From Anaerolinea thermophila (GTDB lineage Bacteria > Chloroflexota > Anaerolineae > Anaerolineales > Anaerolineaceae), in assembly GCF_020723905.1 (NCBI RefSeq), contig NZ_DYHZ01000005.1, positions 1 to 64,000 of the forward strand: DNA of 64,000 nucleotides, in the 5' to 3' direction. Shown here in pieces: positions 1 through 64,000 of this stretch. The stretch's first letter is position 1; each line of letters opens with the position of its first letter. The translations under genes were made by a program, and so were the position numbers. The notes below the pieces were generated by a model. It saw only the letters and a program-made list of their open reading frames with translations. It searched no databases and was not told the origin of the DNA.

Positions 1-634
1 GAATATTCGACCTTGCTCCTTTCTCTATTTCACCAACCATTCTTGGGACAAACACGGAGAGTCATGGGAATCGGCACTGGATATGGGACCGGCTGGTGCA
101 GGACGCAGTTATCGGCAACTTTTGCGTGCCATGCTGGTCTATAGCGAGGAAGAAGCCACAGAAATCCTTGAACAGGACGTGCTGGCACGGGTAACCTCAC
201 AGGAAGTTCAGCAAATATTCAGTGCATGGGGTGCCCCCTCTATTCAATTTCGTCCACGGCGTGCTTCGGTGCGTGATTTAAGCACCCTGTTTGAGTGTTT
301 GTACATCCGAAAGTGTATCAGCACAACCGCCAGTGAACAGATGCTGGAATGGCTATCAGAGGAAACTGCAGGCGATCAGGGCCGTTTGTGGTCCATCAAA
401 CCGTTCCTTTCTACGGGAAGCCGAATTTATAACAAACGCGGATCCATGACCATCCCGCTCACGGTAGGGGATTGCGGCATTATCGAAACCCCGGAGACTT
501 CCCCTCTGCTGATTTGTATGATTGCACAATCGCAGGGTGAACCCAATTTTGACCAACTCCATTTGAAGACAGGTGAGTTTGTCCAGCAGGTCTGGGCTCT
601 CTGGAAAGATTACCGGGAAATCAGGGACGAGTAA
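1..634 (+). CDS. Beta-lactamase-like serine hydrolase, C-terminal part (5' truncated by window)
   Basis: The frame is open from base 2, so the gene starts upstream of the window; 210 residues are visible. The pattern fits the C-terminal half of the class A beta-lactamase-like serine hydrolase fold. A helix begins SVRDLSTLFECLY, where this family has its TARDLA-type helix. A later segment reads YNKRGS and is followed by GDCGII, matching the family's K-T/S-G strand and the next strand with Asp-x-Gly. The Ser-x-x-Lys active site would lie upstream and cannot be checked. KRG in place of KTG suggests a wall or peptide hydrolase rather than a true beta-lactamase. Its 3' end overlaps the convergent LysM/M23 gene by 25 bases. 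The family call is inferred from motifs only. Confidence 0.6.
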   Translation, partial: NIRPCSFLYFTNHSWDKHGESWESALDMGPAGAGRSYRQLLRAMLVYSEEEATEILEQDVLARVTSQEVQQIFSAWGAPSIQFRPRRASVRDLSTLFECLYIRKCISTTASEQMLEWLSEETAGDQGRLWSIKPFLSTGSRIYNKRGSMTIPLTVGDCGIIETPETSPLLICMIAQSQGEPNFDQLHLKTGEFVQQVWALWKDYREIRDE

Positions 635-2148
635 TCCCCATAAATGGAGGCTTTGACAGTTTGCCCATCTTTTACCAGGGCTCCCTGATAAGGTTTTTCT
701 CCAGCAATCGCACGCCAGCCAGAGAGGATGAAAGGCATGGGACCATCAGCAAGAATCCACTCGCCGTTGTACTTTCGCGCAATGTGAACATGGGTGCCAG
801 TGGCTTGTCCGCCTTCGCAAGAGGGGTGTCCGATGCGGTCATCGGTATTCACCCAGGTGTTTGCGGGCACGCGCCCATCGGTGGCGATATGAAGGTACAG
901 AACCGCCCAGCCGGTTTGTTCAAAACCGTCTCCATCCAGATCCACCACCACAACACCGTACTCTGAACGCACAACCAGTCCGCTGGATATGGCTGTGACC
1001 CAGTCGGAAGAGACGTAGCAATCTTTTTCGGTCGTGGAAGGGGCAAAGTCCAGCGCTGCCCGGGCGCCGTCGGGTCCCCAGGCGGAATGAGGTCCGCCTG
1101 TCAAACTCCATGGTTTTCCGGGACGGAAGGGCAGTTCCATGGGCGGTTGGGTCAGTGTGGCTGGGAAGAGAGGTTCTACGGATTGGGCTCGCAGCCACGG
1201 GTTGCCAAACATTTTCTCATACAGGGCTGGCATGCTGTCTGGCCCATATACTGCCGCTGCCCAGTGGGGCTGGTCGTAGAGTTGAGAAAACAGATATAAA
1301 ATTGCCACGCTTCCTGCATTGAGGTCGGGTGCCAGCCGGATGGATGTGCCATCCTGAAAGGTCAGGGTGGTCAGGCGTCCTTCCCGCCATCCATAATATC
1401 CGATGTTTAACTGTTGTACTGCCCAGGATAATTGAGCGAACAACCCTTTTTTCTGATAATTCAAATATCCAATGGGGAAGTCTGTCTGTGCCAGGTTTGC
1501 GGGTTGACCGGTGACCCAGTGGCTCTGGTATTCGAGAATTGCCAGCAACAGGCGGGGGTTGATGGAATTATCAATCGCCACTTTATACACCGATGCCGCG
1601 CCGCTGTTCCAGCCGTTGGTGTGCCATTCCTGAATGGTGGTCAGGTAGCCGCCTGCATCCGTCACATATTGGTTAATATCAAAATCAAGCGCGGAGGGAG
1701 AGAAGACAATTTCGCTATCGGGCATCACCTTTTCAGAGGAGGTGGTTTCACCCAGCCGATGAGGAATAATGAGCAGAATTCCCGGGTCAAGTAAGCCAGT
1801 TTCTGGCAGGGTTTGTGTGGAAGTGATTTCTTCTTTGGACACATCAAAACGCGCTGCAAGCGCATTCAGTGTGTCGCCAGCCTGGGTGTAATACAGGATG
1901 GGGGGAGCGGGGGTGGGACTTTCTTTAGGGGTAGGGGTGATCTGTGGGAGTGACGTGCTGGTAGGCAGACCTGGATTTTGTTCTGCCACAGATGGTAGAG
2001 TTTCCACCAATCCAAACTGGCTCTTCTGCCCAAAACTGAAGGGAGATTGCCCGGCGCCATTCATTCCGCGCACGCACCCGCTCAGCAGGAACGTAATCAG
2101 AACTGTGGTCCAGATTCTGGTAAGATTACCGCCCAATCTGATTTTCAT
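610..2148 (-). CDS. LysM / M23 metallopeptidase lipoprotein (copy 1)
   Basis: This 512-residue predicted lipoprotein has lipobox LLSGC with the lipidated Cys at residue 25. A Pro/Thr-rich linker follows, then a LysM peptidoglycan-binding domain at about 86-130. The middle domain (about 190-320) contains LLAILEYQS, which recalls the ES-containing helix of lytic transglycosylases. The C-terminal domain resembles LasA-type M23 endopeptidases: GGPH (H354) and LDF (D367) are 13 residues apart, then YLH (H420) and GTHVH (H453, H455), the expected zinc and catalytic positions. It probably binds and cuts cell-wall peptides outside the membrane. The start overlaps the 3' end of its upstream paralogue by 23 bases, so the two are probably co-transcribed. 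Transglycosylase activity of the middle domain is a guess. Confidence 0.82.
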   Translation of the reverse strand: MKIRLGGNLTRIWTTVLITFLLSGCVRGMNGAGQSPFSFGQKSQFGLVETLPSVAEQNPGLPTSTSLPQITPTPKESPTPAPPILYYTQAGDTLNALAARFDVSKEEITSTQTLPETGLLDPGILLIIPHRLGETTSSEKVMPDSEIVFSPSALDFDINQYVTDAGGYLTTIQEWHTNGWNSGAASVYKVAIDNSINPRLLLAILEYQSHWVTGQPANLAQTDFPIGYLNYQKKGLFAQLSWAVQQLNIGYYGWREGRLTTLTFQDGTSIRLAPDLNAGSVAILYLFSQLYDQPHWAAAVYGPDSMPALYEKMFGNPWLRAQSVEPLFPATLTQPPMELPFRPGKPWSLTGGPHSAWGPDGARAALDFAPSTTEKDCYVSSDWVTAISSGLVVRSEYGVVVVDLDGDGFEQTGWAVLYLHIATDGRVPANTWVNTDDRIGHPSCEGGQATGTHVHIARKYNGEWILADGPMPFILSGWRAIAGEKPYQGALVKDGQTVKASIYGDYSSLISR

Positions 2149-3688
2149 TCAGTCGTTTATCCCACGCAGTCACGATTTGCTCGCCTTTAATCAGGCGTCC
2201 TTCATAGGGTATACCATCCCCTGTGGAAATCCACCCGCTCAGGACAAAGGGAATGGCACCATCGGCAGAAATCCATTCCCCATTATACCGGCGAGCAATG
2301 TGCAGGTGTGTCCCATTGGAGACTCCGCCTTCACAGGATGGATGCCCGATATCATCGCCGGCTTTCAGATAGCGTCCTTCGGATACCCTGCCGCTTGAAG
2401 CAATGTGATAATACAGCACGGTCCAGCCAGTTTGCTCGAATCCATCTCCGTCCAGATCCTGTACCACAGCACCATCGCCGCTTCGCACAATGACTCCATC
2501 GGCAACTGCAGTGACCCAATCAGAACTGGTATAACAGCCATACGCATCGCCCGGGGGAGCAAAGTCCAGCGCTCCCCATGCTGATCCGGTTCCAAATGCA
2601 GGGTGTGGACCGCCGGTAAAGTACCAGATGGTGCCGGGAGCAAAGGGTAAAATCATCTCCGGTTGGGTGAGGTTTTCTGGAATGAGGGGCTCAAAAGCCA
2701 GTGCTTGAGGCGATCCAAAGAGGCGCGCGTAGGTTGCATACACCCCCTGAGGACCGACGGCTTTCATCCATTCCTCTTTGCCGTATATCAAACTGAACAG
2801 GTACTGCACCCCGGCGGTTCCGGCGTTGATGCTTTCAGGAACCAGCACATAGGTTTGGTCTGCCAGTACCCATCCTTTGACTCCCCCGGCTTTCCACAGG
2901 TAATATCCATAATTCAACATGTTTGCCGCCCACCCAATCTGGTGGTACAAGCCTGTGATTTGTTCATTTCCCCGATACCCTACCGGATACTTGCGAGTTT
3001 CGGCTGGCGGAGATGGCTTAGTCACCCAGCCGCTTTGATACTCCAGTATGGCAAGTAACAGACGCGGGTTTACGGAAAAATCTCTTGAAATTTTTTCTAT
3101 CAACTCAGTCCCGGAAAAGGACTCCCCGTTGCGATCCTCATGATAGTCTTTAAGGACCCCCGGTTGATTCTCAACGAAAGTTCCCATCTTGAACGTAGTA
3201 GTAGAAGGACCAAAGACCAGTTCCGAATCAGGAATGATTATAAAATCCGGGCCTTGAGGGAAATCTTCTGCTACTGGAATGATCAGTTCCTGTCCAACGT
3301 CAATCCGGTCAGGATTGCTCAATTGATTTGCCGCAATTAACAACGCCAGGTCCACATTGAACTGGCGGGCGATATTCCCTAAAGTGTCTCCCGGTTGAAC
3401 GGTGTAGGTTTTAGGGTTGGTTTGTTCTCCGGCTGGTAACTCATTTTCTATTTCTGGGGAGGGAGTCATGGAGACAGGTTCCTGCATGACTTCAGTGGAG
3501 GTTGTCGGAGACACAGGCTGTACCGGCACATACGGGGTTGGCTGCCTTTCGGGCGTCCGGGGTATATCAAAAATCGAAGTGCTTCCCCAGGGACGCACAC
3601 AGCCCAACAGCAGTCCCGTGGCAATGACCAGGGGGATAACCCTTTTGAGGGTTCGTGAAACTTTACGGAATACGAATGTCACCCACAT
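2126..3688 (-). CDS. LysM / M23 metallopeptidase lipoprotein (copy 2)
   Basis: Paralogue of the next downstream gene with the same order: lipobox LLLGC (Cys at residue 30 from this start), Pro/Thr linker, LysM at about 94-138, a domain with LLAILEYQSGW, and a C-terminal LasA-type M23 domain. GGPH and LDF are again 13 residues apart, with YYH and GTHLH following. I chose the ATG at 3688 because it gives a compact positively charged signal peptide. The frame is open to 3799, but that longer N-terminus lies inside the preceding gene and looks unlike a signal sequence; a GTG at 3682 is also possible. The start overlaps the deacetylase gene by 26 bases. Tandem duplication with divergence is the simplest explanation of the pair. 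Confidence 0.8.
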   Translation of the reverse strand: MWVTFVFRKVSRTLKRVIPLVIATGLLLGCVRPWGSTSIFDIPRTPERQPTPYVPVQPVSPTTSTEVMQEPVSMTPSPEIENELPAGEQTNPKTYTVQPGDTLGNIARQFNVDLALLIAANQLSNPDRIDVGQELIIPVAEDFPQGPDFIIIPDSELVFGPSTTTFKMGTFVENQPGVLKDYHEDRNGESFSGTELIEKISRDFSVNPRLLLAILEYQSGWVTKPSPPAETRKYPVGYRGNEQITGLYHQIGWAANMLNYGYYLWKAGGVKGWVLADQTYVLVPESINAGTAGVQYLFSLIYGKEEWMKAVGPQGVYATYARLFGSPQALAFEPLIPENLTQPEMILPFAPGTIWYFTGGPHPAFGTGSAWGALDFAPPGDAYGCYTSSDWVTAVADGVIVRSGDGAVVQDLDGDGFEQTGWTVLYYHIASSGRVSEGRYLKAGDDIGHPSCEGGVSNGTHLHIARRYNGEWISADGAIPFVLSGWISTGDGIPYEGRLIKGEQIVTAWDKRLNENQIGR

Positions 3689-4892
3689 AAGGCTGGCACA
3701 CGATTTGATAATATTCCAGTTCCCGTTCACGGTTTTGCAATGCATATGAGCGGGCTTCTTCACCAATTTGAATGACGGTATCCAGATACAGAATCGCATC
3801 TTTGTCCCAGTAACGGGGGAGCACCATCAATGGATCCTGCACGTAACCTTCCGGAATCAGGGCAGGACGTCTGGGATCAGGTTCATCTCCCAGCGGAATC
3901 CAGTTGTACATCAGGGGCCCGCGTGGATTGACGGTGAATCCCATCTGATATCCCACTTCGCGGGCGACCTGAACAGCACGGGCGCTGAAGTTACCGCCGG
4001 GCCAGATATAAGCAATGGGGGCTTTCCCAAATGTTTCCAGGATGGCTTCCCGGGATCCTTGCAGTTCCCGATAAATGAATGTTTCCACATCCACTTTTCC
4101 GTATAAAGGCGTATCAATCATTGTGCCTGTCTGAAATTCCACAATATTAATATTGTGCACCACACCATGCGCTTGATGATCCACCCATCCTTCCTGTTGA
4201 AGAAGGATATTCTCATCTCGCACCCGGCGACTGGCTTCTGGCTCACTGATCCACGCATTGGTAACGGTCCACCCGTGAGGCTGCAGGAACGGGTAGAAGT
4301 GGTCGCGGAAATAAGAGGCGGAGTGCAGATCATCCACAATTAACACCACCGAGCGAGGGGGAATATAATCGTTCTCTTGCAAGAATCTTGCCAGTTGTTC
4401 AATGGTGATGACTTCAAAGCCTTTTTGTTCTAAAGCCTGAAAAAGGTCTTTTACCTGAGTCACGCTTATCTGGTAGGGGTGATTAATTTCTCCATCGGTA
4501 ATTGAATGAAACATAATAGGCATGACCACTGTTCCTGGCAATGATTTTCCCACCTCCCAGCGATTTTTCAAGTACTGACAGGTATCCTGAACATATGAGT
4601 GCGGAATGTCCTTCGGGTTTAGCCGAGCGCTCTGGAACATTTCCGGAAGTTCGGGGGGAACAGGGGTGTGAGTGGGAAAAGGCGTCAGAGAAGGGGTGGC
4701 TGTGAAAGTCGGTGTCGGTTCACGGATGGCATAGGTAGCAGTCAGAAGGGCATGGTCAAATGCGCTGGTTGCCTGCACATTGACCGTCACTGCCGGGGGC
4801 GACGACGATGGCGCAGAACAGGCTGCCATTCCGGCTGCCAGCACCCCCCCAAAAAACCACCATAGAAAACGCTTTACCCGTAACAACTTCAT
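3663..4892 (-). CDS. Polysaccharide deacetylase family lipoprotein
   Basis: 409 residues with lipobox AAGMAAC (Cys 25), a Pro/Thr-rich linker to about residue 80, then a NodB-like domain. Motifs include MPIMFHSI (about 124-131), VVLIVDDLH with D187 and D188 where the family has TFDD, and HGVVH for the HxxxH metal site. An extracytoplasmic deacetylase of cell-wall or surface polysaccharide is likely. It heads a three-gene run with the two LysM/M23 lipoproteins, which supports a role in wall maturation. A TACAAT box lies 10 bases before the ATG with no clear Shine-Dalgarno between, so the leader may be very short. Thr-Phe before the Asp pair is replaced by Ile-Val, a departure from the common motif. 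Confidence 0.78.
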   Translation of the reverse strand: MKLLRVKRFLWWFFGGVLAAGMAACSAPSSSPPAVTVNVQATSAFDHALLTATYAIREPTPTFTATPSLTPFPTHTPVPPELPEMFQSARLNPKDIPHSYVQDTCQYLKNRWEVGKSLPGTVVMPIMFHSITDGEINHPYQISVTQVKDLFQALEQKGFEVITIEQLARFLQENDYIPPRSVVLIVDDLHSASYFRDHFYPFLQPHGWTVTNAWISEPEASRRVRDENILLQQEGWVDHQAHGVVHNINIVEFQTGTMIDTPLYGKVDVETFIYRELQGSREAILETFGKAPIAYIWPGGNFSARAVQVAREVGYQMGFTVNPRGPLMYNWIPLGDEPDPRRPALIPEGYVQDPLMVLPRYWDKDAILYLDTVIQIGEEARSYALQNRERELEYYQIVCQPYVGDIRIP

Positions 4893-4920
4893 GATGGTAC
4901 GTATTGTACCAGAGGAAGGC

Positions 4921-4949
4921 GCAGGGCTTTCCGGAAAGGAAAGCCCTGC
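4921..4949 (-). terminator. GC-rich hairpin downstream of inositol-phosphate synthase
   Basis: A perfect 12-base inverted repeat (4921-4932 and 4938-4949) with a 5-base loop lies 10 bases after the ino1 stop. No T-run follows on the minus strand. It may end transcription weakly or protect the 3' end of the message. Confidence 0.5.
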
Positions 4950-4959
4950 AGGAAACTTA

Positions 4960-6042
4960 CTAGGCGCTTTCGCCCCGGATGAAGGCTTCTGTCATCTCCC
5001 GGGCGATCTCATCCTTGAACTGTTTGGGAGGGGTCTTCATGAAATAAGAGGCTGGAGCATACAGTGGGCCGCCGATTCCGCGATCCAATGCCAGTTTGAC
5101 ACAGCGTACTGCGTCAATGACCACGCCAGCCGAGTTGGGTGAGTCCCAGACTTCCAGTTTGGCTTCCAGATTCAATGGCACGTCCCCGAAAGTCGTCCCT
5201 TCCATGCGAATGTAGCACCACTTGCGATCGGTCAGCCAGGGAATGTAATCACTGGGACCTACGTGGATGTTGCTTTCGCCAATGTCGTAGGGGAGCATAC
5301 TGGTCACAGCGCCGGTTTTGGAGATCTTCTTGGACTCAAGGCGCTCCCGCTCAAGCATGTTCAGGAAATCGGTGTTCCCACCAAAGTTGATTTGATAGGT
5401 ACGATCCAGGCGCACCCCGCGATCTACAAACAGGCTGGTGAGGACGCGGTGCAGAATCGTCGCGCCTACCTGAGACTTGATGTCGTCGCCGATGATGGGT
5501 AAGTTCTTCTGGCGGAAGCGTTCTGACCAGTACTCTGAACTGGCAATGAACACGGGAATGGCGTTGACAAAGCCGCAGCCTGCTTCCAGAATCTGTTCCA
5601 CGTACCACTTGGTAGCCATTTCAGAGCCCACTGGCAGGTAATTAATCACCACATCGGTGCCGGTGTCTTTGAGAATTTTGATAATATCAGCAGTAGGCCC
5701 GGGTGCTTTTTTGACAATTTGCGAAAGGTATTTCCCTAAACCGTCATGGGTCATCCCGCGAACAACCGGGACATTGAGGTAGGGAACCTTGGTGAATTGG
5801 TAGGTGTTGTTTGGATGAGCAAAAATGGCTTCGGATAAATCTTTCCCGACTTTGGTATCAACCACATCAATGGCGGCAGAAAATTCAATATCGCTGATGT
5901 GATACCCTCCCAGATTGACATGCATCAATCCAGGAATGCGGTCGGTGTCGGCGGCGTTACGGTAGTAGTACACCCCCTGAACCAGTGACGAGGCGCAGTT
6001 TCCTACCCCAATGATTGCAACGCGAACTTTTTTGTTTCCCAT
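4960..6042 (-). CDS. ino1: Inositol-3-phosphate synthase
   Basis: 360 residues, the length of bacterial and archaeal myo-inositol-1-phosphate synthases. It converts D-glucose 6-phosphate to inositol 3-phosphate using NAD+ as an internal redox cofactor. The N-terminal Rossmann loop reads [12 protein letters not shown]. Other family blocks visible include [15 protein letters not shown] and [11 protein letters not shown]. The ATG at 6042 follows AGGAGT. The product could feed inositol phospholipids or an inositol-based solute; no partner gene for either is next to it. GC-rich inverted repeats flank it on both sides, so it is probably transcribed alone, with a TATAAT near 6090-6095 as candidate -10. 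Confidence 0.93.
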
Positions 6043-6094
6043 AGACTTGATTACTCCTGAATGCTTGGGCTTGAAGATGAATTTTGGGTATTAT

Positions 6095-6134
6095 ACTCCC
6101 TGCTTCCTCTCAGGGAGAATGGGAAGCAGGGAGT
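6095..6134 (-). terminator. 13-base inverted repeat between aconitase and ino1
   Basis: The arms at 6095-6107 and 6122-6134 are perfectly complementary over 13 bases (ACTCCCTGCTTCC). The hairpin lies just after the aconitase stop and just before a TATAAT that could serve ino1. No T-run follows on the minus strand. It may be a terminator, an operator overlapping the ino1 promoter, or both. Confidence 0.5.
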
Positions 6135-6153
6135 TGTCCAATGCCTGGCAGGT

Positions 6154-8841
6154 TTAGAGCCAGTTTAAGAGGATGGTATTCAAAATACCCCCGTGATGGA
6201 AATAGGTCACTTCGTTCGGGGTGTCCAATCGCACTGTGACCTGAAATTCAAAGGCACTGCCGTCCTCGCGGGTTACTTCCACGGTCAGTTCCCCACCTGG
6301 AGACTGAATCTGATCCAGACCTTTCAGGGTGTAGGTTTCTCGACCGGTTAACCCCAGAGATTGGGCATTTTCTCCGGGTTTGAAAACCAGAGGAAGAACA
6401 CCCATCCCTGCCAGATTAGAACGGTGAATGCGTTCGAACGACTCGGCAATAATGGCGCGCACGCCTAATTGTTGAACTCCTTTTGCCGCCCAGTCGCGGC
6501 TGGAGCCGGTACCATACTCTTTGCCGGCTATGACAATCAAAGGAACCCCTTCCTCTCGATATTTCATCGCCGCGTCATAAATGGGGAGTACTTCTCCATC
6601 CGGGAAATGAATGGTATATCCGCCTTCCTTGCCGCCCAGCAGTAGATTCTTCAGACGGATATTGGCAAAAGTGCCTCGAGTCATCACGCGATCATTTCCA
6701 CGGCGAGAGCCATACGAGTTGAACTCACTCACCGGCACGCCGTGCTCCAGCAGGTACTTGCCTGCCGGGCTGGCAGGCGAGATGTTTCCTGCCGGAGAGA
6801 TATGATCGGTGGTGATGGAGTCACCAAAGAGAGCCAGTACTCGCGCATTACGGATCTCCGCAATCGGTTGAGGCTCTTTGGATACATGTTTAAAGAACGG
6901 CGGTTCCTGTAAATAAGTGGAGGCAGGATTCCATTCGTACAGGATTGAGGCTGGACTTTGAATCTGTGACCACTGGGGATTGGCGGAATATAAATCGGCA
7001 TATTCCCCGACAAACAATTCCGGCTGAACGAATTCTTCAATCAGTTGCTCAATTTCTCTGGAAGAGGGCCAGAGGTCTTTGAGATAGACCGGATTTCCCT
7101 GACGGTCAACGCCCAGAGGCTCTTGCGTGAGATCAATATCAACCGTACCGGCAAGGGCATAGGCTACCACCAGCGGCGGGGAAGCCAGGTAATTTGCCTG
7201 AACGTGCGGGTGGACGCGTCCTTCGAAATTGCGGTTTCCAGAAAGCACCGCTGCTGCTACCAGCCCTGCGCTTTCAATGGCTTCCACAACCGGTTGAGGC
7301 AGTGGTCCCGAATTGCCAATGCAGGTGGTACATCCATAGCCGACCACATCAAAGCCGAGCGCTGACAGGGCTTTATCCAGCCCGGATTTTTCCAGATAAG
7401 CCGTTACCACTTTCGACCCCGGCGCAAGGCTGGTTTTCACATACGGCTTTACCTGTAATCCCTTGAGGACGGCATTTCTTGCCAGCAATCCTGCCGCCAG
7501 CATGACATACGGATTGGAAGTGTTGGTGCAGGAAGTAATAGCCGCAATTACGACTGCACCATGCTCCAGCGTTTCTTTATAACCGTTAGAACGATATTCG
7601 GCTTTCTTTTCCAGATCCTGTTGCGAAAGTCCAAATCCTCGCTCTGTTTTGGGTTTGGACAGGGAGGTACGGAAGTTTTCTTTCACTTGTGGAAGTGGCA
7701 CGCGATCCTGTGGGCGCTTGGGACCAGCCAGGCTCGGTTCAATGCTTTCCAGATCGAGGTTTAAGACAGCCGTGTATTCCGGTTCAGGGGTTTCGGCGGT
7801 CACAAAAAGTCCCTGTGCGCGGTAATATGCCTCGACCAGTTCTGTGGGTCGACCGGTCAACCGGAGGTAAGACAGCGTTTGCTGGTCCACCGGGAAGTAC
7901 AGGACGGTTGCTCCACTTTCAGGCGCCATGTTGGAAATCATCGCGCGGTCGGCAAGGCTCAGGTTGGCAAGTCCGGGACCAAAAAATTCCACGAATTTGT
8001 CCACCACGCCATGTTTGCGTAACAGTTGAGTGATGGTCAGGGTTAAATCGGTGGGGGTGACGCCTTCCCGCAGTTTTCCGGTCAGCCGCACACCGATGAC
8101 ATCTGGAGTGACAAATTCCAGCGGCTCACCCAGCATGGCGGCAACGGCTTCAATGCCGCCCACTCCAAAGCCAATCACGCCCAATCCATTGATCATCGTG
8201 GTATGGGAATCCGTTCCCACCAGTGTTTCGGGAAAGACGACAGGGTTGCCGTTCTGTTCGGAAGTGAGGACACCCCGCGCCAGATATTCAAGGTTCACCT
8301 GATGAACGATTCCTGAGGAGGGGGGAACCACGCGGAAATTTTTAAAGGCTTTCTGCGCCCAGTGCAGAAATTCATAGCGTTCCCGGTTGCGTTCAAATTC
8401 CAGTTGAACATTCAGTTTCAGGGCATCTGGAACACCGAAATAGTCCACCTGCACAGAGTGATCAATGACCAGATCCACCGGTACGATGGGATTAATCTTT
8501 TCTGGATTCCCTCCCATGCGCACCAGTGCGGCGCGCATCGCGGCAAGGTCATTCATCACCGGAACACCGGTAAAATCCTGCAGCACCACCCGTCCGGGGA
8601 AGAACTGCAAGATGGGACGATGACTTCCTTGAGGAGTCCAGTTTGCCAGTGCTGATATGCTCTGGCGGCTGACGCGGGGATGATTGCTGTTGCGCAGGTA
8701 GCCTTCTAGCAAGATGCGGATGGAGAAAGGCAAACGTTGAAGCGTTTCCTGAGTAATGCCTTCCCACTGGTCGAGAGGATAATATGTGAAGACACCTTGA
8801 GAGGTTTTCAGGGTGGCTGATTGTGCCGGAAATTCAGACAT
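6154..8841 (-). CDS. acnA: Aconitate hydratase
   Basis: 895 residues, the full length of the AcnA/IRP family. It isomerises citrate to isocitrate with a [4Fe-4S] cluster. The cluster cysteines are in ITSCTNTSNP and in GYGCTTCIGNSG. The C-terminal swivel domain carries YGTGSSRDWAAKG, which binds substrate carboxylates. GTDSHTTMINGLGV is also diagnostic. The ATG has a strong Shine-Dalgarno (AAAGGAGGGG). Citrate synthase lies 3 kb away on the other strand, so two consecutive TCA steps are close but not in one operon. Confidence 0.96.
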   Translation of the reverse strand: MSEFPAQSATLKTSQGVFTYYPLDQWEGITQETLQRLPFSIRILLEGYLRNSNHPRVSRQSISALANWTPQGSHRPILQFFPGRVVLQDFTGVPVMNDLAAMRAALVRMGGNPEKINPIVPVDLVIDHSVQVDYFGVPDALKLNVQLEFERNRERYEFLHWAQKAFKNFRVVPPSSGIVHQVNLEYLARGVLTSEQNGNPVVFPETLVGTDSHTTMINGLGVIGFGVGGIEAVAAMLGEPLEFVTPDVIGVRLTGKLREGVTPTDLTLTITQLLRKHGVVDKFVEFFGPGLANLSLADRAMISNMAPESGATVLYFPVDQQTLSYLRLTGRPTELVEAYYRAQGLFVTAETPEPEYTAVLNLDLESIEPSLAGPKRPQDRVPLPQVKENFRTSLSKPKTERGFGLSQQDLEKKAEYRSNGYKETLEHGAVVIAAITSCTNTSNPYVMLAAGLLARNAVLKGLQVKPYVKTSLAPGSKVVTAYLEKSGLDKALSALGFDVVGYGCTTCIGNSGPLPQPVVEAIESAGLVAAAVLSGNRNFEGRVHPHVQANYLASPPLVVAYALAGTVDIDLTQEPLGVDRQGNPVYLKDLWPSSREIEQLIEEFVQPELFVGEYADLYSANPQWSQIQSPASILYEWNPASTYLQEPPFFKHVSKEPQPIAEIRNARVLALFGDSITTDHISPAGNISPASPAGKYLLEHGVPVSEFNSYGSRRGNDRVMTRGTFANIRLKNLLLGGKEGGYTIHFPDGEVLPIYDAAMKYREEGVPLIVIAGKEYGTGSSRDWAAKGVQQLGVRAIIAESFERIHRSNLAGMGVLPLVFKPGENAQSLGLTGRETYTLKGLDQIQSPGGELTVEVTREDGSAFEFQVTVRLDTPNEVTYFHHGGILNTILLNWL

Positions 8842-8876
8842 GCCTCCCCTCCTTTGGGATTGATGGGATGCCTGTC

Positions 8877-8882
8877 ATTATA
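8877..8882 (-). promoter_or_regulatory. Candidate -10 box for acnA
   Basis: TATAAT on the minus strand, 35 bases before the acnA start. No good -35 was found at 16-19 bases, so this is a weak call. Confidence 0.35.
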
Positions 8883-8957
8883 ATTCAGCCATTTTACCTG
8901 GGCTGGTAAATTTTTAACCCATTTGGGTGATTTTTTAGAGGATTTTTCCATTTTTCC

Positions 8958-8986
8958 TTGACACATCTTGTTTTCGCATTTATAAA
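8958..8986 (+). promoter_or_regulatory. Sigma-70 promoter of the amino-acid ABC transporter
   Basis: TTGACA (8958-8963), a 17-base spacer and TATAAA (8981-8986) form a near-consensus vegetative promoter. Transcription would begin near 8993, leaving a leader of about 180 bases before the gene at 9175. The 333-base gap 8842-9174 therefore holds divergent promoters, a small open frame and a hairpin-rich leader. Confidence 0.75.
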
Positions 8987-8996
8987 TGCGCCCAAT

Positions 8997-9089
8997 ATGA
9001 TGAAATTATTGCTTGCTGATTTGATTTCCCCTAAGCGAATCCCGCGATCCCCCTCCTTCCGAGAAGGCGCGGGCTCTTCGTGTTTATAA
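8997..9089 (+). CDS. Possible 30-residue leader peptide
   Basis: A short open frame starts about four bases after the predicted transcription start. It begins MMKLLLADLISPKR and ends SSCL, with its stop in the loop of a hairpin. Three CGA arginine codons fall within ten codons (codons 14-22), and they sit at or inside the CCCGCG/CGCGGG stem that a stalled ribosome would cover. There is no Shine-Dalgarno, so translation would have to be leaderless or nearly so. A terminator-like hairpin follows 24 bases after the stop. Together this resembles a translational attenuator, but an unused chance frame is a real alternative. Confidence 0.35.
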   Translation: MMKLLLADLISPKRIPRSPSFREGAGSSCL

Positions 9090-9144
9090 AGAAGAGCAAG
9101 CACGAAAGAAAAGAAAAAGACCTTCCGGAAGGAAGGTCTTTTTT
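9041..9144 (+). promoter_or_regulatory. Hairpin-rich leader ending in a rho-independent terminator
   Basis: Several stems can form in the leader. 9041-9046 pairs with 9068-9073 (CCCGCG/CGCGGG) and has an inner CCTTC/GAAGG stem. 9074-9079 pairs with 9091-9096 (CTCTTC/GAAGAG). 9077-9082 can instead pair with 9101-9106 (TTCGTG/CACGAA), which excludes the previous stem. A 13-bp stem at 9114-9126/9131-9143 runs into a T-tract only 30 bases before the transporter's first start codon. A terminator in the leader, with alternative upstream folds, suggests attenuation. I do not recognise a known riboswitch class here. Confidence 0.5.
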
Positions 9145-9174
9145 GATTATCAAAACACTTTTTGGAGGAATGAA

Positions 9175-10050
9175 ATGAAACGCTTTTCTATCTGGATGTT
9201 CGTGGTCCTGGTCATGGGAATGATTCTTTCGGCTTGTGCTTCAGCCGGAGGAGCGGCTTCTGGAGCAACTCCAACAGCCGCACAGGGTTCTGTTCAAACG
9301 GGGTGCCTTGGCTCCGCCGAGACGGCTCTGGTTGATTTGCAGTGCCGAAAAATTACCGTTGCAGTGGAAAACGCCTATATGCCTTTCAACTACATCCTTG
9401 TTGCTACCGGTGAACCTGGAGGGTGGGACTACGACGCACTTCGGGAAATCTGTACCCGACTTCACTGCGAACCGGTCTTCGTTGAAGCCGCCTGGGATGG
9501 CATGATCCAGGCAGTTGCCGATAAACAGTACGATATGGCGGCAGATGGGATCACCATCACTGAGGATCGTAAACAAATTGTGGATTTCTCCGTTGGGTAT
9601 ATCAGCATTAACCAGCGTCTGCTGGTTCGGAAAGGGGAGAACCGGTTTACTTCCATCGAAGATTTTGCCCGCAACGAAGCGCTGGTACTGGGGACGCAGA
9701 TCAATACCACCAATTATGAGACAGCCAAAAAATACCTGCCGGAGTCACGCATTAAGGGGTTTGAGCAGTTTGCCTTTGCGGTACAAGCCTTGATTTCTGG
9801 AGATGTGGATGCCGTCATCATTGATGAGACCGCCGGTCAGGGATATCGGGGTGAGAATGCCGAGAAACTTGAACTGATTGGTCCATCAATTTCCAGCGAT
9901 GAGTTGGGATTTGTCTTCCCCAAAGGGAGTGATCTGGTGGAACCTTTCAACAAAGCCATTGAAGCCATGATAGCCGATGGCACTCTGGAACGGCTCAATC
10001 AAAAATATTTTGGTCCCGAGTTCAAACTAACCGAGTCGGATGTCAAATAG
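9175..10050 (+). CDS. Amino-acid ABC transporter substrate-binding lipoprotein
   Basis: 291 residues of the family 3 (polar amino acid) solute-binding proteins. The signal peptide ends in lipobox ILSAC with Cys 21, so the protein is tethered outside the membrane. The binding core includes VAVENAYMPFNY, GWDYDALREI and FSVGYISINQRLLV, typical of glutamine/arginine/cystine-type binders. The ATG follows GGAGG. It is the first of three genes (binding protein, permease, ATPase) forming a complete importer. Substrate cannot be fixed from sequence; arginine is worth testing given the arginine codons in the leader. Confidence 0.9.
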   Translation: MKRFSIWMFVVLVMGMILSACASAGGAASGATPTAAQGSVQTGCLGSAETALVDLQCRKITVAVENAYMPFNYILVATGEPGGWDYDALREICTRLHCEPVFVEAAWDGMIQAVADKQYDMAADGITITEDRKQIVDFSVGYISINQRLLVRKGENRFTSIEDFARNEALVLGTQINTTNYETAKKYLPESRIKGFEQFAFAVQALISGDVDAVIIDETAGQGYRGENAEKLELIGPSISSDELGFVFPKGSDLVEPFNKAIEAMIADGTLERLNQKYFGPEFKLTESDVK

Positions 10051-10109
10051 AGAATTTGTGGGAGGATGGAGCCCCCGTCCTCCCGTTTACCCGAATTCAG
10101 GAGGTAGAG

Positions 10110-10985
10110 ATGGCTTCAGGAGAAACAAGTATCCCACGTACGCCTGCTTTAAGTATTCCCAGAGAAACCCTGCGGAGTAAATTAGAACGTTTTCCCTGGT
10201 GGTTTGTTGCCATGGTCAGCATGGCGCTTGCAACCATGGGGGTAATCTTTTCACAACCTTCGTACAATCAGGCGTTTGTTTTCATCCGGGCGGGCATCCA
10301 TGTCACCATAACAACCACGCTGGCAGCGTTTGTGATCTCCCTGCTCATTGGTTTAATGGCGGGGCTGGGGCGAATTTCCCGTCACGTGTTTTTTAGCAAT
10401 CTCAGCACGTTGTATGTGGAAATTGTGCGCGGCATTCCCATGCTGGTGTTGATTTTCTTTATTGCCTTTGTAGCCGTGCCTGCGGTTACATCCGCCTTAA
10501 ATGCCCTTGGAAAAATGCTGGTGGATGCCGGCGTGACCTGGCTGGCGTGGCTCACCCGGATTGAGAATAATGGCGTGCCCATGCAGATGCGTGCCATCAT
10601 TGCCCTTTCAGTTACCTATGGAGCCTTTTCGGCAGAAGTTTTCCGCGCGGGGATACAATCCATTCCCAAAGGGCAAATGGAAGCGGCGCGTTCTCAGGGA
10701 ATGACCTACTGGCAAGCCATGCGATATGTGATTCTGCCGCAAGCCATCCGCAATGTCCTGCCGGCACTGGGTAATGATTTTGTTTCCATGCTCAAAGACT
10801 CTTCGCTGGTTTCGGTGCTGGCGGTTCGGGATATTACCCAGGTTGCGCGTTTGTATGCCGGACAAACCTTCCGTTACCCCGAAGCGTTTACCACTCTGGC
10901 AGTGCTGTATCTCATCATGACACTCATCCTGTCGCTGGGTGTCAAAGCCTTGGAGAGGGGCTTGAGTCATGGGCAACACCGATGA
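10110..10985 (+). CDS. Amino-acid ABC transporter permease
   Basis: 291 residues from the ATG at 10110, which follows a good AGGAGG; the frame is open upstream to 10056 but has no ribosome site there. It is a HisM/GlnP-type membrane subunit. A cytoplasmic stretch [18 protein letters not shown] is the EAA-loop that contacts the ATPase. Hydrophobic segments fall at about 35-55, 70-95, 115-140 and near the C-terminus. A second periplasmic-sized insertion sits around residues 140-170. Its last 17 bases overlap the ATPase gene. Confidence 0.9.
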
Positions 10986-11715
10986 CATCATTGTGGTTAA
11001 AAATGTATCGAAGTACTTTGGAAAAGTACAGGCGCTGCGCAATGTCAGTTTAACCGTAAAGCGCGGCAATGTGGTGGTGTTAATTGGTCCGAGTGGTTCG
11101 GGCAAATCCACTCTGTTGCGTTGTATGAATCACATGGAAATCGAAGATGAAGGGGAGATCTGGATTGATGGACAACGGTTGACCCGGGACGAAAAGAGCA
11201 TCAATCAGGTGCGGGCGGATATCGGGATGGTGTTTCAGCATTTCAACCTCTATCCTCATCTCACCGTGTTGCAAAACATCACCCTGGCACAGCGTATTGT
11301 GCGCAAACGCTCGCAGGAAGAAGCCGAAGCCATTGCCATGGAGCAGTTGAAACGGGTGGGCATTGCCGAGAAAGCCGAAAGTTACCCGGCACAACTGTCA
11401 GGTGGACAGCAACAACGGGTTGCGATTGCCCGTGCTCTGGCAATGAAACCCAAAATTTTATTGTTTGATGAGCCAACCAGTGCCCTGGATCCGGAGATGA
11501 TCAAAGAAGTGCTGGATGTCATGCTCGATTTAGCCAGGGCGGGGATTACGATGGTCGTGGCTACCCATGAGATGGGCTTTGCCCGCGCTGCTGCCAGTGA
11601 AGTGCACTTCATGGATGAGGGGAGCATCGTCGAATCCGGAACGCCGGAAATGATTTTTGACCATCCACGTTTAGAGCGCACACGGCAATTTCTTTCACAA
11701 ATTTTGTTTCGGTGA
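10969..11715 (+). CDS. Amino-acid ABC transporter ATP-binding protein
   Basis: 248 residues, the GlnQ/HisP size. Walker A is GPSGSGKST, the Q-loop is [10 protein letters not shown], the signature is LSGGQQQRV, and Walker B is [12 protein letters not shown], followed by an H-loop in ATHEMGF. It powers import with the two preceding proteins. The start overlaps the permease gene and is preceded by GAGAGGGG. The citrate synthase gene starts 48 bases downstream, with no obvious terminator between. Confidence 0.93.
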
Positions 11716-11763
11716 ACTCTCAGGGGGGAGTTACGGAAACCAGCCAAGGAGGAGTGCAGGACT

Positions 11764-13113
11764 ATGAAGATGATCGATGCCATTGTAGAACAGATACCCG
11801 CCTGGCGGGAGCGGGTAAACCGTTTACGCACACAATTCGGCTCTTTAAAAGTGTGCGATGTTACGGTGGAGCAAATTTACGGCGGTATTCGTGGAGTGCA
11901 GATTCAGGTCAGTGATATTTCTTACGTTGACCCTTATGAGGGCATCCGTCTGCGTGGTTATACCATTCCTGAAGTGATTCAGCATTTACCCCGGAAGCCC
12001 GGCGCTGAATTTCCTTCGGTGGGGGGGCTGTATTACCTGCTGATGACGGATCGGTTGCCCAATGCAGAGGAAGCTGATGAAGTCGAACAGGAATGGGTGA
12101 CACGCAGTCAAATCCCCGAGACGGTTTATCAGGTGATTCGCCAGTTCCCAAAACAAACCCATCCCATGACTCTGTTTTCAGCCGCAATCATGGCGCTTCA
12201 GCCTTCCTCGCTGTTTGCCAGCAAGTACGCTGAACAGATGTTTACCACAGAAGGTCTCCCCAAGGGAGATTACTGGAAGTACTATCTGGAAGACAGCATG
12301 AACCTGATTGCAAAATTGCCGGGCATTGCTTCGTTTATTTACAACTATAAGTACCGAAACGGAGAAGTCATCCCTTACAAGACTGAACTGGATTGGAGTG
12401 CCAACTTTGCCCACATGATTGGCAAAGGCGATGACCTCCGTTATCAGGATTTATGCCGTTTGTTTTTTGTCATTCATTCCGATCACGAAGGGGGCAATGT
12501 CAGCGCTCACACTGCTTACCTGGTGAGTTCTGCGCTTTCGGATGTGTATTTGTCCTGTGCCGCAGGAATGAATGGGCTGGCGGGTCCGCTTCATGGTCTG
12601 GCAAATCAGGAATGCATCCGTTGGGTTTTACAGGTGCAGGAGTCCTTTGGGGGACGCGTTCCGGAAAAAGAGGAACTGGCGACATACCTTCGACAACAAT
12701 TACAGGCAGGAAAATTAATTCCAGGATATGGGCATGCTGTTTTGCGGACGACAGACCCGCGCTTCACAGTGCAATACGAGTTTGCCCGTAAGTATATTAG
12801 AAATGATCCCAACATTGAATTGATTGGGCGGGTTTTTGAAGTGCTTCCACCCATTCTGGCAGAAAACGGCAAAGTTAAAAACCCCTATCCGAATGTGGAT
12901 GCCATTAATGGAGCATTGCAGTATCACTATGGGGTGAAAGAATTTGATTTCTATACCGTCCTTTTTGGAATGAGTCGAATCCTGGGGTTAACCGCCCATA
13001 TTGTCTGGGGGCGGATTTTAGGTAAGCCCATTGAGCGTCCAAAGTCGTTGACCACTGCCATGCTGGAACAACTGGCAGAGAAATCCCTCCAGACGGTAGA
13101 AAAGGGGCTGTAA
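11764..13113 (+). CDS. gltA: Citrate synthase
   Basis: 449 residues. It condenses acetyl-CoA with oxaloacetate. The catalytic His regions are in HEGGNVSAHT and in GPLHGLANQE with PGYGHAVLR, and an Asp-containing FDFYTVLFG block follows near the C-terminus. The length and GPLHGLANQE block resemble the longer, eukaryote-like citrate synthases rather than the short bacterial type. The ATG follows AAGGAGG. It is only 4 bases from proB, so citrate synthase and proline synthesis are probably co-transcribed, an unusual pairing that links 2-oxoglutarate/glutamate supply with proline. Confidence 0.93.
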   Translation: MKMIDAIVEQIPAWRERVNRLRTQFGSLKVCDVTVEQIYGGIRGVQIQVSDISYVDPYEGIRLRGYTIPEVIQHLPRKPGAEFPSVGGLYYLLMTDRLPNAEEADEVEQEWVTRSQIPETVYQVIRQFPKQTHPMTLFSAAIMALQPSSLFASKYAEQMFTTEGLPKGDYWKYYLEDSMNLIAKLPGIASFIYNYKYRNGEVIPYKTELDWSANFAHMIGKGDDLRYQDLCRLFFVIHSDHEGGNVSAHTAYLVSSALSDVYLSCAAGMNGLAGPLHGLANQECIRWVLQVQESFGGRVPEKEELATYLRQQLQAGKLIPGYGHAVLRTTDPRFTVQYEFARKYIRNDPNIELIGRVFEVLPPILAENGKVKNPYPNVDAINGALQYHYGVKEFDFYTVLFGMSRILGLTAHIVWGRILGKPIERPKSLTTAMLEQLAEKSLQTVEKGL

Positions 13114-13117
13114 GACG

Positions 13118-14251
13118 ATGCGGAAAGGTAAACGACTTGTGGTGAAGGTGGGGACCTCTACGCTTACAGACGGAGGAAAGCGTCTTTCTCCTCCCCGGAT
13201 GGTGGACTTAGCCCGACAAATCGCCTCCGTGCGGTTGCAGGGGGTGGATGTCATTCTGGTTTCTTCAGGGGCAATTGCTGCCGGGCGGGAGGCTTTGAAT
13301 TATCCTGAATTACCTCGTTATATTCCTAAAAAACAAATGCTTGCGGCAGTTGGACAACCCCGGCTGATGGCAATGTACACAGAGTATTTTGCCATTTACA
13401 ATCAACGGGTAGCCCAGGTGCTCTTGACCCGCGCCGACTTGATGGATCGGCGGCGGTATTTGAACGCCAGAGATACTTTTGAGGCTTTACTTCTTCAGGG
13501 TATTCTTCCGATTGTCAACGAAAACGATACCGTTGCCACAGAAGAGATTCGCTTTGGCGATAACGATACCCTGTCGGCTCAGGTTGCTGCCCTGGTTGAA
13601 GCGGATGAGTTGATTCTGCTGACCGATCAGGAGGGATTGTTTAACGCTGATCCTCGTTTAGTCCCAAACGCACACCTGATTCAAGAAGTTCCTGCGGAAG
13701 AAATTCCTGAAACCTTATGGGAAGCGGCGGGAGGAAGTCGTAGCGGGTTAGGGACTGGCGGAATGGTGACAAAATTGCGCGCCGCCGATCTGGCAAGACG
13801 AAGCGGCACGACTGTATGGATTGCACAGGGGAAAGAAAAAGACATCGTTTTTCGTATAGTCAATGGAGAAAAAATTGGAACTCGCTTTGCCCCGATGATC
13901 AGCCATCTGGAAGGGCGTAAACGTTTTCTCCTTGCCGGACATCAGGTTCAGGCGGGGGTGTGGGTAGATCAAGGCGCAGCGCGTGCCCTTTCCAGAGGTG
14001 GAAGTCTGTTGCCTGTTGGCATCATGCGCGTAGAAGGGGACTTTGAACGCGGCGACACCATTCGGATCTTGAATGAGCAGGGCAAATTACTGGCTCTGGG
14101 GTTGACCTATTATTCCTCTGCCGAAGTTCAGCGCTTTGCCGGTAAGCACTCGGATCAGATTGAGTCCATTTTAGGCTACACCTTTGGAGAGGAAGTGGTT
14201 CATCACAATCACATGGTATTGATGAGGAATGGCGATGATGAATCTGCATGA
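13118..14251 (+). CDS. proB: Glutamate 5-kinase
   Basis: 377 residues. It phosphorylates glutamate, the first step of proline synthesis. The amino-acid kinase domain starts VVKVGTSTLT and contains ILVSSGAIAAGR, NENDTVATEEIRFGDND and GLGTGGMVTKL. The C-terminal ~90 residues form the PUA domain seen in ProB, with EGDFERGDTIRI. The 4-base gap from citrate synthase and the overlap with proA imply one transcript. ProB is normally inhibited by proline through the kinase domain; that is family knowledge and cannot be read here. Confidence 0.95.
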   Translation: MRKGKRLVVKVGTSTLTDGGKRLSPPRMVDLARQIASVRLQGVDVILVSSGAIAAGREALNYPELPRYIPKKQMLAAVGQPRLMAMYTEYFAIYNQRVAQVLLTRADLMDRRRYLNARDTFEALLLQGILPIVNENDTVATEEIRFGDNDTLSAQVAALVEADELILLTDQEGLFNADPRLVPNAHLIQEVPAEEIPETLWEAAGGSRSGLGTGGMVTKLRAADLARRSGTTVWIAQGKEKDIVFRIVNGEKIGTRFAPMISHLEGRKRFLLAGHQVQAGVWVDQGAARALSRGGSLLPVGIMRVEGDFERGDTIRILNEQGKLLALGLTYYSSAEVQRFAGKHSDQIESILGYTFGEEVVHHNHMVLMRNGDDESA

Positions 14252-15494
14252 GATGGGAAAACGGGCTCGATCGGCGAGCATAAAACTGGCTGGATCAACT
14301 TCTCAACAGAGAGCAGAAGTTCTGAATCGTCTGGCAGACCGTTTGCTTTCCAACACCGATGAAATTTTGAAGAGCAATGCCCGGGATTACCAGAATGCTC
14401 TGCGTGCTGGCTTGTCAGAGGCGATGCTGGATCGCCTTCTGCTCACTTCTTCCCGTTTACAAAGTATGAGTGAAGATTTAAAGCGGGTGGCAAATCTTCC
14501 CGACCCATTGGCAGAAATTTTCGAGGAACAGGTTTTGCCCAATGGCTTACGTCTGCATAAAAGGAGGGTGCCTCTGGGTGTTTTGGGGGTGATTTATGAA
14601 TCCCGTCCAAATGTGACCGTGGATGTGGCGGGCCTTGCAATGAAGTCAGGGAATGCGGTGATTTTACGGGGCGGTTCCGAGACCGTTGAAACCAATCGTA
14701 CTCTGGTTCATTGTATCCAGGAGGTGCTGGTGGAGACAGGTCTACCAGAGGCGTGCGTTCAATGGATTGAGGACACAGACCGCCGTTATGTTCTGGAACT
14801 TCTTCAGATGGATGAATTTGTGGACTTAATCATTCCGCGGGGTGGAGCATCCCTGCACGAATTTTGCCGGAAAAACAGCCGCATCCCGGTGATTACGGGC
14901 GGGATTGGGATTTGTCACCTCTTTGTGGAAGAAAGCGCAGATCTGGAAAAAGCCTTACCGGTGATTCTTAACGCTAAAGTTCAGCGTCCTACTGTATGCA
15001 ATGCTCTGGATACCTTACTGGTGCAGCGCTCCATTGCATCTCAATTTCTTCCAGAGGTAGTCCGTGTTCTTGGAGAGGCTGGGGTCTCTTTTCGGGTGGA
15101 TCAGGAGGCGTGGAATATTCTGCGAGACCATCCCACAGGGGATGTGGTGCTTGCTCAACCCGGCGATTTTGACACCGAGTGGTTGAGTCTGGTATTGGGC
15201 ATTCGGGTGGTGGATAACTTCGAGGAAGCCATTCAGCATATTGAACAACACAGTACCGGACATTCGGATGGTATCCTGACCCAGAATACAGAACTGGCAG
15301 AAACCTTTATCCGGAGAGTGGATTCTGCGGCAGTATATGTGAATGCCAGCACACGCTTTACGGATGGAGGTCAGTTTGGCCTGGGAGCAGAGGTGGCTAT
15401 ATCCACCCAGCGTATTCACGCCCGGGGACCCATGGGATTAAAAGAGTTGACCACGTATAAATGGGTGGTTGAAGGGGCGTATCATGTGCGATAG
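14229..15494 (+). CDS. proA: Gamma-glutamyl phosphate reductase
   Basis: About 420 residues. It reduces gamma-glutamyl phosphate to glutamate semialdehyde with NADPH. Family blocks include VPLGVLGVIYESRPNVT, LRGGSETVETN, and KVQRPTVCNALDTLLV, which holds the catalytic Cys. The C-terminal part carries FGLGAEVAISTQ. It overlaps proB by 23 bases; ATGs at 14229, 14235 and 14238 are all possible starts. proC is not in this window. Confidence 0.95.
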   Translation: MAMMNLHEMGKRARSASIKLAGSTSQQRAEVLNRLADRLLSNTDEILKSNARDYQNALRAGLSEAMLDRLLLTSSRLQSMSEDLKRVANLPDPLAEIFEEQVLPNGLRLHKRRVPLGVLGVIYESRPNVTVDVAGLAMKSGNAVILRGGSETVETNRTLVHCIQEVLVETGLPEACVQWIEDTDRRYVLELLQMDEFVDLIIPRGGASLHEFCRKNSRIPVITGGIGICHLFVEESADLEKALPVILNAKVQRPTVCNALDTLLVQRSIASQFLPEVVRVLGEAGVSFRVDQEAWNILRDHPTGDVVLAQPGDFDTEWLSLVLGIRVVDNFEEAIQHIEQHSTGHSDGILTQNTELAETFIRRVDSAAVYVNASTRFTDGGQFGLGAEVAISTQRIHARGPMGLKELTTYKWVVEGAYHVR

Positions 15495-15505
15495 ACAGAA
15501 TGGCT

Positions 15506-16708
15506 TCAGGTTTGCGAGAGAGTAAGACTGAGCTGTTTCCCGGTTTGTCCCACTGTTTGCTCTAATGTCTCGCGGAGATTGAGGTTAGGATTACGCATAA
15601 ATGCCATCCAGATCTGATAGACTGCCATTTTGAGGCGGTCTTCCACGATTCCCCAGAGAGGGACATTCGGGAAGGAACGTCCTGCTTTAAGCGAGTCGAT
15701 GGCGGTTTGTATGGCTGGGTCGGTTTGGAAATCTTCCAGTGCGAGGGTTTTGATGCGGGTTGGCAGCATTCCCACAGCGCGCCCATAGTAAATTTGTGAC
15801 GACGGGCTCGTCAGGAATCGCACCAGTTCCAGCGCGGCTTGCTCCCGGCGGCTTTCTCGCCAGATTACCAGATTGGAGCCGCCGACGAAGGGGATGCCCG
15901 GGATGCGCGCCGTTGAGAGATGTTCGTAAATTTCAGGTCGGGTTGAGTCGGTGCGATTTCTCAGCCAGAGCGCGCCGAACCCAACCGCTGCGTACCCCTG
16001 ATGGAGCACACCATACACATCCAGCGAATCGAGCATTTGTAATCCTTCAACGGAGGCAGTACGTAAAAGATTGAAGAAGGCTTCCATACCGTTATAGGCT
16101 TCTGGCGAGGTGAACAGCACTTTTTTTCCATCGGGGGATACAAAATCACCTCCAAAACGCCAGATCCACGACGCCATTGCCTGGAGCAGGACGGTGTTGC
16201 TGTTCTTGCCAGGCAATGCTACCGGAATGGGCACTCCGGTGGCTCTTAAGGCTTCAGCGGTTTTCTGGAATTGTGGGAGGGTGCTGAAAGCGCTGACGGG
16301 GTCCAACCCGGCTTTTTCCAGTAAATCTTTCCGGTAATGGACCAGAATACTCTCCGCCAGCCATGGAATGGACCATACAATTTCGGCTCTGCCAGCCAGA
16401 TGGGTGCTTTCCCATGCGGCGGGAAGGAAGTCGCCTGTCTGTGTGAAGATTTCCACCTCACTGGGGGAAAAAGGTCGCAGAGCGTTCATGGCTATCAAAT
16501 CGCTGGTCCAGGTTGTGCCCACTTCCGAGACATCCGGGGCAGTATGATAGATGGCATAGCGTACCAGTTCACTGCGCCCATTCTGCCAGCCAATAAGATG
16601 GACATTTACGCGAATGTTTTGTTGATGATAAAACTGGTCCAGCAGGGGTTTGAGATACTTCAGAGTATCTGGACCGCGATCCATGATGGAAAGGTTGAGT
16701 TCGGTCAT
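15506..16708 (-). CDS. Solute-binding protein family 1 homologue lacking a signal peptide
   Basis: 400 residues with the fold pattern of sugar-type extracellular solute-binding proteins: an N-terminal strand-helix unit, DVSEVGTTWTSDLIAM, YRKDLLEKAGLDPV, and AALELVRFLTSPSSQ near the C-terminus. The N-terminus, MTELNLSIMDRGPD, enters directly into the first domain with no hydrophobic segment or lipobox, so it should stay in the cytoplasm. I chose the ATG at 16708 after GGGAG; a TTG at 16723 adds only five residues. No permease or ATPase genes are adjacent. It could be a sensor or scavenger that lost export, or it may have lost a 5' segment. It is convergent with proA with an 11-base gap. Confidence 0.75.
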   Translation of the reverse strand: MTELNLSIMDRGPDTLKYLKPLLDQFYHQQNIRVNVHLIGWQNGRSELVRYAIYHTAPDVSEVGTTWTSDLIAMNALRPFSPSEVEIFTQTGDFLPAAWESTHLAGRAEIVWSIPWLAESILVHYRKDLLEKAGLDPVSAFSTLPQFQKTAEALRATGVPIPVALPGKNSNTVLLQAMASWIWRFGGDFVSPDGKKVLFTSPEAYNGMEAFFNLLRTASVEGLQMLDSLDVYGVLHQGYAAVGFGALWLRNRTDSTRPEIYEHLSTARIPGIPFVGGSNLVIWRESRREQAALELVRFLTSPSSQIYYGRAVGMLPTRIKTLALEDFQTDPAIQTAIDSLKAGRSFPNVPLWGIVEDRLKMAVYQIWMAFMRNPNLNLRETLEQTVGQTGKQLSLTLSQT

Positions 16709-16867
16709 TGTTAGCGCTCCCAACCGATTGTTGTATATATTCTATATCAGGATACCAGAAAATTAGCACAAAAAATGTTGGCTGAGTTTCCATGAAACCC
16801 TGTACAGATCCATACAGCCGACGGTACATGATCATCTTGCTGGCAGGTATCTTATCAGGACTTGTGA

Positions 16868-17905
16868 TTACAGGATTTTCAGCACCTTTGCGCCACGGAT
16901 TTTCCGTTGTTTGAGGGTTTTCAATGCCAGATTGGCTTCTTCCAGGGAGAAGACCTCCACTTCTGGAATGATTGGAATCTGTGAAGCGAGTTTGAGAAAC
17001 TCACTCACGTCATTCCGGGTGACATTGGCAACGCTCTTGATCTCTTTTTCCATCCAGAGATCCCGTTCATATTCAAGAGACAGCCAGATGGAGAGGTCCG
17101 CATGTTCTTTGCGGATGGCATTAATGACCAGACGTCCCCCGGGAAGAAGATGCTTCAGGCTTTGCACAGGTGGTGTCCAGACAGGGGTAGTGTCAATGAT
17201 CGCGTGCAGGTGTTCTGGTGGGGTTTCTTCAATTCCACCTGCCCATTGGGCTCCCAGTTCGCGGGCAAATTCCCGCTCTGCCGGGGTTCGGCTGAATACG
17301 AAAACCCGGCTATCGGGGTAGAGGAATCTTACCAGTTTCAGCACCAGGTGGGCAGAAGCGCCAAACCCCACTAACCCGAGGTTCTGTTGATTCTGGATCC
17401 CGGACAGCCATAAAGAACGATATCCAATTGCCCCTGCGCATAAAAGGGGCGCCGCGTATATATCTTCTACATTGTCCGGAATCGGATATACAAATGCCGC
17501 AGGAGCGGTCATGTATTCAGCATACCCACCGTGAGCATCTCTTCCTGTGGCACGAAACTGTGGACAGAGGTTCTCTCTCCCGGTCAGGCAGTACTCGCAC
17601 GATCCACAGGACGAAAAAATCCACGCTACACCTACTCTTCTCCCAAGCAGAGGCTCATTTGCCGGTATGCCGACTTCAATCACTCTTCCCACGACCTGAT
17701 GCCCGGGCGTCATGGGAAATTGTTTTGGTGGGGTTCTGCCTTCGATTTCGTCAATCTCCGTGTGGCAGACCCCACAGGCAGAAACCTGAATCAGCACCTC
17801 ATCGTTCTGACATGGTGGAATGGGTACATCTGTTGCCAGGTGCAATGGCTCAGGATCATCCAGTACAGAAGTGATACGGGTAATCTGCATGGCACGCATA
17901 GGCAC
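16868..17905 (-). CDS. Zinc-dependent alcohol dehydrogenase
   Basis: 345 residues of the medium-chain dehydrogenase family. Catalytic-zinc ligands are visible in CGVCHTE and GHQVVGRV. The structural zinc site is CGSCEYC followed by GRENLCP. The NAD(P)-binding segment reads GLVGFGASAHLVLKL. Substrate is unknown; the sequence resembles primary-alcohol/AdhP-like members with a GxGAS-type loop. It is transcribed alone and divergently from the adaptor gene at 18216. Confidence 0.85.
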   Translation of the reverse strand: MPMRAMQITRITSVLDDPEPLHLATDVPIPPCQNDEVLIQVSACGVCHTEIDEIEGRTPPKQFPMTPGHQVVGRVIEVGIPANEPLLGRRVGVAWIFSSCGSCEYCLTGRENLCPQFRATGRDAHGGYAEYMTAPAAFVYPIPDNVEDIYAAPLLCAGAIGYRSLWLSGIQNQQNLGLVGFGASAHLVLKLVRFLYPDSRVFVFSRTPAEREFARELGAQWAGGIEETPPEHLHAIIDTTPVWTPPVQSLKHLLPGGRLVINAIRKEHADLSIWLSLEYERDLWMEKEIKSVANVTRNDVSEFLKLASQIPIIPEVEVFSLEEANLALKTLKQRKIRGAKVLKIL

Positions 17906-18215
17906 TCCTCAGGAGATTTGTTCAAACCGGGAAAATTTCACACACCTGTTAAGTTTGAGGAAAAAAACATCAGATACAGTTCCTGGATTCATTCTAGCAT
18001 ACTCATGGATTAAGGTTTACCGTGGCAGGAAGGATTTTTAGATTACAATACGAAGTGCAGGCGCTCTGCAGGATAACAATCAGGTAAGCGTTTTAGCGTT
18101 CTGGCGAAGGCTTTCATTCCGTTAACTCTAACCATCAGGATCATCGAATGACGTTACCCCCTGAAGATTGAACCGCGCAACACATTGAATTTCCATCTTT
18201 ATAAGAGGTCTTTTT
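17906..18215. other. Noncoding stretch between divergent genes
   Basis: 310 bases between the alcohol dehydrogenase (minus) and the adaptor gene (plus). I see AT-rich segments and a TACAAT at 18044-18049 on the plus strand without a convincing -35. No RNA gene, terminator or strong inverted repeat was found. It presumably holds both promoters. Confidence 0.4.
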
Positions 18216-19415
18216 ATGTCGAGAACACACACGTTCATCATCCTCATCCTGACGATTTTTGTGTTTTTCCTCTCGGCTTGCTCTGGAGGGGAAATTGCCG
18301 GGAAACCTACTCCCACGCCGGTTCCACAGGTTTCCAATTATGAACGCTCGATTTTCGTAGTCGAGCGGGGACCCATCGTGGAAGAAAGGACGTTAATAGG
18401 GGAAATCGTCCCATCCAGGCAGGAAGAGTTATTCTTTCGGGCTTCCGGTTATGTGAGCCGGGTGGTGTTTAAGCAGGGAGATACTGTCAAACAGGGCGAT
18501 ATTCTGGCGGAACTTCAGGTGGATGATTTGTTGAATCAACTGGAACAGGCGCGTATTGATCTGGAAGTGGCTCAGGCAAATTATGAAAAAGAAAAAGCCC
18601 AGTTTGCTTATGATCTGGAAAAAGCCAGGGTAGAAGTTTTTACTTTGCAGAAACAGGTGGAACTTGCGCAAATGGCTGTAAATCAGTCCTATGGATTGGA
18701 AAAACAGCGTGCTCAGGCTAATCTGGAAATTACCCAGCAAAATCTAAACCTTGCGGAAATGCGCTTGCAGATTCTGGAAAACCAATCCACTACTTATGCA
18801 GAGCAAGCCGTCAGGCGCAGTCAACTGGCGGTAGAACGACTGGAAAAATTACTGGCAGAACGGCAAATTGTTGCGCCATTTGACGGCATTATCCTGCGCA
18901 GTATTATTCGCCCCGGACAATCGGTAGATGCGTTTTTCACCTCGTTTATTGTGGGAGACCCTGCTGATCTGGTGGTCCGTGTTCAATATGATTCCGAACT
19001 GGTTACTCGATTAAATCAGGATACTGAGGTGAAATTATTCCTCAAAGAAAATGACACTGAAGGTTATCCTGCAGAGTACCTGCCTGGATTTCTGCCCATC
19101 AGCGCGAAAGTCGAAGGAGCATCTTCTGCGCGTTCATCGGGCGACTTTATGTATTTTACGGTCTCAAAGGATGTTCCCCGTGACCAGATTCGGGTGGGGC
19201 GGTCTGTAACCCTCAAGATCGTTTTAGGAAAGAAAGACGACGCCCTGCTGATTCCGCCTGCTGCTATTCGAGAATACAAAGGGTTGAAATTCGTCATTGT
19301 ACAAGAGGGAGAAAAACGCCGACGGGTGGAAATTTCAAAGATTGGCTTAAAGTCTCTGGATCGAGTGGAAGTGTTTGCTGACCTTCAACCCGGCGATCAG
19401 GTTGTTGGACCGTAG
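18216..19415 (+). CDS. HlyD/MacA-type membrane-fusion adaptor lipoprotein
   Basis: 399 residues with lipobox FLSAC near residue 23. A biotinyl-lipoyl-like half-motif (about 75-105, VVFKQGDTVKQGDILAEL) is followed by a long coiled coil (about 105-210, Glu/Gln/Ala-rich). The second lipoyl half is IVAPFDGIILRSIIRPGQSV, then beta-barrel segments. It would link an ABC exporter to the outside or act as the exporter's extracytoplasmic chaperone. It heads an operon with the FtsX-type permease and two ATPases. In a cell with a single membrane such adaptors work without a TolC partner; the envelope type here is not proven. Confidence 0.86.
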   Translation: MSRTHTFIILILTIFVFFLSACSGGEIAGKPTPTPVPQVSNYERSIFVVERGPIVEERTLIGEIVPSRQEELFFRASGYVSRVVFKQGDTVKQGDILAELQVDDLLNQLEQARIDLEVAQANYEKEKAQFAYDLEKARVEVFTLQKQVELAQMAVNQSYGLEKQRAQANLEITQQNLNLAEMRLQILENQSTTYAEQAVRRSQLAVERLEKLLAERQIVAPFDGIILRSIIRPGQSVDAFFTSFIVGDPADLVVRVQYDSELVTRLNQDTEVKLFLKENDTEGYPAEYLPGFLPISAKVEGASSARSSGDFMYFTVSKDVPRDQIRVGRSVTLKIVLGKKDDALLIPPAAIREYKGLKFVIVQEGEKRRRVEISKIGLKSLDRVEVFADLQPGDQVVGP

Positions 19416-19432
19416 GAAGGAGTCCCAGGACA

Positions 19433-22429
19433 ATGCGCTCGAAACTCCACAGGCTCTTTATGCGAGTCCGTTCCAGTCGAGAGATTGGTGCAAAACAACT
19501 TCGTCAGGTAATTACCGGGCTTATCATGGCTCTGCCTGTTCTTCTGGCATCCTGGATTTCAACGGCAAAGGACCTTTTGCTGTCTTTCGCAGCAATGACG
19601 ATTGTGGTAGTCAAACGATTACGCCACAATCTTGGATTGAGCATGAGTGCCCTGTTGGGAATCGTTGCGGTCCTTGCGATGGTGGTTTGCGTCCCCATCT
19701 TTTCTCATGGTGTGTCCAGTGAGGTTTTACAGGCGCAATTAATCGAGCAAGCCCTTACCACTCGACGAAGTTTGTTTAGTTTGCATATGTCTGCCATGGA
19801 TAAACAGGGAACTGCGCCTTTGAATGTAGATAAGGTGCAGGAAACTACCCGGTTTATCCAGGACAATTCCATGCGATTGATAGGTATCCCTGCACGCACC
19901 ATCATCATGCGGGTGCAATCTGCCACCATTGGATTAAAACCGCTTACCCCCCGTGGCTCGCTTCCATCGGATCAGCCGTGGATGGTCATGTCGTTTGTTG
20001 CTCAGGACAATGTCCCGTCTATGGGAAGGATTGTAGATGGGCGTTGGCCCTTACCTTGCAAAGAGAGTGGGGAACCCATTGAGGTAGCCGTATTGGAAAG
20101 CACGGCGGACGAAATGTTCCTCAACGTTGGAGACCGATTCCGGAATGGTCCCCTCGAAATTGTCATTACAGGGATCTGGACGCCGATCAACTCTCAGGAC
20201 CCTCTCTGGTATGAATTGCCAAAAACGGCTTTTGCTACCGCTCTCTGGATTCCAGCCGAAACCTATCAGGCACGTATGGCGGAGTTCTTTGCCAGACCCG
20301 TATTTACTGCTTCGTGGTATGTGATTCTCGATGACCGACGCCTGAATTTTGCAAATGCACCGGAGTACGCCCGCGGGTTGGTACGTTTGGACTCGGAACT
20401 GCGGCGGCGGGTTCCTGGGATCACGATAGATTATTCTCCATTAAAAGCATTGCAAGCCTATCAGGAACGGGCAGATGCGCTCACCACAATGTTTTACGCC
20501 ACGGGGTCTCCCATGGTTGTCCTGGCGCTCTTATTTATCAGTTTGACTGCCTCCATTGCGGTACAGCAATACGAGCAGGAAACAGTGACTTTGCGGGGAC
20601 GGGGCACTTCCTGGATCAGGATTGCCAGCCTCAATCTGGTGGAGAGCGTGATTCTTGTGGCTGTTTCTGTGATTCCTTCATTATTGCTTGGCTGGATGGC
20701 GGCGAATCTGATTGGACATACGGTTTCGTTCTTAAAGTTTGCCTCTCGTCCATCAATTCCTTTTTCCATTCAGGGGATAAACCTGACCTGGTATCTTGTT
20801 ACCATTGTCATTATTGTCATTGCTCGCTTTCTCCCCGGGGTTTCAGCAAGCCAGATCAGTATTGTCCGACTTAAGCAGGAACAGGGAAGGGGTTCCCGTA
20901 AGCCTCTGTGGGAACGGTATTATCTGGATTTCCTGTTATTGCTGCCCGGGATTTACGCTTATATCACCCAAAGCGGGTTTGCCAAACAATTGCGCTTTAT
21001 TCCCGCGCTGGATCCAGCCGCCAATCCACAATACCGCGATTTGCTTCTTTTTGTTGCGCCAGCGCTGTTTGTCATTGCCCTGTGTATGATTGTCCTGCGT
21101 TTTCTGCCTTTACTGGTGCGTTTTCTATCACAGGCTCTGGAAAACATCCCTCAAGTATGGGCGTATCTGGCAATTCAGCAGATTGCTCGCCGTCCCGCCG
21201 ACTATTCAAGCGCATTGCTTCTGATCATGATTTCGTTAAGTCTGGCAATTTTTTCCGCCTCTACTGCAAAGACGCTGGATCAGTGGACTTATGACTCGAT
21301 CTATTACCGGGAAGGCACAGACTTTGTCGTTCATGAGTACGCTGTTTCTTCCGGCAATACCTCTTTTTCCGGGTCTTCGACCAGCACGATTTCCGAAGCC
21401 GACTTGAACCTGGATAGTTATGTCTCGATGGAAGAGCATCTCAAGTTGCCCGGTGTCGAACATGTTACCCGTGTGGGAAGATACCCGGGTACATTTTCTT
21501 ATGGGGTTGGGGAGCAAGAATGTATTTTCATGGGGATTGATCGCCTGGATTTCCCCCTGGTAGCCTTTCACCGCAATGACTTTGCCAAAGTATCCTTTGG
21601 GGAACTCATGAATGCTCTGGGGTTGGAACCCATGGGGGTTCTGGTGCCAGAAGACCTGGCGGAGAAACTCGGGTTGAAAATCGGCGATACGCTTCTTACC
21701 ACCGTCAATATCCTCGATCAACGAAATGAACGGGAACTGATTGTGGTGGGTATTTATTCTTATTTCCCCACTGTTTTTCCCGACAAACGCCCGACCCTGG
21801 TGGTGAATCTGGATTCCCTTTTTGAACTCCCGGATGAGGTCATCGGGTACGATATCTGGATGAAATTAAAGGGCGACACGGATCTCATTAAACTGCGCCA
21901 GGAATTACGATCGCTGGTTGGAGGAGATGGAGCGGTTATTGATGTCAGAGGAAGGGCTTTGGAGAAAATCCGTGAGGAACTTAACCGACCTGAACGTGTG
22001 GGACTTTTTGGAGTGTTGAATGTAGGTTTCTTGTTTACAGGCTTGATGCCGGGAATTGGCTTTGTCCTGTATTCTTATGCTTCCCTTCGCCGAAGGTTCA
22101 TTCAACTGGGAATTTTACAGGCCATTGGTATGTCTCTGAAGCAACTCATCGCCAACCTTATATTAGAACAGACTATTCTGATGGGTGTAGCGATTGTCGT
22201 CGGTGCCACAGTGGGATTGGCGAGCAGCGTGTTGTTCATTCCATTTCTCCAGATTTCCGCTTCAGGAGGGCAGACAGTGCCCCCATTTCAAGTGCTGATT
22301 GGCTGGGGAGAGGCTTTGGGATTGAGTCTGGCTTTTGCATTGATTCTGGCAATGACGATGGCAGGAACGATTTGGACTCTCATGAGAATGAAGATGTTCC
22401 AGGCTGTGAAGATGGGTGAAGCCCTGTAA
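19433..22429 (+). CDS. Large FtsX-family ABC transporter permease
   Basis: 998 residues with many membrane spans: one near 60-85, a cluster about 355-480, spans near 535-570, and a C-terminal set near 865-985. Two large extracytoplasmic stretches (about 90-355 and 615-860) look like MacB-type periplasmic domains. The arrangement fits a fused double FtsX permease of the lipoprotein-release/macrolide-export type. It begins 17 bases after the adaptor gene and ends 3 bases before the first ATPase. Cargo is unknown: lipoproteins, peptides and surfactant-like molecules are all possible. Confidence 0.82.
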   Translation: MRSKLHRLFMRVRSSREIGAKQLRQVITGLIMALPVLLASWISTAKDLLLSFAAMTIVVVKRLRHNLGLSMSALLGIVAVLAMVVCVPIFSHGVSSEVLQAQLIEQALTTRRSLFSLHMSAMDKQGTAPLNVDKVQETTRFIQDNSMRLIGIPARTIIMRVQSATIGLKPLTPRGSLPSDQPWMVMSFVAQDNVPSMGRIVDGRWPLPCKESGEPIEVAVLESTADEMFLNVGDRFRNGPLEIVITGIWTPINSQDPLWYELPKTAFATALWIPAETYQARMAEFFARPVFTASWYVILDDRRLNFANAPEYARGLVRLDSELRRRVPGITIDYSPLKALQAYQERADALTTMFYATGSPMVVLALLFISLTASIAVQQYEQETVTLRGRGTSWIRIASLNLVESVILVAVSVIPSLLLGWMAANLIGHTVSFLKFASRPSIPFSIQGINLTWYLVTIVIIVIARFLPGVSASQISIVRLKQEQGRGSRKPLWERYYLDFLLLLPGIYAYITQSGFAKQLRFIPALDPAANPQYRDLLLFVAPALFVIALCMIVLRFLPLLVRFLSQALENIPQVWAYLAIQQIARRPADYSSALLLIMISLSLAIFSASTAKTLDQWTYDSIYYREGTDFVVHEYAVSSGNTSFSGSSTSTISEADLNLDSYVSMEEHLKLPGVEHVTRVGRYPGTFSYGVGEQECIFMGIDRLDFPLVAFHRNDFAKVSFGELMNALGLEPMGVLVPEDLAEKLGLKIGDTLLTTVNILDQRNERELIVVGIYSYFPTVFPDKRPTLVVNLDSLFELPDEVIGYDIWMKLKGDTDLIKLRQELRSLVGGDGAVIDVRGRALEKIREELNRPERVGLFGVLNVGFLFTGLMPGIGFVLYSYASLRRRFIQLGILQAIGMSLKQLIANLILEQTILMGVAIVVGATVGLASSVLFIPFLQISASGGQTVPPFQVLIGWGEALGLSLAFALILAMTMAGTIWTLMRMKMFQAVKMGEAL

Positions 22430-22432
22430 CAG

Positions 22433-23482
22433 GTGATACATATGCCAAATACGGAACCGTTGATCGTTTGTGAGAATCTGGTCAAAATTTATAAAATCGC
22501 TGATCTGGAAGTGGTGGCGCTTCAAGGACTGGATTTGACCGTTCCTCGTAAGGAAATGTTAGGCATTGTGGGGGCTTCAGGGTCTGGCAAAACCACTTTA
22601 ATGAATATCCTTGGAGGGCTGGATCGTCCGTCTGCGGGGAAGGTGACTGTAGATGGGATTGACCTCTTAAGTCTTTCGGATGAAGCCCTGAATGAATATC
22701 AGCGGATGAAGGTCGGTTTTGTCTGGCAACAGACCTCCCGAAACTTAATCCCTTATCTGACCGCTGAAGAAAACATTGAATTGCCCATGATCATGGCTGG
22801 AGTCCACCATAAACTACAGCGCAGGGAATGGGCACATGAACTCCTTGAGGCCGTAGGATTGTTTCATCGCCGTCGCCATCGTTTGACCCAACTTTCAGGC
22901 GGGGAGCAACAGCGCATTGCCATTGCCGTTGCTCTGGCAAATAAACCGGTTCTCTTGCTGGGGGATGAACCTACCGGCGAAGTTGACTCTGCCACTGCCC
23001 AAACCATTATGGATACTTTCAGACGGTTGAAGGAGCAATTAAACCTGACCATCGTTATTGTGACCCACGATCCTCGCGTTGCGGAACAGGTTGATCGTGT
23101 GGTAGCCATTCGGGATGGCAAAATTTCCACAGAGACTGTTCGTCAGGTTTCGCAACTGGAGGCTTTAATGGCTGGCGAATCTTCCGGAGAACAGGTCTCG
23201 CTGATGCCGTCGCAAGTTTCTTACAGAGAATTTGTGGTGCTTGATTCCGCCGGACGTTTACAGATTCCAAAAGAAATCCGTGAAGAGTTAGGGATCGGGA
23301 AAAGAGTTGAAATGGAAATCGAAGACGGCAAAATTATCATCAAACCGGTAGAGGGGGAAGGCGGTGAGTCGCTCAAGAGCTTAAGCATTGAAGAGCAAAT
23401 TGCGATTCTGTTTTCCGGTGAAAAAGGTCCGCAACCCAAACCTGGAAGTGTCAAAAAATTAAAATGGCTTGGTTGGAAGTAG
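22433..23482 (+). CDS. ABC transporter ATPase fused to a C-terminal AbrB-like domain
   Basis: 349 residues from a GTG start; an ATG at 22442 is a close alternative. Residues 1-240 are a LolD/MacB-type ATPase: Walker A GASGSGKTT, signature LSGGEQQRI, Walker B VLLLGDEPTGEVD. After a short linker, residues about 263-307 read like a SpoVT/AbrB swapped-hairpin domain, with SAGRLQIPKEIREELGI followed by KIIIKP. A Lys-rich tail follows. AbrB domains usually bind DNA, so the protein may sense or regulate as well as transport; alternatively the domain only dimerises the ATPase. Note Walker B carries Gly before Asp (LLGDEP) instead of the usual hydrophobic residue. Confidence 0.88.
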   Translation: MIHMPNTEPLIVCENLVKIYKIADLEVVALQGLDLTVPRKEMLGIVGASGSGKTTLMNILGGLDRPSAGKVTVDGIDLLSLSDEALNEYQRMKVGFVWQQTSRNLIPYLTAEENIELPMIMAGVHHKLQRREWAHELLEAVGLFHRRRHRLTQLSGGEQQRIAIAVALANKPVLLLGDEPTGEVDSATAQTIMDTFRRLKEQLNLTIVIVTHDPRVAEQVDRVVAIRDGKISTETVRQVSQLEALMAGESSGEQVSLMPSQVSYREFVVLDSAGRLQIPKEIREELGIGKRVEMEIEDGKIIIKPVEGEGGESLKSLSIEEQIAILFSGEKGPQPKPGSVKKLKWLGWK

Positions 23483-23495
23483 AAGGAACAGAGTC

Positions 23496-24233
23496 ATGGA
23501 AGAAACCAGAATTGCAGATATTCCCGAATCCCTCAAGAATCGTGCTGTGATTGTGAAGGTAAGCGGTGTTACGCGGATTTATGAAGTTGGTTCTTCTCAG
23601 GTGATTGCGCTGAAGGACGTCTCGCTGGAGATACCACAAGGGATTTTAGCGGCACTGAAAGGGCGTTCCGGCTCAGGAAAGACCACGTTGCTGAATATGA
23701 TTGGTGGACTGGATTCACCAACTCAAGGCGAGGTAGAACTCTTCGGAATCAGACTTTCTGAACTGGATGAGGAAGCCAAAACCGAATTAAGAAGACAGAG
23801 GCTGGGTTTTGTTTTCCAGTCTTTTGCGATCATGCCTATGTTTTCTGCGGTGGAGAATGTCGAGTTAATGCTGCGGATAGCCAATAAACAGGCGGATAGA
23901 CACAAACTTGCCATGAGGGCGCTGGAGATCGTTGGGCTGGGTCCCTGGGCACATCATCGCCCCTGGGAACTCTCAGGCGGACAGCAACAGCGGGTTGCCA
24001 TTGCCCGAGCGCTGGCAACGCGACCGGATTTGATTATTGCAGATGAGCCAACCGGAGAACTGGATAGTACCACCGGAAGACAAATCATGGCGCTTTTCCG
24101 TTACATTGCCGTGAAAGAAGGGATTACGGTGTTGATGGCTACCCATGACCCGATGATCGAAGAATACGCTCACATGGTGGTGGATCTGCGGGATGGACAG
24201 ATCCTTTCCGTCCGTTATCCGAATCCATCATGA
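23496..24233 (+). CDS. ABC transporter ATP-binding protein (second ATPase of the operon)
   Basis: 245 residues from the ATG at 23496, which follows AAGGA; the open frame extends 9 codons further but without a ribosome site. It is MacB/LolD-like: Walker [10 protein letters not shown], signature LSGGQQQRV, Walker [13 protein letters not shown], and H-loop ATHDP. With the preceding fused ATPase it gives the permease two different motor subunits, so a heterodimeric motor is plausible. It is followed 12 bases later by the GH5 gene, which could be the last gene of the same transcript. Confidence 0.9.
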
Positions 24234-24245
24234 CCGGATGGTGCG

Positions 24246-25409
24246 ATGAAATCCAGTTTATCCGTGTTCAATCCCCTCGTTGTCATTCTTATGACGTTCC
24301 TCGTGAGTGCATGTGCTGGAGTTTTCCCCTCGGAAACGCGGGGTTTGTCAGGTGAAACCGATATTCCACCCATTGAAGGCAACACTTCGGGGACGGTGAT
24401 GCCCTCCTCAACAGTATCGCGGATAATAACTCCCTCTGCTCCTGATCACACATCTGCCCCTGATCAGTATGCCTTCGAGCAAAATCGCCGGCTGGGTCGG
24501 GGGGTTAATCTGGGAAATGCACTGGAAGCGCCCAATGAGGGGGATTGGGGGGTGACGCTCGATGCATCTTTTTTTCAGTTGATTGCCTCAGCGGGTTTTG
24601 ATAGCGTTCGGATTCCAGTACGATGGAACACTCATGCCTCACTGGATCCACCTTATACAATTGATCCAGACTTCTTTGACCGGGTGGATTGGGCAATTGC
24701 ACAGGCTTTTAAGAATGACCTGAATGTGATTATCAACATTCACCACTATGAGGAACTCATGGAGACGCCAGATCTCCATTATGATCGCTTTCTGGCGCTG
24801 TGGGAACAGATTGCTTTCCATTATCGCACTTACCCCGAATCGTTGTATTTCGAATTACTCAATGAACCTCATGGAGCGCTTAAGCCACTGATCTGGAATG
24901 ATTATGCTGCAGAAGCCATTCAGATCATTCGCAAATCCAATCCAAATCGCACCATTATTGCCGGATCGGGGAACTGGAACAGCATAGAAGCCTTAGAGTC
25001 GCTGATGCTTCCAGAAGAAGAACGTAATCTCATTGTGACCGTCCATTATTATGCTCCTTTCCAGTTTACCCATCAGGGGGCGGAATGGGTTCCCGGGACG
25101 GAGAAGTTTCTGGGTACCCGATGGGAAGGAAATGAGCGGGAAAAAAAGGCGATTGACTCCGATTTCGATGTTGCCTTCCGGTGGTCTCAGAAGTATGCCC
25201 GTCCGATCTTTTTGGGGGAGTTTGGCGCTTACTCAAAAGCCGATCTGGAATCCAGGCAAAGATGGACGGAATATGTGGCGCGCTCTGCTGAAAGATATGG
25301 TTTCTCATGGGCATATTGGGAATTTTGTGCCGGGTTCGGCCTTTATAACCGACAAACTCAACGATGGGTTGAACCTCTCCTTCAAGCCTTAATTCCCGAA
25401 CAGAAGTGA
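24246..25409 (+). CDS. GH5-family endo-glucanase lipoprotein
   Basis: 387 residues. The lipobox is LVSAC (Cys 23), followed by a Ser/Thr/Pro linker to about residue 75. The glycosidase domain starts at GRGVNLGNALEAP. Catalytic acid/base is E207 in LLNEPHG and the nucleophile E325 in FLGEFGAYS; VRIPVRW, IINIHHYEE and VTVHYYAP are further GH5 marks. It should cut beta-1,4-glucan or a related beta-linked polymer at the cell surface. Gene order with the lactonase, epimerase and GH3 genes suggests a beta-glucan use set. Substrate between cellulose, mannan and mixed glucan cannot be told here. Confidence 0.88.
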   Translation: MKSSLSVFNPLVVILMTFLVSACAGVFPSETRGLSGETDIPPIEGNTSGTVMPSSTVSRIITPSAPDHTSAPDQYAFEQNRRLGRGVNLGNALEAPNEGDWGVTLDASFFQLIASAGFDSVRIPVRWNTHASLDPPYTIDPDFFDRVDWAIAQAFKNDLNVIINIHHYEELMETPDLHYDRFLALWEQIAFHYRTYPESLYFELLNEPHGALKPLIWNDYAAEAIQIIRKSNPNRTIIAGSGNWNSIEALESLMLPEEERNLIVTVHYYAPFQFTHQGAEWVPGTEKFLGTRWEGNEREKKAIDSDFDVAFRWSQKYARPIFLGEFGAYSKADLESRQRWTEYVARSAERYGFSWAYWEFCAGFGLYNRQTQRWVEPLLQALIPEQK

Positions 25410-25597
25410 TGGTTCAATTCCCTTTGCAATTAGACTCTATGCTATATTGAAGAGGGAGTAAAAGTGAATTGTGCCTTCCGCAGCACCAACCGGGGTTTGG
25501 AATGAAGAAACACACAATCGTTCCTGCAATAATCGCCAAAGCAAGTTTAAGTTAAGGAATATCCAGATTGTTAACCTGATGGGAGACTAAATTAACT

Positions 25598-26668
25598 ATG
25601 ACACGTTTTGTTTATATTGGAACATATACCCAATCTGATCCATCTGAGTCACATCGTGAAGAAGGCATCTTTGTTTACTGGATGGACCCGGTGACGGGAA
25701 GAATGGTCTTTTCTTCTTCGGCTCCCGGCTTGAATCCCTCATTTCTCGCATTTCATCCCAGAAAACGAGTGCTTTATGCTGTCAATGAGTTAATGGAAGG
25801 GATGGTAAGTGCGTATGCGATTCATCCGCAGACGGGGGCATTAACCTTTCTGAATGCAAAACCCACTCAGGGGGCTCATCCCTGCTATGTGAGCATAGAT
25901 CACCGGGGAGAATGGGTGATGTGTGCAAATTACACCGGAGGGAGCATTTCACTTCATCCCATTCTTCCAGATGGATCCTTAGGGGAATTGTCGGATTGGG
26001 TGCAACATCAGGGGGTGTTGGGTCCAAATCAAGCCCGACAGGAATCTCCCCATGCCCATTCGATTGACTTTGACCCATCCCGTAATTTTCTCCTTGCCGC
26101 AGATTTGGGACTGGATAAAGTGATGCTCTATCGCCTTGATCGGAAACGGGGCAGATTCCTTTACCATGGAGAAATTACGCTACCCCCGGGTTCTGGTCCC
26201 CGTCATTTTACATTTACCCGGGACGGCAGGACTCTTTTTGTAGCCAATGAATTGGGAAACACTGTATCCGTTTTTCGCTGGGATTGCGAAAAAGGATTCG
26301 CGGAATTAATAGAGACGGTCTCTACTTTGCCCTCCGATTTTTCACAGGAGAATATCGTTGCCGATATTCATTTGTCTCAGGATGAATCTTTCCTGTATGT
26401 CTCAAACCGGGGGCATGACAGCCTGGCAATTTTCAGAGTTTTGGATGCGGAAAAGGTGACTCTTTTTCCGGTGGGATATTCAACGGTGGAGGGTTCCTGG
26501 CCCCGAAACTTTGGCATTGATCCCACAGGGAGATTCATCGTGGTGGCAAACCAGTATTCCAATCGCGTAGTCCTCTTTCATCGTTATCCTGAAACAGGCA
26601 GGGTTGAGCCGGCAGGGATTTCACTGGATGTTCCTTCTCCGGTCTGTATCAAATTTTATGATCTGTAG
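25598..26668 (+). CDS. Lactonase family beta-propeller (6-phosphogluconolactonase type)
   Basis: 356 residues with repeated propeller blades and no signal peptide. FVYIGTYTQ at the N-terminus, HPCYVSIDHRGEW, SPHAHSIDFDPS, GPRHFTF, and SNRGHDSLAIF are hallmarks of the COG2706/YbhE family. Members hydrolyse 6-phosphogluconolactone, and some act on other sugar lactones. Zwf lies in the same window at 45.6 kb, so a role in the oxidative pentose phosphate route is plausible; its position beside glycosidases also allows a cellobionolactone or aldonolactone role. Confidence 0.82.
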   Translation: MTRFVYIGTYTQSDPSESHREEGIFVYWMDPVTGRMVFSSSAPGLNPSFLAFHPRKRVLYAVNELMEGMVSAYAIHPQTGALTFLNAKPTQGAHPCYVSIDHRGEWVMCANYTGGSISLHPILPDGSLGELSDWVQHQGVLGPNQARQESPHAHSIDFDPSRNFLLAADLGLDKVMLYRLDRKRGRFLYHGEITLPPGSGPRHFTFTRDGRTLFVANELGNTVSVFRWDCEKGFAELIETVSTLPSDFSQENIVADIHLSQDESFLYVSNRGHDSLAIFRVLDAEKVTLFPVGYSTVEGSWPRNFGIDPTGRFIVVANQYSNRVVLFHRYPETGRVEPAGISLDVPSPVCIKFYDL

Positions 26669-26680
26669 ATGGGAGGAATT

Positions 26681-27847
26681 ATGGAGACATTGAAAACCTT
26701 AGCGGGCGAGATGGAGCAGGAAGTCCGGGGCAGGATTCTCCCTTTCTGGATGAATACGGTCAGGGATCCTGACGGGGGATATTATGGGCTGGTCAGCGAG
26801 GAGGGGATTCCCGATCCGCATGCTTCTAAAGGGGGAACTTTACAGGCTCGTGTGGTCTGGACGTTTTCTCATGCTTTCCAATTGTGGCATGAGCCTGCCT
26901 ACCTTGAGGCGGCGCGCCATGGGTGGGAATTCTTCCTGAAGCACATCTGGGATAAGGAGTATGGAGGAATTTACTGGTTGGTAGATTTCAAAGGGCAACC
27001 CTTGGATTCGCGAAAACTTATCTTTGCCAATGCATATGCTCTTTATGCAATGAGCGAATACGCAAAGGCTTTTGACGATGCAGTTGCCCTTGAACTTGCT
27101 GTTTCCCTCTTCCGGCTTTTGGACAGGGTAGCCTACGACGATCGTTACGGAGGATGGTTTGACGGCTTTGATCGGCAATGGCAACCTTTGTCAGATACCC
27201 GGATCTCGCCTCAGGATTTGATGGCGGAAAAATCGATGAACTCTCATCTTCATCTGTTAGAGGCTTTCACCACATTCGCCCGCGTTTGGCGGGATGAGGT
27301 ATTGCTTTTTCGTCTGAGAGAGTGCATTGACCTGTTTCTGAACAGAATCATGCATCCTGAAAACGACCACTTTCGTTTATTCTTTGATCGAGAGTGGCAT
27401 CCGCTCAGTGAAGTTGTCTCTTTTGGGCATGATATTGAAGGCAGCTGGTTGCTGGTCGAAGCCGCTGAAGTGCTTGGAGATGAGACCTTGCTGTCTATTG
27501 TGAAAGCGCGAGCTCTACAACTGGTTGGGCGGGTTCTGGCTGAGGGTCTGGATGAAGATGGTGCTTTGATGAATGGTGGTCAGAAAGATTGGTGGCTTCA
27601 AGCAGAAACCGTTATAGGTTGTGTCAATGCGTATCAAATTTCCGGAGATTCGGAATATTTACGAATTGCTGAAAAGACCTGGCACTGGATTCAAACACAT
27701 CTGCATCATCCTTCTGGAGAATGGAAATGGGGCACTTCCCGCGACCTTCAACCCCAGCGGCGTCCGCTGGTGGACTTCTGGAAATGCCCCTATCACAACA
27801 GCCGAATGTGTTTTGAAGTGATACAGCGAAGTCAAACAGTTGAGTAA
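26681..27847 (+). CDS. AGE-family epimerase, probably cellobiose 2-epimerase
   Basis: 388 residues from the ATG at 26681, which has GGGAGG in front; the upstream ATG at 26669 sits too close to the lactonase stop. The alpha/alpha-barrel family marks are NSHLHLLEAF, FGHDIEGSWLLVEA and KCPYHNSRMCFEV, where His and Arg residues do the epimerisation. Cellobiose 2-epimerase turns cellobiose into glucosyl-mannose; the cytoplasmic location and neighbouring GH5 and GH3 genes favour this over N-acylglucosamine 2-epimerase. It ends 4 bases before the convergent GH3 gene. Confidence 0.82.
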   Translation: METLKTLAGEMEQEVRGRILPFWMNTVRDPDGGYYGLVSEEGIPDPHASKGGTLQARVVWTFSHAFQLWHEPAYLEAARHGWEFFLKHIWDKEYGGIYWLVDFKGQPLDSRKLIFANAYALYAMSEYAKAFDDAVALELAVSLFRLLDRVAYDDRYGGWFDGFDRQWQPLSDTRISPQDLMAEKSMNSHLHLLEAFTTFARVWRDEVLLFRLRECIDLFLNRIMHPENDHFRLFFDREWHPLSEVVSFGHDIEGSWLLVEAAEVLGDETLLSIVKARALQLVGRVLAEGLDEDGALMNGGQKDWWLQAETVIGCVNAYQISGDSEYLRIAEKTWHWIQTHLHHPSGEWKWGTSRDLQPQRRPLVDFWKCPYHNSRMCFEVIQRSQTVE

Positions 27848-27851
27848 AATC

Positions 27852-29990
27852 TTACCCTGTTACTTCAAAAAAGGCAATGACAGGAGAGGGAGCGCCTAAC
27901 TCAATCGAACGCTGGATGGGAGCGGCTCCTCCGATGCTGATTTTGAACTTTCCGGGTTCCAGCACAGGCTTTCCTTCGTCGTTTATCATCATCATTGCTT
28001 CAGGGGAAACGGTAAAGGAAAGTTGAGCGCTTTGTCCGGGTTTCAATCGAACGCGCTGGAAAGAAATCAGTTTCTGAAGCGGTACAATCGTCGAAGATTC
28101 CAGATCGCTGAGGTAAATCTGAACCACTTCTTCCCCCTCATAGTCTCCCACATTTGATAAAGTGAACGAACCTCGCAGGGTTTCCCCGGCCGGTAAAACA
28201 TCCCGTTCCAGTTGAAGGTTTCGGTACTCAAAACGGGTATAACTGAGTCCAAAACCAAACGGGAAAAGGGGAGGGGTGGTCATATAGCGGTATGTTCTTT
28301 CCCGCATGGAATAATCACGGAACGGGGGAAGTTGCTCGGTCGAAACCGGGAAGGTGATGGGTAACCTGCCGGAAGGCACCTGGTTCCCGAAGAGCAGATC
28401 TGCAACGGCTTTTCCACCTTCCTGACCTGGATACCCAACCCACAGGATGGCTTCTACCAGATTCTCGATTCCATGTAATGCCATTGGGCTGCCGCCCGTA
28501 AGTACCAACACAATCCGGGCGCCAGTAGCGGCGAGATCCCGAATGTATTCCTGTTGAACCGGCGGGAGAGAGATATCTTCTCGGTCTCCGTTGTCAGAAA
28601 GGATGGCTTCCCCCTCTTCCCCTTCCAGCAGAGGAGAAAGCCCCATAAACGCAATGACCAGATCAAAAGAAGCCGCTGAGGCAACTGACCAATCGTTTCT
28701 AATCTTCTTGGCATGGGTCAGCAAACTTCCTGGCATGAATTCCATTCTTACCCCTTCGGGAAGTCTGCCCACCATGCCTTCAAGGAAGGTGGTCATGGAA
28801 TCACTTAGCCCATAATAATTTCCTAACAGGACGTGGACGTTCCCGGCGTTGGGTCCTACAATAAGGATGCTCTTAACCTCCGGTTTAATGGGCAGGATTT
28901 GATTCCGGTTCTTCAAAAGTACGGCAGATTTCACGGCGGTTTCATATGCCAGATGCTGATGCGCTTCGCAGCCCACCACGCTCATTGGAATGCTTGCATA
29001 AGGCACTTTCTCTTGTGGATCGAATAATCCTAATTTGAAGCGCGTACGCAGGGTGTTGCGCAGGGCATTGTCTAAATCTTCTACTGTGATTAAGCCGCGA
29101 TTCAGGGCTTCGGTCAGATTTTCGTAAGAATACGTGCAGATACAAGCCATGTCACAGCCGCTTTTTATCCCTAAAGCGGCGGATTCGGCACCATCTCTGG
29201 TCACTTGATGGTGCAGATGAAAATCACTGATGGCGCCACAATCCGAGACGACATGCCCTTTAAATCCCCATTGATTTCGGAGAATGTCTTTGAGCAGGAA
29301 TGGACTTCCGCAGCAGGGCTCGCCCAGGGTGCGATTATAAGCCCCCATGACGGTTTCTACTTTTGCTTCAGTGACTAATTTTTTGAATGCCGGTAAATAC
29401 GTATCGAATAACTCTCTCCGGGTGACCACTGCGTTAAAGGTATGGCGTTCTTTCTCAGGTCCACTGTGGACGGCGTAATGTTTGGCGCATGCGGCAGTCT
29501 TCAGATATCGAGAATCTTTTCCCTGTAATCCCCTGACGAATGCCGCTCCCATTTCTCCGGTCAGGTAAGGATCTTCTCCCCAGGTTTCCTGCCCTCTTCC
29601 CCATCTTGGATCGCGAAAGATGTTTATATTAGGTGACCACATGGTCAGCCCCTGATAAATCTCGGTTTTCCCAAACTTCCGCAAAGTTTCGTGAAATTTT
29701 GCTCTGGCTTCGGTTGCAATGGCATCGGCTACGCGTTCAATCAATTCGGGGTCCCAGGTTGCTGCCATTCCAATGGCTTGAGGGAATACAGTGGCTTTCC
29801 CGTTTCGAGCCACACCGTGTAATGCCTCAGACCAGTAATCATAGGCAGGAATGCCCAGCCGCGGAATGGCTGCACAGGAATTGCACATTTGACTGATTTT
29901 TTCTTCGAGAGTCATGCGGGAAATGAGATCGTTAACCCGATCATCAATCGGGGCATCTGGATCAAGGTAGAGGGCAAAATGATCACTCAT
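27852..29990 (-). CDS. GH3 beta-glucosidase / beta-xylosidase
   Basis: 712 residues with the usual three parts: an N-terminal (beta/alpha)8 domain, an alpha/beta sandwich from about residue 360, and a C-terminal Fn3-like domain from about 590. VSDCGAISDFH holds the predicted nucleophile Asp. YDYWSEALHGVA, VMGAYNRTLGEPCC and FPFGFGLSYTRF match the xylosidase-like GH3 branch also found in plants. No signal peptide, so it would act on imported oligosaccharides. The start follows GAGGAG; a TATAAT on the minus strand at 30023-30028 is a candidate -10. It faces the epimerase gene but not on the same transcript. Confidence 0.9.
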   Translation of the reverse strand: MSDHFALYLDPDAPIDDRVNDLISRMTLEEKISQMCNSCAAIPRLGIPAYDYWSEALHGVARNGKATVFPQAIGMAATWDPELIERVADAIATEARAKFHETLRKFGKTEIYQGLTMWSPNINIFRDPRWGRGQETWGEDPYLTGEMGAAFVRGLQGKDSRYLKTAACAKHYAVHSGPEKERHTFNAVVTRRELFDTYLPAFKKLVTEAKVETVMGAYNRTLGEPCCGSPFLLKDILRNQWGFKGHVVSDCGAISDFHLHHQVTRDGAESAALGIKSGCDMACICTYSYENLTEALNRGLITVEDLDNALRNTLRTRFKLGLFDPQEKVPYASIPMSVVGCEAHQHLAYETAVKSAVLLKNRNQILPIKPEVKSILIVGPNAGNVHVLLGNYYGLSDSMTTFLEGMVGRLPEGVRMEFMPGSLLTHAKKIRNDWSVASAASFDLVIAFMGLSPLLEGEEGEAILSDNGDREDISLPPVQQEYIRDLAATGARIVLVLTGGSPMALHGIENLVEAILWVGYPGQEGGKAVADLLFGNQVPSGRLPITFPVSTEQLPPFRDYSMRERTYRYMTTPPLFPFGFGLSYTRFEYRNLQLERDVLPAGETLRGSFTLSNVGDYEGEEVVQIYLSDLESSTIVPLQKLISFQRVRLKPGQSAQLSFTVSPEAMMMINDEGKPVLEPGKFKISIGGAAPIQRSIELGAPSPVIAFFEVTG

Positions 29991-30073
29991 TCGATGTACT
30001 CCTCACGAAATGGGATGTATTGATTATAGACCATAGACCCGACAGGATGTTGAAAATTCAGGGGGGATGATAA

Positions 30074-30102
30074 GAAAAAAACCCTGCCTTTTCAGCAAGG
30101 GT
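30074..30102 (-). terminator. Terminator after tRNA-Asp
   Basis: On the minus strand a stem ACCCT/AGGGT with an inner GC pair and one bulge is followed by a run of T, seven bases after the tRNA 3' end. Confidence 0.7.
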
Positions 30103-30108
30103 CTCTTC

Positions 30109-30184
30109 TGGCGGGAGCGACGGGATTCGAACCCGCGGTCTCGGCCTTGACAGGGCCGCATGTTAACCGCTACACCACGCCCCC
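30109..30184 (-). tRNA. tRNA-Asp (GTC)
   Basis: 76 bases with an encoded CCA. The acceptor stem GGGGGCG pairs with CGCTCCC (one G-T pair). The anticodon loop is CTGTCAA, giving GTC for aspartate. The T-arm reads GGGTTCGAATCCC. All four arms fold without mismatches other than wobble. Confidence 0.95.
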
Positions 30185-30231
30185 GAACGCGCTATAGTTT
30201 ATCATGGTCGGTCAGCCCTGTCAAGAAAATC

Positions 30232-30259
30232 ACAAAAAAGAAACCGGGGAAACCCGGTT
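30232..30259 (-). terminator. Terminator after ndk
   Basis: Minus-strand stem AACCGGG/CCCGGTT with a four-base loop and TCTTTTTT after it, ten bases past the ndk stop. Confidence 0.8.
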
Positions 30260-30269
30260 CCTTCTCAAA

Positions 30270-30728
30270 CTATCCGTTGCTTTCAAAAATCCACCGGTCA
30301 ATCTCCCGTTCCCAGGAGACCATTTCCTCTGGTTGGAACCACAAATTAATTTCAGCCTCAGCATTCTCCAGAGAATCAGATGCATGGGTTAAGTTGCGGC
30401 TAACCGTCAGCCCAAAATCATGTCGAATGGTGCCGGGGGAGGCTTCGTAAGGGCGGGTGGCTCCCATGGTTTGCCTGACCACAGCCACCGCATTGGGACC
30501 TTCCCACACCATTGCCATCACCGGCGCTGAGGTGATGTACTGAATTAATCCCTCGTAAAAGGATTTTCCCTTATGCACGGCGTAATGCTCTTCAGCCAGG
30601 TCACGACTGACCTGTAAAAACTTGGCTCCTACGAGTTTCAGACCGCGTCTTTCCAGCCGGGAAATGACTTCACCGATCAGACCTCTCTGGACGCCATCCG
30701 GTTTCACCAATACAAATGTCCGTTCCAC
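30270..30728 (-). CDS. ndk: Nucleoside diphosphate kinase
   Basis: 152 residues, the normal size, from a GTG at 30728 with GGAGG just before it; the frame is open further upstream but that part lies in the preceding gene and is unlike the family. It transfers phosphate from NTP to NDP through a phospho-His. VERTFVLVKPDGVQRGLIGE is the N-terminal block, and the active-site His is in NLTHASDS (usually NxxHGSDS). It follows the TPR gene by 16 bases on the same strand, so the two may be co-transcribed. Confidence 0.94.
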   Translation of the reverse strand: MERTFVLVKPDGVQRGLIGEVISRLERRGLKLVGAKFLQVSRDLAEEHYAVHKGKSFYEGLIQYITSAPVMAMVWEGPNAVAVVRQTMGATRPYEASPGTIRHDFGLTVSRNLTHASDSLENAEAEINLWFQPEEMVSWEREIDRWIFESNG

Positions 30729-30744
30729 AAAACCTCCAAAGTGT

Positions 30745-33700
30745 TTAATGTAGGTATTCTTCTGCCTTGGTATAGGCTTCCAACGCTCTGGCGACTTGAT
30801 CAGCGCGGAAGTACGCGTCGCCCAATGTCTGCCAGAGGGTTGCTTCACGAGGATGAACTTTTAGAGCCTCTTCAATTTCCCAGATTAACTTTTCCAGGTC
30901 TTTGCCTTCTTGAATCAGCAAGGAATATGTATCCACTGCACTGGAGATGTTTCCTGCCTGTATCGCTGCCCATGCAGGCGAAGGCTCGCCTTCACCCGCG
31001 TACTTTACTTCTGCTGTGGGGGTAATCTCTGAAGCGGGTGTGGTTTCTTCCGGTTGCAGGGCTGGAGGCTCTTCCCGAGTGATGGTTGGCACTGGCTCGT
31101 GTTCTTCCGGAGTCACACGCAGCCAATCTGGTAAGGCTTCATCTGGCACTTCTTCAGGGTTGATTTCCAGGCTGGGCGGTTCCCAAACAGGTGGTTGCGC
31201 TTTCTGTTCTTCTTCATAAGACCGCAGCCATTCCGGAATTTCCACTTCTTCTTTTTGTTCTTCGGCTACTGGCAGTTGCGTCTCCGCTACAGGAATTTCT
31301 GGAAGTGCCTCTTCAGGTATCCATTCTGCTTCGGGTTCTTCCTTCATGGAAACCGGAGGAGTTTCTTCTGCCTCTTCCAGAGTCTCCTCTATGACACTTT
31401 CAGGGATGGGAGGAACTTCAGGACGTTCTTCTTCTGGAGTGAATAAGGTCCCTTCCTGAGCCCCTTGACGGGCAGCAAGGCTTTCCAGCCATGCAAAGGC
31501 TTCATCAGGAGACATCTCTTCCAGAGTTTTTTCTCCCTTTGCGGGTGGTATTTCCTCCCTCTCTGTTGTGATGGCAGAGGGTTGAACCTCTTCGGGGAGT
31601 TCAATCTCGGAAACCGCGGAGGATTCTGCTTCTTGTAGTTCTTCTTTGATCCAATCCGGAGGGATTTCCTGACGTTGCTCCGGTGGAGTGATGGTCAGCG
31701 TTTCCGGTTCAGCCCCCTGACGGGCGGCAAGCGCTTCCATCCATGCCAGGGCAGCATCTATATCCGAAAGATCCGGAGACTGCTCTGTTGCTTCACCCAC
31801 CGATGAAATTTCTGCTGTTTGCTCCGGAATGGTGACCTCTGCTTCACCGGCAATTAATTCAGTCCATTGTTCAGTGGGAGTTTCAGGCTCCTGGGTGGAG
31901 AGAGTGACTTTCTCTTCCGCAACCGGTTCCTCATGAATTTGTTCCTTGAGCCAGTCAGGAATTTCTTCCTTCCGTTGCTCAGGCGACGAGATGGTTAACG
32001 TTTCCTCAGGCGCACCCTGACGGGCTGCCAGGGCTTCCATCCATGCCAGTGCCGCCTCCAGATCTTCAGGCGGGGTCTCGGACAGGGAAATATCCTGCTG
32101 AGCCAGTGGAGAGGATTCTCCATGAGGTGGTGTTTCTTCTACTACAGAAGATGGAGCCTCTTCTATTGCAGCAAGCCATTCAGGTTCCTGTTCTGTCTCT
32201 TCGGAGGGTTGAGGGGTGGGGAATTCTTCACTCTCGGAGAGCCATAAGGTTGCTTCAGGTTGTTGCTCTGTTAATGGCGGAGTGGGCTCTTCACTGACCG
32301 GTGCCAGGGTTTCAAGCCATTCTGGAGAAATCTCCTCAGTCGCTGAAGGGATTCCCGGTGCTTCACTGCCTGGAAACTCTCCAGGAGTGGAAGATTTCAG
32401 CCATTCTGGCAACTCTTCTTCTTCCTTGACGTCTGCAGTTGGTGTGCTTTCCATTACTTTGAGCCAGTCTGGAAGTTCTTCTTCGCCTGTAGAAAGCGTG
32501 CTTTCAGGCAAAGTGGCTTCTGATCGCATCCAGTCAGGAATGGCTTCTGAATCAAATCCGGTTTCTTCGCTCCCTTCAGGCTTTGGGAATGGCTCTTGCG
32601 GGAACATCCACTCAGTAGATAGAAGTTCTTCCGTTCCCTCGGGCTTGACTTCTGGAGATGGTGGAGGAAGAATCTCTTCGAGCCAGTCCAGACGTTCTTC
32701 TTCGACGGGAGGTGGTTCGGGGGTTTCGCTGATCTCTTCTTCAACCGAAGGTTTTAAGGACTTCAGCCAGTCGGGAATTTCTGCTTCAACCGGTTCTGCC
32801 TCTGTCTCAAGGATCTCTTCTTCTTCAAAACCGCCGATCAAGGTGCCCTGTTCCGCCTCAAGGTTTTCACCCTCAGAAGGCATCCACCCCGCAGATTTGA
32901 GGAAATCGGGCAGGATTTCTTCCGGAGATGAAGGAGGTGTAACTGCAGGCGTTGGTGATGGAGGTGCAGACGTCTCTGCAGGCTGAGCCAGAGCATTGAG
33001 CCAGTCGGGAAGTTCCTCTTCCTGGCTGGCGGTTTCCCATTCGACCCCGATGGTTTTTGCCCAATCGGGCGCGGCTTCTTCCACCATCGAAGGTGCCCAG
33101 TCCAGATGTTCCACCATCACGGTTTGCTCGGGTACCTGATCACTGGTAGGAGCATTGGGAGAGATGAATCCCAGATACGGATCCAGTGCCAGTAAACGCT
33201 GTTTGAAGAGAGGGGCATCTCCCGCTCGACTGGTTTCGGGGAGTACTTCGACGAGGATTCGGTTGGCTTCGTAACAATAAGGGAGTTTGCTGATGAGAGA
33301 GGAGGCTACCTCTGCCGCTTCAATTTTCTGTCCTGAAAGGAAGTACATTTTTGCCAGCAGGACAAGTAAATCCAGACGGGCGCCATCCTCCGCAAGTGCA
33401 GCGCGAATTTCGGCTATGGCTTGAGGATAGAGGTTGCCGCGGTCATACATGCGTACCAGCGCCCCACGGGTCAAACGGATACGGGGAGGTTCAACTCCGT
33501 CGCGTCTTCCATACAGACGTCGCAACTCATCCTGAACGGCGCGATTAAAGGGCTGAACTTCGTATGCCCTTTCCATGTGCCAGATGGCGGCGTCCAGATT
33601 TCCTTCGTCTTCTCGGATAATGCTCATTCCAAGGTGAGCGATGAAATCATCGGGAAACACGGATAAGATGCGCTGCAGAATATCCAGAGCCTCGGTGTAT

Positions 33701-33864
33701 CGTTGACTTTCCAGGTAAGCCTTCGCCAGCAGGCGATAGGCTTCAATATACTTAGGAAACTGTTTCAGAATGTTTTTCGCGTGTGCAATGGCTTCTTCTA
33801 TCTGTCCGTGTTCGATTAAATTTTCTACTTCACGGGCGTAGGCGCGCAGAGGTATTCTCGCCAT
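30745..33864 (-). CDS. TPR protein with a long acidic PDWL-repeat region
   Basis: 1039 residues, function not recognised. Residues 1-210 hold TPR helices (for example YIEAYRLLAKAYLESQRYTE). Residues about 245-960 are Glu/Pro/Ser/Thr-rich and probably unfolded, but carry about 13 copies of a short motif, [L/I/S/P]P[D/E]W[L/I/M]K, and three copies of an AALAWMEALAARQGA-type helix. The C-terminal 70 residues form one more TPR pair with TLWQTLGDAYFRADQV. No signal peptide or membrane span. The start follows GGGAGGG. It sits between rpoD (same strand, separated by a terminator) and ndk. A scaffold that presents many identical docking motifs is a reasonable guess. Confidence 0.85.
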   Translation of the reverse strand: MARIPLRAYAREVENLIEHGQIEEAIAHAKNILKQFPKYIEAYRLLAKAYLESQRYTEALDILQRILSVFPDDFIAHLGMSIIREDEGNLDAAIWHMERAYEVQPFNRAVQDELRRLYGRRDGVEPPRIRLTRGALVRMYDRGNLYPQAIAEIRAALAEDGARLDLLVLLAKMYFLSGQKIEAAEVASSLISKLPYCYEANRILVEVLPETSRAGDAPLFKQRLLALDPYLGFISPNAPTSDQVPEQTVMVEHLDWAPSMVEEAAPDWAKTIGVEWETASQEEELPDWLNALAQPAETSAPPSPTPAVTPPSSPEEILPDFLKSAGWMPSEGENLEAEQGTLIGGFEEEEILETEAEPVEAEIPDWLKSLKPSVEEEISETPEPPPVEEERLDWLEEILPPPSPEVKPEGTEELLSTEWMFPQEPFPKPEGSEETGFDSEAIPDWMRSEATLPESTLSTGEEELPDWLKVMESTPTADVKEEEELPEWLKSSTPGEFPGSEAPGIPSATEEISPEWLETLAPVSEEPTPPLTEQQPEATLWLSESEEFPTPQPSEETEQEPEWLAAIEEAPSSVVEETPPHGESSPLAQQDISLSETPPEDLEAALAWMEALAARQGAPEETLTISSPEQRKEEIPDWLKEQIHEEPVAEEKVTLSTQEPETPTEQWTELIAGEAEVTIPEQTAEISSVGEATEQSPDLSDIDAALAWMEALAARQGAEPETLTITPPEQRQEIPPDWIKEELQEAESSAVSEIELPEEVQPSAITTEREEIPPAKGEKTLEEMSPDEAFAWLESLAARQGAQEGTLFTPEEERPEVPPIPESVIEETLEEAEETPPVSMKEEPEAEWIPEEALPEIPVAETQLPVAEEQKEEVEIPEWLRSYEEEQKAQPPVWEPPSLEINPEEVPDEALPDWLRVTPEEHEPVPTITREEPPALQPEETTPASEITPTAEVKYAGEGEPSPAWAAIQAGNISSAVDTYSLLIQEGKDLEKLIWEIEEALKVHPREATLWQTLGDAYFRADQVARALEAYTKAEEYLH
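31108..33012 (-). repeat. PDWL motif array inside the TPR gene
   Basis: Coding repeats. Thirteen motifs were counted by eye: LPDWLNAL, LPDFLKSA, IPDWLKSL, RLDWLEEI, IPDWMRSE, LPDWLKVM, LPEWLKSS, SPEWLETL, EPEWLAAI, IPDWLKEQ, PPDWIKEE, IPEWLRSY and LPDWLRVT. A longer unit, helix LAWMEALAARQGA plus about 20 residues, occurs three times, and its DNA copies near 31460, 31710 and 32010 are also alike. Spacing between motifs is irregular (about 20-90 residues). Confidence 0.85.
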
Positions 33865-33922
33865 ATACCCTCCCTTCCAGACTTAAGTATGCAATAAACC
33901 TGTGGATTGTGCAAGTTATGCA

Positions 33923-33965
33923 TGAAAAATATTCCCCACGCCTTATTGTGCCAAAGCGTGGGGAA
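33923..33965 (-). terminator. Terminator after rpoD
   Basis: Perfect 10-base arms TTCCCCACGC (33932-33941) and GCGTGGGGAA (33956-33965), then TATTTTT on the minus strand, 19 bases past the rpoD stop. It separates rpoD from the TPR gene. Confidence 0.8.
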
Positions 33966-33984
33966 GCGTTTCAGTTTGAATGGG

Positions 33985-35214
33985 CTAATCGCCAAGATAG
34001 TCTCGCAATTTTCGCCGAATGGAGGGGTGACGGAGGCGGCTAAGGGCTTGGGCTTCAATTTGACGGACACGCTCGCGCGTCACACCCATTTTCCGTCCGA
34101 CTTCTTCTAGAGTGTAGGCTTGCCCGTCCAGCAACCCATACCGCAATTGAAGAATCCGAACTTCTCTGGGTGGTAGGGTATTCAACACCTCTTCCAGGTG
34201 CTGGCGGAGCAGATTGTAGGTGGCGGTGTCGTCCGGAGGGGGGGCTTCTTCGTCTTCGATGAAGTCCCCAAGGACGGAGTCCTCTTCGTCATCGGTAGGG
34301 GTTTCCAGAGATAGAGGACGTCGAGCCACCTGAATCATATTTTCCACTTTGCGCGGAGGGACATCCAGTGCCTCAGCCAGTTCTTCAACGGTAGGTTCGC
34401 GCCCGAGTCTTTGTGTGAGTTGATGCTGCACGCGCAGCAACTTGTTGATTTGATCTCCCATATGCACGGGAACGCGTATCGTGCGTCCCTGATCGGCTAT
34501 AGCGCGAGTGACTGCCTGGCGAATCCACCAGGTAGCGTAGGTGCTGAACTTGTGTCCGCGGCGGTAATCAAATTTCTTGGTAGCGCGGATCAAGCCGATA
34601 TTGCCTTCCTGAATTAAATCCAGGAACGGAACACCTCTTCCCATGTATTTCTTGGCAACGCTGATGACCAGGCGTGAGTTCGCCGTAATGAGATGTTCGC
34701 GCGCCGCCCAGCCGTCTTCAATAAGACGGCGTAATTCCTGGCGTCGTTTGGGGCTGACGTTCCCGCGTGCCAGTTCTTCACGTGCCATGCGTCCCCGCTC
34801 AATGCGCTGAGCCAGTTCAACCTCTTCTTCGGCGGTGAGCAGGGGAACACGGCTGACCTCTTTCAGGTATAACCCGATCGTGTCATCCGTATCAATGTTA
34901 GCCAGGTCATCTAAGACAAGAGATTTATCCTCTTCCCCTTCTTCAATGGCTTCTTCTTCGTGCGCTTCCAGTTCTTCTTCGGCTGGTTCTTCAACAATCT
35001 CATCCTCTAAATAGGGAATACCAGCACTCATCAGAGCGGCAAAAGCCTCTTCCAGTTGCTCAACATCTTGCTCGGCTTCCGGGAAGAAATGCAAAATATC
35101 GTCTATGGTGACGTACGATTTTTGCCGTCCCAGATCAATTAACCGGGCAATTACAGGATATTCTTCATCTTCATCTACTACATTAAGTAATGCATCATCC
35201 ATTGTCACAGTCAT
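33985..35214 (-). CDS. rpoD: RNA polymerase sigma factor (primary, sigma-70)
   Basis: 409 residues. An N-terminal part resembling region 1.1 is followed by a very acidic stretch (about 60-105). Region 1.2 has [16 protein letters not shown]. Region 2 has [34 protein letters not shown] in pieces, covering core and -10 binding. Regions 3 and 4 end in an HTH reading [20 protein letters not shown], which reads the -35 box. The start follows AAGAGG. The protein is shorter than E. coli RpoD because it lacks the large insert. It is the likely housekeeping sigma factor, in keeping with TTGACA/TATAAT promoters seen across the window. Confidence 0.95.
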
Positions 35215-35309
35215 ACACCTCTTTCCGAGATGGAATATTTCAAATAAGCCATTAATTCAGAATACATGTTTTTCAGATTAATTTCAATACCCGTTAAAGG
35301 ATTTCAGGT

Positions 35310-35879
35310 TTATGGCGAAGAGAGGGTATTTTCAGGTGTAGGAGTGTCTGGTAAAGCCACATCAAAACCCTGAAAAACTGCCTCTATCGCATAACGGCTC
35401 ACTACAATCGGGGCATTATCCTGTACCTTTACATAGTACCCGTTTCCCGTTGGGGTTAACCCGCCAATCCGAATTTCAAGTTTTTTCCCCGACCTTGATT
35501 CAAGCAGGATTGTTTGCCCGGGATTTACCAGATACAAACTCTCCAGGGAGTAATCGGCTGGTAACTCTGCGAGAATTCGGGTGGCTAATAATTCTGAAAG
35601 CAATTGTTCTACTCTTCCGGCGGGAACGAGCCCAACCCCTTGATTCATCCACTGTCCATCTGTTTGTTTGACCAGATCTGTGGTCCCGCCAATGGCACGA
35701 ATCAGGGTGGCTCTGGTAATTTCCTCCAAACTCCAATCCTGAATCATGCGAGGAGTAGCAGTCGGTTCTGGCGTTTGAGAGACAGACAACGGAGCGTTTG
35801 GTGTCTTGGTGAGAAGGATTACCAGAACCGCAACGATAAGAAAGATTGCGAAGACAACCCAGGTTGATCGGCGAATCAT
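35310..35879 (-). CDS. DUF4340-type membrane-anchored protein
   Basis: 189 residues. One N-terminal transmembrane anchor (about 7-25), a Pro/Thr linker, then a beta-rich outer domain with repeated strand patterns (LEIRIGGLTPTGNGYYVKVQ). It matches the DUF4340 proteins that close Gld-like ABC operons. Function unknown; probably a partner of the GldG-like protein. It follows that gene by 5 bases. Confidence 0.7.
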   Translation of the reverse strand: MIRRSTWVVFAIFLIVAVLVILLTKTPNAPLSVSQTPEPTATPRMIQDWSLEEITRATLIRAIGGTTDLVKQTDGQWMNQGVGLVPAGRVEQLLSELLATRILAELPADYSLESLYLVNPGQTILLESRSGKKLEIRIGGLTPTGNGYYVKVQDNAPIVVSRYAIEAVFQGFDVALPDTPTPENTLSSP

Positions 35880-35884
35880 GGCTT

Positions 35885-37441
35885 TTACCCTCTGCGGCGA
35901 CGTTGAATCCAGACCATGATCCCGGCAATCAGGGTCAGCCCGGGAATCACAAAGACGGTAGTCAGCAAGATAACCCCCAGCGTGATGTTATTCCGAAGGA
36001 TGAGAATGCGCTGAGTGGTTTTCTTGGGGGTCAGGTTGATGAGATTTTCCTGTTTTGCTGCCCAGTCAATACTGTTGATCAGGAAATCCCCATTGCCGTA
36101 CTGGGCATAATTCCGATCGCTGGCAAAATCGGAATCGCCGATGACCACCACGCGGGCGCCGGTTTTCGCGTTGGTTGCCGCAATGGCTAACCCGATGGGA
36201 CCAGGTATATCTTGTTCCTGGTTGAAAGCGGCCTGATTGTTTTTCAGAGAAACAAAGTCGGTTTCTGCCCAGGAATTCTGTGCTGTTTCGGTCAGAATAA
36301 AGGATTGTACGTCCGTCCCTTCAATTTGAACTGGAGAGATGCTTCGCGCAGAAGGCATGACCACTGCCAGATTGTACATGCGCTCGGTGATCGGGTGCTG
36401 AGCATACTTGGCAGAAACGGCAACGCTTGGCGGATTGTAGTTAAGGTCAATCACCATGTCTTTTCCCAGTCGAATACCCCATTGTTTTTCGAGGTAGGTA
36501 GCCAGGGGGTCTTCCGCATCCCCAAACTGGGTGACAATGGTAGGCTCTGCCAGATAAATTAATGATCCACCACGATCCAGATAAGCCTGAATCAAGGTCA
36601 TTTCTTCCGTGGAGATAGGTTTGTCTGGACCGGCAATAATCAGTGCCAGTGCATCTTCTGGAATGTTTCTGGTTGCCAGAAGATTTAATGTGTTAACAGT
36701 ATAGTTCTTGGCGCTTAACAGGCTCTTGATTTCCGAGTAAGAACGATCACCAGAATCTTCCGGACTGTATTCCCCGTGTCCACTCAGGAAATAAACGGTA
36801 CGCTGCCCAGGATTTGCAAGCCGAACCAGTGCACTGGTAATGTCGGTTTCACTGGCATAGGTAACCTGCTCGGAGCGTCCGCCTTGTTTCAATACAATGG
36901 TTCCATCCCGGCTGACATTTGCCGAGCGAGCCCGAACAGGATCTTTTTCGGGGTCAATAAACTCATAAGTAAATTTCCCGTTGGAATTGTATTGATAACT
37001 TTCCAGTAAATCCTGTGCTGTTGTAGCAGGGAAACGGCTGCTGTAATACGCCTCGGCAACCACAGGCTCCTTGAGCGATTTCAGTGTTTCCAGGGTTTCT
37101 TTTGCCAGGGTATGTTGTTGATCTTCGGTCAAATCCCAGCGAGGGGCTCGTGTATAAACCAGATAATTGAGCGCAATCAGAATCCCGGTAAACGCCAGCG
37201 CCAGTACAAAAGCATTACTGCTGTAGCGGGCTTGCCGTCCGGTGAGAAGTTCACGGGTTTTTTGAGGATCCAGTAACACAAAGAGCGCCAGCCCAATAAC
37301 AATCATCGCAAGGCTGACTTGCACTTCCAGGGTGAAAGAGCGATGCACAATCGCAAACCCAATGGCGCTAAGAGTTGCCAATAGCGCAAGGATTAATCCA
37401 ACCGGAGCATATTTGCGGATAGAGGAGTTCATTATCGCCAC
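35885..37441 (-). CDS. GldG-like ABC-associated protein
   Basis: 518 residues. Three hydrophobic segments: two at the N-terminus (about 12-30 and 37-55), one near 75-92, and one near the C-terminus (about 485-510). The outer domain contains RTVYFLSGHGEYSPED, LALIIAGPDKPISTEE and RVVVIGDSDFASDR, typical of the GldG/ABC-type uncharacterised transport family. In Bacteroidetes, GldF/GldG/GldA are linked to gliding; in other phyla homologues occur with no known role. It overlaps the permease by 10 bases. Confidence 0.82.
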   Translation of the reverse strand: MAIMNSSIRKYAPVGLILALLATLSAIGFAIVHRSFTLEVQVSLAMIVIGLALFVLLDPQKTRELLTGRQARYSSNAFVLALAFTGILIALNYLVYTRAPRWDLTEDQQHTLAKETLETLKSLKEPVVAEAYYSSRFPATTAQDLLESYQYNSNGKFTYEFIDPEKDPVRARSANVSRDGTIVLKQGGRSEQVTYASETDITSALVRLANPGQRTVYFLSGHGEYSPEDSGDRSYSEIKSLLSAKNYTVNTLNLLATRNIPEDALALIIAGPDKPISTEEMTLIQAYLDRGGSLIYLAEPTIVTQFGDAEDPLATYLEKQWGIRLGKDMVIDLNYNPPSVAVSAKYAQHPITERMYNLAVVMPSARSISPVQIEGTDVQSFILTETAQNSWAETDFVSLKNNQAAFNQEQDIPGPIGLAIAATNAKTGARVVVIGDSDFASDRNYAQYGNGDFLINSIDWAAKQENLINLTPKKTTQRILILRNNITLGVILLTTVFVIPGLTLIAGIMVWIQRRRRG

Positions 37442-38163
37442 CTCCGGGATTCAACTGAAATGGAACCAAGGAAAAGTGCCAGCGCAATCAGACTGAGGAA
37501 ATACACCACGTCTTTCAGGTCAATGATGCCTCGATAAAAAGTGGGATAGAAGTGTTCACTGATATCGAGATACGATAGCAGGGAAGGTCCCAGCGCGCCA
37601 CTGGCGGTTGAAGGATATCCAATCATCCACAGGACCAGTAAAATCCCCAGCGTGGTGAAGAAAGCCGCAATTTGATTGCTGAACAGGGTACCAACGGCTA
37701 CTCCAATGGCGGCAAATGCTGCCACCATTAAAAACAACCCCAGATACCCGCTGACCAGTACTCCCTGATCAATCCCCGGGTCAACCAGACGGTTCAGGAT
37801 GATTGGATATACCCATGTCACCAGCAGAATGGTGAGGATAAACCCCATCGAACCCAGCCATTTTCCAATCACCAGTTCCCAGTCTCGAACAGGGGCAGTG
37901 AGCAGTAATTCCAGGGTTCCGGTGCGTTGTTCATCAGGAAGTGCACGCATGGTAATTGCCGGGGTAGTGAACAGGAAGATGGTTGCCAGAGGACCGAGAA
38001 TCACCTGCACTCCTGGCGCATACTGCTGGTAAGCGGCGGATAATATGGTGGCGTAAAACAATACGCCCATGATGAGAAAAACGGCAAGGGCTATAGCATA
38101 AGCCACCGGACTAACAAAAAATTGCTTGAATTCTTTTCGGGCAATGATCCAGATATTGCGCAT
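37432..38163 (-). CDS. ABC-2 type permease (GldF-like)
   Basis: 243 residues with six predicted membrane spans (about 20-45, 58-78, 105-130, 142-165, 172-190 and 215-235). MRNIWIIARKEFKQFF is the usual N-terminal amphipathic start of this permease type, and RTGTLELLLTAPVRDWELV is the conserved cytoplasmic coupling segment. It forms the transporter with the ATPase 13 bases upstream. Confidence 0.88.
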   Translation of the reverse strand: MRNIWIIARKEFKQFFVSPVAYAIALAVFLIMGVLFYATILSAAYQQYAPGVQVILGPLATIFLFTTPAITMRALPDEQRTGTLELLLTAPVRDWELVIGKWLGSMGFILTILLVTWVYPIILNRLVDPGIDQGVLVSGYLGLFLMVAAFAAIGVAVGTLFSNQIAAFFTTLGILLVLWMIGYPSTASGALGPSLLSYLDISEHFYPTFYRGIIDLKDVVYFLSLIALALFLGSISVESRRWR

Positions 38164-38176
38164 CTCCCTGCCTCCG

Positions 38177-39121
38177 TTATTTCTGGCTCTCGATAACCCC
38201 TGCTGGCTCTTCTCGAGTTAATTTAAGGAAAATTTCTTCCAGGCTGAGGTTAATGTTTTGTATCTGGAGCAAATCGAACCCTGCCTGGATGAGTGTTTTG
38301 GCTACTGCTGGGCGCACTTCTTTCCCTGGAAGGGTTTCAAATTCAAGGCTGTCCTGATTCCGCAACTGGACTCGAATCACTCCGGGAATGTGTTCAATCA
38401 GCGGGAGAACTTCTTGCGCATCTCCGCGAATCTGAATGAACACCCGTTGTGAACCGGTTAGTCTTGCCTGAAGCTGTTCCGGGGTATCTTCAGCAACGAT
38501 ATGCCCGTTGTTAATAATCAGGACCCGATCACATACCTGTTGCGCTTCCGGCAAAATGTGGGTGGATAACAGAACAGTTTTATCCTTCCCAATTTCCCGA
38601 ATTAATTGACGGAAGTTAACTACCTGCCCGGGATCCAGCCCAATGGTTGGCTCATCCAGAATCAGGACTTCGGGTTTGTGAATCAGTGCCTGTGCCAGTC
38701 CAAGGCGCTGGCGCATGCCTTTGGATAAGGCGCCTACGTAACTGTTCGAGCGCTCACTTAATTCAACCTGTTCAAGCGTTTCTTTAATCCGGTTTTCGAG
38801 ATGGGAAACTTTTCTCAAACTGCCCATGTATTCGAGGTATTCATAGACCGTCATATCGGCGTACAATGGGACAGTTTCGGGAAGATATCCAACGATCCGG
38901 CGGACCTCTAAAGAGTTTTCAATAACGTCATACCCGCCAATTTCCACGCTACCGGAAGAAGGCGGCATAAAGCCGGTCAAGATCCGCATGGTGGTTGTCT
39001 TTCCTGCACCATTGGGTCCCAGAAAGCCTAAAATTTCACCCTTGCGAGCGTTAAAAGTAAGGTTTTCTATAGCCCTGCGATTTCCATAATCTTTGGTCAA
39101 AGCGTTTGCGCGGATCATCAT
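38177..39121 (-). CDS. ABC transporter ATP-binding protein (GldA-like)
   Basis: 314 residues from the ATG at 39121, which follows AAGGAGAG; a second ATG follows immediately. Walker A GPNGAGKTT, signature LSKGMRQRLG, Walker B VLILDEPTIGLD and H-loop LSTHIL are present. The C-terminal ~90 residues form the extra domain common in ABC-2 ATPases. It is the first gene of a four-gene operon with its own promoter at 39224-39253. Confidence 0.92.
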   Translation of the reverse strand: MMIRANALTKDYGNRRAIENLTFNARKGEILGFLGPNGAGKTTTMRILTGFMPPSSGSVEIGGYDVIENSLEVRRIVGYLPETVPLYADMTVYEYLEYMGSLRKVSHLENRIKETLEQVELSERSNSYVGALSKGMRQRLGLAQALIHKPEVLILDEPTIGLDPGQVVNFRQLIREIGKDKTVLLSTHILPEAQQVCDRVLIINNGHIVAEDTPEQLQARLTGSQRVFIQIRGDAQEVLPLIEHIPGVIRVQLRNQDSLEFETLPGKEVRPAVAKTLIQAGFDLLQIQNINLSLEEIFLKLTREEPAGVIESQK

Positions 39122-39223
39122 AAACTGGACTCTCCTTATCAATTCCCATGCAGGCGACGAGCGGAAACCATGTTCCGCTCATCTACACAGGGCAAATATC
39201 CGCCCTTGAAAAAGCCGCATCAT

Positions 39224-39253
39224 TTTATACAACAAATTGAAAGGCAAAGTCAA
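39224..39253 (-). promoter_or_regulatory. Promoter of the Gld-like operon
   Basis: On the minus strand TTGACT (39248-39253), an 18-base spacer and TATAAA (39224-39229). Start of transcription near 39217 gives a leader of about 95 bases. Confidence 0.65.
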
Positions 39254-39289
39254 TAGGCTTTCAAAATTCTAATCTTCTGCTAATGTTTA

Positions 39290-39319
39290 TTGCCTGTTTT
39301 CCCAAAATTCGTGTAAAAT
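39290..39319 (+). promoter_or_regulatory. Promoter of the membrane pyrophosphatase
   Basis: TTGCCT (39290-39295), 18-base spacer, TAAAAT (39314-39319). It diverges from the Gld-operon promoter within a 272-base gap. Confidence 0.55.
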
Positions 39320-39393
39320 GAACGAGATTTTTGCCCCCTCTGATTTAGATTTACACCCATAATTGAATCAGTTTAGTCACATCAGGAGGTAGT

Positions 39394-41691
39394 ATGGATA
39401 TCTTTGGGATGGGCACCCGACATGGGCTTTCTGCATTTGAGCAGGTGGCTGTGTTGGGCGTCGTCGTTACGGCTTTCTTGAGCCTGTTGTATGCATGGTT
39501 GCTTCGCGGCAATGTCCTGAATAAGGACAAGGGCTCTCAAAAGATGCAGGATGTCTGGGAGACGATTCGCATCGGGGCTGATTCATATCTGCAGCAACAA
39601 CTCCAGCGAATTCTTCCCGCCATCTTGTTGTTGACGGTAGCCCTTTTCCTGAGTGTGTATGTGGTTCCGCCCAGCAAGGAAGCGCTTGAGGAGTTCCCTC
39701 AGAACACTCAGATTATTGTAGCGATTGGGCGCACAGTTGCATTTATTATGGGGGCAAGTTTCTCTTTGATTGTAGGTCAGTTGGGCATGCGCATGGCTAT
39801 CCAGGCAAGTGTCCGCGCTGCCTCTGCTGCGCGCCGCAGTTTCAATGAAGCGCTTTCCATTGCTTATTATGCCGGCACCATTACAGGCATGTTGACAGAT
39901 GGGCTGGGGCTGTTCGGTGGAACGGTCATTTTCATTATTTTTGGGAAGGCGGCTCCAGATGCTTTACTGGGCTTTGGGTTTGGCGGCACCCTCCTGGCGC
40001 TGTTCATGCGCGTGGGTGGTGGTATCTACACCAAAGCCGCTGATGTAGGCGCTGACCTGGTCGGAAAAGTAGAGAAAGACATTCCAGAAGACGACCCGCG
40101 CAATGCCGCTGTTGTGGCTGACCTTGTGGGAGACAATGTCGGTGACTGCGCCGGTATGGCGGCAGATATCTTTGAGAGTTACGAAGTCACCATCGTTTCA
40201 GCATTGATTCTGGGTCTGGCATTGCTGGCTGAGACTGGCGAACTTAAATGGATTGTCTATCCTCTCATTATCCGGGCAATTGGGGTCATCAGTTCCATTA
40301 TCGGAACGTTCACTGTGCCTATCTGGGAAAAATTCCCCATTAAGTTCCTGCGTGCCCATGACGCTGAAGAAGCCATGTTCCGTTCTTATGAGGTATCCAG
40401 CGTTAACACCATCATCTGGGCTTTCGTGTTGGCGCTGGTATATGCACATGACTGGCGTCTGGGCGCTCTGACCACACTGGGTGTCGGTCTGGCGGTTGCC
40501 TTCAATCCCCTCACGTCCTATTTCACGGCTACACGGAAAGAACCTGTGCAGGAAATCATTAAATCCACTCGCTTTGGTCCTGCTACTACCATTTTGAGTG
40601 GCATGGCAGTGGGTATGGAATCCAGCGTGTGGGCGCTGTTGGTGATTGTGGTTTCATTTGTGCTCTCTTTGCTGATCTACGGAGCCGAGGGTTCGTTGTA
40701 CGTTTTGTACGCCATTGCGATGGTTGGCATCGGCATGCTGAGCCACACCGGTAACAACGTTGCCATGGATTCCTATGGCCCCATCTCCGATAACGCCAAC
40801 GGGATTGGCGAAATGGCATGGCACGATCTGGATGATGAGACCACCCGGAAAGCCCGCCAGATCATGGCGGATCTGGATGCTGTAGGAAACACCACCAAAG
40901 CCATCACCAAAGGCATTGCCATTGCCTCGGCGGTCATTGCGGCAGTTTCGTTGTTCTTCTCTTTTATCACCGATGTTTCCCGTGTTCAAGTTAATCTTGG
41001 AGTGGAACCCTTACAGGCAATCCGAGTCTCCGATACCGCGGTATTCATCGGATTTTTGCTGGGTGGTGCCTTACCATGGTTGTTCAGTTCACTTTCCATC
41101 CGCGCGGTGTCCCGCGCTGCAGGGCAGATTGTTGAGGAAGTGCGCAACCAGTTCCGTGTTCCAGGAATTATGGAAGGAACAGTGAAACCCGACTATGCCC
41201 GTGTGGTGGGAATTTCAACCGCTTCAGCGCAAAAGGAACTGATTCCTCTGGCAACCATTTCTGTCCTGATGCCTTTGGTCGTTGGATTGATTTTGAAGGT
41301 GGAAGCCCTGGGAGGTTTTCTTGCTGGCGTCATCCTCAGCGGGCAATTGCTGGCAGTATACATGGCGAACGCAGGTGGTGCCTGGGATAACGCCAAGAAG
41401 GGCATCGAAGATGAGCCGCGCGATCTGGAAAAGAATACGGGGAAAGGCTCTGAGCGCCACAAAGCCGGTGTGGTAGGCGATACGGTTGGCGATCCTCTGA
41501 AAGATACCGCCGGTCCGGCGCTTAACCCGATGATCAAAGTGGTCAATCTGGTGAGCCTGATTGCGGCTCCGCTCATCGTTCAGGCAGAAGCCAGTGTTAT
41601 CCGCTGGGTGATTGCAGCGATTTTCATCGCCGGTATCATATGGGCGATTGGTCAAAGCAAACGCCCCGCCAAATTGATCCAGGGGGAATAA
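39394..41691 (+). CDS. hppA: Membrane-bound proton-pumping pyrophosphatase
   Basis: 765 residues with about 16 membrane spans. It splits PPi and pumps ions across the membrane. The PPi/Mg site shows as DVGADLVGKVE, EDDPRNAAVVAD and GDNVGDCAGMAADIFESYE, and a second Asp set as VVGDTVGDPLKDTAGPALN. The motif GNTTKAITKG has Lys where potassium-dependent enzymes have Ala, so this one should be potassium-independent and probably proton-pumping. The ATG follows AGGAGG. It has its own promoter and a strong terminator, so it is a single-gene unit. Confidence 0.96.
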   Translation: MDIFGMGTRHGLSAFEQVAVLGVVVTAFLSLLYAWLLRGNVLNKDKGSQKMQDVWETIRIGADSYLQQQLQRILPAILLLTVALFLSVYVVPPSKEALEEFPQNTQIIVAIGRTVAFIMGASFSLIVGQLGMRMAIQASVRAASAARRSFNEALSIAYYAGTITGMLTDGLGLFGGTVIFIIFGKAAPDALLGFGFGGTLLALFMRVGGGIYTKAADVGADLVGKVEKDIPEDDPRNAAVVADLVGDNVGDCAGMAADIFESYEVTIVSALILGLALLAETGELKWIVYPLIIRAIGVISSIIGTFTVPIWEKFPIKFLRAHDAEEAMFRSYEVSSVNTIIWAFVLALVYAHDWRLGALTTLGVGLAVAFNPLTSYFTATRKEPVQEIIKSTRFGPATTILSGMAVGMESSVWALLVIVVSFVLSLLIYGAEGSLYVLYAIAMVGIGMLSHTGNNVAMDSYGPISDNANGIGEMAWHDLDDETTRKARQIMADLDAVGNTTKAITKGIAIASAVIAAVSLFFSFITDVSRVQVNLGVEPLQAIRVSDTAVFIGFLLGGALPWLFSSLSIRAVSRAAGQIVEEVRNQFRVPGIMEGTVKPDYARVVGISTASAQKELIPLATISVLMPLVVGLILKVEALGGFLAGVILSGQLLAVYMANAGGAWDNAKKGIEDEPRDLEKNTGKGSERHKAGVVGDTVGDPLKDTAGPALNPMIKVVNLVSLIAAPLIVQAEASVIRWVIAAIFIAGIIWAIGQSKRPAKLIQGE

Positions 41692-41717
41692 CCAGCCAAA
41701 GCGGTACAAGGAAATTA

Positions 41718-41750
41718 CCGGAGCATCTTTATAAGGATGCTCCGGTTTTT
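41718..41750 (+). terminator. Terminator after hppA
   Basis: Perfect 10-base arms CCGGAGCATC (41718-41727) and GATGCTCCGG (41736-41745), then five T. The T-run touches the stop codon of the convergent pseudouridine synthase gene. Confidence 0.9.
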
Positions 41751-42417
41751 ATGTTGATAGAAGGTCAGATAAATCCGGAGGCAAAGGCGCTGAAAAGGTA
41801 ACTATCCTGGAGGAATGCGGATGGGTAAATGTGATTGAATGAGCGTGAAGGGCTACTCTCTTGAGCACAGGTAAATCTTCTTCCTTAGGGGGAATGACCG
41901 GACAGGTAGAAGGGACGCGATACAGCCGGTCTCCGAGCAACGGGTAGCCTGTGGAGGAAAGGTGTGCCCGAATCTGATGGGTATATCCGCTGTGGGGGTG
42001 AACTTCCACCCAGGTGTAGAAAGGATATCGAGAAAGAACCCGAACATAAGTTTCTGCAGGCTTCCCATGCTCCCATTCCACAACAGTACGGTGCTTACGG
42101 TCGCCATTCACTCTCAATGGCAATTGAATCAGAATTTCATCCCATTCCGGCGTGCCGGCACAGATAGCGTGGTAAATTTTATGCACCTTGCGCTCAGCAA
42201 ACTGGCGATCCAGTATGCGGTGGGCTTCGGGTGTACGTGCCAGTACCATGACCCCGCTGGTCTCTTTGTCCAGGCGATGTACCATCCACAATTTGCCGTA
42301 AGCCGGTTCCAGAACGGACTGGACGGTTGGCAGTTGCGGTTGGTAACCGTCCCGAACACTCAACAATCCGGCGGGTTTAGAGATAACCACAATCCAGTTA
42401 TCCTGGTAAAGAATCAT
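41749..42417 (-). CDS. RluA-family pseudouridine synthase
   Basis: 222 residues, catalytic domain only with no S4 domain. It isomerises uridine in rRNA or tRNA. The catalytic Asp is in HRLDKETSGVMVLA; VISKPAGLLSV and HQIRAHLSSTGYPLLGD are other family marks. The small size resembles RluA/TruC-like members. A TATAAT on the minus strand (42424-42429) lies 6 bases before the ATG and there is no Shine-Dalgarno, so the message is probably leaderless. Confidence 0.88.
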   Translation of the reverse strand: MILYQDNWIVVISKPAGLLSVRDGYQPQLPTVQSVLEPAYGKLWMVHRLDKETSGVMVLARTPEAHRILDRQFAERKVHKIYHAICAGTPEWDEILIQLPLRVNGDRKHRTVVEWEHGKPAETYVRVLSRYPFYTWVEVHPHSGYTHQIRAHLSSTGYPLLGDRLYRVPSTCPVIPPKEEDLPVLKRVALHAHSITFTHPHSSRIVTFSAPLPPDLSDLLST

Positions 42418-42432
42418 ATTCTTATTATAAAG

Positions 42433-42461
42433 TCTGATCCCGGCTTGAAACCGGGATCAGA
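42433..42461 (-). terminator. Terminator after aldo/keto reductase
   Basis: Perfect 11-base arms TCTGATCCCGG and CCGGGATCAGA with a 7-base loop, 13 bases past the stop. The T-rich part (CTTTATAAT) also holds the -10 box of the next gene on this strand. Confidence 0.65.
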
Positions 42462-42474
42462 TGATTGTCAGGGT

Positions 42475-43446
42475 TTACCAGGCATATGCCCAGGGGGCTT
42501 CGCCGCCGGGTCCAGGCCAGATTTCATCCAGCCGTTTGAGCATTTCATCCGTCAGATGAATCTCCAGTGCGCGTAAACTGGTTTCCAATTGTTCAATTGT
42601 TCGAGGCCCGATGATGGGCGCAGTCACCGCAGGATTATGGAGCAGCCATGCAAGGGCAACATCGGCAGGCTTTTCACCGATTTCTTTACAGAAGGCTTCA
42701 TACATTTCAACCTGCTGACGATGCTTCTCGAGTTGTTTCTGCACTCCCTCCGATGCTCTACGTCCTTCGCTAATTTTCTGCAGGACGCCTCCCAGCAATC
42801 CTCCTGCCAGCGGGCTCCATGGGATGATCCCGATTCCATAATGCCGGCAGGCAGGAATGACTTCCAGTTCAATGGTGCGGGCGGCAAGGTTGTACAGACT
42901 CTGCTCGCTGACCAGCCCCATAAAATGACGCCGTTTGGCGGTTTCCATAGCGTTGGCGATGTGCCAGCCACCGAAGTTGCTCGATCCAACGTAAATCACT
43001 TTACCTTGCTGGACCAGAACCTCCATGGCTTGCCAGACTTCTTCCCAGGGTGTCTCGGGATCAATGTGATGCATCTGATAGAGGTCAATGTGGTCCGTGC
43101 GAAGTCGGCGCAGGCTGTCCTCGCAGGCTTTACGGATATGAAGCGCAGAGAGTCTGGATTCGTTGGGCCATTCGCCCATCTTTCCAAACACCTTGGTAGC
43201 AATCACAACTTTCTCTCGACGTCCTCCTCCCTGGGCAAACCACTTTCCGATGATGTTTTCCGTCACCCCTTCTCCAAGTTTCCAGCCATACACATTGGCG
43301 GTATCAAAGAAGTTGATGCCCAGTTCCAGCGCGCGATCCATAATGCGAAAACTTTCTTCTTCACTGGTGAGAGGCCCAAAGTTCATTGTCCCCAGACAAA
43401 GACGTGAGACCAGCAAACCGCTTCTCCCTAAATGAACGTACTGCAT
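42475..43446 (-). CDS. Aldo/keto reductase
   Basis: 323 residues from the ATG at 43446, which follows AAGGAG; the longer frame upstream has no ribosome site. A TIM-barrel NADPH oxidoreductase: active-site Asp and Tyr in FFDTANVYG, Lys in VIATKVFG, and His in YQMHHID. The C-terminus has VTAPIIGPRTIEQL, the cofactor-binding part. It resembles the YghZ/Tas-like (potassium-channel beta-like) branch. Substrate is not known. Confidence 0.9.
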   Translation of the reverse strand: MQYVHLGRSGLLVSRLCLGTMNFGPLTSEEESFRIMDRALELGINFFDTANVYGWKLGEGVTENIIGKWFAQGGGRREKVVIATKVFGKMGEWPNESRLSALHIRKACEDSLRRLRTDHIDLYQMHHIDPETPWEEVWQAMEVLVQQGKVIYVGSSNFGGWHIANAMETAKRRHFMGLVSEQSLYNLAARTIELEVIPACRHYGIGIIPWSPLAGGLLGGVLQKISEGRRASEGVQKQLEKHRQQVEMYEAFCKEIGEKPADVALAWLLHNPAVTAPIIGPRTIEQLETSLRALEIHLTDEMLKRLDEIWPGPGGEAPWAYAW

Positions 43447-43553
43447 ATCATTATTCTCCTTTTGCAGGTTTTTGATGGTCGAATAAAACAAGAATGAATC
43501 TATCTCTTATTGTACATAGAATTCATCTGGATGAATATGAAAAACTTACAGGT

Positions 43554-43581
43554 AAAAAAGGGCATCCGCCTGGATACCCTT
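43554..43581 (-). terminator. Terminator after degV
   Basis: Arms AAGGGCATCC (43558-43567) and GGATACCCTT (43572-43581) pair fully with one G-T, then six T on the minus strand. Confidence 0.8.
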
Positions 43582-43603
43582 TAACCCTCATAACAATCAA
43601 CCC

Positions 43604-44452
43604 CTATGATTTCGTGTAGTAAGAAATTGCAATGACTCCAGGACCACTGTGTACGAGGATTGCAGGGGTAAGGTCATAGATTGGAATCTGTTCCACGGGA
43701 ATGTTCAGGGCAGGTCCAAGTTCTTCGGCAAGTGACCGGGCAAGTTCAAATGCATCCCCGTGCATAATGTTCAAGCGGGATTCTGGCCCGGGTGGACATT
43801 CAGAAAGCACAATTTCTTTGAGGCGGGCAAGGGCGCGCTTTTGTGTGCGCTGAGATTCAAACGAGGCAACATGACCATCCTGAAGGGTGAGGATGGGCTT
43901 CATCTGCAATAAACTCCCGATCAGATGTCTGGCAGTACCAATACGTCCACCTTTGTAAAGATAATCCAGTGTGTCCACAACAAAGTACACGCGGTGCCGT
44001 TTGCGCATGGCTTCAACTCGTTGCAGGATTTCATCCATGCTCAGCCCTTGCTCTGCCCATTCTTGAGCCATAAGCACCAGTTGTCCCAATCCTCCGGCAA
44101 TTAACTGGGTATCAATAATGCGAATATCGGTGTTGGGAAAATCCTGCGCTGCTACAGAAGCGCCTCGATAAGTGCCGCTCACTTGCGTGGAAGGTGCCAG
44201 CACAATCGCGCTGTTTCCCTGCTCCGTAATTTCCTGGAAAATGGGGGTGTAGAGCGCGGGGGGTGGGGCGGCTGTCTTGGGCAAAATCGGGCTGGTGCGT
44301 TGCCGTTCCAGGAACTGAATGGCGTTCATTTCGGTATCGTCCCGATAGGTTTCTTCGCCAATGACGATGATTTGCGGGACGTAATAAATGCCTCGTTTCT
44401 GTACTTCTTCCAGTGTCAGGCATGATGTGGTATCCGCAACGATTTTGATCAT
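43604..44452 (-). CDS. DegV family fatty-acid-binding protein
   Basis: 282 residues from the ATG at 44452 (GGAAAGGATG before it); the longer open frame starts inside the leader region. The family binds a fatty acid and serves as the FakB partner of fatty-acid kinase. Marks: IKIVADTTSCL at the N-terminus, RTSPILPKTAAPPP, YFVVDTLDYLYKGGRIG and KPILTLQDGHV. No FakA is visible in the window. It follows the P1 peptidase gene by 41 bases on the same strand. Confidence 0.88.
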   Translation of the reverse strand: MIKIVADTTSCLTLEEVQKRGIYYVPQIIVIGEETYRDDTEMNAIQFLERQRTSPILPKTAAPPPALYTPIFQEITEQGNSAIVLAPSTQVSGTYRGASVAAQDFPNTDIRIIDTQLIAGGLGQLVLMAQEWAEQGLSMDEILQRVEAMRKRHRVYFVVDTLDYLYKGGRIGTARHLIGSLLQMKPILTLQDGHVASFESQRTQKRALARLKEIVLSECPPGPESRLNIMHGDAFELARSLAEELGPALNIPVEQIPIYDLTPAILVHSGPGVIAISYYTKS

Positions 44453-44493
44453 GAGTACATCCTTTCCTCTCGTGGAATGATAGATCATGAAAA

Positions 44494-45495
44494 TCAAAGA
44501 TAATCTGCAGCACAGGGAAGCCCACCCGAAGATTGAGCAAATAAAACCGCATTTACAATGGCTCGGGCAACTACCTGTGCTGAATAAGCCCCAATAATAT
44601 TTGGATCGGTGCGCTTTTCACCTGTCGCCATGACAAACAGGGTATCCCCATCCAGCAGGCAATGAGCAGGACGAATGCTCATGGCTAAACCGTCCTGTGC
44701 CATCATGGCTACATAATTGGCTTGTTCTTTAGATAGTTTCGCATTCGTAGCCACCACGCCAATCACGGTGTTTTGTCGGCTGGCAAAGTGAAGAATCGAC
44801 CGTCCGGCTAATGAGTTTAACACAGAAAGGGTATCTGCGAAACTATCTGATTTTCCAATTTGAACCGGACCTTTTTTCAAAGTCCTCGCTCCGCAGAGTA
44901 TTTTGCCTGTCTCCGGATGGATGACATCTCCTAATGGATTGACAGCCACCAGCGCCCCAATAACAATTCCACCACTTAACCGCATGCTGGCAGTACCAAT
45001 CCCCGATTTCATTGCCTGGTTCATTCCCAGAATTTTTCCTGCTGTGGCGCCTATTCCGGCACCGGCATTTCCCTGTGCCGGCGGGGCGGTTGTGGCTTGC
45101 TGGCAGGCAGCGTATCCCATGTGCTCATCGGGATAAACCTGAGGGTTTCCAATTCCCAGATCGAATAAAATGGCGCTGGCAACAATGGGAACCGGTACCA
45201 CGCCAGTCGGGAATCCAATGCCTTTTTCGGCTAGCCAGCGCATAACGCCACTGGCAGCGCTTAACCCAAACGCTGAGCCCCCGGCAAGAACCACAGCATG
45301 GATTTTCTCCACCAGATGCATGGGACGAAGGGCATCTGTTTCCCGCGTACCGGGCGCTCCACCTCGTTGATCTACTCCACCGACAGCGCCTTGTTCACAG
45401 ATCACCACGCTACAGCCGGTCAAGGCTTCTTCGTTTTGTGCCTGTCCGACAAGAATTCCGGGAACATCTGTAATGGAACCGGGGTATGTTTCCAT
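44494..45495 (-). CDS. P1 family (DmpA-like) peptidase
   Basis: 333 residues of the S58 family. These enzymes cut themselves to form an N-terminal nucleophile and act on N-terminal D- or beta-amino acids. Typical blocks are ITDVPGILVGQAQ, TGCSVVICEQGAVGGVD and LAGGSAFGL. The self-cleavage site should lie in the block near GVVATNAKLSKEQANYV, whose Thr/Asn arrangement fits the family, but the exact residue is uncertain. A TATAAT (minus, 45503-45508) is 7 bases before the ATG with no Shine-Dalgarno, so it may be leaderless. Confidence 0.82.
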   Translation of the reverse strand: METYPGSITDVPGILVGQAQNEEALTGCSVVICEQGAVGGVDQRGGAPGTRETDALRPMHLVEKIHAVVLAGGSAFGLSAASGVMRWLAEKGIGFPTGVVPVPIVASAILFDLGIGNPQVYPDEHMGYAACQQATTAPPAQGNAGAGIGATAGKILGMNQAMKSGIGTASMRLSGGIVIGALVAVNPLGDVIHPETGKILCGARTLKKGPVQIGKSDSFADTLSVLNSLAGRSILHFASRQNTVIGVVATNAKLSKEQANYVAMMAQDGLAMSIRPAHCLLDGDTLFVMATGEKRTDPNIIGAYSAQVVARAIVNAVLFAQSSGGLPCAADYL

Positions 45496-45520
45496 GCATC
45501 TAATTATACTTGAAGGGTTA

Positions 45521-45549
45521 TTGGAGCACCTGCAGTTTAAGGGTAAAAT
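45521..45549 (+). promoter_or_regulatory. Promoter of zwf
   Basis: TTGGAG (45521-45526), 17-base spacer and TAAAAT (45544-45549). The predicted start is about 18 bases before the ATG at 45575. Confidence 0.6.
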
Positions 45550-45574
45550 TCAGGTACAAATTTGAGGATTGCTT

Positions 45575-47071
45575 ATGAATTCATCCGAAACCTTTATCAG
45601 TACCGAACCCGTTGCACTGGTCATTTTTGGCATTACCGGGGATCTGGCACATCGCAAGTTGCTCCCCGCGTTGTACGAACTGTTTCGAGAAAATCGCTTT
45701 CAAGCCCCATTTTATCTGATTGGCTTTGCCCGCCGGGATTGGACAGATGATTTCATGAAACAGTCCATGCGGGAGGCGATTCATCAATTTGCCCGCACTC
45801 GCCCGGTAGATGAACAAGTGGTGGAACGCCTTCTGGAAAATGCGCGTTATGTTCGTTCCTCTTTTGATGAAGATGAGGGCTATAAAACCCTGTATTCCCT
45901 TTTACAGGATTTAGGTGCGTGTAACGTACTTCATTACCTTGCAACCCCTCCCGATGCGTATTTAGCCATTCTGGAACGCATTGGCAGGTATCACATGGCG
46001 CAATGTCAGGGGGCGTGGACCCGTCTGGTAATTGAAAAGCCGTATGGGAGGGATCTGGAATCGGCACTCGAATTGGAAGAAGTGGTGCATCGGGTTTTTT
46101 CGGAAGAGCAGATTTTCCGTATTGATCACTACCTGGGGAAAGAAACGGTACAAAATATTCTCGTCTTCCGCTTTGCCAATGGTATTTTTGAACCCCTCTG
46201 GAATCGCAATTATGTGGATAACGTCCAGATCACCGTTGCGGAAACGGTTGGAGTGGGCAACCGTGCGGGGTATTATGATACCGCGGGCGTCATTCGGGAT
46301 ATGTTCCAGAATCACCTCTTGCAACTTATCGGGTTGACGGCGATGGAAGCGCCTGTAGCCTTTAATGCTGATGCTGTTCGCAATGAGAAGTTAAAAGTAC
46401 TGGAAGCCCTACGCCCTATGAGAGGGCGAGATGCCATCTTAAACACGCTCCGTGCTCAATATGTGGCAGGCGTGGTAGATGGTCAGCGCGTGCCCGGCTA
46501 TAAGGATGAAAAAGGTGTAGCCCCGGATTCGCTTACTGAGACTTTTCTAGCCGCGAGAATTTTCATTGATAACTGGCGATGGGCGGGGGTGCCATTCTAT
46601 GTTCGTTCCGGGAAGCGTCTTCCGGCTCGGGTAACCGAAATTGCCATTCAATTCAAACAACCGCCCTTACGTTTGTTCAACTGGCAGTCTATGACGGAAG
46701 ACGCGCCCAATATGCTGATTCTCAGCCTCCAACCCAATGAGGGAATCACCCTGACGTTTGGCGCCAAGGCGCCCAAACCGCGCATGATGATCGCCCCGGT
46801 AAAAATGAATTTCAGTTATCAGGAAGCGTTTGGCACCGAGCCGCCGGAAGCCTACGAACGCCTCATTTTAGATTGCCTGATGGGGGATGCTACCCTGTTC
46901 ACCCGCAGCGATGAAGTGCTGGCGGCATGGAGGTTTACCTCTGATATCTTAAAAGCCTGGAAAGAATATCCCATCCGAAATTTACCTGTCTATGAAGCGG
47001 GGACCTGGGGTCCTCCCATGGTAGATGAGTTTATCCAGAAGGATGGGTGGCATTGGCGTACAATCGAATGA
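45575..47071 (+). CDS. zwf: Glucose-6-phosphate 1-dehydrogenase
   Basis: 498 residues from the ATG at 45575 (TTG at 45569 adds two residues). It oxidises glucose 6-phosphate to 6-phosphogluconolactone with NADP+. The cofactor loop is [16 protein letters not shown] and the active site is [13 protein letters not shown], with the catalytic Asp-His pair. [11 protein letters not shown] and [11 protein letters not shown] are further family blocks. It is the only pentose phosphate enzyme nearby; a lactonase-family gene is at 25.6 kb. Confidence 0.96.
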
Positions 47072-47087
47072 TCGAGGAAGTAAAAGA

Positions 47088-47711
47088 ATGATGCGTAACT
47101 GGAAGAAATGGATAGGGTTTTCCCTGTTCCTGATCATGGTTTCCCTCTTAATGTTGCCGCAATCGGCTCTGGCAAATGATTTACCGCAATTGCCGACAGT
47201 TGCTATTCCCACAGTGACCAGCACCCCAAGCGGCCCTATGGCAATTGTCGTACCCGGTTCAGAAACCCAAATCAATTTACGCGCCGGTCCTGGCATGTTC
47301 TACGATAAAGTTGGCGTGTTGCTCGTTGGGCAAAAGGTGCCTGCAAAAGGGAAATCACCCGGTGGTGCGTGGATTCTCGTGGAATATCCCGGGGTGCAGG
47401 GTGGGCAGGCTTGGGTATTTGCCAATTATGTCCGAATTGAGCCTCCCAGGGAACTGCCGGTGGTCGAAATCCCCCCTACCCCGACTCCTCGGGTGACCAA
47501 TACCATTGATCCAACGCTGGCGGCAAAGTTCATCGTGACTGTGGCACCCACGCGATTGCCCACATACACACCCCCTCCACCATTGAGCATCCCAACCTTT
47601 CAGTCTCAGGATAGCGTTGCGCCTGGAGGTGTTCCCATGGGGATGATCATTCTGGGCTGTGCCGCTTTAGGGATATTCTTCGGTTTGATTTCCTTTGTCC
47701 GTTCCAGATAG
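47088..47711 (+). CDS. SH3-domain protein with C-terminal membrane anchor
   Basis: 207 residues from the ATG at 47088. An N-terminal signal sequence (about 8-30), then a bacterial SH3 domain (about 50-115; INLRAGPGMFYDKVG), a Pro/Thr-rich linker and a C-terminal membrane span (about 182-202) ending in Arg. It probably faces outward and may bind wall peptides. It follows zwf by 16 bases and its end overlaps the convergent esterase gene by 45 bases. Confidence 0.78.
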   Translation: MMRNWKKWIGFSLFLIMVSLLMLPQSALANDLPQLPTVAIPTVTSTPSGPMAIVVPGSETQINLRAGPGMFYDKVGVLLVGQKVPAKGKSPGGAWILVEYPGVQGGQAWVFANYVRIEPPRELPVVEIPPTPTPRVTNTIDPTLAAKFIVTVAPTRLPTYTPPPPLSIPTFQSQDSVAPGGVPMGMIILGCAALGIFFGLISFVRSR

Positions 47712-48362
47712 CCGGGATGAACCTGCTTCGAGAAAAATTTTTAATTGCTTCAGGCATTCTGCAGAAGTTTTATGAGCCGTCTGGGATTCGCAGTATTGCA
47801 CATACGCGCCTGCCTGTTTCAGCCTTCTCACGCTTTCTCTTGCCATCTCTACAGGAATGATCTCATCTTTGACCCCATGGCTGAGAAAGATGGATTTCTG
47901 ATGGAAAGCCAATTCATTGGAGTGGATTTCAGGCAGAAATCCTGATAACACGGCGGCTCGGAAAAACTGTTCCGGGTAGAAATATACTAAAGCCAGTGCC
48001 ATAGCGCCTCCCTGGCTGAATCCAACGGGAATCACTGACAGGTTCCGGTTCTGAAAGATATCTCGTTGAATTTGCTCAAGGGTTTGATGAATCAGATACG
48101 CCGCTGGCTTAAACTTTTCCATTGGGATCCATTCTCCCTGTCGTGGGGGAGCCCAGCCAAACCCTGTAGGTGCAGGCAACTGCCCTCTTAAGAAAATTTT
48201 CCCTGCTGATGAAGGCGCAACATGGGAGAAGATTTGCATGGAATTTTCATCTCCCGTCCATCCGTGGAGAAAGAGGATGAGGTAATCCACGGGTATGGTT
48301 TGGGGTATTTCAATCAATCCGTAAAGTGGTGTGCTTTGAATGATTTGGTCAGTCATGGTCAA
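47667..48362 (-). CDS. Phospholipase/carboxylesterase-type alpha/beta hydrolase
   Basis: 231 residues. The serine nucleophile is in PVGFSQGGAMAL, the oxyanion loop starts at LFLHGWTGDENSM, the Asp is in GVKDEIIP and the His in QTAHKTS. The family includes carboxylesterases and lysophospholipases. No signal peptide, so cytoplasmic. It overlaps the small membrane protein gene upstream by 14 bases and belongs to an operon with patatin. Confidence 0.85.
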   Translation of the reverse strand: MTMTDQIIQSTPLYGLIEIPQTIPVDYLILFLHGWTGDENSMQIFSHVAPSSAGKIFLRGQLPAPTGFGWAPPRQGEWIPMEKFKPAAYLIHQTLEQIQRDIFQNRNLSVIPVGFSQGGAMALALVYFYPEQFFRAAVLSGFLPEIHSNELAFHQKSIFLSHGVKDEIIPVEMARESVRRLKQAGAYVQYCESQTAHKTSAECLKQLKIFLEAGSSRLSGTDKGNQTEEYP

Positions 48363-48579
48363 TTCGTTTTACCAGCCATTCCAGGAAAGCCATAACAACC
48401 AGGATTAACCCAACGGGAAACAGGGCAATGGTCAGGCACAGAAGACCCGAGAGTGCTCCACCTGCTCCATACCTCCAGTAAATGAGCCCCGTGCCCACGA
48501 CAAACAGAAGAATGAGCCCACCAATGATGAGGCGGATGGTTGTCTGTCGGGAATATTCCCTGAGGTCACGGTTACCCAT
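48349..48579 (-). CDS. Small two-span membrane protein
   Basis: 76 residues, function not recognised. It has an Arg-rich N-terminus (RDLREYSRQTTIR) and two strong membrane segments (about 18-37 and 43-67), then VKRIDHD. It lies 3 bases after the patatin gene and overlaps the esterase gene by 14 bases, a tight fit that supports it being real and co-transcribed. Confidence 0.7.
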   Translation of the reverse strand: MGNRDLREYSRQTTIRLIIGGLILLFVVGTGLIYWRYGAGGALSGLLCLTIALFPVGLILVVMAFLEWLVKRIDHD

Positions 48580-48582
48580 GGG

Positions 48583-49506
48583 TTATTCTGACTTTAAAAT
48601 CTTCAGGACTGCCGATGAGGAATCACCTTTAAAAAATTTCATCAGTTTCCCTTTCCATGTGAAAATATCTTTGATGTGCTTAAGTTCCTGCTCAACAATT
48701 TCTTTTCCAGCGTTGAACAGCACCAGAGGATCGGCAGGTTCAAAAATACCAAAACGAAATACGTTCGGGCGGAGAATGATATCCGGTTTGTCTACTTGCA
48801 AGCGTAGTTCGGTGAGCATTCTTGAGTTAATATCCATGGCTTCGATGAAAATCCGGGCGGCTTGGCCAATGCGCATCCGTACGAAGCCTTGAATCAAAGG
48901 GGAGGGAATGGGCAGGGGGGTGGTGGTGATCAGGTCCCCTTCGGGAATCTTATCCCAGTCTTCTGGAGGAGGTTGAAGCACCACAGCAAGTACCGGCAGA
49001 TTGGGGGCTAATTTCTTCGCCAGCAACACAGGTACAGGATCAAGGACACCGCCATCCACCAGAAGCATGTCTTTGTGCTCCTGAGGAGGAAGGACACCCG
49101 GGAAGGCAGTAGTTGCCAGAATAGCCTGGGTGACATCCCCGTGGCTCAGATAAACTTCCCGATGGCTATGAATATCTACGGCAGTACACGCAAAGGGGAT
49201 GTCCAAATCCTCAAAGCGACGATTGTGGAGCAATGTATTGAGAACCTCGACCATACCGGCATGGCCCAGCAAAGCAGGTCCATCTTCTGCTCTTCTGCGG
49301 TAAACCGAGTTCATGTCCAGTTGTTGGACGGTTTGCAGGATTTTCAGTGGCGAGTTTCCCGCGGCGTAAACCCCACCCACCAGCCCTCCGATGCTGGTGC
49401 CTGCAATGGCTCTGATGCGAAAACCAGCCTGCTCCAGAGCATGAATCACCCCAAGATGAGCAATTCCTTTTACGCCTCCTCCACCCAATGCTAAAGCAAT
49501 CTCCAT
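48583..49506 (-). CDS. Patatin-like phospholipase
   Basis: 307 residues from the ATG at 49506, which follows AGGAGG. The oxyanion loop is LGGGGVKG, the nucleophile is S38 in AGTSIGG, and the Asp is in LLVDGGVLDP. Patatins hydrolyse acyl chains from lipids; some are toxins, but this one looks like the bacterial NTE/RssA-like cytoplasmic type. It is part of an aminotransferase-patatin-membrane protein-esterase run on one strand. Confidence 0.88.
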   Translation of the reverse strand: MEIALALGGGGVKGIAHLGVIHALEQAGFRIRAIAGTSIGGLVGGVYAAGNSPLKILQTVQQLDMNSVYRRRAEDGPALLGHAGMVEVLNTLLHNRRFEDLDIPFACTAVDIHSHREVYLSHGDVTQAILATTAFPGVLPPQEHKDMLLVDGGVLDPVPVLLAKKLAPNLPVLAVVLQPPPEDWDKIPEGDLITTTPLPIPSPLIQGFVRMRIGQAARIFIEAMDINSRMLTELRLQVDKPDIILRPNVFRFGIFEPADPLVLFNAGKEIVEQELKHIKDIFTWKGKLMKFFKGDSSSAVLKILKSE

Positions 49507-49517
49507 CTTGATCCTCC

Positions 49518-50696
49518 TCAAGTGATAGGCGCAACCAGAATTTCACCGAGAGCGTGTTCCAGTTTTTTGTAATCTTCGGGGGTGTTATACCCCTGGAAGG
49601 AAATTCGAATCAAGACAGAATCTTCCCACTCCACCAGTGGAACTTCAATGCGAAAATCTTCCCATAACCGTCTGCTGACTTCCGGTATGCTTCTGGGTGA
49701 AAGACGCGGGATCTGCAAAGAAATCATCTGAGCGTTCCAGGTATCCTGGTCTGCACTCAGAGGGATAACCCCCAGTCTCTCCCGGAAGGCATTACATGTT
49801 TCTTTAAGTTGCTGGTGGCATCGTTCTCTGACTTTATCCCAGTGGTGGGTTCTTAAGAACTGATAAGCCTCTGGAACCGTCAGAAAGGCAGAGATGTCTC
49901 TTGTTCCCCACCATTCCGTGTGGTCTAAGAATGGGGAACGCTGTGAGTTGGGATTATCGTACCCCCAACTTACAATGAGAGGTTGAATCAGGGAATGGTA
50001 TTCCGGGCGCACATACAAAAATCCAGCCCCTTTTGGGGCGCATACCCACTTGTGAAAATTCCCGGTGTAAAAATCTGCCCCCAGTTTCCTGAGATTTACG
50101 GGGATTTGCCCGGGGGAGTGGGCACCGTCAATGAGGGTTAATATTCCTGCATTCCTTGCGCGTTCTATGACTTTTTCAACCGGGAAGACCAGCGCGGTCG
50201 GGGAGGTGATGTGGCTGATGGAAATCACCCGTGTCCTTGGAGTCACCTGACTCCAGAGTTCTTCAATCCACAGGTCTGGAGAAGATACCGGAAGAGAAAA
50301 CCGGGCGCGGACAATCGTAAACCCCTTCTGCCGGGCATAAAATTGCCAGGTCTTATCAATGGCTCCATATTCATGATTGGTTGTCAATACTTCATCCTGT
50401 GCGGTCAGAGGAAGGCTGTGAATGACGACGTTCATCCCTGTTGTGGCATTGATGACAAACGTAAAGTCATCTGGATCACAGCCCAATTCCGGCGCAATGG
50501 CTTGGCGCGCCTCGGCAAGATATTCTGAGGCTTTTCTGCCCAGAAATTCCACGGGTTCTTTTTCCAACATTCGTTGCCATTCCTGGTATTTTTCAAAAAC
50601 GGGAATGGGAGTAGCCCCAAACGACCCATGGTTGAGGAACGTAACCGAAGGGTCTAGAAGGAAAAGTGTGCGTAATGAGAGGGGATCGTTGTTCAT
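49518..50696 (-). CDS. Class V aminotransferase-fold PLP enzyme
   Basis: 392 residues from the ATG at 50696. The PLP-binding Lys is in GNFHKWVCAPKGAGFL, and FLNHGSFGATP is the N-terminal substrate loop. It resembles isopenicillin-N-epimerase-like and cysteine-desulfurase-like members. I chose 50696 rather than 50705 because a TATAAT (minus, 50704-50709) overlaps the earlier ATG and is 7 bases before this one, so translation would be leaderless. It ends 11 bases before patatin. Confidence 0.85.
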   Translation of the reverse strand: MNNDPLSLRTLFLLDPSVTFLNHGSFGATPIPVFEKYQEWQRMLEKEPVEFLGRKASEYLAEARQAIAPELGCDPDDFTFVINATTGMNVVIHSLPLTAQDEVLTTNHEYGAIDKTWQFYARQKGFTIVRARFSLPVSSPDLWIEELWSQVTPRTRVISISHITSPTALVFPVEKVIERARNAGILTLIDGAHSPGQIPVNLRKLGADFYTGNFHKWVCAPKGAGFLYVRPEYHSLIQPLIVSWGYDNPNSQRSPFLDHTEWWGTRDISAFLTVPEAYQFLRTHHWDKVRERCHQQLKETCNAFRERLGVIPLSADQDTWNAQMISLQIPRLSPRSIPEVSRRLWEDFRIEVPLVEWEDSVLIRISFQGYNTPEDYKKLEHALGEILVAPIT

Positions 50697-50733
50697 ACGA
50701 GACATTATATCAATGGAATATGGGAATGGAGGT

Positions 50734-50763
50734 TTGGAGACACTCTCTGTTCTATGTTAAAAT
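50734..50763 (+). promoter_or_regulatory. Promoter of smpB, possibly leaderless
   Basis: TTGGAG (50734-50739), 18-base spacer and TAAAAT (50758-50763). Six bases separate the box from the smpB ATG, so transcription probably begins at the start codon itself. Confidence 0.6.
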
Positions 50764-50769
50764 CACTGC

Positions 50770-51243
50770 ATGGCTATGAAAAACGTCAAAGTAGTCGCTA
50801 CCAATCGAAAAGCCCAGTTTGAGTATTTCCTGCTGGAGCGCTACGAAGCCGGCATTGCCCTGCAGGGGAGTGAAATCAAATCTGTACGGGCAGGGCAGGT
50901 GAGTCTTGCCGAAGCCTTTGTACAGGTAGATGGGCGTGAAGCCTGGCTGGTAAATGCGCACATTGCTCCGTATAATCCTGCAAGCCGTTTCAATCACGAC
51001 CCCAGGCGTCCGCGGCGGTTGTTACTCCATAAACGGGAGATTCTGGAACTTTGGAATGCTGTTCGTGTCAAAGGAGTAACGATTGTTCCGGTTTCCATTT
51101 ATTTGAAAGATGGAAAAGCCAAAGTGGAAATTGCCATTGCCAAAGGGAAAAAATTATACGATAAACGCGCTGCCATTGCGGAGCGGGAAGCAGAACGGGA
51201 AGCGCGCCGTGAGCATCGTGAGCGGGAAAAAGATGGCTGGTAA
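50770..51243 (+). CDS. smpB: SsrA-binding protein SmpB
   Basis: 157 residues, the normal length. It binds tmRNA and brings it to stalled ribosomes. GIALQGSEIKSVRAGQVSL is the OB-fold core, with PHRP-like HDPRRPRRLLLHKREI and the Lys/Arg-rich C-terminal tail that enters the ribosome. There is no Shine-Dalgarno in front of it. The tmRNA gene is not in this window. Confidence 0.95.
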   Translation: MAMKNVKVVATNRKAQFEYFLLERYEAGIALQGSEIKSVRAGQVSLAEAFVQVDGREAWLVNAHIAPYNPASRFNHDPRRPRRLLLHKREILELWNAVRVKGVTIVPVSIYLKDGKAKVEIAIAKGKKLYDKRAAIAEREAEREARREHREREKDGW

Positions 51244-51257
51244 AGTTACCGGTGATC

Positions 51258-51959
51258 ATGAGTGAATGGATTGCTTTAGGATTAACTTTTGCGGTAGCCA
51301 TTATCTGGTTACGGTTGAATGATTTTCTGGCACATCGAGGATGGATCAGTTCGTCTTTAAGCCGGAAAATTATTCATCTCGGAACGGGACCCCTATTTGT
51401 CATCTGCTGGCTTCTTTTCCCCGATACCTCTCTTTCCCGGTGGTTTGCAGCCTCAGTCCCGTTGTTAATTACGTTGCAATTTTTCCTGGTTGGAACAGGG
51501 TTGATCCGTGACCAGCAGGCCGTGGTTGCCATGTCTCGAAGCGGTGACCGTCGTGAAATTCTTCGTGGTCCTCTGTACTATGGAATTGTCTTTGTTATTC
51601 TGACGCTGGTTTTCTGGAAAACCTCTCCCATCGGAGTGGTTGCCCTGATGATCCTGAGCGGTGGAGATGGTCTGGCAGATATCATCGGAAAACGTTTCCC
51701 TTCTGCATCGCTTTTCTGGTCTCCTCGAAAAACCATTGGAGGTTCTCTGTCAGTTTTTTTGGGTGGCGCTTTTTTCAGTTTGCTGGTACTCTGGGCTTTT
51801 CACCAGGCCGGAGTATTTCATCTCAACTGGATGGATACCCTCTTCAAAATTGCCGGAATCAGTCTTGCGGCAACTCTGGTGGAAAGCCTTCCTTTTCAGG
51901 ACATTGATAATATTACTGTTCCTCTGGTAAGCGTCATGCTCGGTTATCTCCTTTTTTAA
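51258..51959 (+). CDS. Phytol/dolichol-kinase-like membrane protein (VTE5 type)
   Basis: 233 residues with about seven membrane spans. Conserved cytoplasmic parts are RKIIHLGTGPL, SGDRREILRGPLYYG, GDGLADIIGKRFP and ATLVESLPFQDIDNI, which match the polyprenol/phytol/farnesol kinase family (CTP-dependent). Phosphatidate cytidylyltransferase is a distant relative. A GTG at 51252 is an alternative start. It would salvage an isoprenoid alcohol into its phosphate. It lies between smpB and the ammonia-lyase gene, both within about 20 bases. Confidence 0.78.
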   Translation: MSEWIALGLTFAVAIIWLRLNDFLAHRGWISSSLSRKIIHLGTGPLFVICWLLFPDTSLSRWFAASVPLLITLQFFLVGTGLIRDQQAVVAMSRSGDRREILRGPLYYGIVFVILTLVFWKTSPIGVVALMILSGGDGLADIIGKRFPSASLFWSPRKTIGGSLSVFLGGAFFSLLVLWAFHQAGVFHLNWMDTLFKIAGISLAATLVESLPFQDIDNITVPLVSVMLGYLLF

Positions 51960-51977
51960 GAAAGGGTGCCATTGTCA

Positions 51978-53525
51978 ATGACCATTTCCATTGATGGAAA
52001 CCACTTGAGCCTGAAAGACGTTGAACGGGTGGCGCGTTTCCATGAGCCTGTTGTCTTAAGTCCTGAGGCGGTAAATCGTATTCAAGACTCACATCGTCGC
52101 CTGAATGACATTGTGGCAACAGATCGGGCAGTGTATGGGATAAATACTGGCTTTGGGATTTTTGCCGAGCGCCGCATTCCTCGCAAAGATTCGGCGATTT
52201 TGAGCCGGAACCTGATCTTGAGTCATGCGGTAGGAACAGGAGAGCCTTTCCCTGAAGAGGTGGTACGTGCTGCAATGTTGATTCGAGCGAACACGCTCGC
52301 AAAGGGATATTCTGGTGTGCGCCTTGAAATTGTGGAAACCCTTCTGGAAATGCTCAACCGTGGGGTGACGCCTGTTGTTCCCTCTCAGGGTTCTTTAGGC
52401 TCCAGTGGAGATTTACTGCCCCTCTCCAGCATGGCGCTGGTCTTTACAACCGATGAGAAGGATGAAGAAGACGATTCGGGGTGGGCATACTTCTCGGGCA
52501 AAAGAATGTCGGGGAAAAAAGCCATGGAACTTGCCGGACTGCCCCGAATCAGACTGGGTCCCAAAGAAGGGCTTGCTCTGAATAACGGTGCAACCTTCAG
52601 CGCGGCAGTTGCGGCACTGGCTGTGTGTGATGCAGAAAAATGGTTGCATCTCTCCCATGCGGCTCTTGCCATGAGTTTGGAAGCCTTGCTGGGTTGTTCT
52701 GCCGCATTTGATCCTCGCATCCATCAGGTGCGCGGACACCCCGGGCAGTTAAAGGTAGCGCAGGCAGTTCTGAGCCTTACTCAAGGCAGTTCCCTGATCA
52801 ATCTTGCGGGACGGGTTCAGGATGCTTATTCTTTGAGATGCGCGCCCCAAGTGGTTGGGGCGGCATGGGATACGCTCGAATTTGTTCGCGAAATTGTCTC
52901 TCGAGAAATCAATGCGGCTACAGATAACCCCCTGCTGTTTGAAGATGGCGATGTCCTTTCCGGCGGAAATTTTCACGGTGAACCCATTGGCATGGCGATG
53001 GATTATCTTGCTATTGCGATGAGTGAAGTGGCGGCAATCTCCGAGCGGAGGATTTTCCGACTGACAGATGGAAAACTTAACGGGGGGTTACCCCCTATGC
53101 TTGTTGATACGGTTGAAGCCGCAGGGTTGAATTCGGGTTTGATGATGCCTCAATACACGGCCGCATCCCTGGTTCTGGAAAATCAGACGCTGGCAACACC
53201 CGATTCGGTTCATTCCCTGCCCACCTCTGGAGAGCAAGAAGATCACAATGCCAATTCCATGACCGCTGCACGACATGCTCGAAAAGTTCTGGAAAATACG
53301 GCTCACGTTCTGGCAATTGAGTGCTATACTGCCGCCAGGGCTTTGGATTTGCGTTTACGGCAGTACCCACAGGCTCAATTGGGAGCCGGAACGAGATATT
53401 TTTACGAGTTGATTCGTTCTGAAGTACCTTATCAGGCTGGAGATGCCTGGTGGGGTCCCGAGATTGAACGTATCAAACAGGTTTTATGGGCACGTCCGGT
53501 GGAGGATGTAATTTTTTTCGGGTAA
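51978..53525 (+). CDS. hutH: Histidine ammonia-lyase family enzyme (variant MIO tripeptide)
   Basis: 515 residues from the ATG at 51978; a GTG at 51966 is also possible. It should remove ammonia from histidine to give urocanate. YGINTGFG (catalytic Tyr), LILSHAVGTG with the His seen in HAL enzymes, RVQDAYSLRC and TSGEQEDHNANS are present. The prosthetic group forms from Ala-Ser-Gly in most members; here the loop reads GSLGSSGDL, so the tripeptide is Ser-Ser-Gly. No other hut genes are nearby. Function as another aromatic amino-acid lyase cannot be excluded. Confidence 0.82.
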   Translation: MTISIDGNHLSLKDVERVARFHEPVVLSPEAVNRIQDSHRRLNDIVATDRAVYGINTGFGIFAERRIPRKDSAILSRNLILSHAVGTGEPFPEEVVRAAMLIRANTLAKGYSGVRLEIVETLLEMLNRGVTPVVPSQGSLGSSGDLLPLSSMALVFTTDEKDEEDDSGWAYFSGKRMSGKKAMELAGLPRIRLGPKEGLALNNGATFSAAVAALAVCDAEKWLHLSHAALAMSLEALLGCSAAFDPRIHQVRGHPGQLKVAQAVLSLTQGSSLINLAGRVQDAYSLRCAPQVVGAAWDTLEFVREIVSREINAATDNPLLFEDGDVLSGGNFHGEPIGMAMDYLAIAMSEVAAISERRIFRLTDGKLNGGLPPMLVDTVEAAGLNSGLMMPQYTAASLVLENQTLATPDSVHSLPTSGEQEDHNANSMTAARHARKVLENTAHVLAIECYTAARALDLRLRQYPQAQLGAGTRYFYELIRSEVPYQAGDAWWGPEIERIKQVLWARPVEDVIFFG

Positions 53526-53558
53526 AATGCATCTAAGTTTTAACTCTTGAGTACAGGT

Positions 53559-54644
53559 ATGAAAGAGCCTTTAAAGATTTCTCGAAGAGAGTTTCTCCAA
53601 ATGAGCCTGCTCACAGCAGGCGCTTTGGCTATGGCACCGTTGCGATTCACCTCCCAGAATTCGGTAGAGTGGTCAATTGGACAAAAAATGGGGCGGGTTT
53701 GCCTGGGCAAGGTGAATATTCGCGCCAAACCTGATACCAGTGCTGAGATTACCAGGGTAATTTTTGATGATGCTGTGGTCATCTGGTTGAGAGAGGTGAT
53801 TGGAGCATCGCCCGGCTATGGGAGCCGGCGCTGGGTTGAGACGCCCGATGGGTACATCTATGCTTCTCGCTTACAACCGGTGTATTATTTGCCAAATGCC
53901 CCCCTTTCTCAATTACCCGAAGTAAATGGAGAACGGGGAATGTGGGCTGAGGTGACCGTGCCGTATGTAGATTTAATCATTGCCAATCCGCCTATTCGGA
54001 CCCCATCGCTCAAAAACGCTCTCTACCCCCGGCTTTATTACAGTCAGGTGGTGTGGATTGACGATATCCGGGTGAGCAGTTCGGGCAAAACGCTATATCG
54101 GGTGAATCAAAAATATGGGACTTATGGCGATATCTTCTGGGCTGATGCCGAAGCCTTTCGTCCTATCACCGCTGAAGATGTTGCGCCAATTTCTCCTGAG
54201 GTGGAGAATAAGAAAATTATAGTCAATGTGACCCGTCAAACCCTCTCATGTTTTGAGGGAAACCGTGAAGTCCATTTTTGCCGTGTTTCTACAGGCGCAA
54301 AGTTTGATGCCCAGGGAAACCCCGTAGACAAATGGTCAACGCCTCTGGGACCACACCCCATTTATCGAAAATTGATGTCTCTACACATGAGCGGTGAGAC
54401 CACCGGAGACTATACTGCCGTACCCTGGACGTGTTTCATCACCGGAGAAGGGGTGGCTGTTCATGCCGCTTACTGGCATAATGATTTTGGGCTTCCTCGA
54501 TCTCATGGTTGTATTAACGCAAGCCCTGAGGATGCAAAATTCATCTTCCGATGGACAAACCCGGTGGTTCCGCTGGTTCCGGGAGAACTGGATGTTTCCA
54601 GGAACTGGCCCCCCGTTGGCACAATCGTCGAAGTGGTTGAATAA
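53559..54644 (+). CDS. L,D-transpeptidase (YkuD) with Tat-like signal
   Basis: 361 residues from the ATG at 53559. The signal peptide starts with ISRREFLQMS, which resembles a twin-arginine motif, followed by a hydrophobic stretch. An SH3-like domain (about 45-105) follows. The YkuD domain includes IIVNVTRQTLSC and the active site RSHGCIN, with the catalytic Cys at about residue 318 and His in AVHAAYWHND. It should cross-link peptidoglycan peptides 3-3 or anchor proteins. It leads a cluster with CcdA and TlpA-like proteins, which can keep an exported Cys reduced. Confidence 0.88.
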   Translation: MKEPLKISRREFLQMSLLTAGALAMAPLRFTSQNSVEWSIGQKMGRVCLGKVNIRAKPDTSAEITRVIFDDAVVIWLREVIGASPGYGSRRWVETPDGYIYASRLQPVYYLPNAPLSQLPEVNGERGMWAEVTVPYVDLIIANPPIRTPSLKNALYPRLYYSQVVWIDDIRVSSSGKTLYRVNQKYGTYGDIFWADAEAFRPITAEDVAPISPEVENKKIIVNVTRQTLSCFEGNREVHFCRVSTGAKFDAQGNPVDKWSTPLGPHPIYRKLMSLHMSGETTGDYTAVPWTCFITGEGVAVHAAYWHNDFGLPRSHGCINASPEDAKFIFRWTNPVVPLVPGELDVSRNWPPVGTIVEVVE

Positions 54645-54655
54645 GAGAGGGCATA

Positions 54656-55372
54656 ATGGAAGTAACGGTAGGTCTGGCGTTTCTGGCTGGTTTAGCCTCC
54701 TTTCTTTCTCCCTGCGTTTTTTCCCTTGTCCCCGTTTACATCGGGTATCTTAGCGGTCGCGCGGTTGCTACGGCTCAAAGCACCCCGGTCTCTGAACGTT
54801 GGGTAACCTTCTCTCACGGGGTAGCGTTTGTGCTGGGCTTCAGTGTGGTCTTTATTACGCTTGGGGTAGCAGTATCGGCTCTGGGCGGTTTGTTGTATGA
54901 TTTGCGCACCTGGATTGCGAAAATCGGCGGGGTTCTGGTCATGATTTTTGGTTTGCACATGACTGGGCTACTCCGCATCCCATTTCTTGAGTATGACCTG
55001 CGCCCTCGCTCAAAAGAAGATTTATCTCGCAGTTACCTGTCATCGGCATTGATGGGGGTGTTTTTCTCGGCGGGTTGGTCGCCATGTGTTGGACCGGTTT
55101 TGGGGGCGATTCTGACTTTAGCCCTCAGCGGAGGTTCTGTTTCTCAGGGTGTATCTCTGCTCTCAGCGTATTCGGCGGGTCTGGCAATTCCGTTTCTTGT
55201 TGCCGCACTGGGTATCGGATGGGTGACCAGAATCCTGAAGCGTTATGGAAAAGTGATGCATTATGTTGAAGTCGGAATGGGCATCATCCTCATCATTGTG
55301 GGTGGTATGCTCTTCTTTGGAGTGTTTAATTTGTTGTCTCGTTTTGGAACGTTCGTTGACTTTGGGTTATAA
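54656..55372 (+). CDS. ccdA: CcdA-type cytochrome c biogenesis / thiol transporter
   Basis: 238 residues with six membrane spans. Cysteines C20 (FLSPCVFSLVP) and C144 (WSPCVGPVLG) are at the positions that pass electrons across the membrane in the CcdA/DsbD family. It carries reducing power from cytoplasmic thioredoxin to proteins outside. It is 11 bases after the transpeptidase gene and 6 bases before tlpA. No cytochrome c synthesis genes are adjacent, so its client may be the transpeptidase or TlpA-like protein. Confidence 0.9.
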   Translation: MEVTVGLAFLAGLASFLSPCVFSLVPVYIGYLSGRAVATAQSTPVSERWVTFSHGVAFVLGFSVVFITLGVAVSALGGLLYDLRTWIAKIGGVLVMIFGLHMTGLLRIPFLEYDLRPRSKEDLSRSYLSSALMGVFFSAGWSPCVGPVLGAILTLALSGGSVSQGVSLLSAYSAGLAIPFLVAALGIGWVTRILKRYGKVMHYVEVGMGIILIIVGGMLFFGVFNLLSRFGTFVDFGL

Positions 55373-55378
55373 AGCGCT

Positions 55379-55915
55379 ATGAAGTGGAAAACTCTCTTGT
55401 TTCTCGGGGCTGGTTTAGCCATTGGATTGATCCTTGGAATGGCGGTTTTAATCTCCACTCCTTCCCGAGGTGCTGCGGAAAAGGTTTCCCCTCCAACCAC
55501 CGGAAAGCCGATGGCAGATTTTGAACTGGTAGATGTTTACGGGAAAACCCATCGGCTGAGTGATTTTCGAGGAAAACCTGTAGTGCTGAATTTCTGGGCA
55601 ACCTGGTGTCCTCCATGCAACGAAGAAATGCCGGTTTTTGAGGCTTATCACCAATACTTAAACGGGAATGTGGTTTTTATTGGGATAAATTATATGGAGG
55701 ATGCAGCCACAGTACAAAAATTTATTGATGAAAACCAGATCACTTTTCAGGTGTTTCTCGATCCAACCGGGAAAGTATCGGAAAAGTATTATGTACAGGC
55801 TTATCCAACCACGTTTTTTATTGATGAGAAAGGTATCTTGCGCGCGCAACGGATTGGGGTTCTGACGCCGCGAATGCTGGAACAGTACTTACAAACTCTG
55901 GATGTTTCCCCATGA
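55379..55915 (+). CDS. TlpA/ResA-like thiol-disulfide oxidoreductase
   Basis: 178 residues. A signal anchor (about 5-27) is followed by a thioredoxin fold with the active site WCPPC (C77, C80) and a cis-Pro in AYPTTFFID. It would receive electrons from CcdA and reduce exported disulfides. Its stop overlaps the next start by 4 bases. Confidence 0.92.
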
Positions 55916-56919
55916 TTATATTGACTTTTTACTATGCGCCGGACTCTAAGGAATGTCAGGCGGTAGAGACCTTACTGGAGAAACTGAGAACGGAAATTCC
56001 CTTTCAGGTCATCAAGATTGATGTGACCCAAAAAGATCCGGCTTTGTTGCGCTCCATTGGCGGACAGGTTCCTGCCATTCAAGTTGGGCCGTACCGTCTG
56101 GCTGGCACCATCAATGAAGTGCAGATTCGTGTGGCAATTGGGGCTGCTCAGGACCGCCAGGCCCAGATGGAAAAAATTGACCAGCAGGACTGGGAAAACA
56201 AAGTTCAACGAGGCATTAAAATTACCCGTGCAGATCGCTTTTCTCTCTGGCTCACGAAAAACTATATCCATGTTTTCAATCTGCTCATTTTTCTGTACGT
56301 TGGCTTGCCTTTTCTGGCTCCTGTCTTAATGAAAAACGGGCATGAACGGACAGCATCGGTTCTTTATCGTTTTTATTCATTCACCTGTCATCAATTGCCT
56401 TTTCGATCATGGTTCTTATTTGGTCCACAGGCTTACTACCCTCGAGAATTATCGGGAATTTCAGGCTTGAAGAGTTATGAGCAAGCCATCGGCATTGATA
56501 ATTTATTTGAAGCCCGCAACTTCGTTGGAAATGAAAACGTGGGTTATAAAATTGCTTTGTGCCAGCGGGATATTGCCATTTATCTTTCCATGCTGGGTTT
56601 TGGATTGGTGTTTGCCCTGAAAGGAAGACAAATCAAGGGCATTCCATGGTATTTATGGGTAATTCTGGGGCTTGTTCCTATTGGAATTGATGGAACCTCG
56701 CAATTATTTGGTCTGGTGCCCAGTATGCCTGCATGGTTACCCCTGAGGGAAAGCACACCCTTCTTGAGAACTCTAACAGGCGGGTTGTTTGGTTTGATGA
56801 CTGTCTGGTACCTTTACCCGTTGATCGAAGAAACCATGCGGGATACTTATGCGTTGTTGACTCGAAAAATGGAACGAGCGGCTCAGATTCCTGTGCGGGA
56901 ATCGGGAGATTCAAAATGA
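55912..56919 (+). CDS. Glutaredoxin-like domain fused to a DUF2085 membrane domain
   Basis: 335 residues. The N-terminal 80 residues look like a glutaredoxin-type thioredoxin fold; the CxxC site reads S12-K-E-C15, so one cysteine is missing. After a linker, DUF2085 follows with about four membrane spans (about 120-290), the motif TCHQLPFRS and CQRDIAIYLSM. The four-base overlaps with tlpA and pgeF make co-transcription nearly certain. The domain pairing suggests the membrane part senses or passes thiols; no function is known for DUF2085. Confidence 0.8.
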   Translation: MIILTFYYAPDSKECQAVETLLEKLRTEIPFQVIKIDVTQKDPALLRSIGGQVPAIQVGPYRLAGTINEVQIRVAIGAAQDRQAQMEKIDQQDWENKVQRGIKITRADRFSLWLTKNYIHVFNLLIFLYVGLPFLAPVLMKNGHERTASVLYRFYSFTCHQLPFRSWFLFGPQAYYPRELSGISGLKSYEQAIGIDNLFEARNFVGNENVGYKIALCQRDIAIYLSMLGFGLVFALKGRQIKGIPWYLWVILGLVPIGIDGTSQLFGLVPSMPAWLPLRESTPFLRTLTGGLFGLMTVWYLYPLIEETMRDTYALLTRKMERAAQIPVRESGDSK

Positions 56920-57704
56920 AGTTTGTAACCTCCGGTGAAGTGCGCTTCCTCACAGCCGACATAATGGACTCGGAACCAATCCTGCATGGGTTTTTCACCC
57001 GTCATGGAGGGGTCAGTCCCCATCCGTGGGCAAGTCTTAACATGGCAACAAGTGTGGGGGACACCCGAGAAAACGTTTTGGAGAATCGCGCTCGAGCGCT
57101 ACAGGCCCTTACATCAACGCCAAGAGGGATCTTTGACGTCTGGCAGGTTCATAGCAACCGGGTCATTTATACACGCAAGCCCCGGCAGGTGGGAGAACTT
57201 CACGAACAGGCAGATGCTATGATTACGGATCATCCGGATGTTGTCCTGTTGATGATGTTTGCGGACTGTGTACCTGTACTCCTTTATGATCCCAGGCATC
57301 ATGCCGTTGGAATCGCCCACGCCGGTTGGAAAGGGACGGTTGCAAAAGTGGCGTCTGAATGTGTGACAGCGATGAGTCAGGCGTTCCATACTCAACCCGA
57401 AGACTTGCTGGCGGTGATTGGCCCATCCATATGCCCTGAACATTACGCGGTGGGCAGTGAAGTAGTTCGCGCGGTAAAAGTTGCAATGGGGGATGATTCT
57501 TCGGAAATCTTGTATCAGGAAAATGGTATTATTTCTCTAGACCTCTGGCGGGCAAATGAGATCATTTTGACACAGGCAGGGGTATTGCCTCACCATATTC
57601 AAACGGTGGAGATTTGTACTGCTGAACATACCGAGGACTGGTATTCGCACCGGGCAGAAATGGGAAAAACAGGGCGTTTTGCCGCAATGATTACCTTGAA
57701 ATGA
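56916..57704 (+). CDS. pgeF: YfiH/PgeF family copper-or-zinc oxidoreductase / nucleosidase
   Basis: 262 residues from the ATG at 56916, which overlaps the previous stop. Marks are HGFFTRHGGVS, FADCVPVLLYDP, AHAGWKGTVAKV and GPSICPEHYAVG, with His and Cys that bind metal. The family was called polyphenol oxidase or laccase, later shown to act on purine nucleosides; in E. coli PgeF edits peptidoglycan precursors. Here it sits next to yggS, a pairing seen in many bacteria. Confidence 0.9.
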   Translation: MKFVTSGEVRFLTADIMDSEPILHGFFTRHGGVSPHPWASLNMATSVGDTRENVLENRARALQALTSTPRGIFDVWQVHSNRVIYTRKPRQVGELHEQADAMITDHPDVVLLMMFADCVPVLLYDPRHHAVGIAHAGWKGTVAKVASECVTAMSQAFHTQPEDLLAVIGPSICPEHYAVGSEVVRAVKVAMGDDSSEILYQENGIISLDLWRANEIILTQAGVLPHHIQTVEICTAEHTEDWYSHRAEMGKTGRFAAMITLK

Positions 57705-58441
57705 ATATGGACGCTTTGGTACAGCAAATTCGCAACAGGTATCAACAGGTAAAAGAACAGGTTGCCCAATCAGCGCTTCACGTAGGGCGAACCCCAGAGA
57801 GTGTTCGTATTCTTGTGGTGACCAAAACCCAACCGGTTGAAATCATTCAGGCGGCGATTCAAGCCGGAATTACGCTTTTTGGGGAGAATTATCCAGAAGA
57901 AGCCCTGCCTAAAATTTTAGCCTTTCGGGATCATCCATTTCTTGAATGGCACATGATTGGACACCTGCAGAGCCGGAAAGCGCGGATTGTGGTTCAGCAT
58001 TTTGATGTTATGGAAACCATTGATCGCGTGGAGATTGCAGAGAAGTTAAACCGTCTGGCACAGGAAGCCCAAAGGTGCTTGCCTGTCCTGCTGGAACTGA
58101 ACGTCAGCGGTGAGGAGAGTAAATTTGGTTTTCCTGCCTGGAATCAGGAGACGCTTTCTCTTCTGGAAAATGAAGTAGAAAAAATTCTTTCTCTGCCATT
58201 CTTGTCCATTAGAGGTTTGATGACCATGCCACCTCTGTTTGAGCATATGGAAGAAAGCCGTCCTTATTTTGTAAAATTGCGCCAGGTGCAGGATTTGTTG
58301 AAAAAGAAATTCCCACAGGCTTGCTGGGATGAACTCTCGATGGGAACCAGCGTGGATTATCCGGTGGCGGTGCAAGAAGGTGCAACCATTATCAGGATTG
58401 GAACGGCAATCTTGGGTCCGAGAAGACAAAAAACAGTATAA
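57701..58441 (+). CDS. PLP homeostasis protein, YggS family
   Basis: 246 residues of the alanine-racemase-like barrel. The PLP Lys is in RILVVTKTQPVE; FGENYPEEAL and WHMIGHLQSRKAR are family blocks; MGTSVDYPVAVQEGATIIRIG closes the site. It binds PLP and controls its supply; it has no known enzyme activity. It overlaps pgeF by 4 bases and precedes yggT. Confidence 0.93.
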   Translation: MNMDALVQQIRNRYQQVKEQVAQSALHVGRTPESVRILVVTKTQPVEIIQAAIQAGITLFGENYPEEALPKILAFRDHPFLEWHMIGHLQSRKARIVVQHFDVMETIDRVEIAEKLNRLAQEAQRCLPVLLELNVSGEESKFGFPAWNQETLSLLENEVEKILSLPFLSIRGLMTMPPLFEHMEESRPYFVKLRQVQDLLKKKFPQACWDELSMGTSVDYPVAVQEGATIIRIGTAILGPRRQKTV

Positions 58442-58451
58442 TTGATTGCAT

Positions 58452-58715
58452 ATGACAGGAATACTGATTACATTAATTCAAAGTGTTGCACAGATTTTGA
58501 GTGTTCTCATCATCATTGATGCATTGTTATCCTTTTTCCTTTCTCCTTTCCATCCCGTCAGAGAGACACTGGGAAGAGTCTTGAACCCCCTTTATGCTCC
58601 GATTCGGCGAGTGCTCCCTGCTATGGGTGGGTTTGACTTCAGCCCCCTGATTTTGATTATTTTGATTCAGGTAATCGAAACGCTTTTGATTTCTTTGATT
58701 TCTTCATTGGGGTAG
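58452..58715 (+). CDS. YggT family membrane protein
   Basis: 87 residues with two membrane spans (about 5-25 and 60-82) and the intermembrane motif LNPLYAPIRRVLP. It sits between yggS and yggU, the common order. Function is not firmly known; homologues link to division and septum placement in some bacteria. I used the ATG at 58452; a TTG at 58446 is possible. Confidence 0.88.
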   Translation: MTGILITLIQSVAQILSVLIIIDALLSFFLSPFHPVRETLGRVLNPLYAPIRRVLPAMGGFDFSPLILIILIQVIETLLISLISSLG

Positions 58716-58719
58716 TGAA

Positions 58720-59037
58720 ATGACCAAGGCAAAACGTGAATTCCGTTTGCATGATGGGATGACAGGTGCGGCAATTACCGTACGGGTTACACCTCGTGCG
58801 AGTAAAAATGAAATTTACGAAATTCTAGATGACGGCACCATAAAAATTCGCCTGACCGCTCCCCCGGTAGAAGGAAAAGCCAATCAAGCCTTGATTGATT
58901 TTCTCTCGGAAGTGCTGGATGTACCAAAGTCTTCACTGGAAATTGTGGCGGGAGAAACAGGGCGAGATAAAATTGTCACCATCTTGAACCTGGATGCCCC
59001 GACTGTACAGGCGAGGATCCTCCAGCATTTGAGTTAA
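58720..59037 (+). CDS. DUF167 / YggU family protein
   Basis: 105 residues. VRVTPRASKNEI, KIRLTAPPVEGKANQALI and GRDKIV are the family marks. It is a small alpha/beta protein of unknown function that closes the ygg run. It is followed by a terminator. Confidence 0.9.
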   Translation: MTKAKREFRLHDGMTGAAITVRVTPRASKNEIYEILDDGTIKIRLTAPPVEGKANQALIDFLSEVLDVPKSSLEIVAGETGRDKIVTILNLDAPTVQARILQHLS

Positions 59038-59040
59038 ATC

Positions 59041-59069
59041 AAAAAAGCCCCAACTCTGGGGCTTTTTTT
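59041..59069. terminator. Bidirectional terminator between yggU and the NACHT gene
   Basis: Stem AAAAAAGCCCCA / TGGGGCTTTTTT with a 4-base loop (ACTC). T-runs lie on both sides, so it can end both convergent transcripts. Confidence 0.9.
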
Positions 59070-59077
59070 GATTTAAC

Positions 59078-61561
59078 TCAAACAGATAACACTCCCCACA
59101 AATTCCAGATCCAGAGCACCGAAAAAGCCATATCCTGAACCGATCGATCCATGCTTTGTGAAAGACGGTAAACTTCTGTCTGGATTTGTTTATCAGGATA
59201 CATGCGGGCATATTCCATAGCGGCTTTTTGATCCTCCACGGAACTGGAGCGAAGCGCTTCTAGCAGTAATTCAATTGGCGGGACATTGGGGGTAACGCCA
59301 ATACCCCGCTTGGCGGCAAAACTGATCAGCCAGGAAGACTCCCATGGAGGCGGAACAGGATTTGGTATTCTTGGATTCTTTTGGGCAAGAACTTCGGCAA
59401 CCTGAGATGCAACATTCCGAACCACCCATTGCCCATCTTCCACTGCAACCCGTTCTGCAAGTTGTTTTGCCCACTCTTCTCTAAATTGAAGAAGCGCCAG
59501 AACCGCGGCTCGACGGGTCAACAAATCAGACACTTTGAGGGCTTGTTGGATAATTTCCTTCCCTTCTTGAGGATGATGAGCCAGAGCCTCTGCCGCTGCC
59601 TGACGCATCATTTCATCCCCATGCATCAAGGTTTCGGCAATTGCGCTTTGTGCGCTTTCTGAGGGGATGGCGCTTAAGGATAAGCAAGCGGTCAATCTGA
59701 CTTCTTCAGATGGGTCGGCGAGGAATGGCAGGATATCTGGAACGAGCGTTGTATCTCCCGATGCACCAGCCCCCAGGAGGCTAAGCCGTTTCATGACGGG
59801 GGAGGGCGATGAAAACAGGGATTTGAACAAACGCGCTATGGATGGATCTCCAGAATGGACAAATGCTGCAACAACCCTGGCTCTCAACCCTTCTGGCAAA
59901 TTTTCGTCCTGTAAATATTGCACCATTTGTTTAAACAGGTTGGATCGCCACGGTGCAGTGGTAGAAATATCAGGAAGCCAGCGTGCCAGAAGGAAGAAGT
60001 GGCTTTTCAGGGTAGAGTCATCACCGGATAAAAGGGTTAGCGCATCAATAGAATTGGCGTTTCGAACGATGAGGTAACGCACTGTCTGGCGGGCTATTTC
60101 CCACTGGTTCTGGGTCCACAACTGGGGTAAATCCATCGGAGTAAATCGGCCGCCTGCAAGAAAACCAGTAAAGAGTGGGTTGACGATGCATAACTTTTCA
60201 CCCGGGTACTCTCGAAGAAGCCCCTCCGCTAGCAGGCTTTCCAGCACCTGTTCAGAAGGCGAAAGAATAATATCGCGCTTCTTTTTCTGTCGCTTTTGTT
60301 GGGTTTCGGAGACGATTTGTGCCAGTTCGTCAGGGCGTGGACCGGTGATCTGCGCAATCGTTTTTTCCAGGTCTCGATAGGGCAAAGCGCTGGTTTTCCT
60401 CAGCAGATATTCGCTGGCAATTACCTCCAGAATTTGATAGGTGATATTCCCCTGGATAAACCGATTCAGGAAAGTACGGAGAACCTGAACTTTTTGAGAA
60501 GATTGTATTTCACCGGTGAAAGCCAGCCAGATTCGGAGTGTCCATTCAAGCGGAGAAAGATAACTTTTTTCTCCCCTGAGCCAGTTCTTGAGTAGAAAAG
60601 TAGCAACAGGTTGAGCCTCTCCTCTTTTTTGTATCTCCGGTGCAATCCATCGCTCCCAGGCTTCACACCACTTTTCAAGGAATTGCTCTCGTTTTTGAAC
60701 TCCCCAGGCGGACAAGGCGAGTACCTGGAAGCCGCTCTCAATTAACCCATTCAGATATGCTGGGGAAGCGGCTAGCATAATCCGCAAGTTGGGGTATTTC
60801 GTTTTGAGCAAATGAATGTATTGGTTAAAAAGAGGGAGTTCTTCCTGAGAAAGTTCATCCACTCCATCAATCAGCAGAATGGCTCGCCCCGAATTGAACC
60901 GGTCAGTCAGAAATTGATGGAAACGGGGACGTAGGACAACCGGTAGCCGTCCCTGGAAGAACGATAAAACCGGTTTTAAAGGCTCTGACACCTCTTCAAA
61001 GATCTCGATCTCCCTGATATGAAAATAGAATGGTGAAAGTCCTTTCAGAGAGTTTTCTGTTACTTCGTTTCGCACCAGTTGACAGGCAAGATGTGCCAGT
61101 GCCACGCTTTTGCCACTACCCGGTTCGCCAACGATAGCAATCAAAGGATGTCCTGAGATTGCCTCTTCGAGGGTGAGTGTTTCTACCGGATAGTTGGCGC
61201 TCAATTCGGGCCAGTCTGGGGTGTAGGGGATAATTTGACTGGCAATGGAGTCGGGTGCCGTAGGATGTTTTTCCAGGGCAGATACCGGCGGAGCCAGCAC
61301 TGTGGGAGGAATGAGAATTTCATCCAGAGGAAACAGTGCCGAGGCAAGATGCATCCGTTGAGCGCGTTGTAAGGTGTCTTTCTGAAGGAACTGGTTGGCA
61401 ACTTCGAGATTTCTTTCTCGAATATCCTGAATGAATTTCTTGATTCGATTGATGAGTGGTGGAATTAATGGGCGAAGTCGTCCGATTAACCACCAGAAGA
61501 CGCTTGCGGCAACAAAACCAAGGAGAAAGGAGGTGAGATCAATTCTCGAAAACGCGCCCAT
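59078..61561 (-). CDS. Membrane-anchored NACHT-type ATPase with C-terminal HEAT repeats
   Basis: 827 residues. One membrane span at about 9-29, a basic helical segment, then the NTPase domain with Walker A GEPGSGKS (145-152) and Walker B LLIDGVDELS (229-238), with the Asp-Gly-x-Asp-Glu form typical of NACHT proteins. Sensor-like LRIMLAASPAYL follows. Helical segments continue to about 540, then HEAT-like repeats (about 560-815) such as PSEEVRLTACLSLSAIP and DEMMRQAAAEALAHHP. Most of the protein should face the cytoplasm. NACHT-STAND proteins switch state on binding a trigger; here the HEAT part is the likely sensor. No toxic effector domain is visible. It follows the zinc-ribbon gene by 6 bases. 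Confidence 0.85.
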   Translation of the reverse strand: MGAFSRIDLTSFLLGFVAASVFWWLIGRLRPLIPPLINRIKKFIQDIRERNLEVANQFLQKDTLQRAQRMHLASALFPLDEILIPPTVLAPPVSALEKHPTAPDSIASQIIPYTPDWPELSANYPVETLTLEEAISGHPLIAIVGEPGSGKSVALAHLACQLVRNEVTENSLKGLSPFYFHIREIEIFEEVSEPLKPVLSFFQGRLPVVLRPRFHQFLTDRFNSGRAILLIDGVDELSQEELPLFNQYIHLLKTKYPNLRIMLAASPAYLNGLIESGFQVLALSAWGVQKREQFLEKWCEAWERWIAPEIQKRGEAQPVATFLLKNWLRGEKSYLSPLEWTLRIWLAFTGEIQSSQKVQVLRTFLNRFIQGNITYQILEVIASEYLLRKTSALPYRDLEKTIAQITGPRPDELAQIVSETQQKRQKKKRDIILSPSEQVLESLLAEGLLREYPGEKLCIVNPLFTGFLAGGRFTPMDLPQLWTQNQWEIARQTVRYLIVRNANSIDALTLLSGDDSTLKSHFFLLARWLPDISTTAPWRSNLFKQMVQYLQDENLPEGLRARVVAAFVHSGDPSIARLFKSLFSSPSPVMKRLSLLGAGASGDTTLVPDILPFLADPSEEVRLTACLSLSAIPSESAQSAIAETLMHGDEMMRQAAAEALAHHPQEGKEIIQQALKVSDLLTRRAAVLALLQFREEWAKQLAERVAVEDGQWVVRNVASQVAEVLAQKNPRIPNPVPPPWESSWLISFAAKRGIGVTPNVPPIELLLEALRSSSVEDQKAAMEYARMYPDKQIQTEVYRLSQSMDRSVQDMAFSVLWIWNLWGVLSV

Positions 61562-61567
61562 GAAACA

Positions 61568-62269
61568 TCACCCTGAATACAAGATTCGTCCACAGGAATT
61601 GCAGAAAATGAGATGCGGTTGCATCCGCGCGGCTTGTACCTCGGATGCCCGAATGGTAGCACCACACGCAGAACAGGAATTCTCTTCTACGAGTGTCACG
61701 GCTACACCTTTTTTCTGTGACCGCAGTTGTTCGTAGATTTGAAGATTTTCGGATCGGATGGAGGCGCAAATAGCCTGGCGTTCTGTCTCTAATCGAGATT
61801 TGGTTTTTTCTAACTGCTCCCGCTCGCCTGATAACCCCGCCTGTTCAGAAATGACCTGCCCGAGGGTTTTTTGATATGCTTCAGAAGCCTCTTTCTCGAG
61901 CAGTTCGTTTTGCTCAACAGCCATCATGGCTTCCAGTTGTTGATCTTCCAGCGTTTCTAAATGCTTTTTCAGAGAAGCCAGTTCTTTTTCGAGATCTTGT
62001 AGTTCTTTAGGGTTCCGGACACTGCCACTGTACAGAGTAGATGTGGTTTGTTCTATTTTGATGGTGTGCTGTCGAACGAGTTCTTCGGCATTGTGAAGTC
62101 GAAACCGGGATTTTTCTAACTGGCGATGAGTTTCTTCCAGTTTCTTCCGGGCGTCCAAAATGCGCGAGTCTTCGGAGAGCATTTTTTCAATTTGTTTTAA
62201 GCGGGCATGAATTTGATCCAGTTGGGAATCAATTTGCTGGAGTCGGTAGAGATGAGCACTCTGGTTCAT
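61568..62269 (-). CDS. Coiled-coil protein with C4-type zinc ribbon
   Basis: 233 residues. Residues 1-190 are a long coiled coil rich in Glu, Lys, Leu and Gln. The C-terminus carries CSACG and, after about 20 residues, CNSCG, which form a four-Cys zinc ribbon. It matches the widely conserved C4-type zinc ribbon (DUF164-like) family, whose members may bind nucleic acid. The start has no Shine-Dalgarno; a -10 box 6 bases upstream suggests a leaderless message. It is co-transcribed with the NACHT gene. Confidence 0.88.
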   Translation of the reverse strand: MNQSAHLYRLQQIDSQLDQIHARLKQIEKMLSEDSRILDARKKLEETHRQLEKSRFRLHNAEELVRQHTIKIEQTTSTLYSGSVRNPKELQDLEKELASLKKHLETLEDQQLEAMMAVEQNELLEKEASEAYQKTLGQVISEQAGLSGEREQLEKTKSRLETERQAICASIRSENLQIYEQLRSQKKGVAVTLVEENSCSACGATIRASEVQAARMQPHLIFCNSCGRILYSG

Positions 62270-62275
62270 ACGACC

Positions 62276-62304
62276 ATTATAGGTTGGGTTGAACGCAACC
62301 GCAA
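62276..62304 (-). promoter_or_regulatory. Promoter of the zinc-ribbon/NACHT operon, leaderless
   Basis: On the minus strand TTGCGG (62299-62304), 17-base spacer, TATAAT (62276-62281), then six bases and the ATG at 62269. Confidence 0.6.
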
Positions 62305-62355
62305 GTTTTTTGAAAGAAGGCGAAAAAGTTTGACCGTATAATTAGTATACCGCCT

Positions 62356-63879
62356 ATGAAGACAAAAATGTCACTCACTACAATCGTCATTGTTCTTGTG
62401 ATCGTTTTCTTTCCCTATGTCCTCGGATGGTTGTTACAGGGAGATTTTGTTTTCTCGGGTTTCCTGTTCAATCCGCAGGATGGATTTTCGTACCTTGCCA
62501 AAATGCGACAGGGTTGGGAGGGTTCGTGGGGGTTTACTCTGCCATTTACCTCGAATCCTGGTGAACCGGTACCTCTTTTTCTGTTTTATTTGTTTTTGGG
62601 ACACCTGGCAAGAATTTTTCATCTTTCTCTCCCTGTGATGTATGGCATAACCCGTTTCCTTTCCTCGGCATTCCTGCTTTTCATGCTTTGGGATTTTCTC
62701 CAACGCACCTTTAAGGAGAAATCTCCAGATGCGCAAAGGGTGTTCTGGCTCCTGGCGCTGGGAGGTGGATTGGGGTGGCTGGTTGCTCTTACCAGCGGTT
62801 TTCTGACGGGAGATTTCTGGGTGGCGGAAACCTACCCGTTTCTATCCATGTTTGCTGCTCCTCATTTTTCACTGGGGCTGGCTTTGATTTTGTGGGGTGA
62901 TAAGATTTCAACGATGCCCTTCAATCCCCTCAATGCGTTAGGCTTGAGTATTATCAGTCTGACTCTGGGGTTTATTCAACCATTTGGAGTGGTCATCTTA
63001 GGGTTATGGCTCGGTATACGTTTCCTGGTTCAGGGTTTGTTTCAACAGAATTGGATACCATGGGTTCGTTTTATTCCAGTTGTTCCCGGATTGCTGGTGT
63101 TGTTCTGGCAATATGGGTTGATTTCATCCCATCCGGTTTTGAGACTGTGGAATGAGCAAAATGTCACTTCAGCCTTGCCTTTGTGGGATTTGCTGGTCTC
63201 GCTTTCGCCTGCTGTCATCCTGGCTGTGCTGGGGGGAAGGCGCGCATTTCAGCGCAAAGATTTTCCTTTCATTGTGGTTGCAGGATGGGTCCTTGGGGCA
63301 ATGGTATTGATTTATTTCCCTTTCAATTTACAGCGGCGATTCATGACCGGATTGTATATCCCGGTTGGGGTTTTAGCGGGATATGGGGTGAGTGCGTGGT
63401 TGGGATCGCGCTCTGTTCTAAAAAAATGGGTATGGCGCGTGGTGTGGATAACTTCTTTTTTCACACCTTTACTGGTTGTACTGTCCACAATCGGCGCTGT
63501 CTTCCAGAAAGACGCCAGTGTGTATTTGTACCCTGATGAGGTGCGTGCTTTCCACTGGATGGAGCAAAATCTTCCCAAAAATGCTGTGATCTTAGCCGCT
63601 CCTCAAACGGGATTAATGATTCCCGCATGGACAGGGTTGAGAGTGGTTTATGGACATCCCTTTGAGACGGTGCGCTCGGACGAAAGCAAGCAATGGGTGG
63701 AAAAATTTTTCCTTGGGGAGATGACAGCAGCAGAAACTGATGTGTTTTTCCGCCAGTTTAATATCCAGTATCTGTTAATTGGTCCACGAGAAGAAGCGCT
63801 TTTACAGGGCAGGAATCCATCTGTTGGCAGGATGGTTTATCAAACAGAAAATGTGCGAATATTTCGTGTAGAAAAATGA
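62356..63879 (+). CDS. Multi-pass membrane protein, possible GT-C glycosyltransferase
   Basis: 507 residues with roughly ten membrane spans and an outside C-terminal domain (about 390-507). The first loop carries DGFSYLAKMRQG, a place where GT-C enzymes keep acidic catalytic residues. After the spans come HWMEQNLPKNAVILAAP and VYGHPFETV, which look like the soluble parts of that fold. The family is not certain. A TATAAT at 62337-62342 lies 13 bases before the ATG. It overlaps the next gene by 4 bases, so the two are a pair. Confidence 0.65.
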   Translation: MKTKMSLTTIVIVLVIVFFPYVLGWLLQGDFVFSGFLFNPQDGFSYLAKMRQGWEGSWGFTLPFTSNPGEPVPLFLFYLFLGHLARIFHLSLPVMYGITRFLSSAFLLFMLWDFLQRTFKEKSPDAQRVFWLLALGGGLGWLVALTSGFLTGDFWVAETYPFLSMFAAPHFSLGLALILWGDKISTMPFNPLNALGLSIISLTLGFIQPFGVVILGLWLGIRFLVQGLFQQNWIPWVRFIPVVPGLLVLFWQYGLISSHPVLRLWNEQNVTSALPLWDLLVSLSPAVILAVLGGRRAFQRKDFPFIVVAGWVLGAMVLIYFPFNLQRRFMTGLYIPVGVLAGYGVSAWLGSRSVLKKWVWRVVWITSFFTPLLVVLSTIGAVFQKDASVYLYPDEVRAFHWMEQNLPKNAVILAAPQTGLMIPAWTGLRVVYGHPFETVRSDESKQWVEKFFLGEMTAAETDVFFRQFNIQYLLIGPREEALLQGRNPSVGRMVYQTENVRIFRVEK

Positions 63880-64000
63880 GGCGTTTGACTCACAAAGTTT
63901 GGCTTCTGGCGATTCCATTACTGGGATTGATTCCTGGGTTATGGGGTGTTTTCTTTCCAGCACAGTCTTCCTATAGTGACCTGGTGATCAGTCATTTACC
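63876..64000 (+). CDS. Membrane protein, 5' part only
   Basis: The start ATG overlaps the preceding stop (ATGA). Only 41 residues are visible: a basic start MRRLTHK, then a hydrophobic segment WLLAIPLLGLIPGLWGVFF and SSYSDLVISHL. Ser-Tyr-Ser-Asp after the first span resembles the catalytic loop of GT-C glycosyltransferases, like its neighbour. Truncated by the window end. Confidence 0.6.
   Translation, partial: MRRLTHKVWLLAIPLLGLIPGLWGVFFPAQSSYSDLVISHL

Follow-up and report, generated by a model that had tools for sequence, protein, structure and literature searches.

Scaffolds that carry arrays of short motifs in multivalent form are best known from eukaryotes. In EPYC1-type linker proteins of the pyrenoid, short motifs are repeated in many copies along each disordered chain, and ligands of the kinesin light chain TPR domain bear W-acidic motifs, in which an acidic residue directly follows the tryptophan. 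The C-terminal peptide of FtsZ, finally, has an acidic-hydrophobic-Pro-x-aromatic-Leu pattern. Here we describe, in a window of 64,000 nucleotides from a contig of Anaerolinea thermophila (NZ_DYHZ01000005.1), a gene whose product recalls each of these in part, since it repeats a motif of the FtsZ-like pattern along a disordered chain and combines the many-copy array of the former with the TPR domain and Trp-plus-acidic motifs of the latter.

The product, hereafter the scaffold, scores above the Pfam cut-off for TPR_19, TPR_14, TPR_16, TPR_2 and TPR_9, with matches at both ends. Its AlphaFold2 model is folded at residues ~1-262 and 963-1038, with helix pairs at either end, and shows a pLDDT below 50 for 500 of the 1039 residues, while the linker carries a net charge of -159 across 725 residues (Table 1). 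None of the named TPR families among the NCBIfam profiles reaches its curated cut-off (PrsT, 52 bits vs 312.2; MamA, 52.7 vs 200), and a fold search found ordinary TPR superhelices, other look-ups likewise returning generic TPR matches only. The protein fits the traits of its own family, namely a TPR domain at each end, that at the N-terminus of a characteristic type, and an ndk neighbour.

Table 1. Features of the scaffold locus, in window coordinates
Feature	Coordinates	Strand	Basis or remark
Scaffold gene (N-terminal TPR domain, acidic W-motif linker, C-terminal TPR domain)	30745..33864	-	1039 aa
N-terminal TPR domain, residues 1-235	33160..33864	-	Pfam matches and AlphaFold2 model
Residues 236-262, high-confidence model beside TPR domain, strand 250-252	33079..33159	-	AlphaFold2
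Linker, acidic, disordered for the most part, residues 236-960	30985..33159	-	AlphaFold2 model, charge count
Motif APDWAKTI	33049..33072	-	W268 invariant, 47 sequences
Motif LPDWLNA	32992..33012	-	W288 identical in 96%
Motif PDFLKSAGW, a Phe variant where orthologues have either Trp or Phe	32884..32910	-	W327 identical in 96%
Motif IPDWLKSL	32755..32778	-	W366 invariant, 47 sequences
Motif RLDWLEEI, without Pro	32671..32694	-	W394 identical in 91%
Motif PDWMRSE	32518..32538	-	pattern count
Motif PDWLKVME	32449..32472	-	pattern count
Motif PEWLKSS	32389..32409	-	pattern count
Motif PEWLETL	32305..32325	-	pattern count
Motif PEWLAA	32167..32184	-	conservation poor, 4%
First AALAWMEALAARQG helix	32014..32070	-	W608 identical in 94%; AlphaFold2 helix
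Motif PDWLKEQI	31936..31959	-	pattern count
Second AALAWMEALAARQG helix	31714..31770	-	W708 identical in 96%; AlphaFold2 helix
Motif PDWIKEEL	31636..31659	-	pattern count
Third helix, AFAWLESLAARQGA	31459..31509	-	AlphaFold2 and pattern count
Motif PEWLRS	31219..31236	-	pattern count
Motif PDWLRV	31114..31131	-	pattern count
C-terminal TPR domain, residues 963-1038	30751..30978	-	Pfam and AlphaFold2 model
ndk	30270..30848 (as listed mechanically)	-	likely GTG start near 30728 (by eye), just past scaffold stop
Terminator-like hairpin, rpoD/scaffold gap	33932..33965	-	consensus match, 14-pair stem
Terminator-like hairpin after ndk	30235..30266	-	14-pair stem; shuffles yield such sites as often

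Twenty-four of the 28 Trp residues of the scaffold lie within residues 236-960. The pattern P[DE]W[LIMVAF] matches 12 times, against a mean of 0.246 and a maximum of 3 in 5000 shuffles, and allowing Phe adds a single PDFL (P[DE][WF][LIMVAF], 13 matches; mean 0.340 and maximum 4 in 5000 shuffles). In addition, AW[ML]E.LAARQGA occurs in 3 copies and in none of 5000 shuffles. AlphaFold2 puts 10 of the 13 P[DE][WF] motifs inside a helix of at least 4 residues amid disorder. A tandem-repeat search reported no tandem repeats in the DNA, which places the likeness of the motifs at the protein level. A sequence-only reading of this stretch had described TPR helices on both ends, an acidic region of about 700 residues, three copies of the helix and a position beside rpoD and ndk, all of which these data bear out; its array of about 13 near-identical motifs corresponds to the 12 W motifs plus PDFL, but "near-identical" is too strong, as the stricter pattern that it gave, [LIP]P[DE]W[LIM]K, has only 5 matches.

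Conservation of the motifs within Anaerolineales far exceeds that of the surrounding linker. In an alignment of orthologues of the kind proposed with that reading, the fraction of sequences that match the reference is 0.49 at motif residues, compared with 0.20 at the remaining linker residues, and two Trp are invariant (Table 1). At least 3 P[DEP]W[h] motifs are present in 38 of 41 orthologous loci (the window's own included), and at least 2 in all 64 complete proteins out of the 79 read from named genomes, a count that excludes L080, which is cut at a contig end; across orthologues, the copy number ranges from 0 to 21. The homologue search gave 58 matching genomes, 8 of those by weak matches only. 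The scaffold family is phylum-wide and the W motif is not: 12 of 40 distant orthologues carry PFSLEELGLS-type repeats in place of the PDWL motif, all in families f35, f45, f71 and f74, which may be Chloroflexia, and other distant orthologues have few motifs or lack the linker. The sequence-only reading had named two observations that would speak against it, TPR ends without conserved PDWL motifs and variation at the Trp. Both are seen in part, the former in L072, L075 and the relative in genome G021, and in the lineages with exchanged repeats, the latter in the window protein itself, one motif of which has Phe for Trp.

The scaffold gene is preceded by rpoD and followed by ndk on the same strand. 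Scaffold and ndk likely form one transcription unit; ndk adjoins the scaffold gene in 57 of 63 named loci. An operon with rpoD was set aside, both for the long-stem hairpin between the two genes, a kind of site equally frequent in shuffles (6 terminator-like sites in the region vs 6.4 expected), and for its limited conservation: rpoD is upstream in 22 of the 23 loci from the genome's own family and in 36 of 77 named loci, and was not found beside the scaffold gene in 18 other-family loci, although the sequence available upstream is short in a few of these. At 23 of 40 distant scaffold loci there is a Roadblock match; the window scaffold has no Roadblock gene beside it, the single match of this genome being on another contig.

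A second array is encoded in the same genome, unlinked to the scaffold gene. Its LPDWL/LPPWL repeats lie in a zinc-ribbon-like protein (the Pfam zinc-ribbon match is below cut-off) that is probably membrane-anchored, judging its topology by eye. Counted independently of frame and listed completely, exact PDWL-type sites number 90 in this genome, against 15 for the reversed-pattern control, and clusters of at least 3 occur only in the scaffold and zinc-ribbon genes; a broader pattern gives 326 vs 52, of which 100 sites were listed, such that PEWL- or PAWL-based arrays may exist elsewhere. Among 251 genomes of the phylum, 101 have the scaffold, 58 a zinc-ribbon relative and 48 both. Both proteins were read in 37 genomes (sets of 21 and 16, not a random draw), of which 31 have arrays in both proteins, 4 in neither, 2 in the scaffold only (G009 and G058, with 1-2 motifs in the zinc protein) and 0 in the zinc protein only (exact test, p = 0.0002, relatedness ignored). 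For 10 of the 16-genome set, the locus edge truncates the zinc-protein frame, so that motif counts are minima; G077 and G162 have two scaffold matches each, counted as one copy, and their second copies (L208, L376) also lack a P-x-W-L motif. Two genomes stand outside the 37, G186, which is cut by contig ends, and G021, where neither protein has the W motif, the scaffold's N-terminal TPR domain has diverged strongly and a different, RPQRKWDD-like repeat replaces the motif in the zinc protein. The agreement has further exceptions: zinc-protein motifs occur without an orthologue-strength scaffold match in G113, G019 and G023 (one or two motifs in G012, G014 and G255), scaffold motifs occur where no zinc protein was found (G013 and G126, G173 and G181 of f40, possibly Ktedonobacteria), and in the 12 PFSLEEL-repeat proteins the scaffold motif is exchanged while the zinc protein retains P-x-W-L. 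The two array proteins suggest a two-protein multivalent assembly, so far undescribed.

We therefore tentatively favor a model, to which we give somewhat less than an even chance, in which scaffold and zinc-ribbon-like protein would act as one system. A long acidic disordered linker displaying many short P-D/E-W-L helices would run from a TPR superhelix at the N-terminus to a small TPR domain at the C-terminus, and the molecules would be drawn together by numerous weak contacts of the motifs into an assembly that is multivalent and attached to the membrane. As receptor we favor the N-terminal TPR domain of the family itself, whose conserved groove would bind motifs presented by the membrane protein and by further scaffold molecules, with NDK, and the Roadblock protein in other lineages, as possible clients or regulators encoded alongside. 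Consistent with a binding groove, entropy at TPR groove positions is 0.77, vs 1.20 at other non-core positions (p = 0.011). The net charge of the groove is small (mean +0.9 across 25 positions), which gives no clear sign of an acidic ligand, and AlphaFold2 models residues 236-262 together with the TPR domain but does not dock the later linker motifs on it (block pLDDT 50-76). The hub proposed in the sequence-only reading is supported in part, since a disordered linker with this many conserved motifs fits a multivalent scaffold. Its single cytoplasmic partner is not supported in that form: the same motif is arrayed in a probably membrane-bound protein, and the receptor proposed here is a candidate.

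Another reading, which we consider possible though less than probable, is that a third protein reads the P-x-W-L peptides on both arrays, the scaffold's TPR domains binding other things and the two proteins serving as parallel platforms. It would account for one type of motif recurring in two unlike contexts and for genomes that have the motifs in one protein but show no clear homologue of its counterpart; genomes devoid of both arrays, moreover, still encode the N-terminal TPR domain, which may therefore bind some other ligand. However, an unsystematic search found no candidate for such a protein, and the divergence of the TPR domain where the repeat of the membrane protein changed is not predicted by it; G021, where this is seen, slightly favors the TPR groove. 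That the linker is a low-complexity spacer, its repeats expanded without specific binding, is improbable: the wide range of copy number and the occasional absence of the linker would suit it, but conservation is far higher in the motif residues, two Trp among them being invariant, than elsewhere in the linker, and the arrays of two unlinked proteins are mostly gained or lost together.

Two further possibilities start from particular partners. A transcription-associated scaffold working with the sigma factor or RNA polymerase appears unlikely. Of 81 orthologues examined, 10 have a sigma-70 region 1.1-like domain within the linker, all of them among the 12 PFSLEEL-repeat proteins (PF03979 above cut-off in 4, below in 1 and absent in 1 of 6 distant orthologues scanned), and a sigma homologue lies just upstream of the scaffold at the distant locus L221, in addition to the rpoD neighborhood described above. 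Nevertheless, the Pfam scan found no PF03979 in the window scaffold, all four insertion genomes checked retain sigma factors aligning through region 1.1, and the hairpin and the loci without rpoD argue in the same direction. Mimicry of the FtsZ C-terminal peptide, by which the motifs would bind its receptors on a division-related platform, is the least plausible: the phylum's FtsZ tails read D-[IVL]-P-x-F-L-R (47 tails read, 50 loci), the third motif is IPDF[LM] in some orthologues and zinc-protein repeats in other lineages are DVPAWLR, but the tails keep Phe at the aromatic position in 46/47 and Arg at +2 in 46/47, for which reason we rate it lower, whereas the arrays have Trp, with Lys or Arg at +2 in only ~27% (41 orthologues), and no division gene was seen adjoining either array gene. 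A broader picture, a multivalent membrane assembly specific to Chloroflexota whose two arrays vary together in evolution and whose own TPR groove reads the Trp motifs, with transcription coupling through an acquired region 1.1 domain in some lineages, is doubtful in our view.

A bacterial phylum seems to maintain such a motif-array scaffold, in which one array is cytosolic, the other probably membrane-bound, and the two mostly vary together, with the linker motif swapped between lineages and the folded ends constant. If true, this would provide a natural series to test the evolution of such motif systems and a first handle on cell organization in the poorly studied Anaerolineae. Searches of an open-licence library gave no description of such a system, in agreement with the sequence-only reading, and of six motif strings only LPDWL is in print there, in five papers that by their titles concern other proteins.

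Compared with TPR proteins in general, the scaffold scores and folds as TPR at both ends but falls below the cut-off of every named NCBIfam family, and it shares the sigma-70 region 1.1 only through distant orthologues, the domain being missing from the window protein. Its array motifs are internal rather than C-terminal and do not keep the Phe and the Arg at +2 of the FtsZ peptide. Unlike in W-acidic motifs, the acidic residue precedes the Trp and a hydrophobic residue follows: among 819 linker Trp contexts from 41 orthologues, position +1 is Leu in 60% and Glu in 3%. EPYC1-type linkers resemble it in the repetition of a motif along a disordered chain, and the scaffold is set apart from them by its folded TPR ends, by the strong acidity of its linker and by its companion, a second array protein that is probably membrane-bound.

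The window protein that we refer to as the scaffold has Pfam TPR matches at both ends, joined by a roughly 725-residue linker that has a net charge of -159 and contains 24 tryptophans. P[DE]W[LIMVAF] occurs 12 times in this linker, and PDFL once; in 5000 shuffles of the linker, the former averaged 0.25 copies and reached at most 3, and the AW[ML]ExLAARQGA stretch, of which the protein has three, did not arise. In an AlphaFold2 model built with 47 sequences, the high-confidence fold is restricted to residues 1-262 and 963-1038, pLDDT falls below 50 for 500 residues, and 10 of the 13 P[DE][WF] motifs lie in helices of at least four residues. A separate model of residues 1-400 is consistent with the full model and leaves the linker motifs undocked. 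Elsewhere in the window, two adjoining ORFs encode LysM-like proteins that resemble each other and, judged by eye, apparently arose by tandem duplication.

Coordinates of the genes and stretches discussed (L numbers, fetched loci)
Feature	Location	Strand	Description
Scaffold ORF	window 30745-33864	minus	1039 residues encoded
Zinc protein gene	L032 5751-8399 (own genome, contig 13)	minus	882 residues
LysM-like ORF pair	window 610-3799
Repetitive low-complexity stretch	L032:10789-11797
Roadblock/LC7 gene	L193:8544-8912		distant locus
Roadblock/LC7 gene	L190:2368-2712		distant locus
Roadblock/LC7 gene	L195:6534-6938		distant locus

The scaffold is matched at E 0.001 in 58 of 61 genomes (own plus 60 relatives), eight of these matches being weak. 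Among 41 orthologues (40 fetched loci and the own locus), 38 harbor at least three P[DEP]W[h] motifs, the exceptions being L069 with one and L072 and L075 with none. We also read 79 scaffold proteins from named genomes; the 64 complete ones contain 2 to 21 motifs (median 7.5), and the AW helix is present in 51 of them. In an alignment of 47 full-length scaffolds, W268 and W366 are invariant, W288, W327, W394, W608 and W708 are 91-96% identical, and W419, W541 and W563 are at most 4% identical. Mean identity to the reference is 0.49 of sequences for motif residues versus 0.20 for the remaining linker residues, a contrast somewhat inflated because aligners favor stacking Trp.

Of 90 exact PDWL-type sites in the own genome, clusters of three or more occur at two places only, the scaffold gene and an unlinked gene on contig 13. 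The product of the latter, here called the zinc protein, is zinc-ribbon-like, with two N-terminal CxxC pairs, a long array of LPDWL and LPPWL repeats and, toward its end, hydrophobic stretches; its Pfam zinc-ribbon match is below cut-off, and its topology, judged by eye, suggests that it is probably membrane-anchored. The same kinds of neighbor recur around the gene in the 20 relatives that were read: as far as the fetched flank extends, they are a MutL-like protein, a DUF6754 protein and a pair of small hydrophobic proteins. The same locus holds a repetitive, partly N-masked stretch whose translation gives basic repeats in several frames; it is probably a repeat array of non-coding DNA.

The arrays of the two proteins vary together across genomes. 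In a phylum-wide sample of 251 genomes, the scaffold N-terminal-domain profile matches 101 at 1e-20, the C-terminal part of the zinc protein has relatives in 58, and both are found in 48 (Fisher p = 7e-14, relatedness ignored). The first 21 genomes in which both proteins were read show arrays in both (17) or in neither (4); of 16 further pairs, 14 have arrays in both and two (G009, G058) in the scaffold only. Pooled, these amount to 31 both, 4 neither, 2 scaffold only and 0 zinc only (exact test p = 0.0002, relatedness ignored). The single-contig genome G021, from the own family, is a further telling case: its scaffold relative retains the TPR ends and lacks PDWL, with an N-terminal domain just 22% identical to that of the window, and its zinc-protein relative (L411, a weak search match) has no P-x-W-L in the 802 residues read, with several RPQRKWDD-like repeats instead.

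Of the genomes in which the scaffold profile finds nothing at 1e-20, G239 and six members of family f31 encode zinc-protein relatives of 291-318 residues lacking both CxxC and array (frames cut at the contig end in G164 and G239), and G239 has a linkerless scaffold relative of 249 residues. Zinc-protein relatives carry one or two motifs in G014 and G255. Against joint variation, the zinc-protein array is clear in G113, where all candidates were scored and none reached orthologue strength as a scaffold match; in G019 and G023, four WL motifs suffice for the array threshold and scaffold matches are absent or weak, and G012 has two WL motifs. We looked for and did not find the zinc protein in G013 and three f40 genomes, whose scaffolds have motifs, in G020 and G036 (80% complete), whose scaffolds lack PDWL, or in G032 and G050, whose scaffolds lie outside the set read.

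Beyond close relatives, we read 40 distant scaffold loci, including two within the own order. PFSLEEL-type repeats replace PDWL in 12 of these scaffolds, where the zinc proteins keep P-x-W-L arrays of up to 63 copies; the motif is absent from many other distant scaffolds and present two to ten times in some (own class, families f34 and f40). Ten of the 12 contain a sigma-70 region 1.1-like domain, 37% identical to own RpoD over 43 residues; of six scanned with Pfam, four are over cut-off, one just below and one without match. This domain sits in a disordered TPR-protein linker (L187, L188, L189, L190, L191, L192, L193, L217, L218, L219). Its presence raises the idea of a role in transcription, which is weakened by the gene organization in the own genome: terminator-like hairpins lie between rpoD and the scaffold gene and 3′ of ndk, and the likely transcription unit is therefore scaffold plus ndk, separate from rpoD. 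Sigma factors aligning through region 1.1 are still present in 4/4 checked genomes with the insertion.

Of 63 named loci that extend far enough, 57 have ndk directly 3′ of the scaffold gene; rpoD lies 5′ of it in 36 of 77. In a second locus set, rpoD is upstream in 22/23 own-family loci and was not found there in 18 other-family loci (the upstream sequence is short in a few of these). A Roadblock/LC7 match occurs downstream on the same strand in 23 of the 40 distant loci, adjoining the scaffold gene except in L214 (some 900 bases off), and lies between it and ndk in at least 19; the domain was confirmed in three. This intervening gene is strongly conserved across several lineages (see table, and other distant loci); the single Roadblock match of the own genome lies away from the scaffold locus.

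The data fit a multivalent scaffold, whose own N-terminal TPR groove could be the motif receptor. Conservation of the groove positions comes close to that of the TPR core (entropy 0.77 and 0.60, with 1.20 for other positions; groove versus others p = 0.011, in a five-repeat register set by eye), and in G021 the TPR domain has diverged where the motifs are lost. Counting against such a receptor, the N-terminal TPR domain is kept where the array is absent and the groove net charge is small; the groove is therefore a preference only, and a third partner reading the motifs common to both arrays is almost as likely. The motif also resembles FtsZ tails, but the Phe and Arg constant in 46/47 FtsZ tails are not retained in it. 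The own genome has two FtsZ paralogues (L034, contig 4; L035, contig 12), both with a DIPAF-type tail, and one adjoins an FtsA-like gene by eye.

None of the curated families names the scaffold protein, and no description was found in the open-licence literature, a search that leaves out most subscription journals. By analogy, the protein would work like the multivalent motif scaffolds of other organisms, and we do not claim its membership in any such system.
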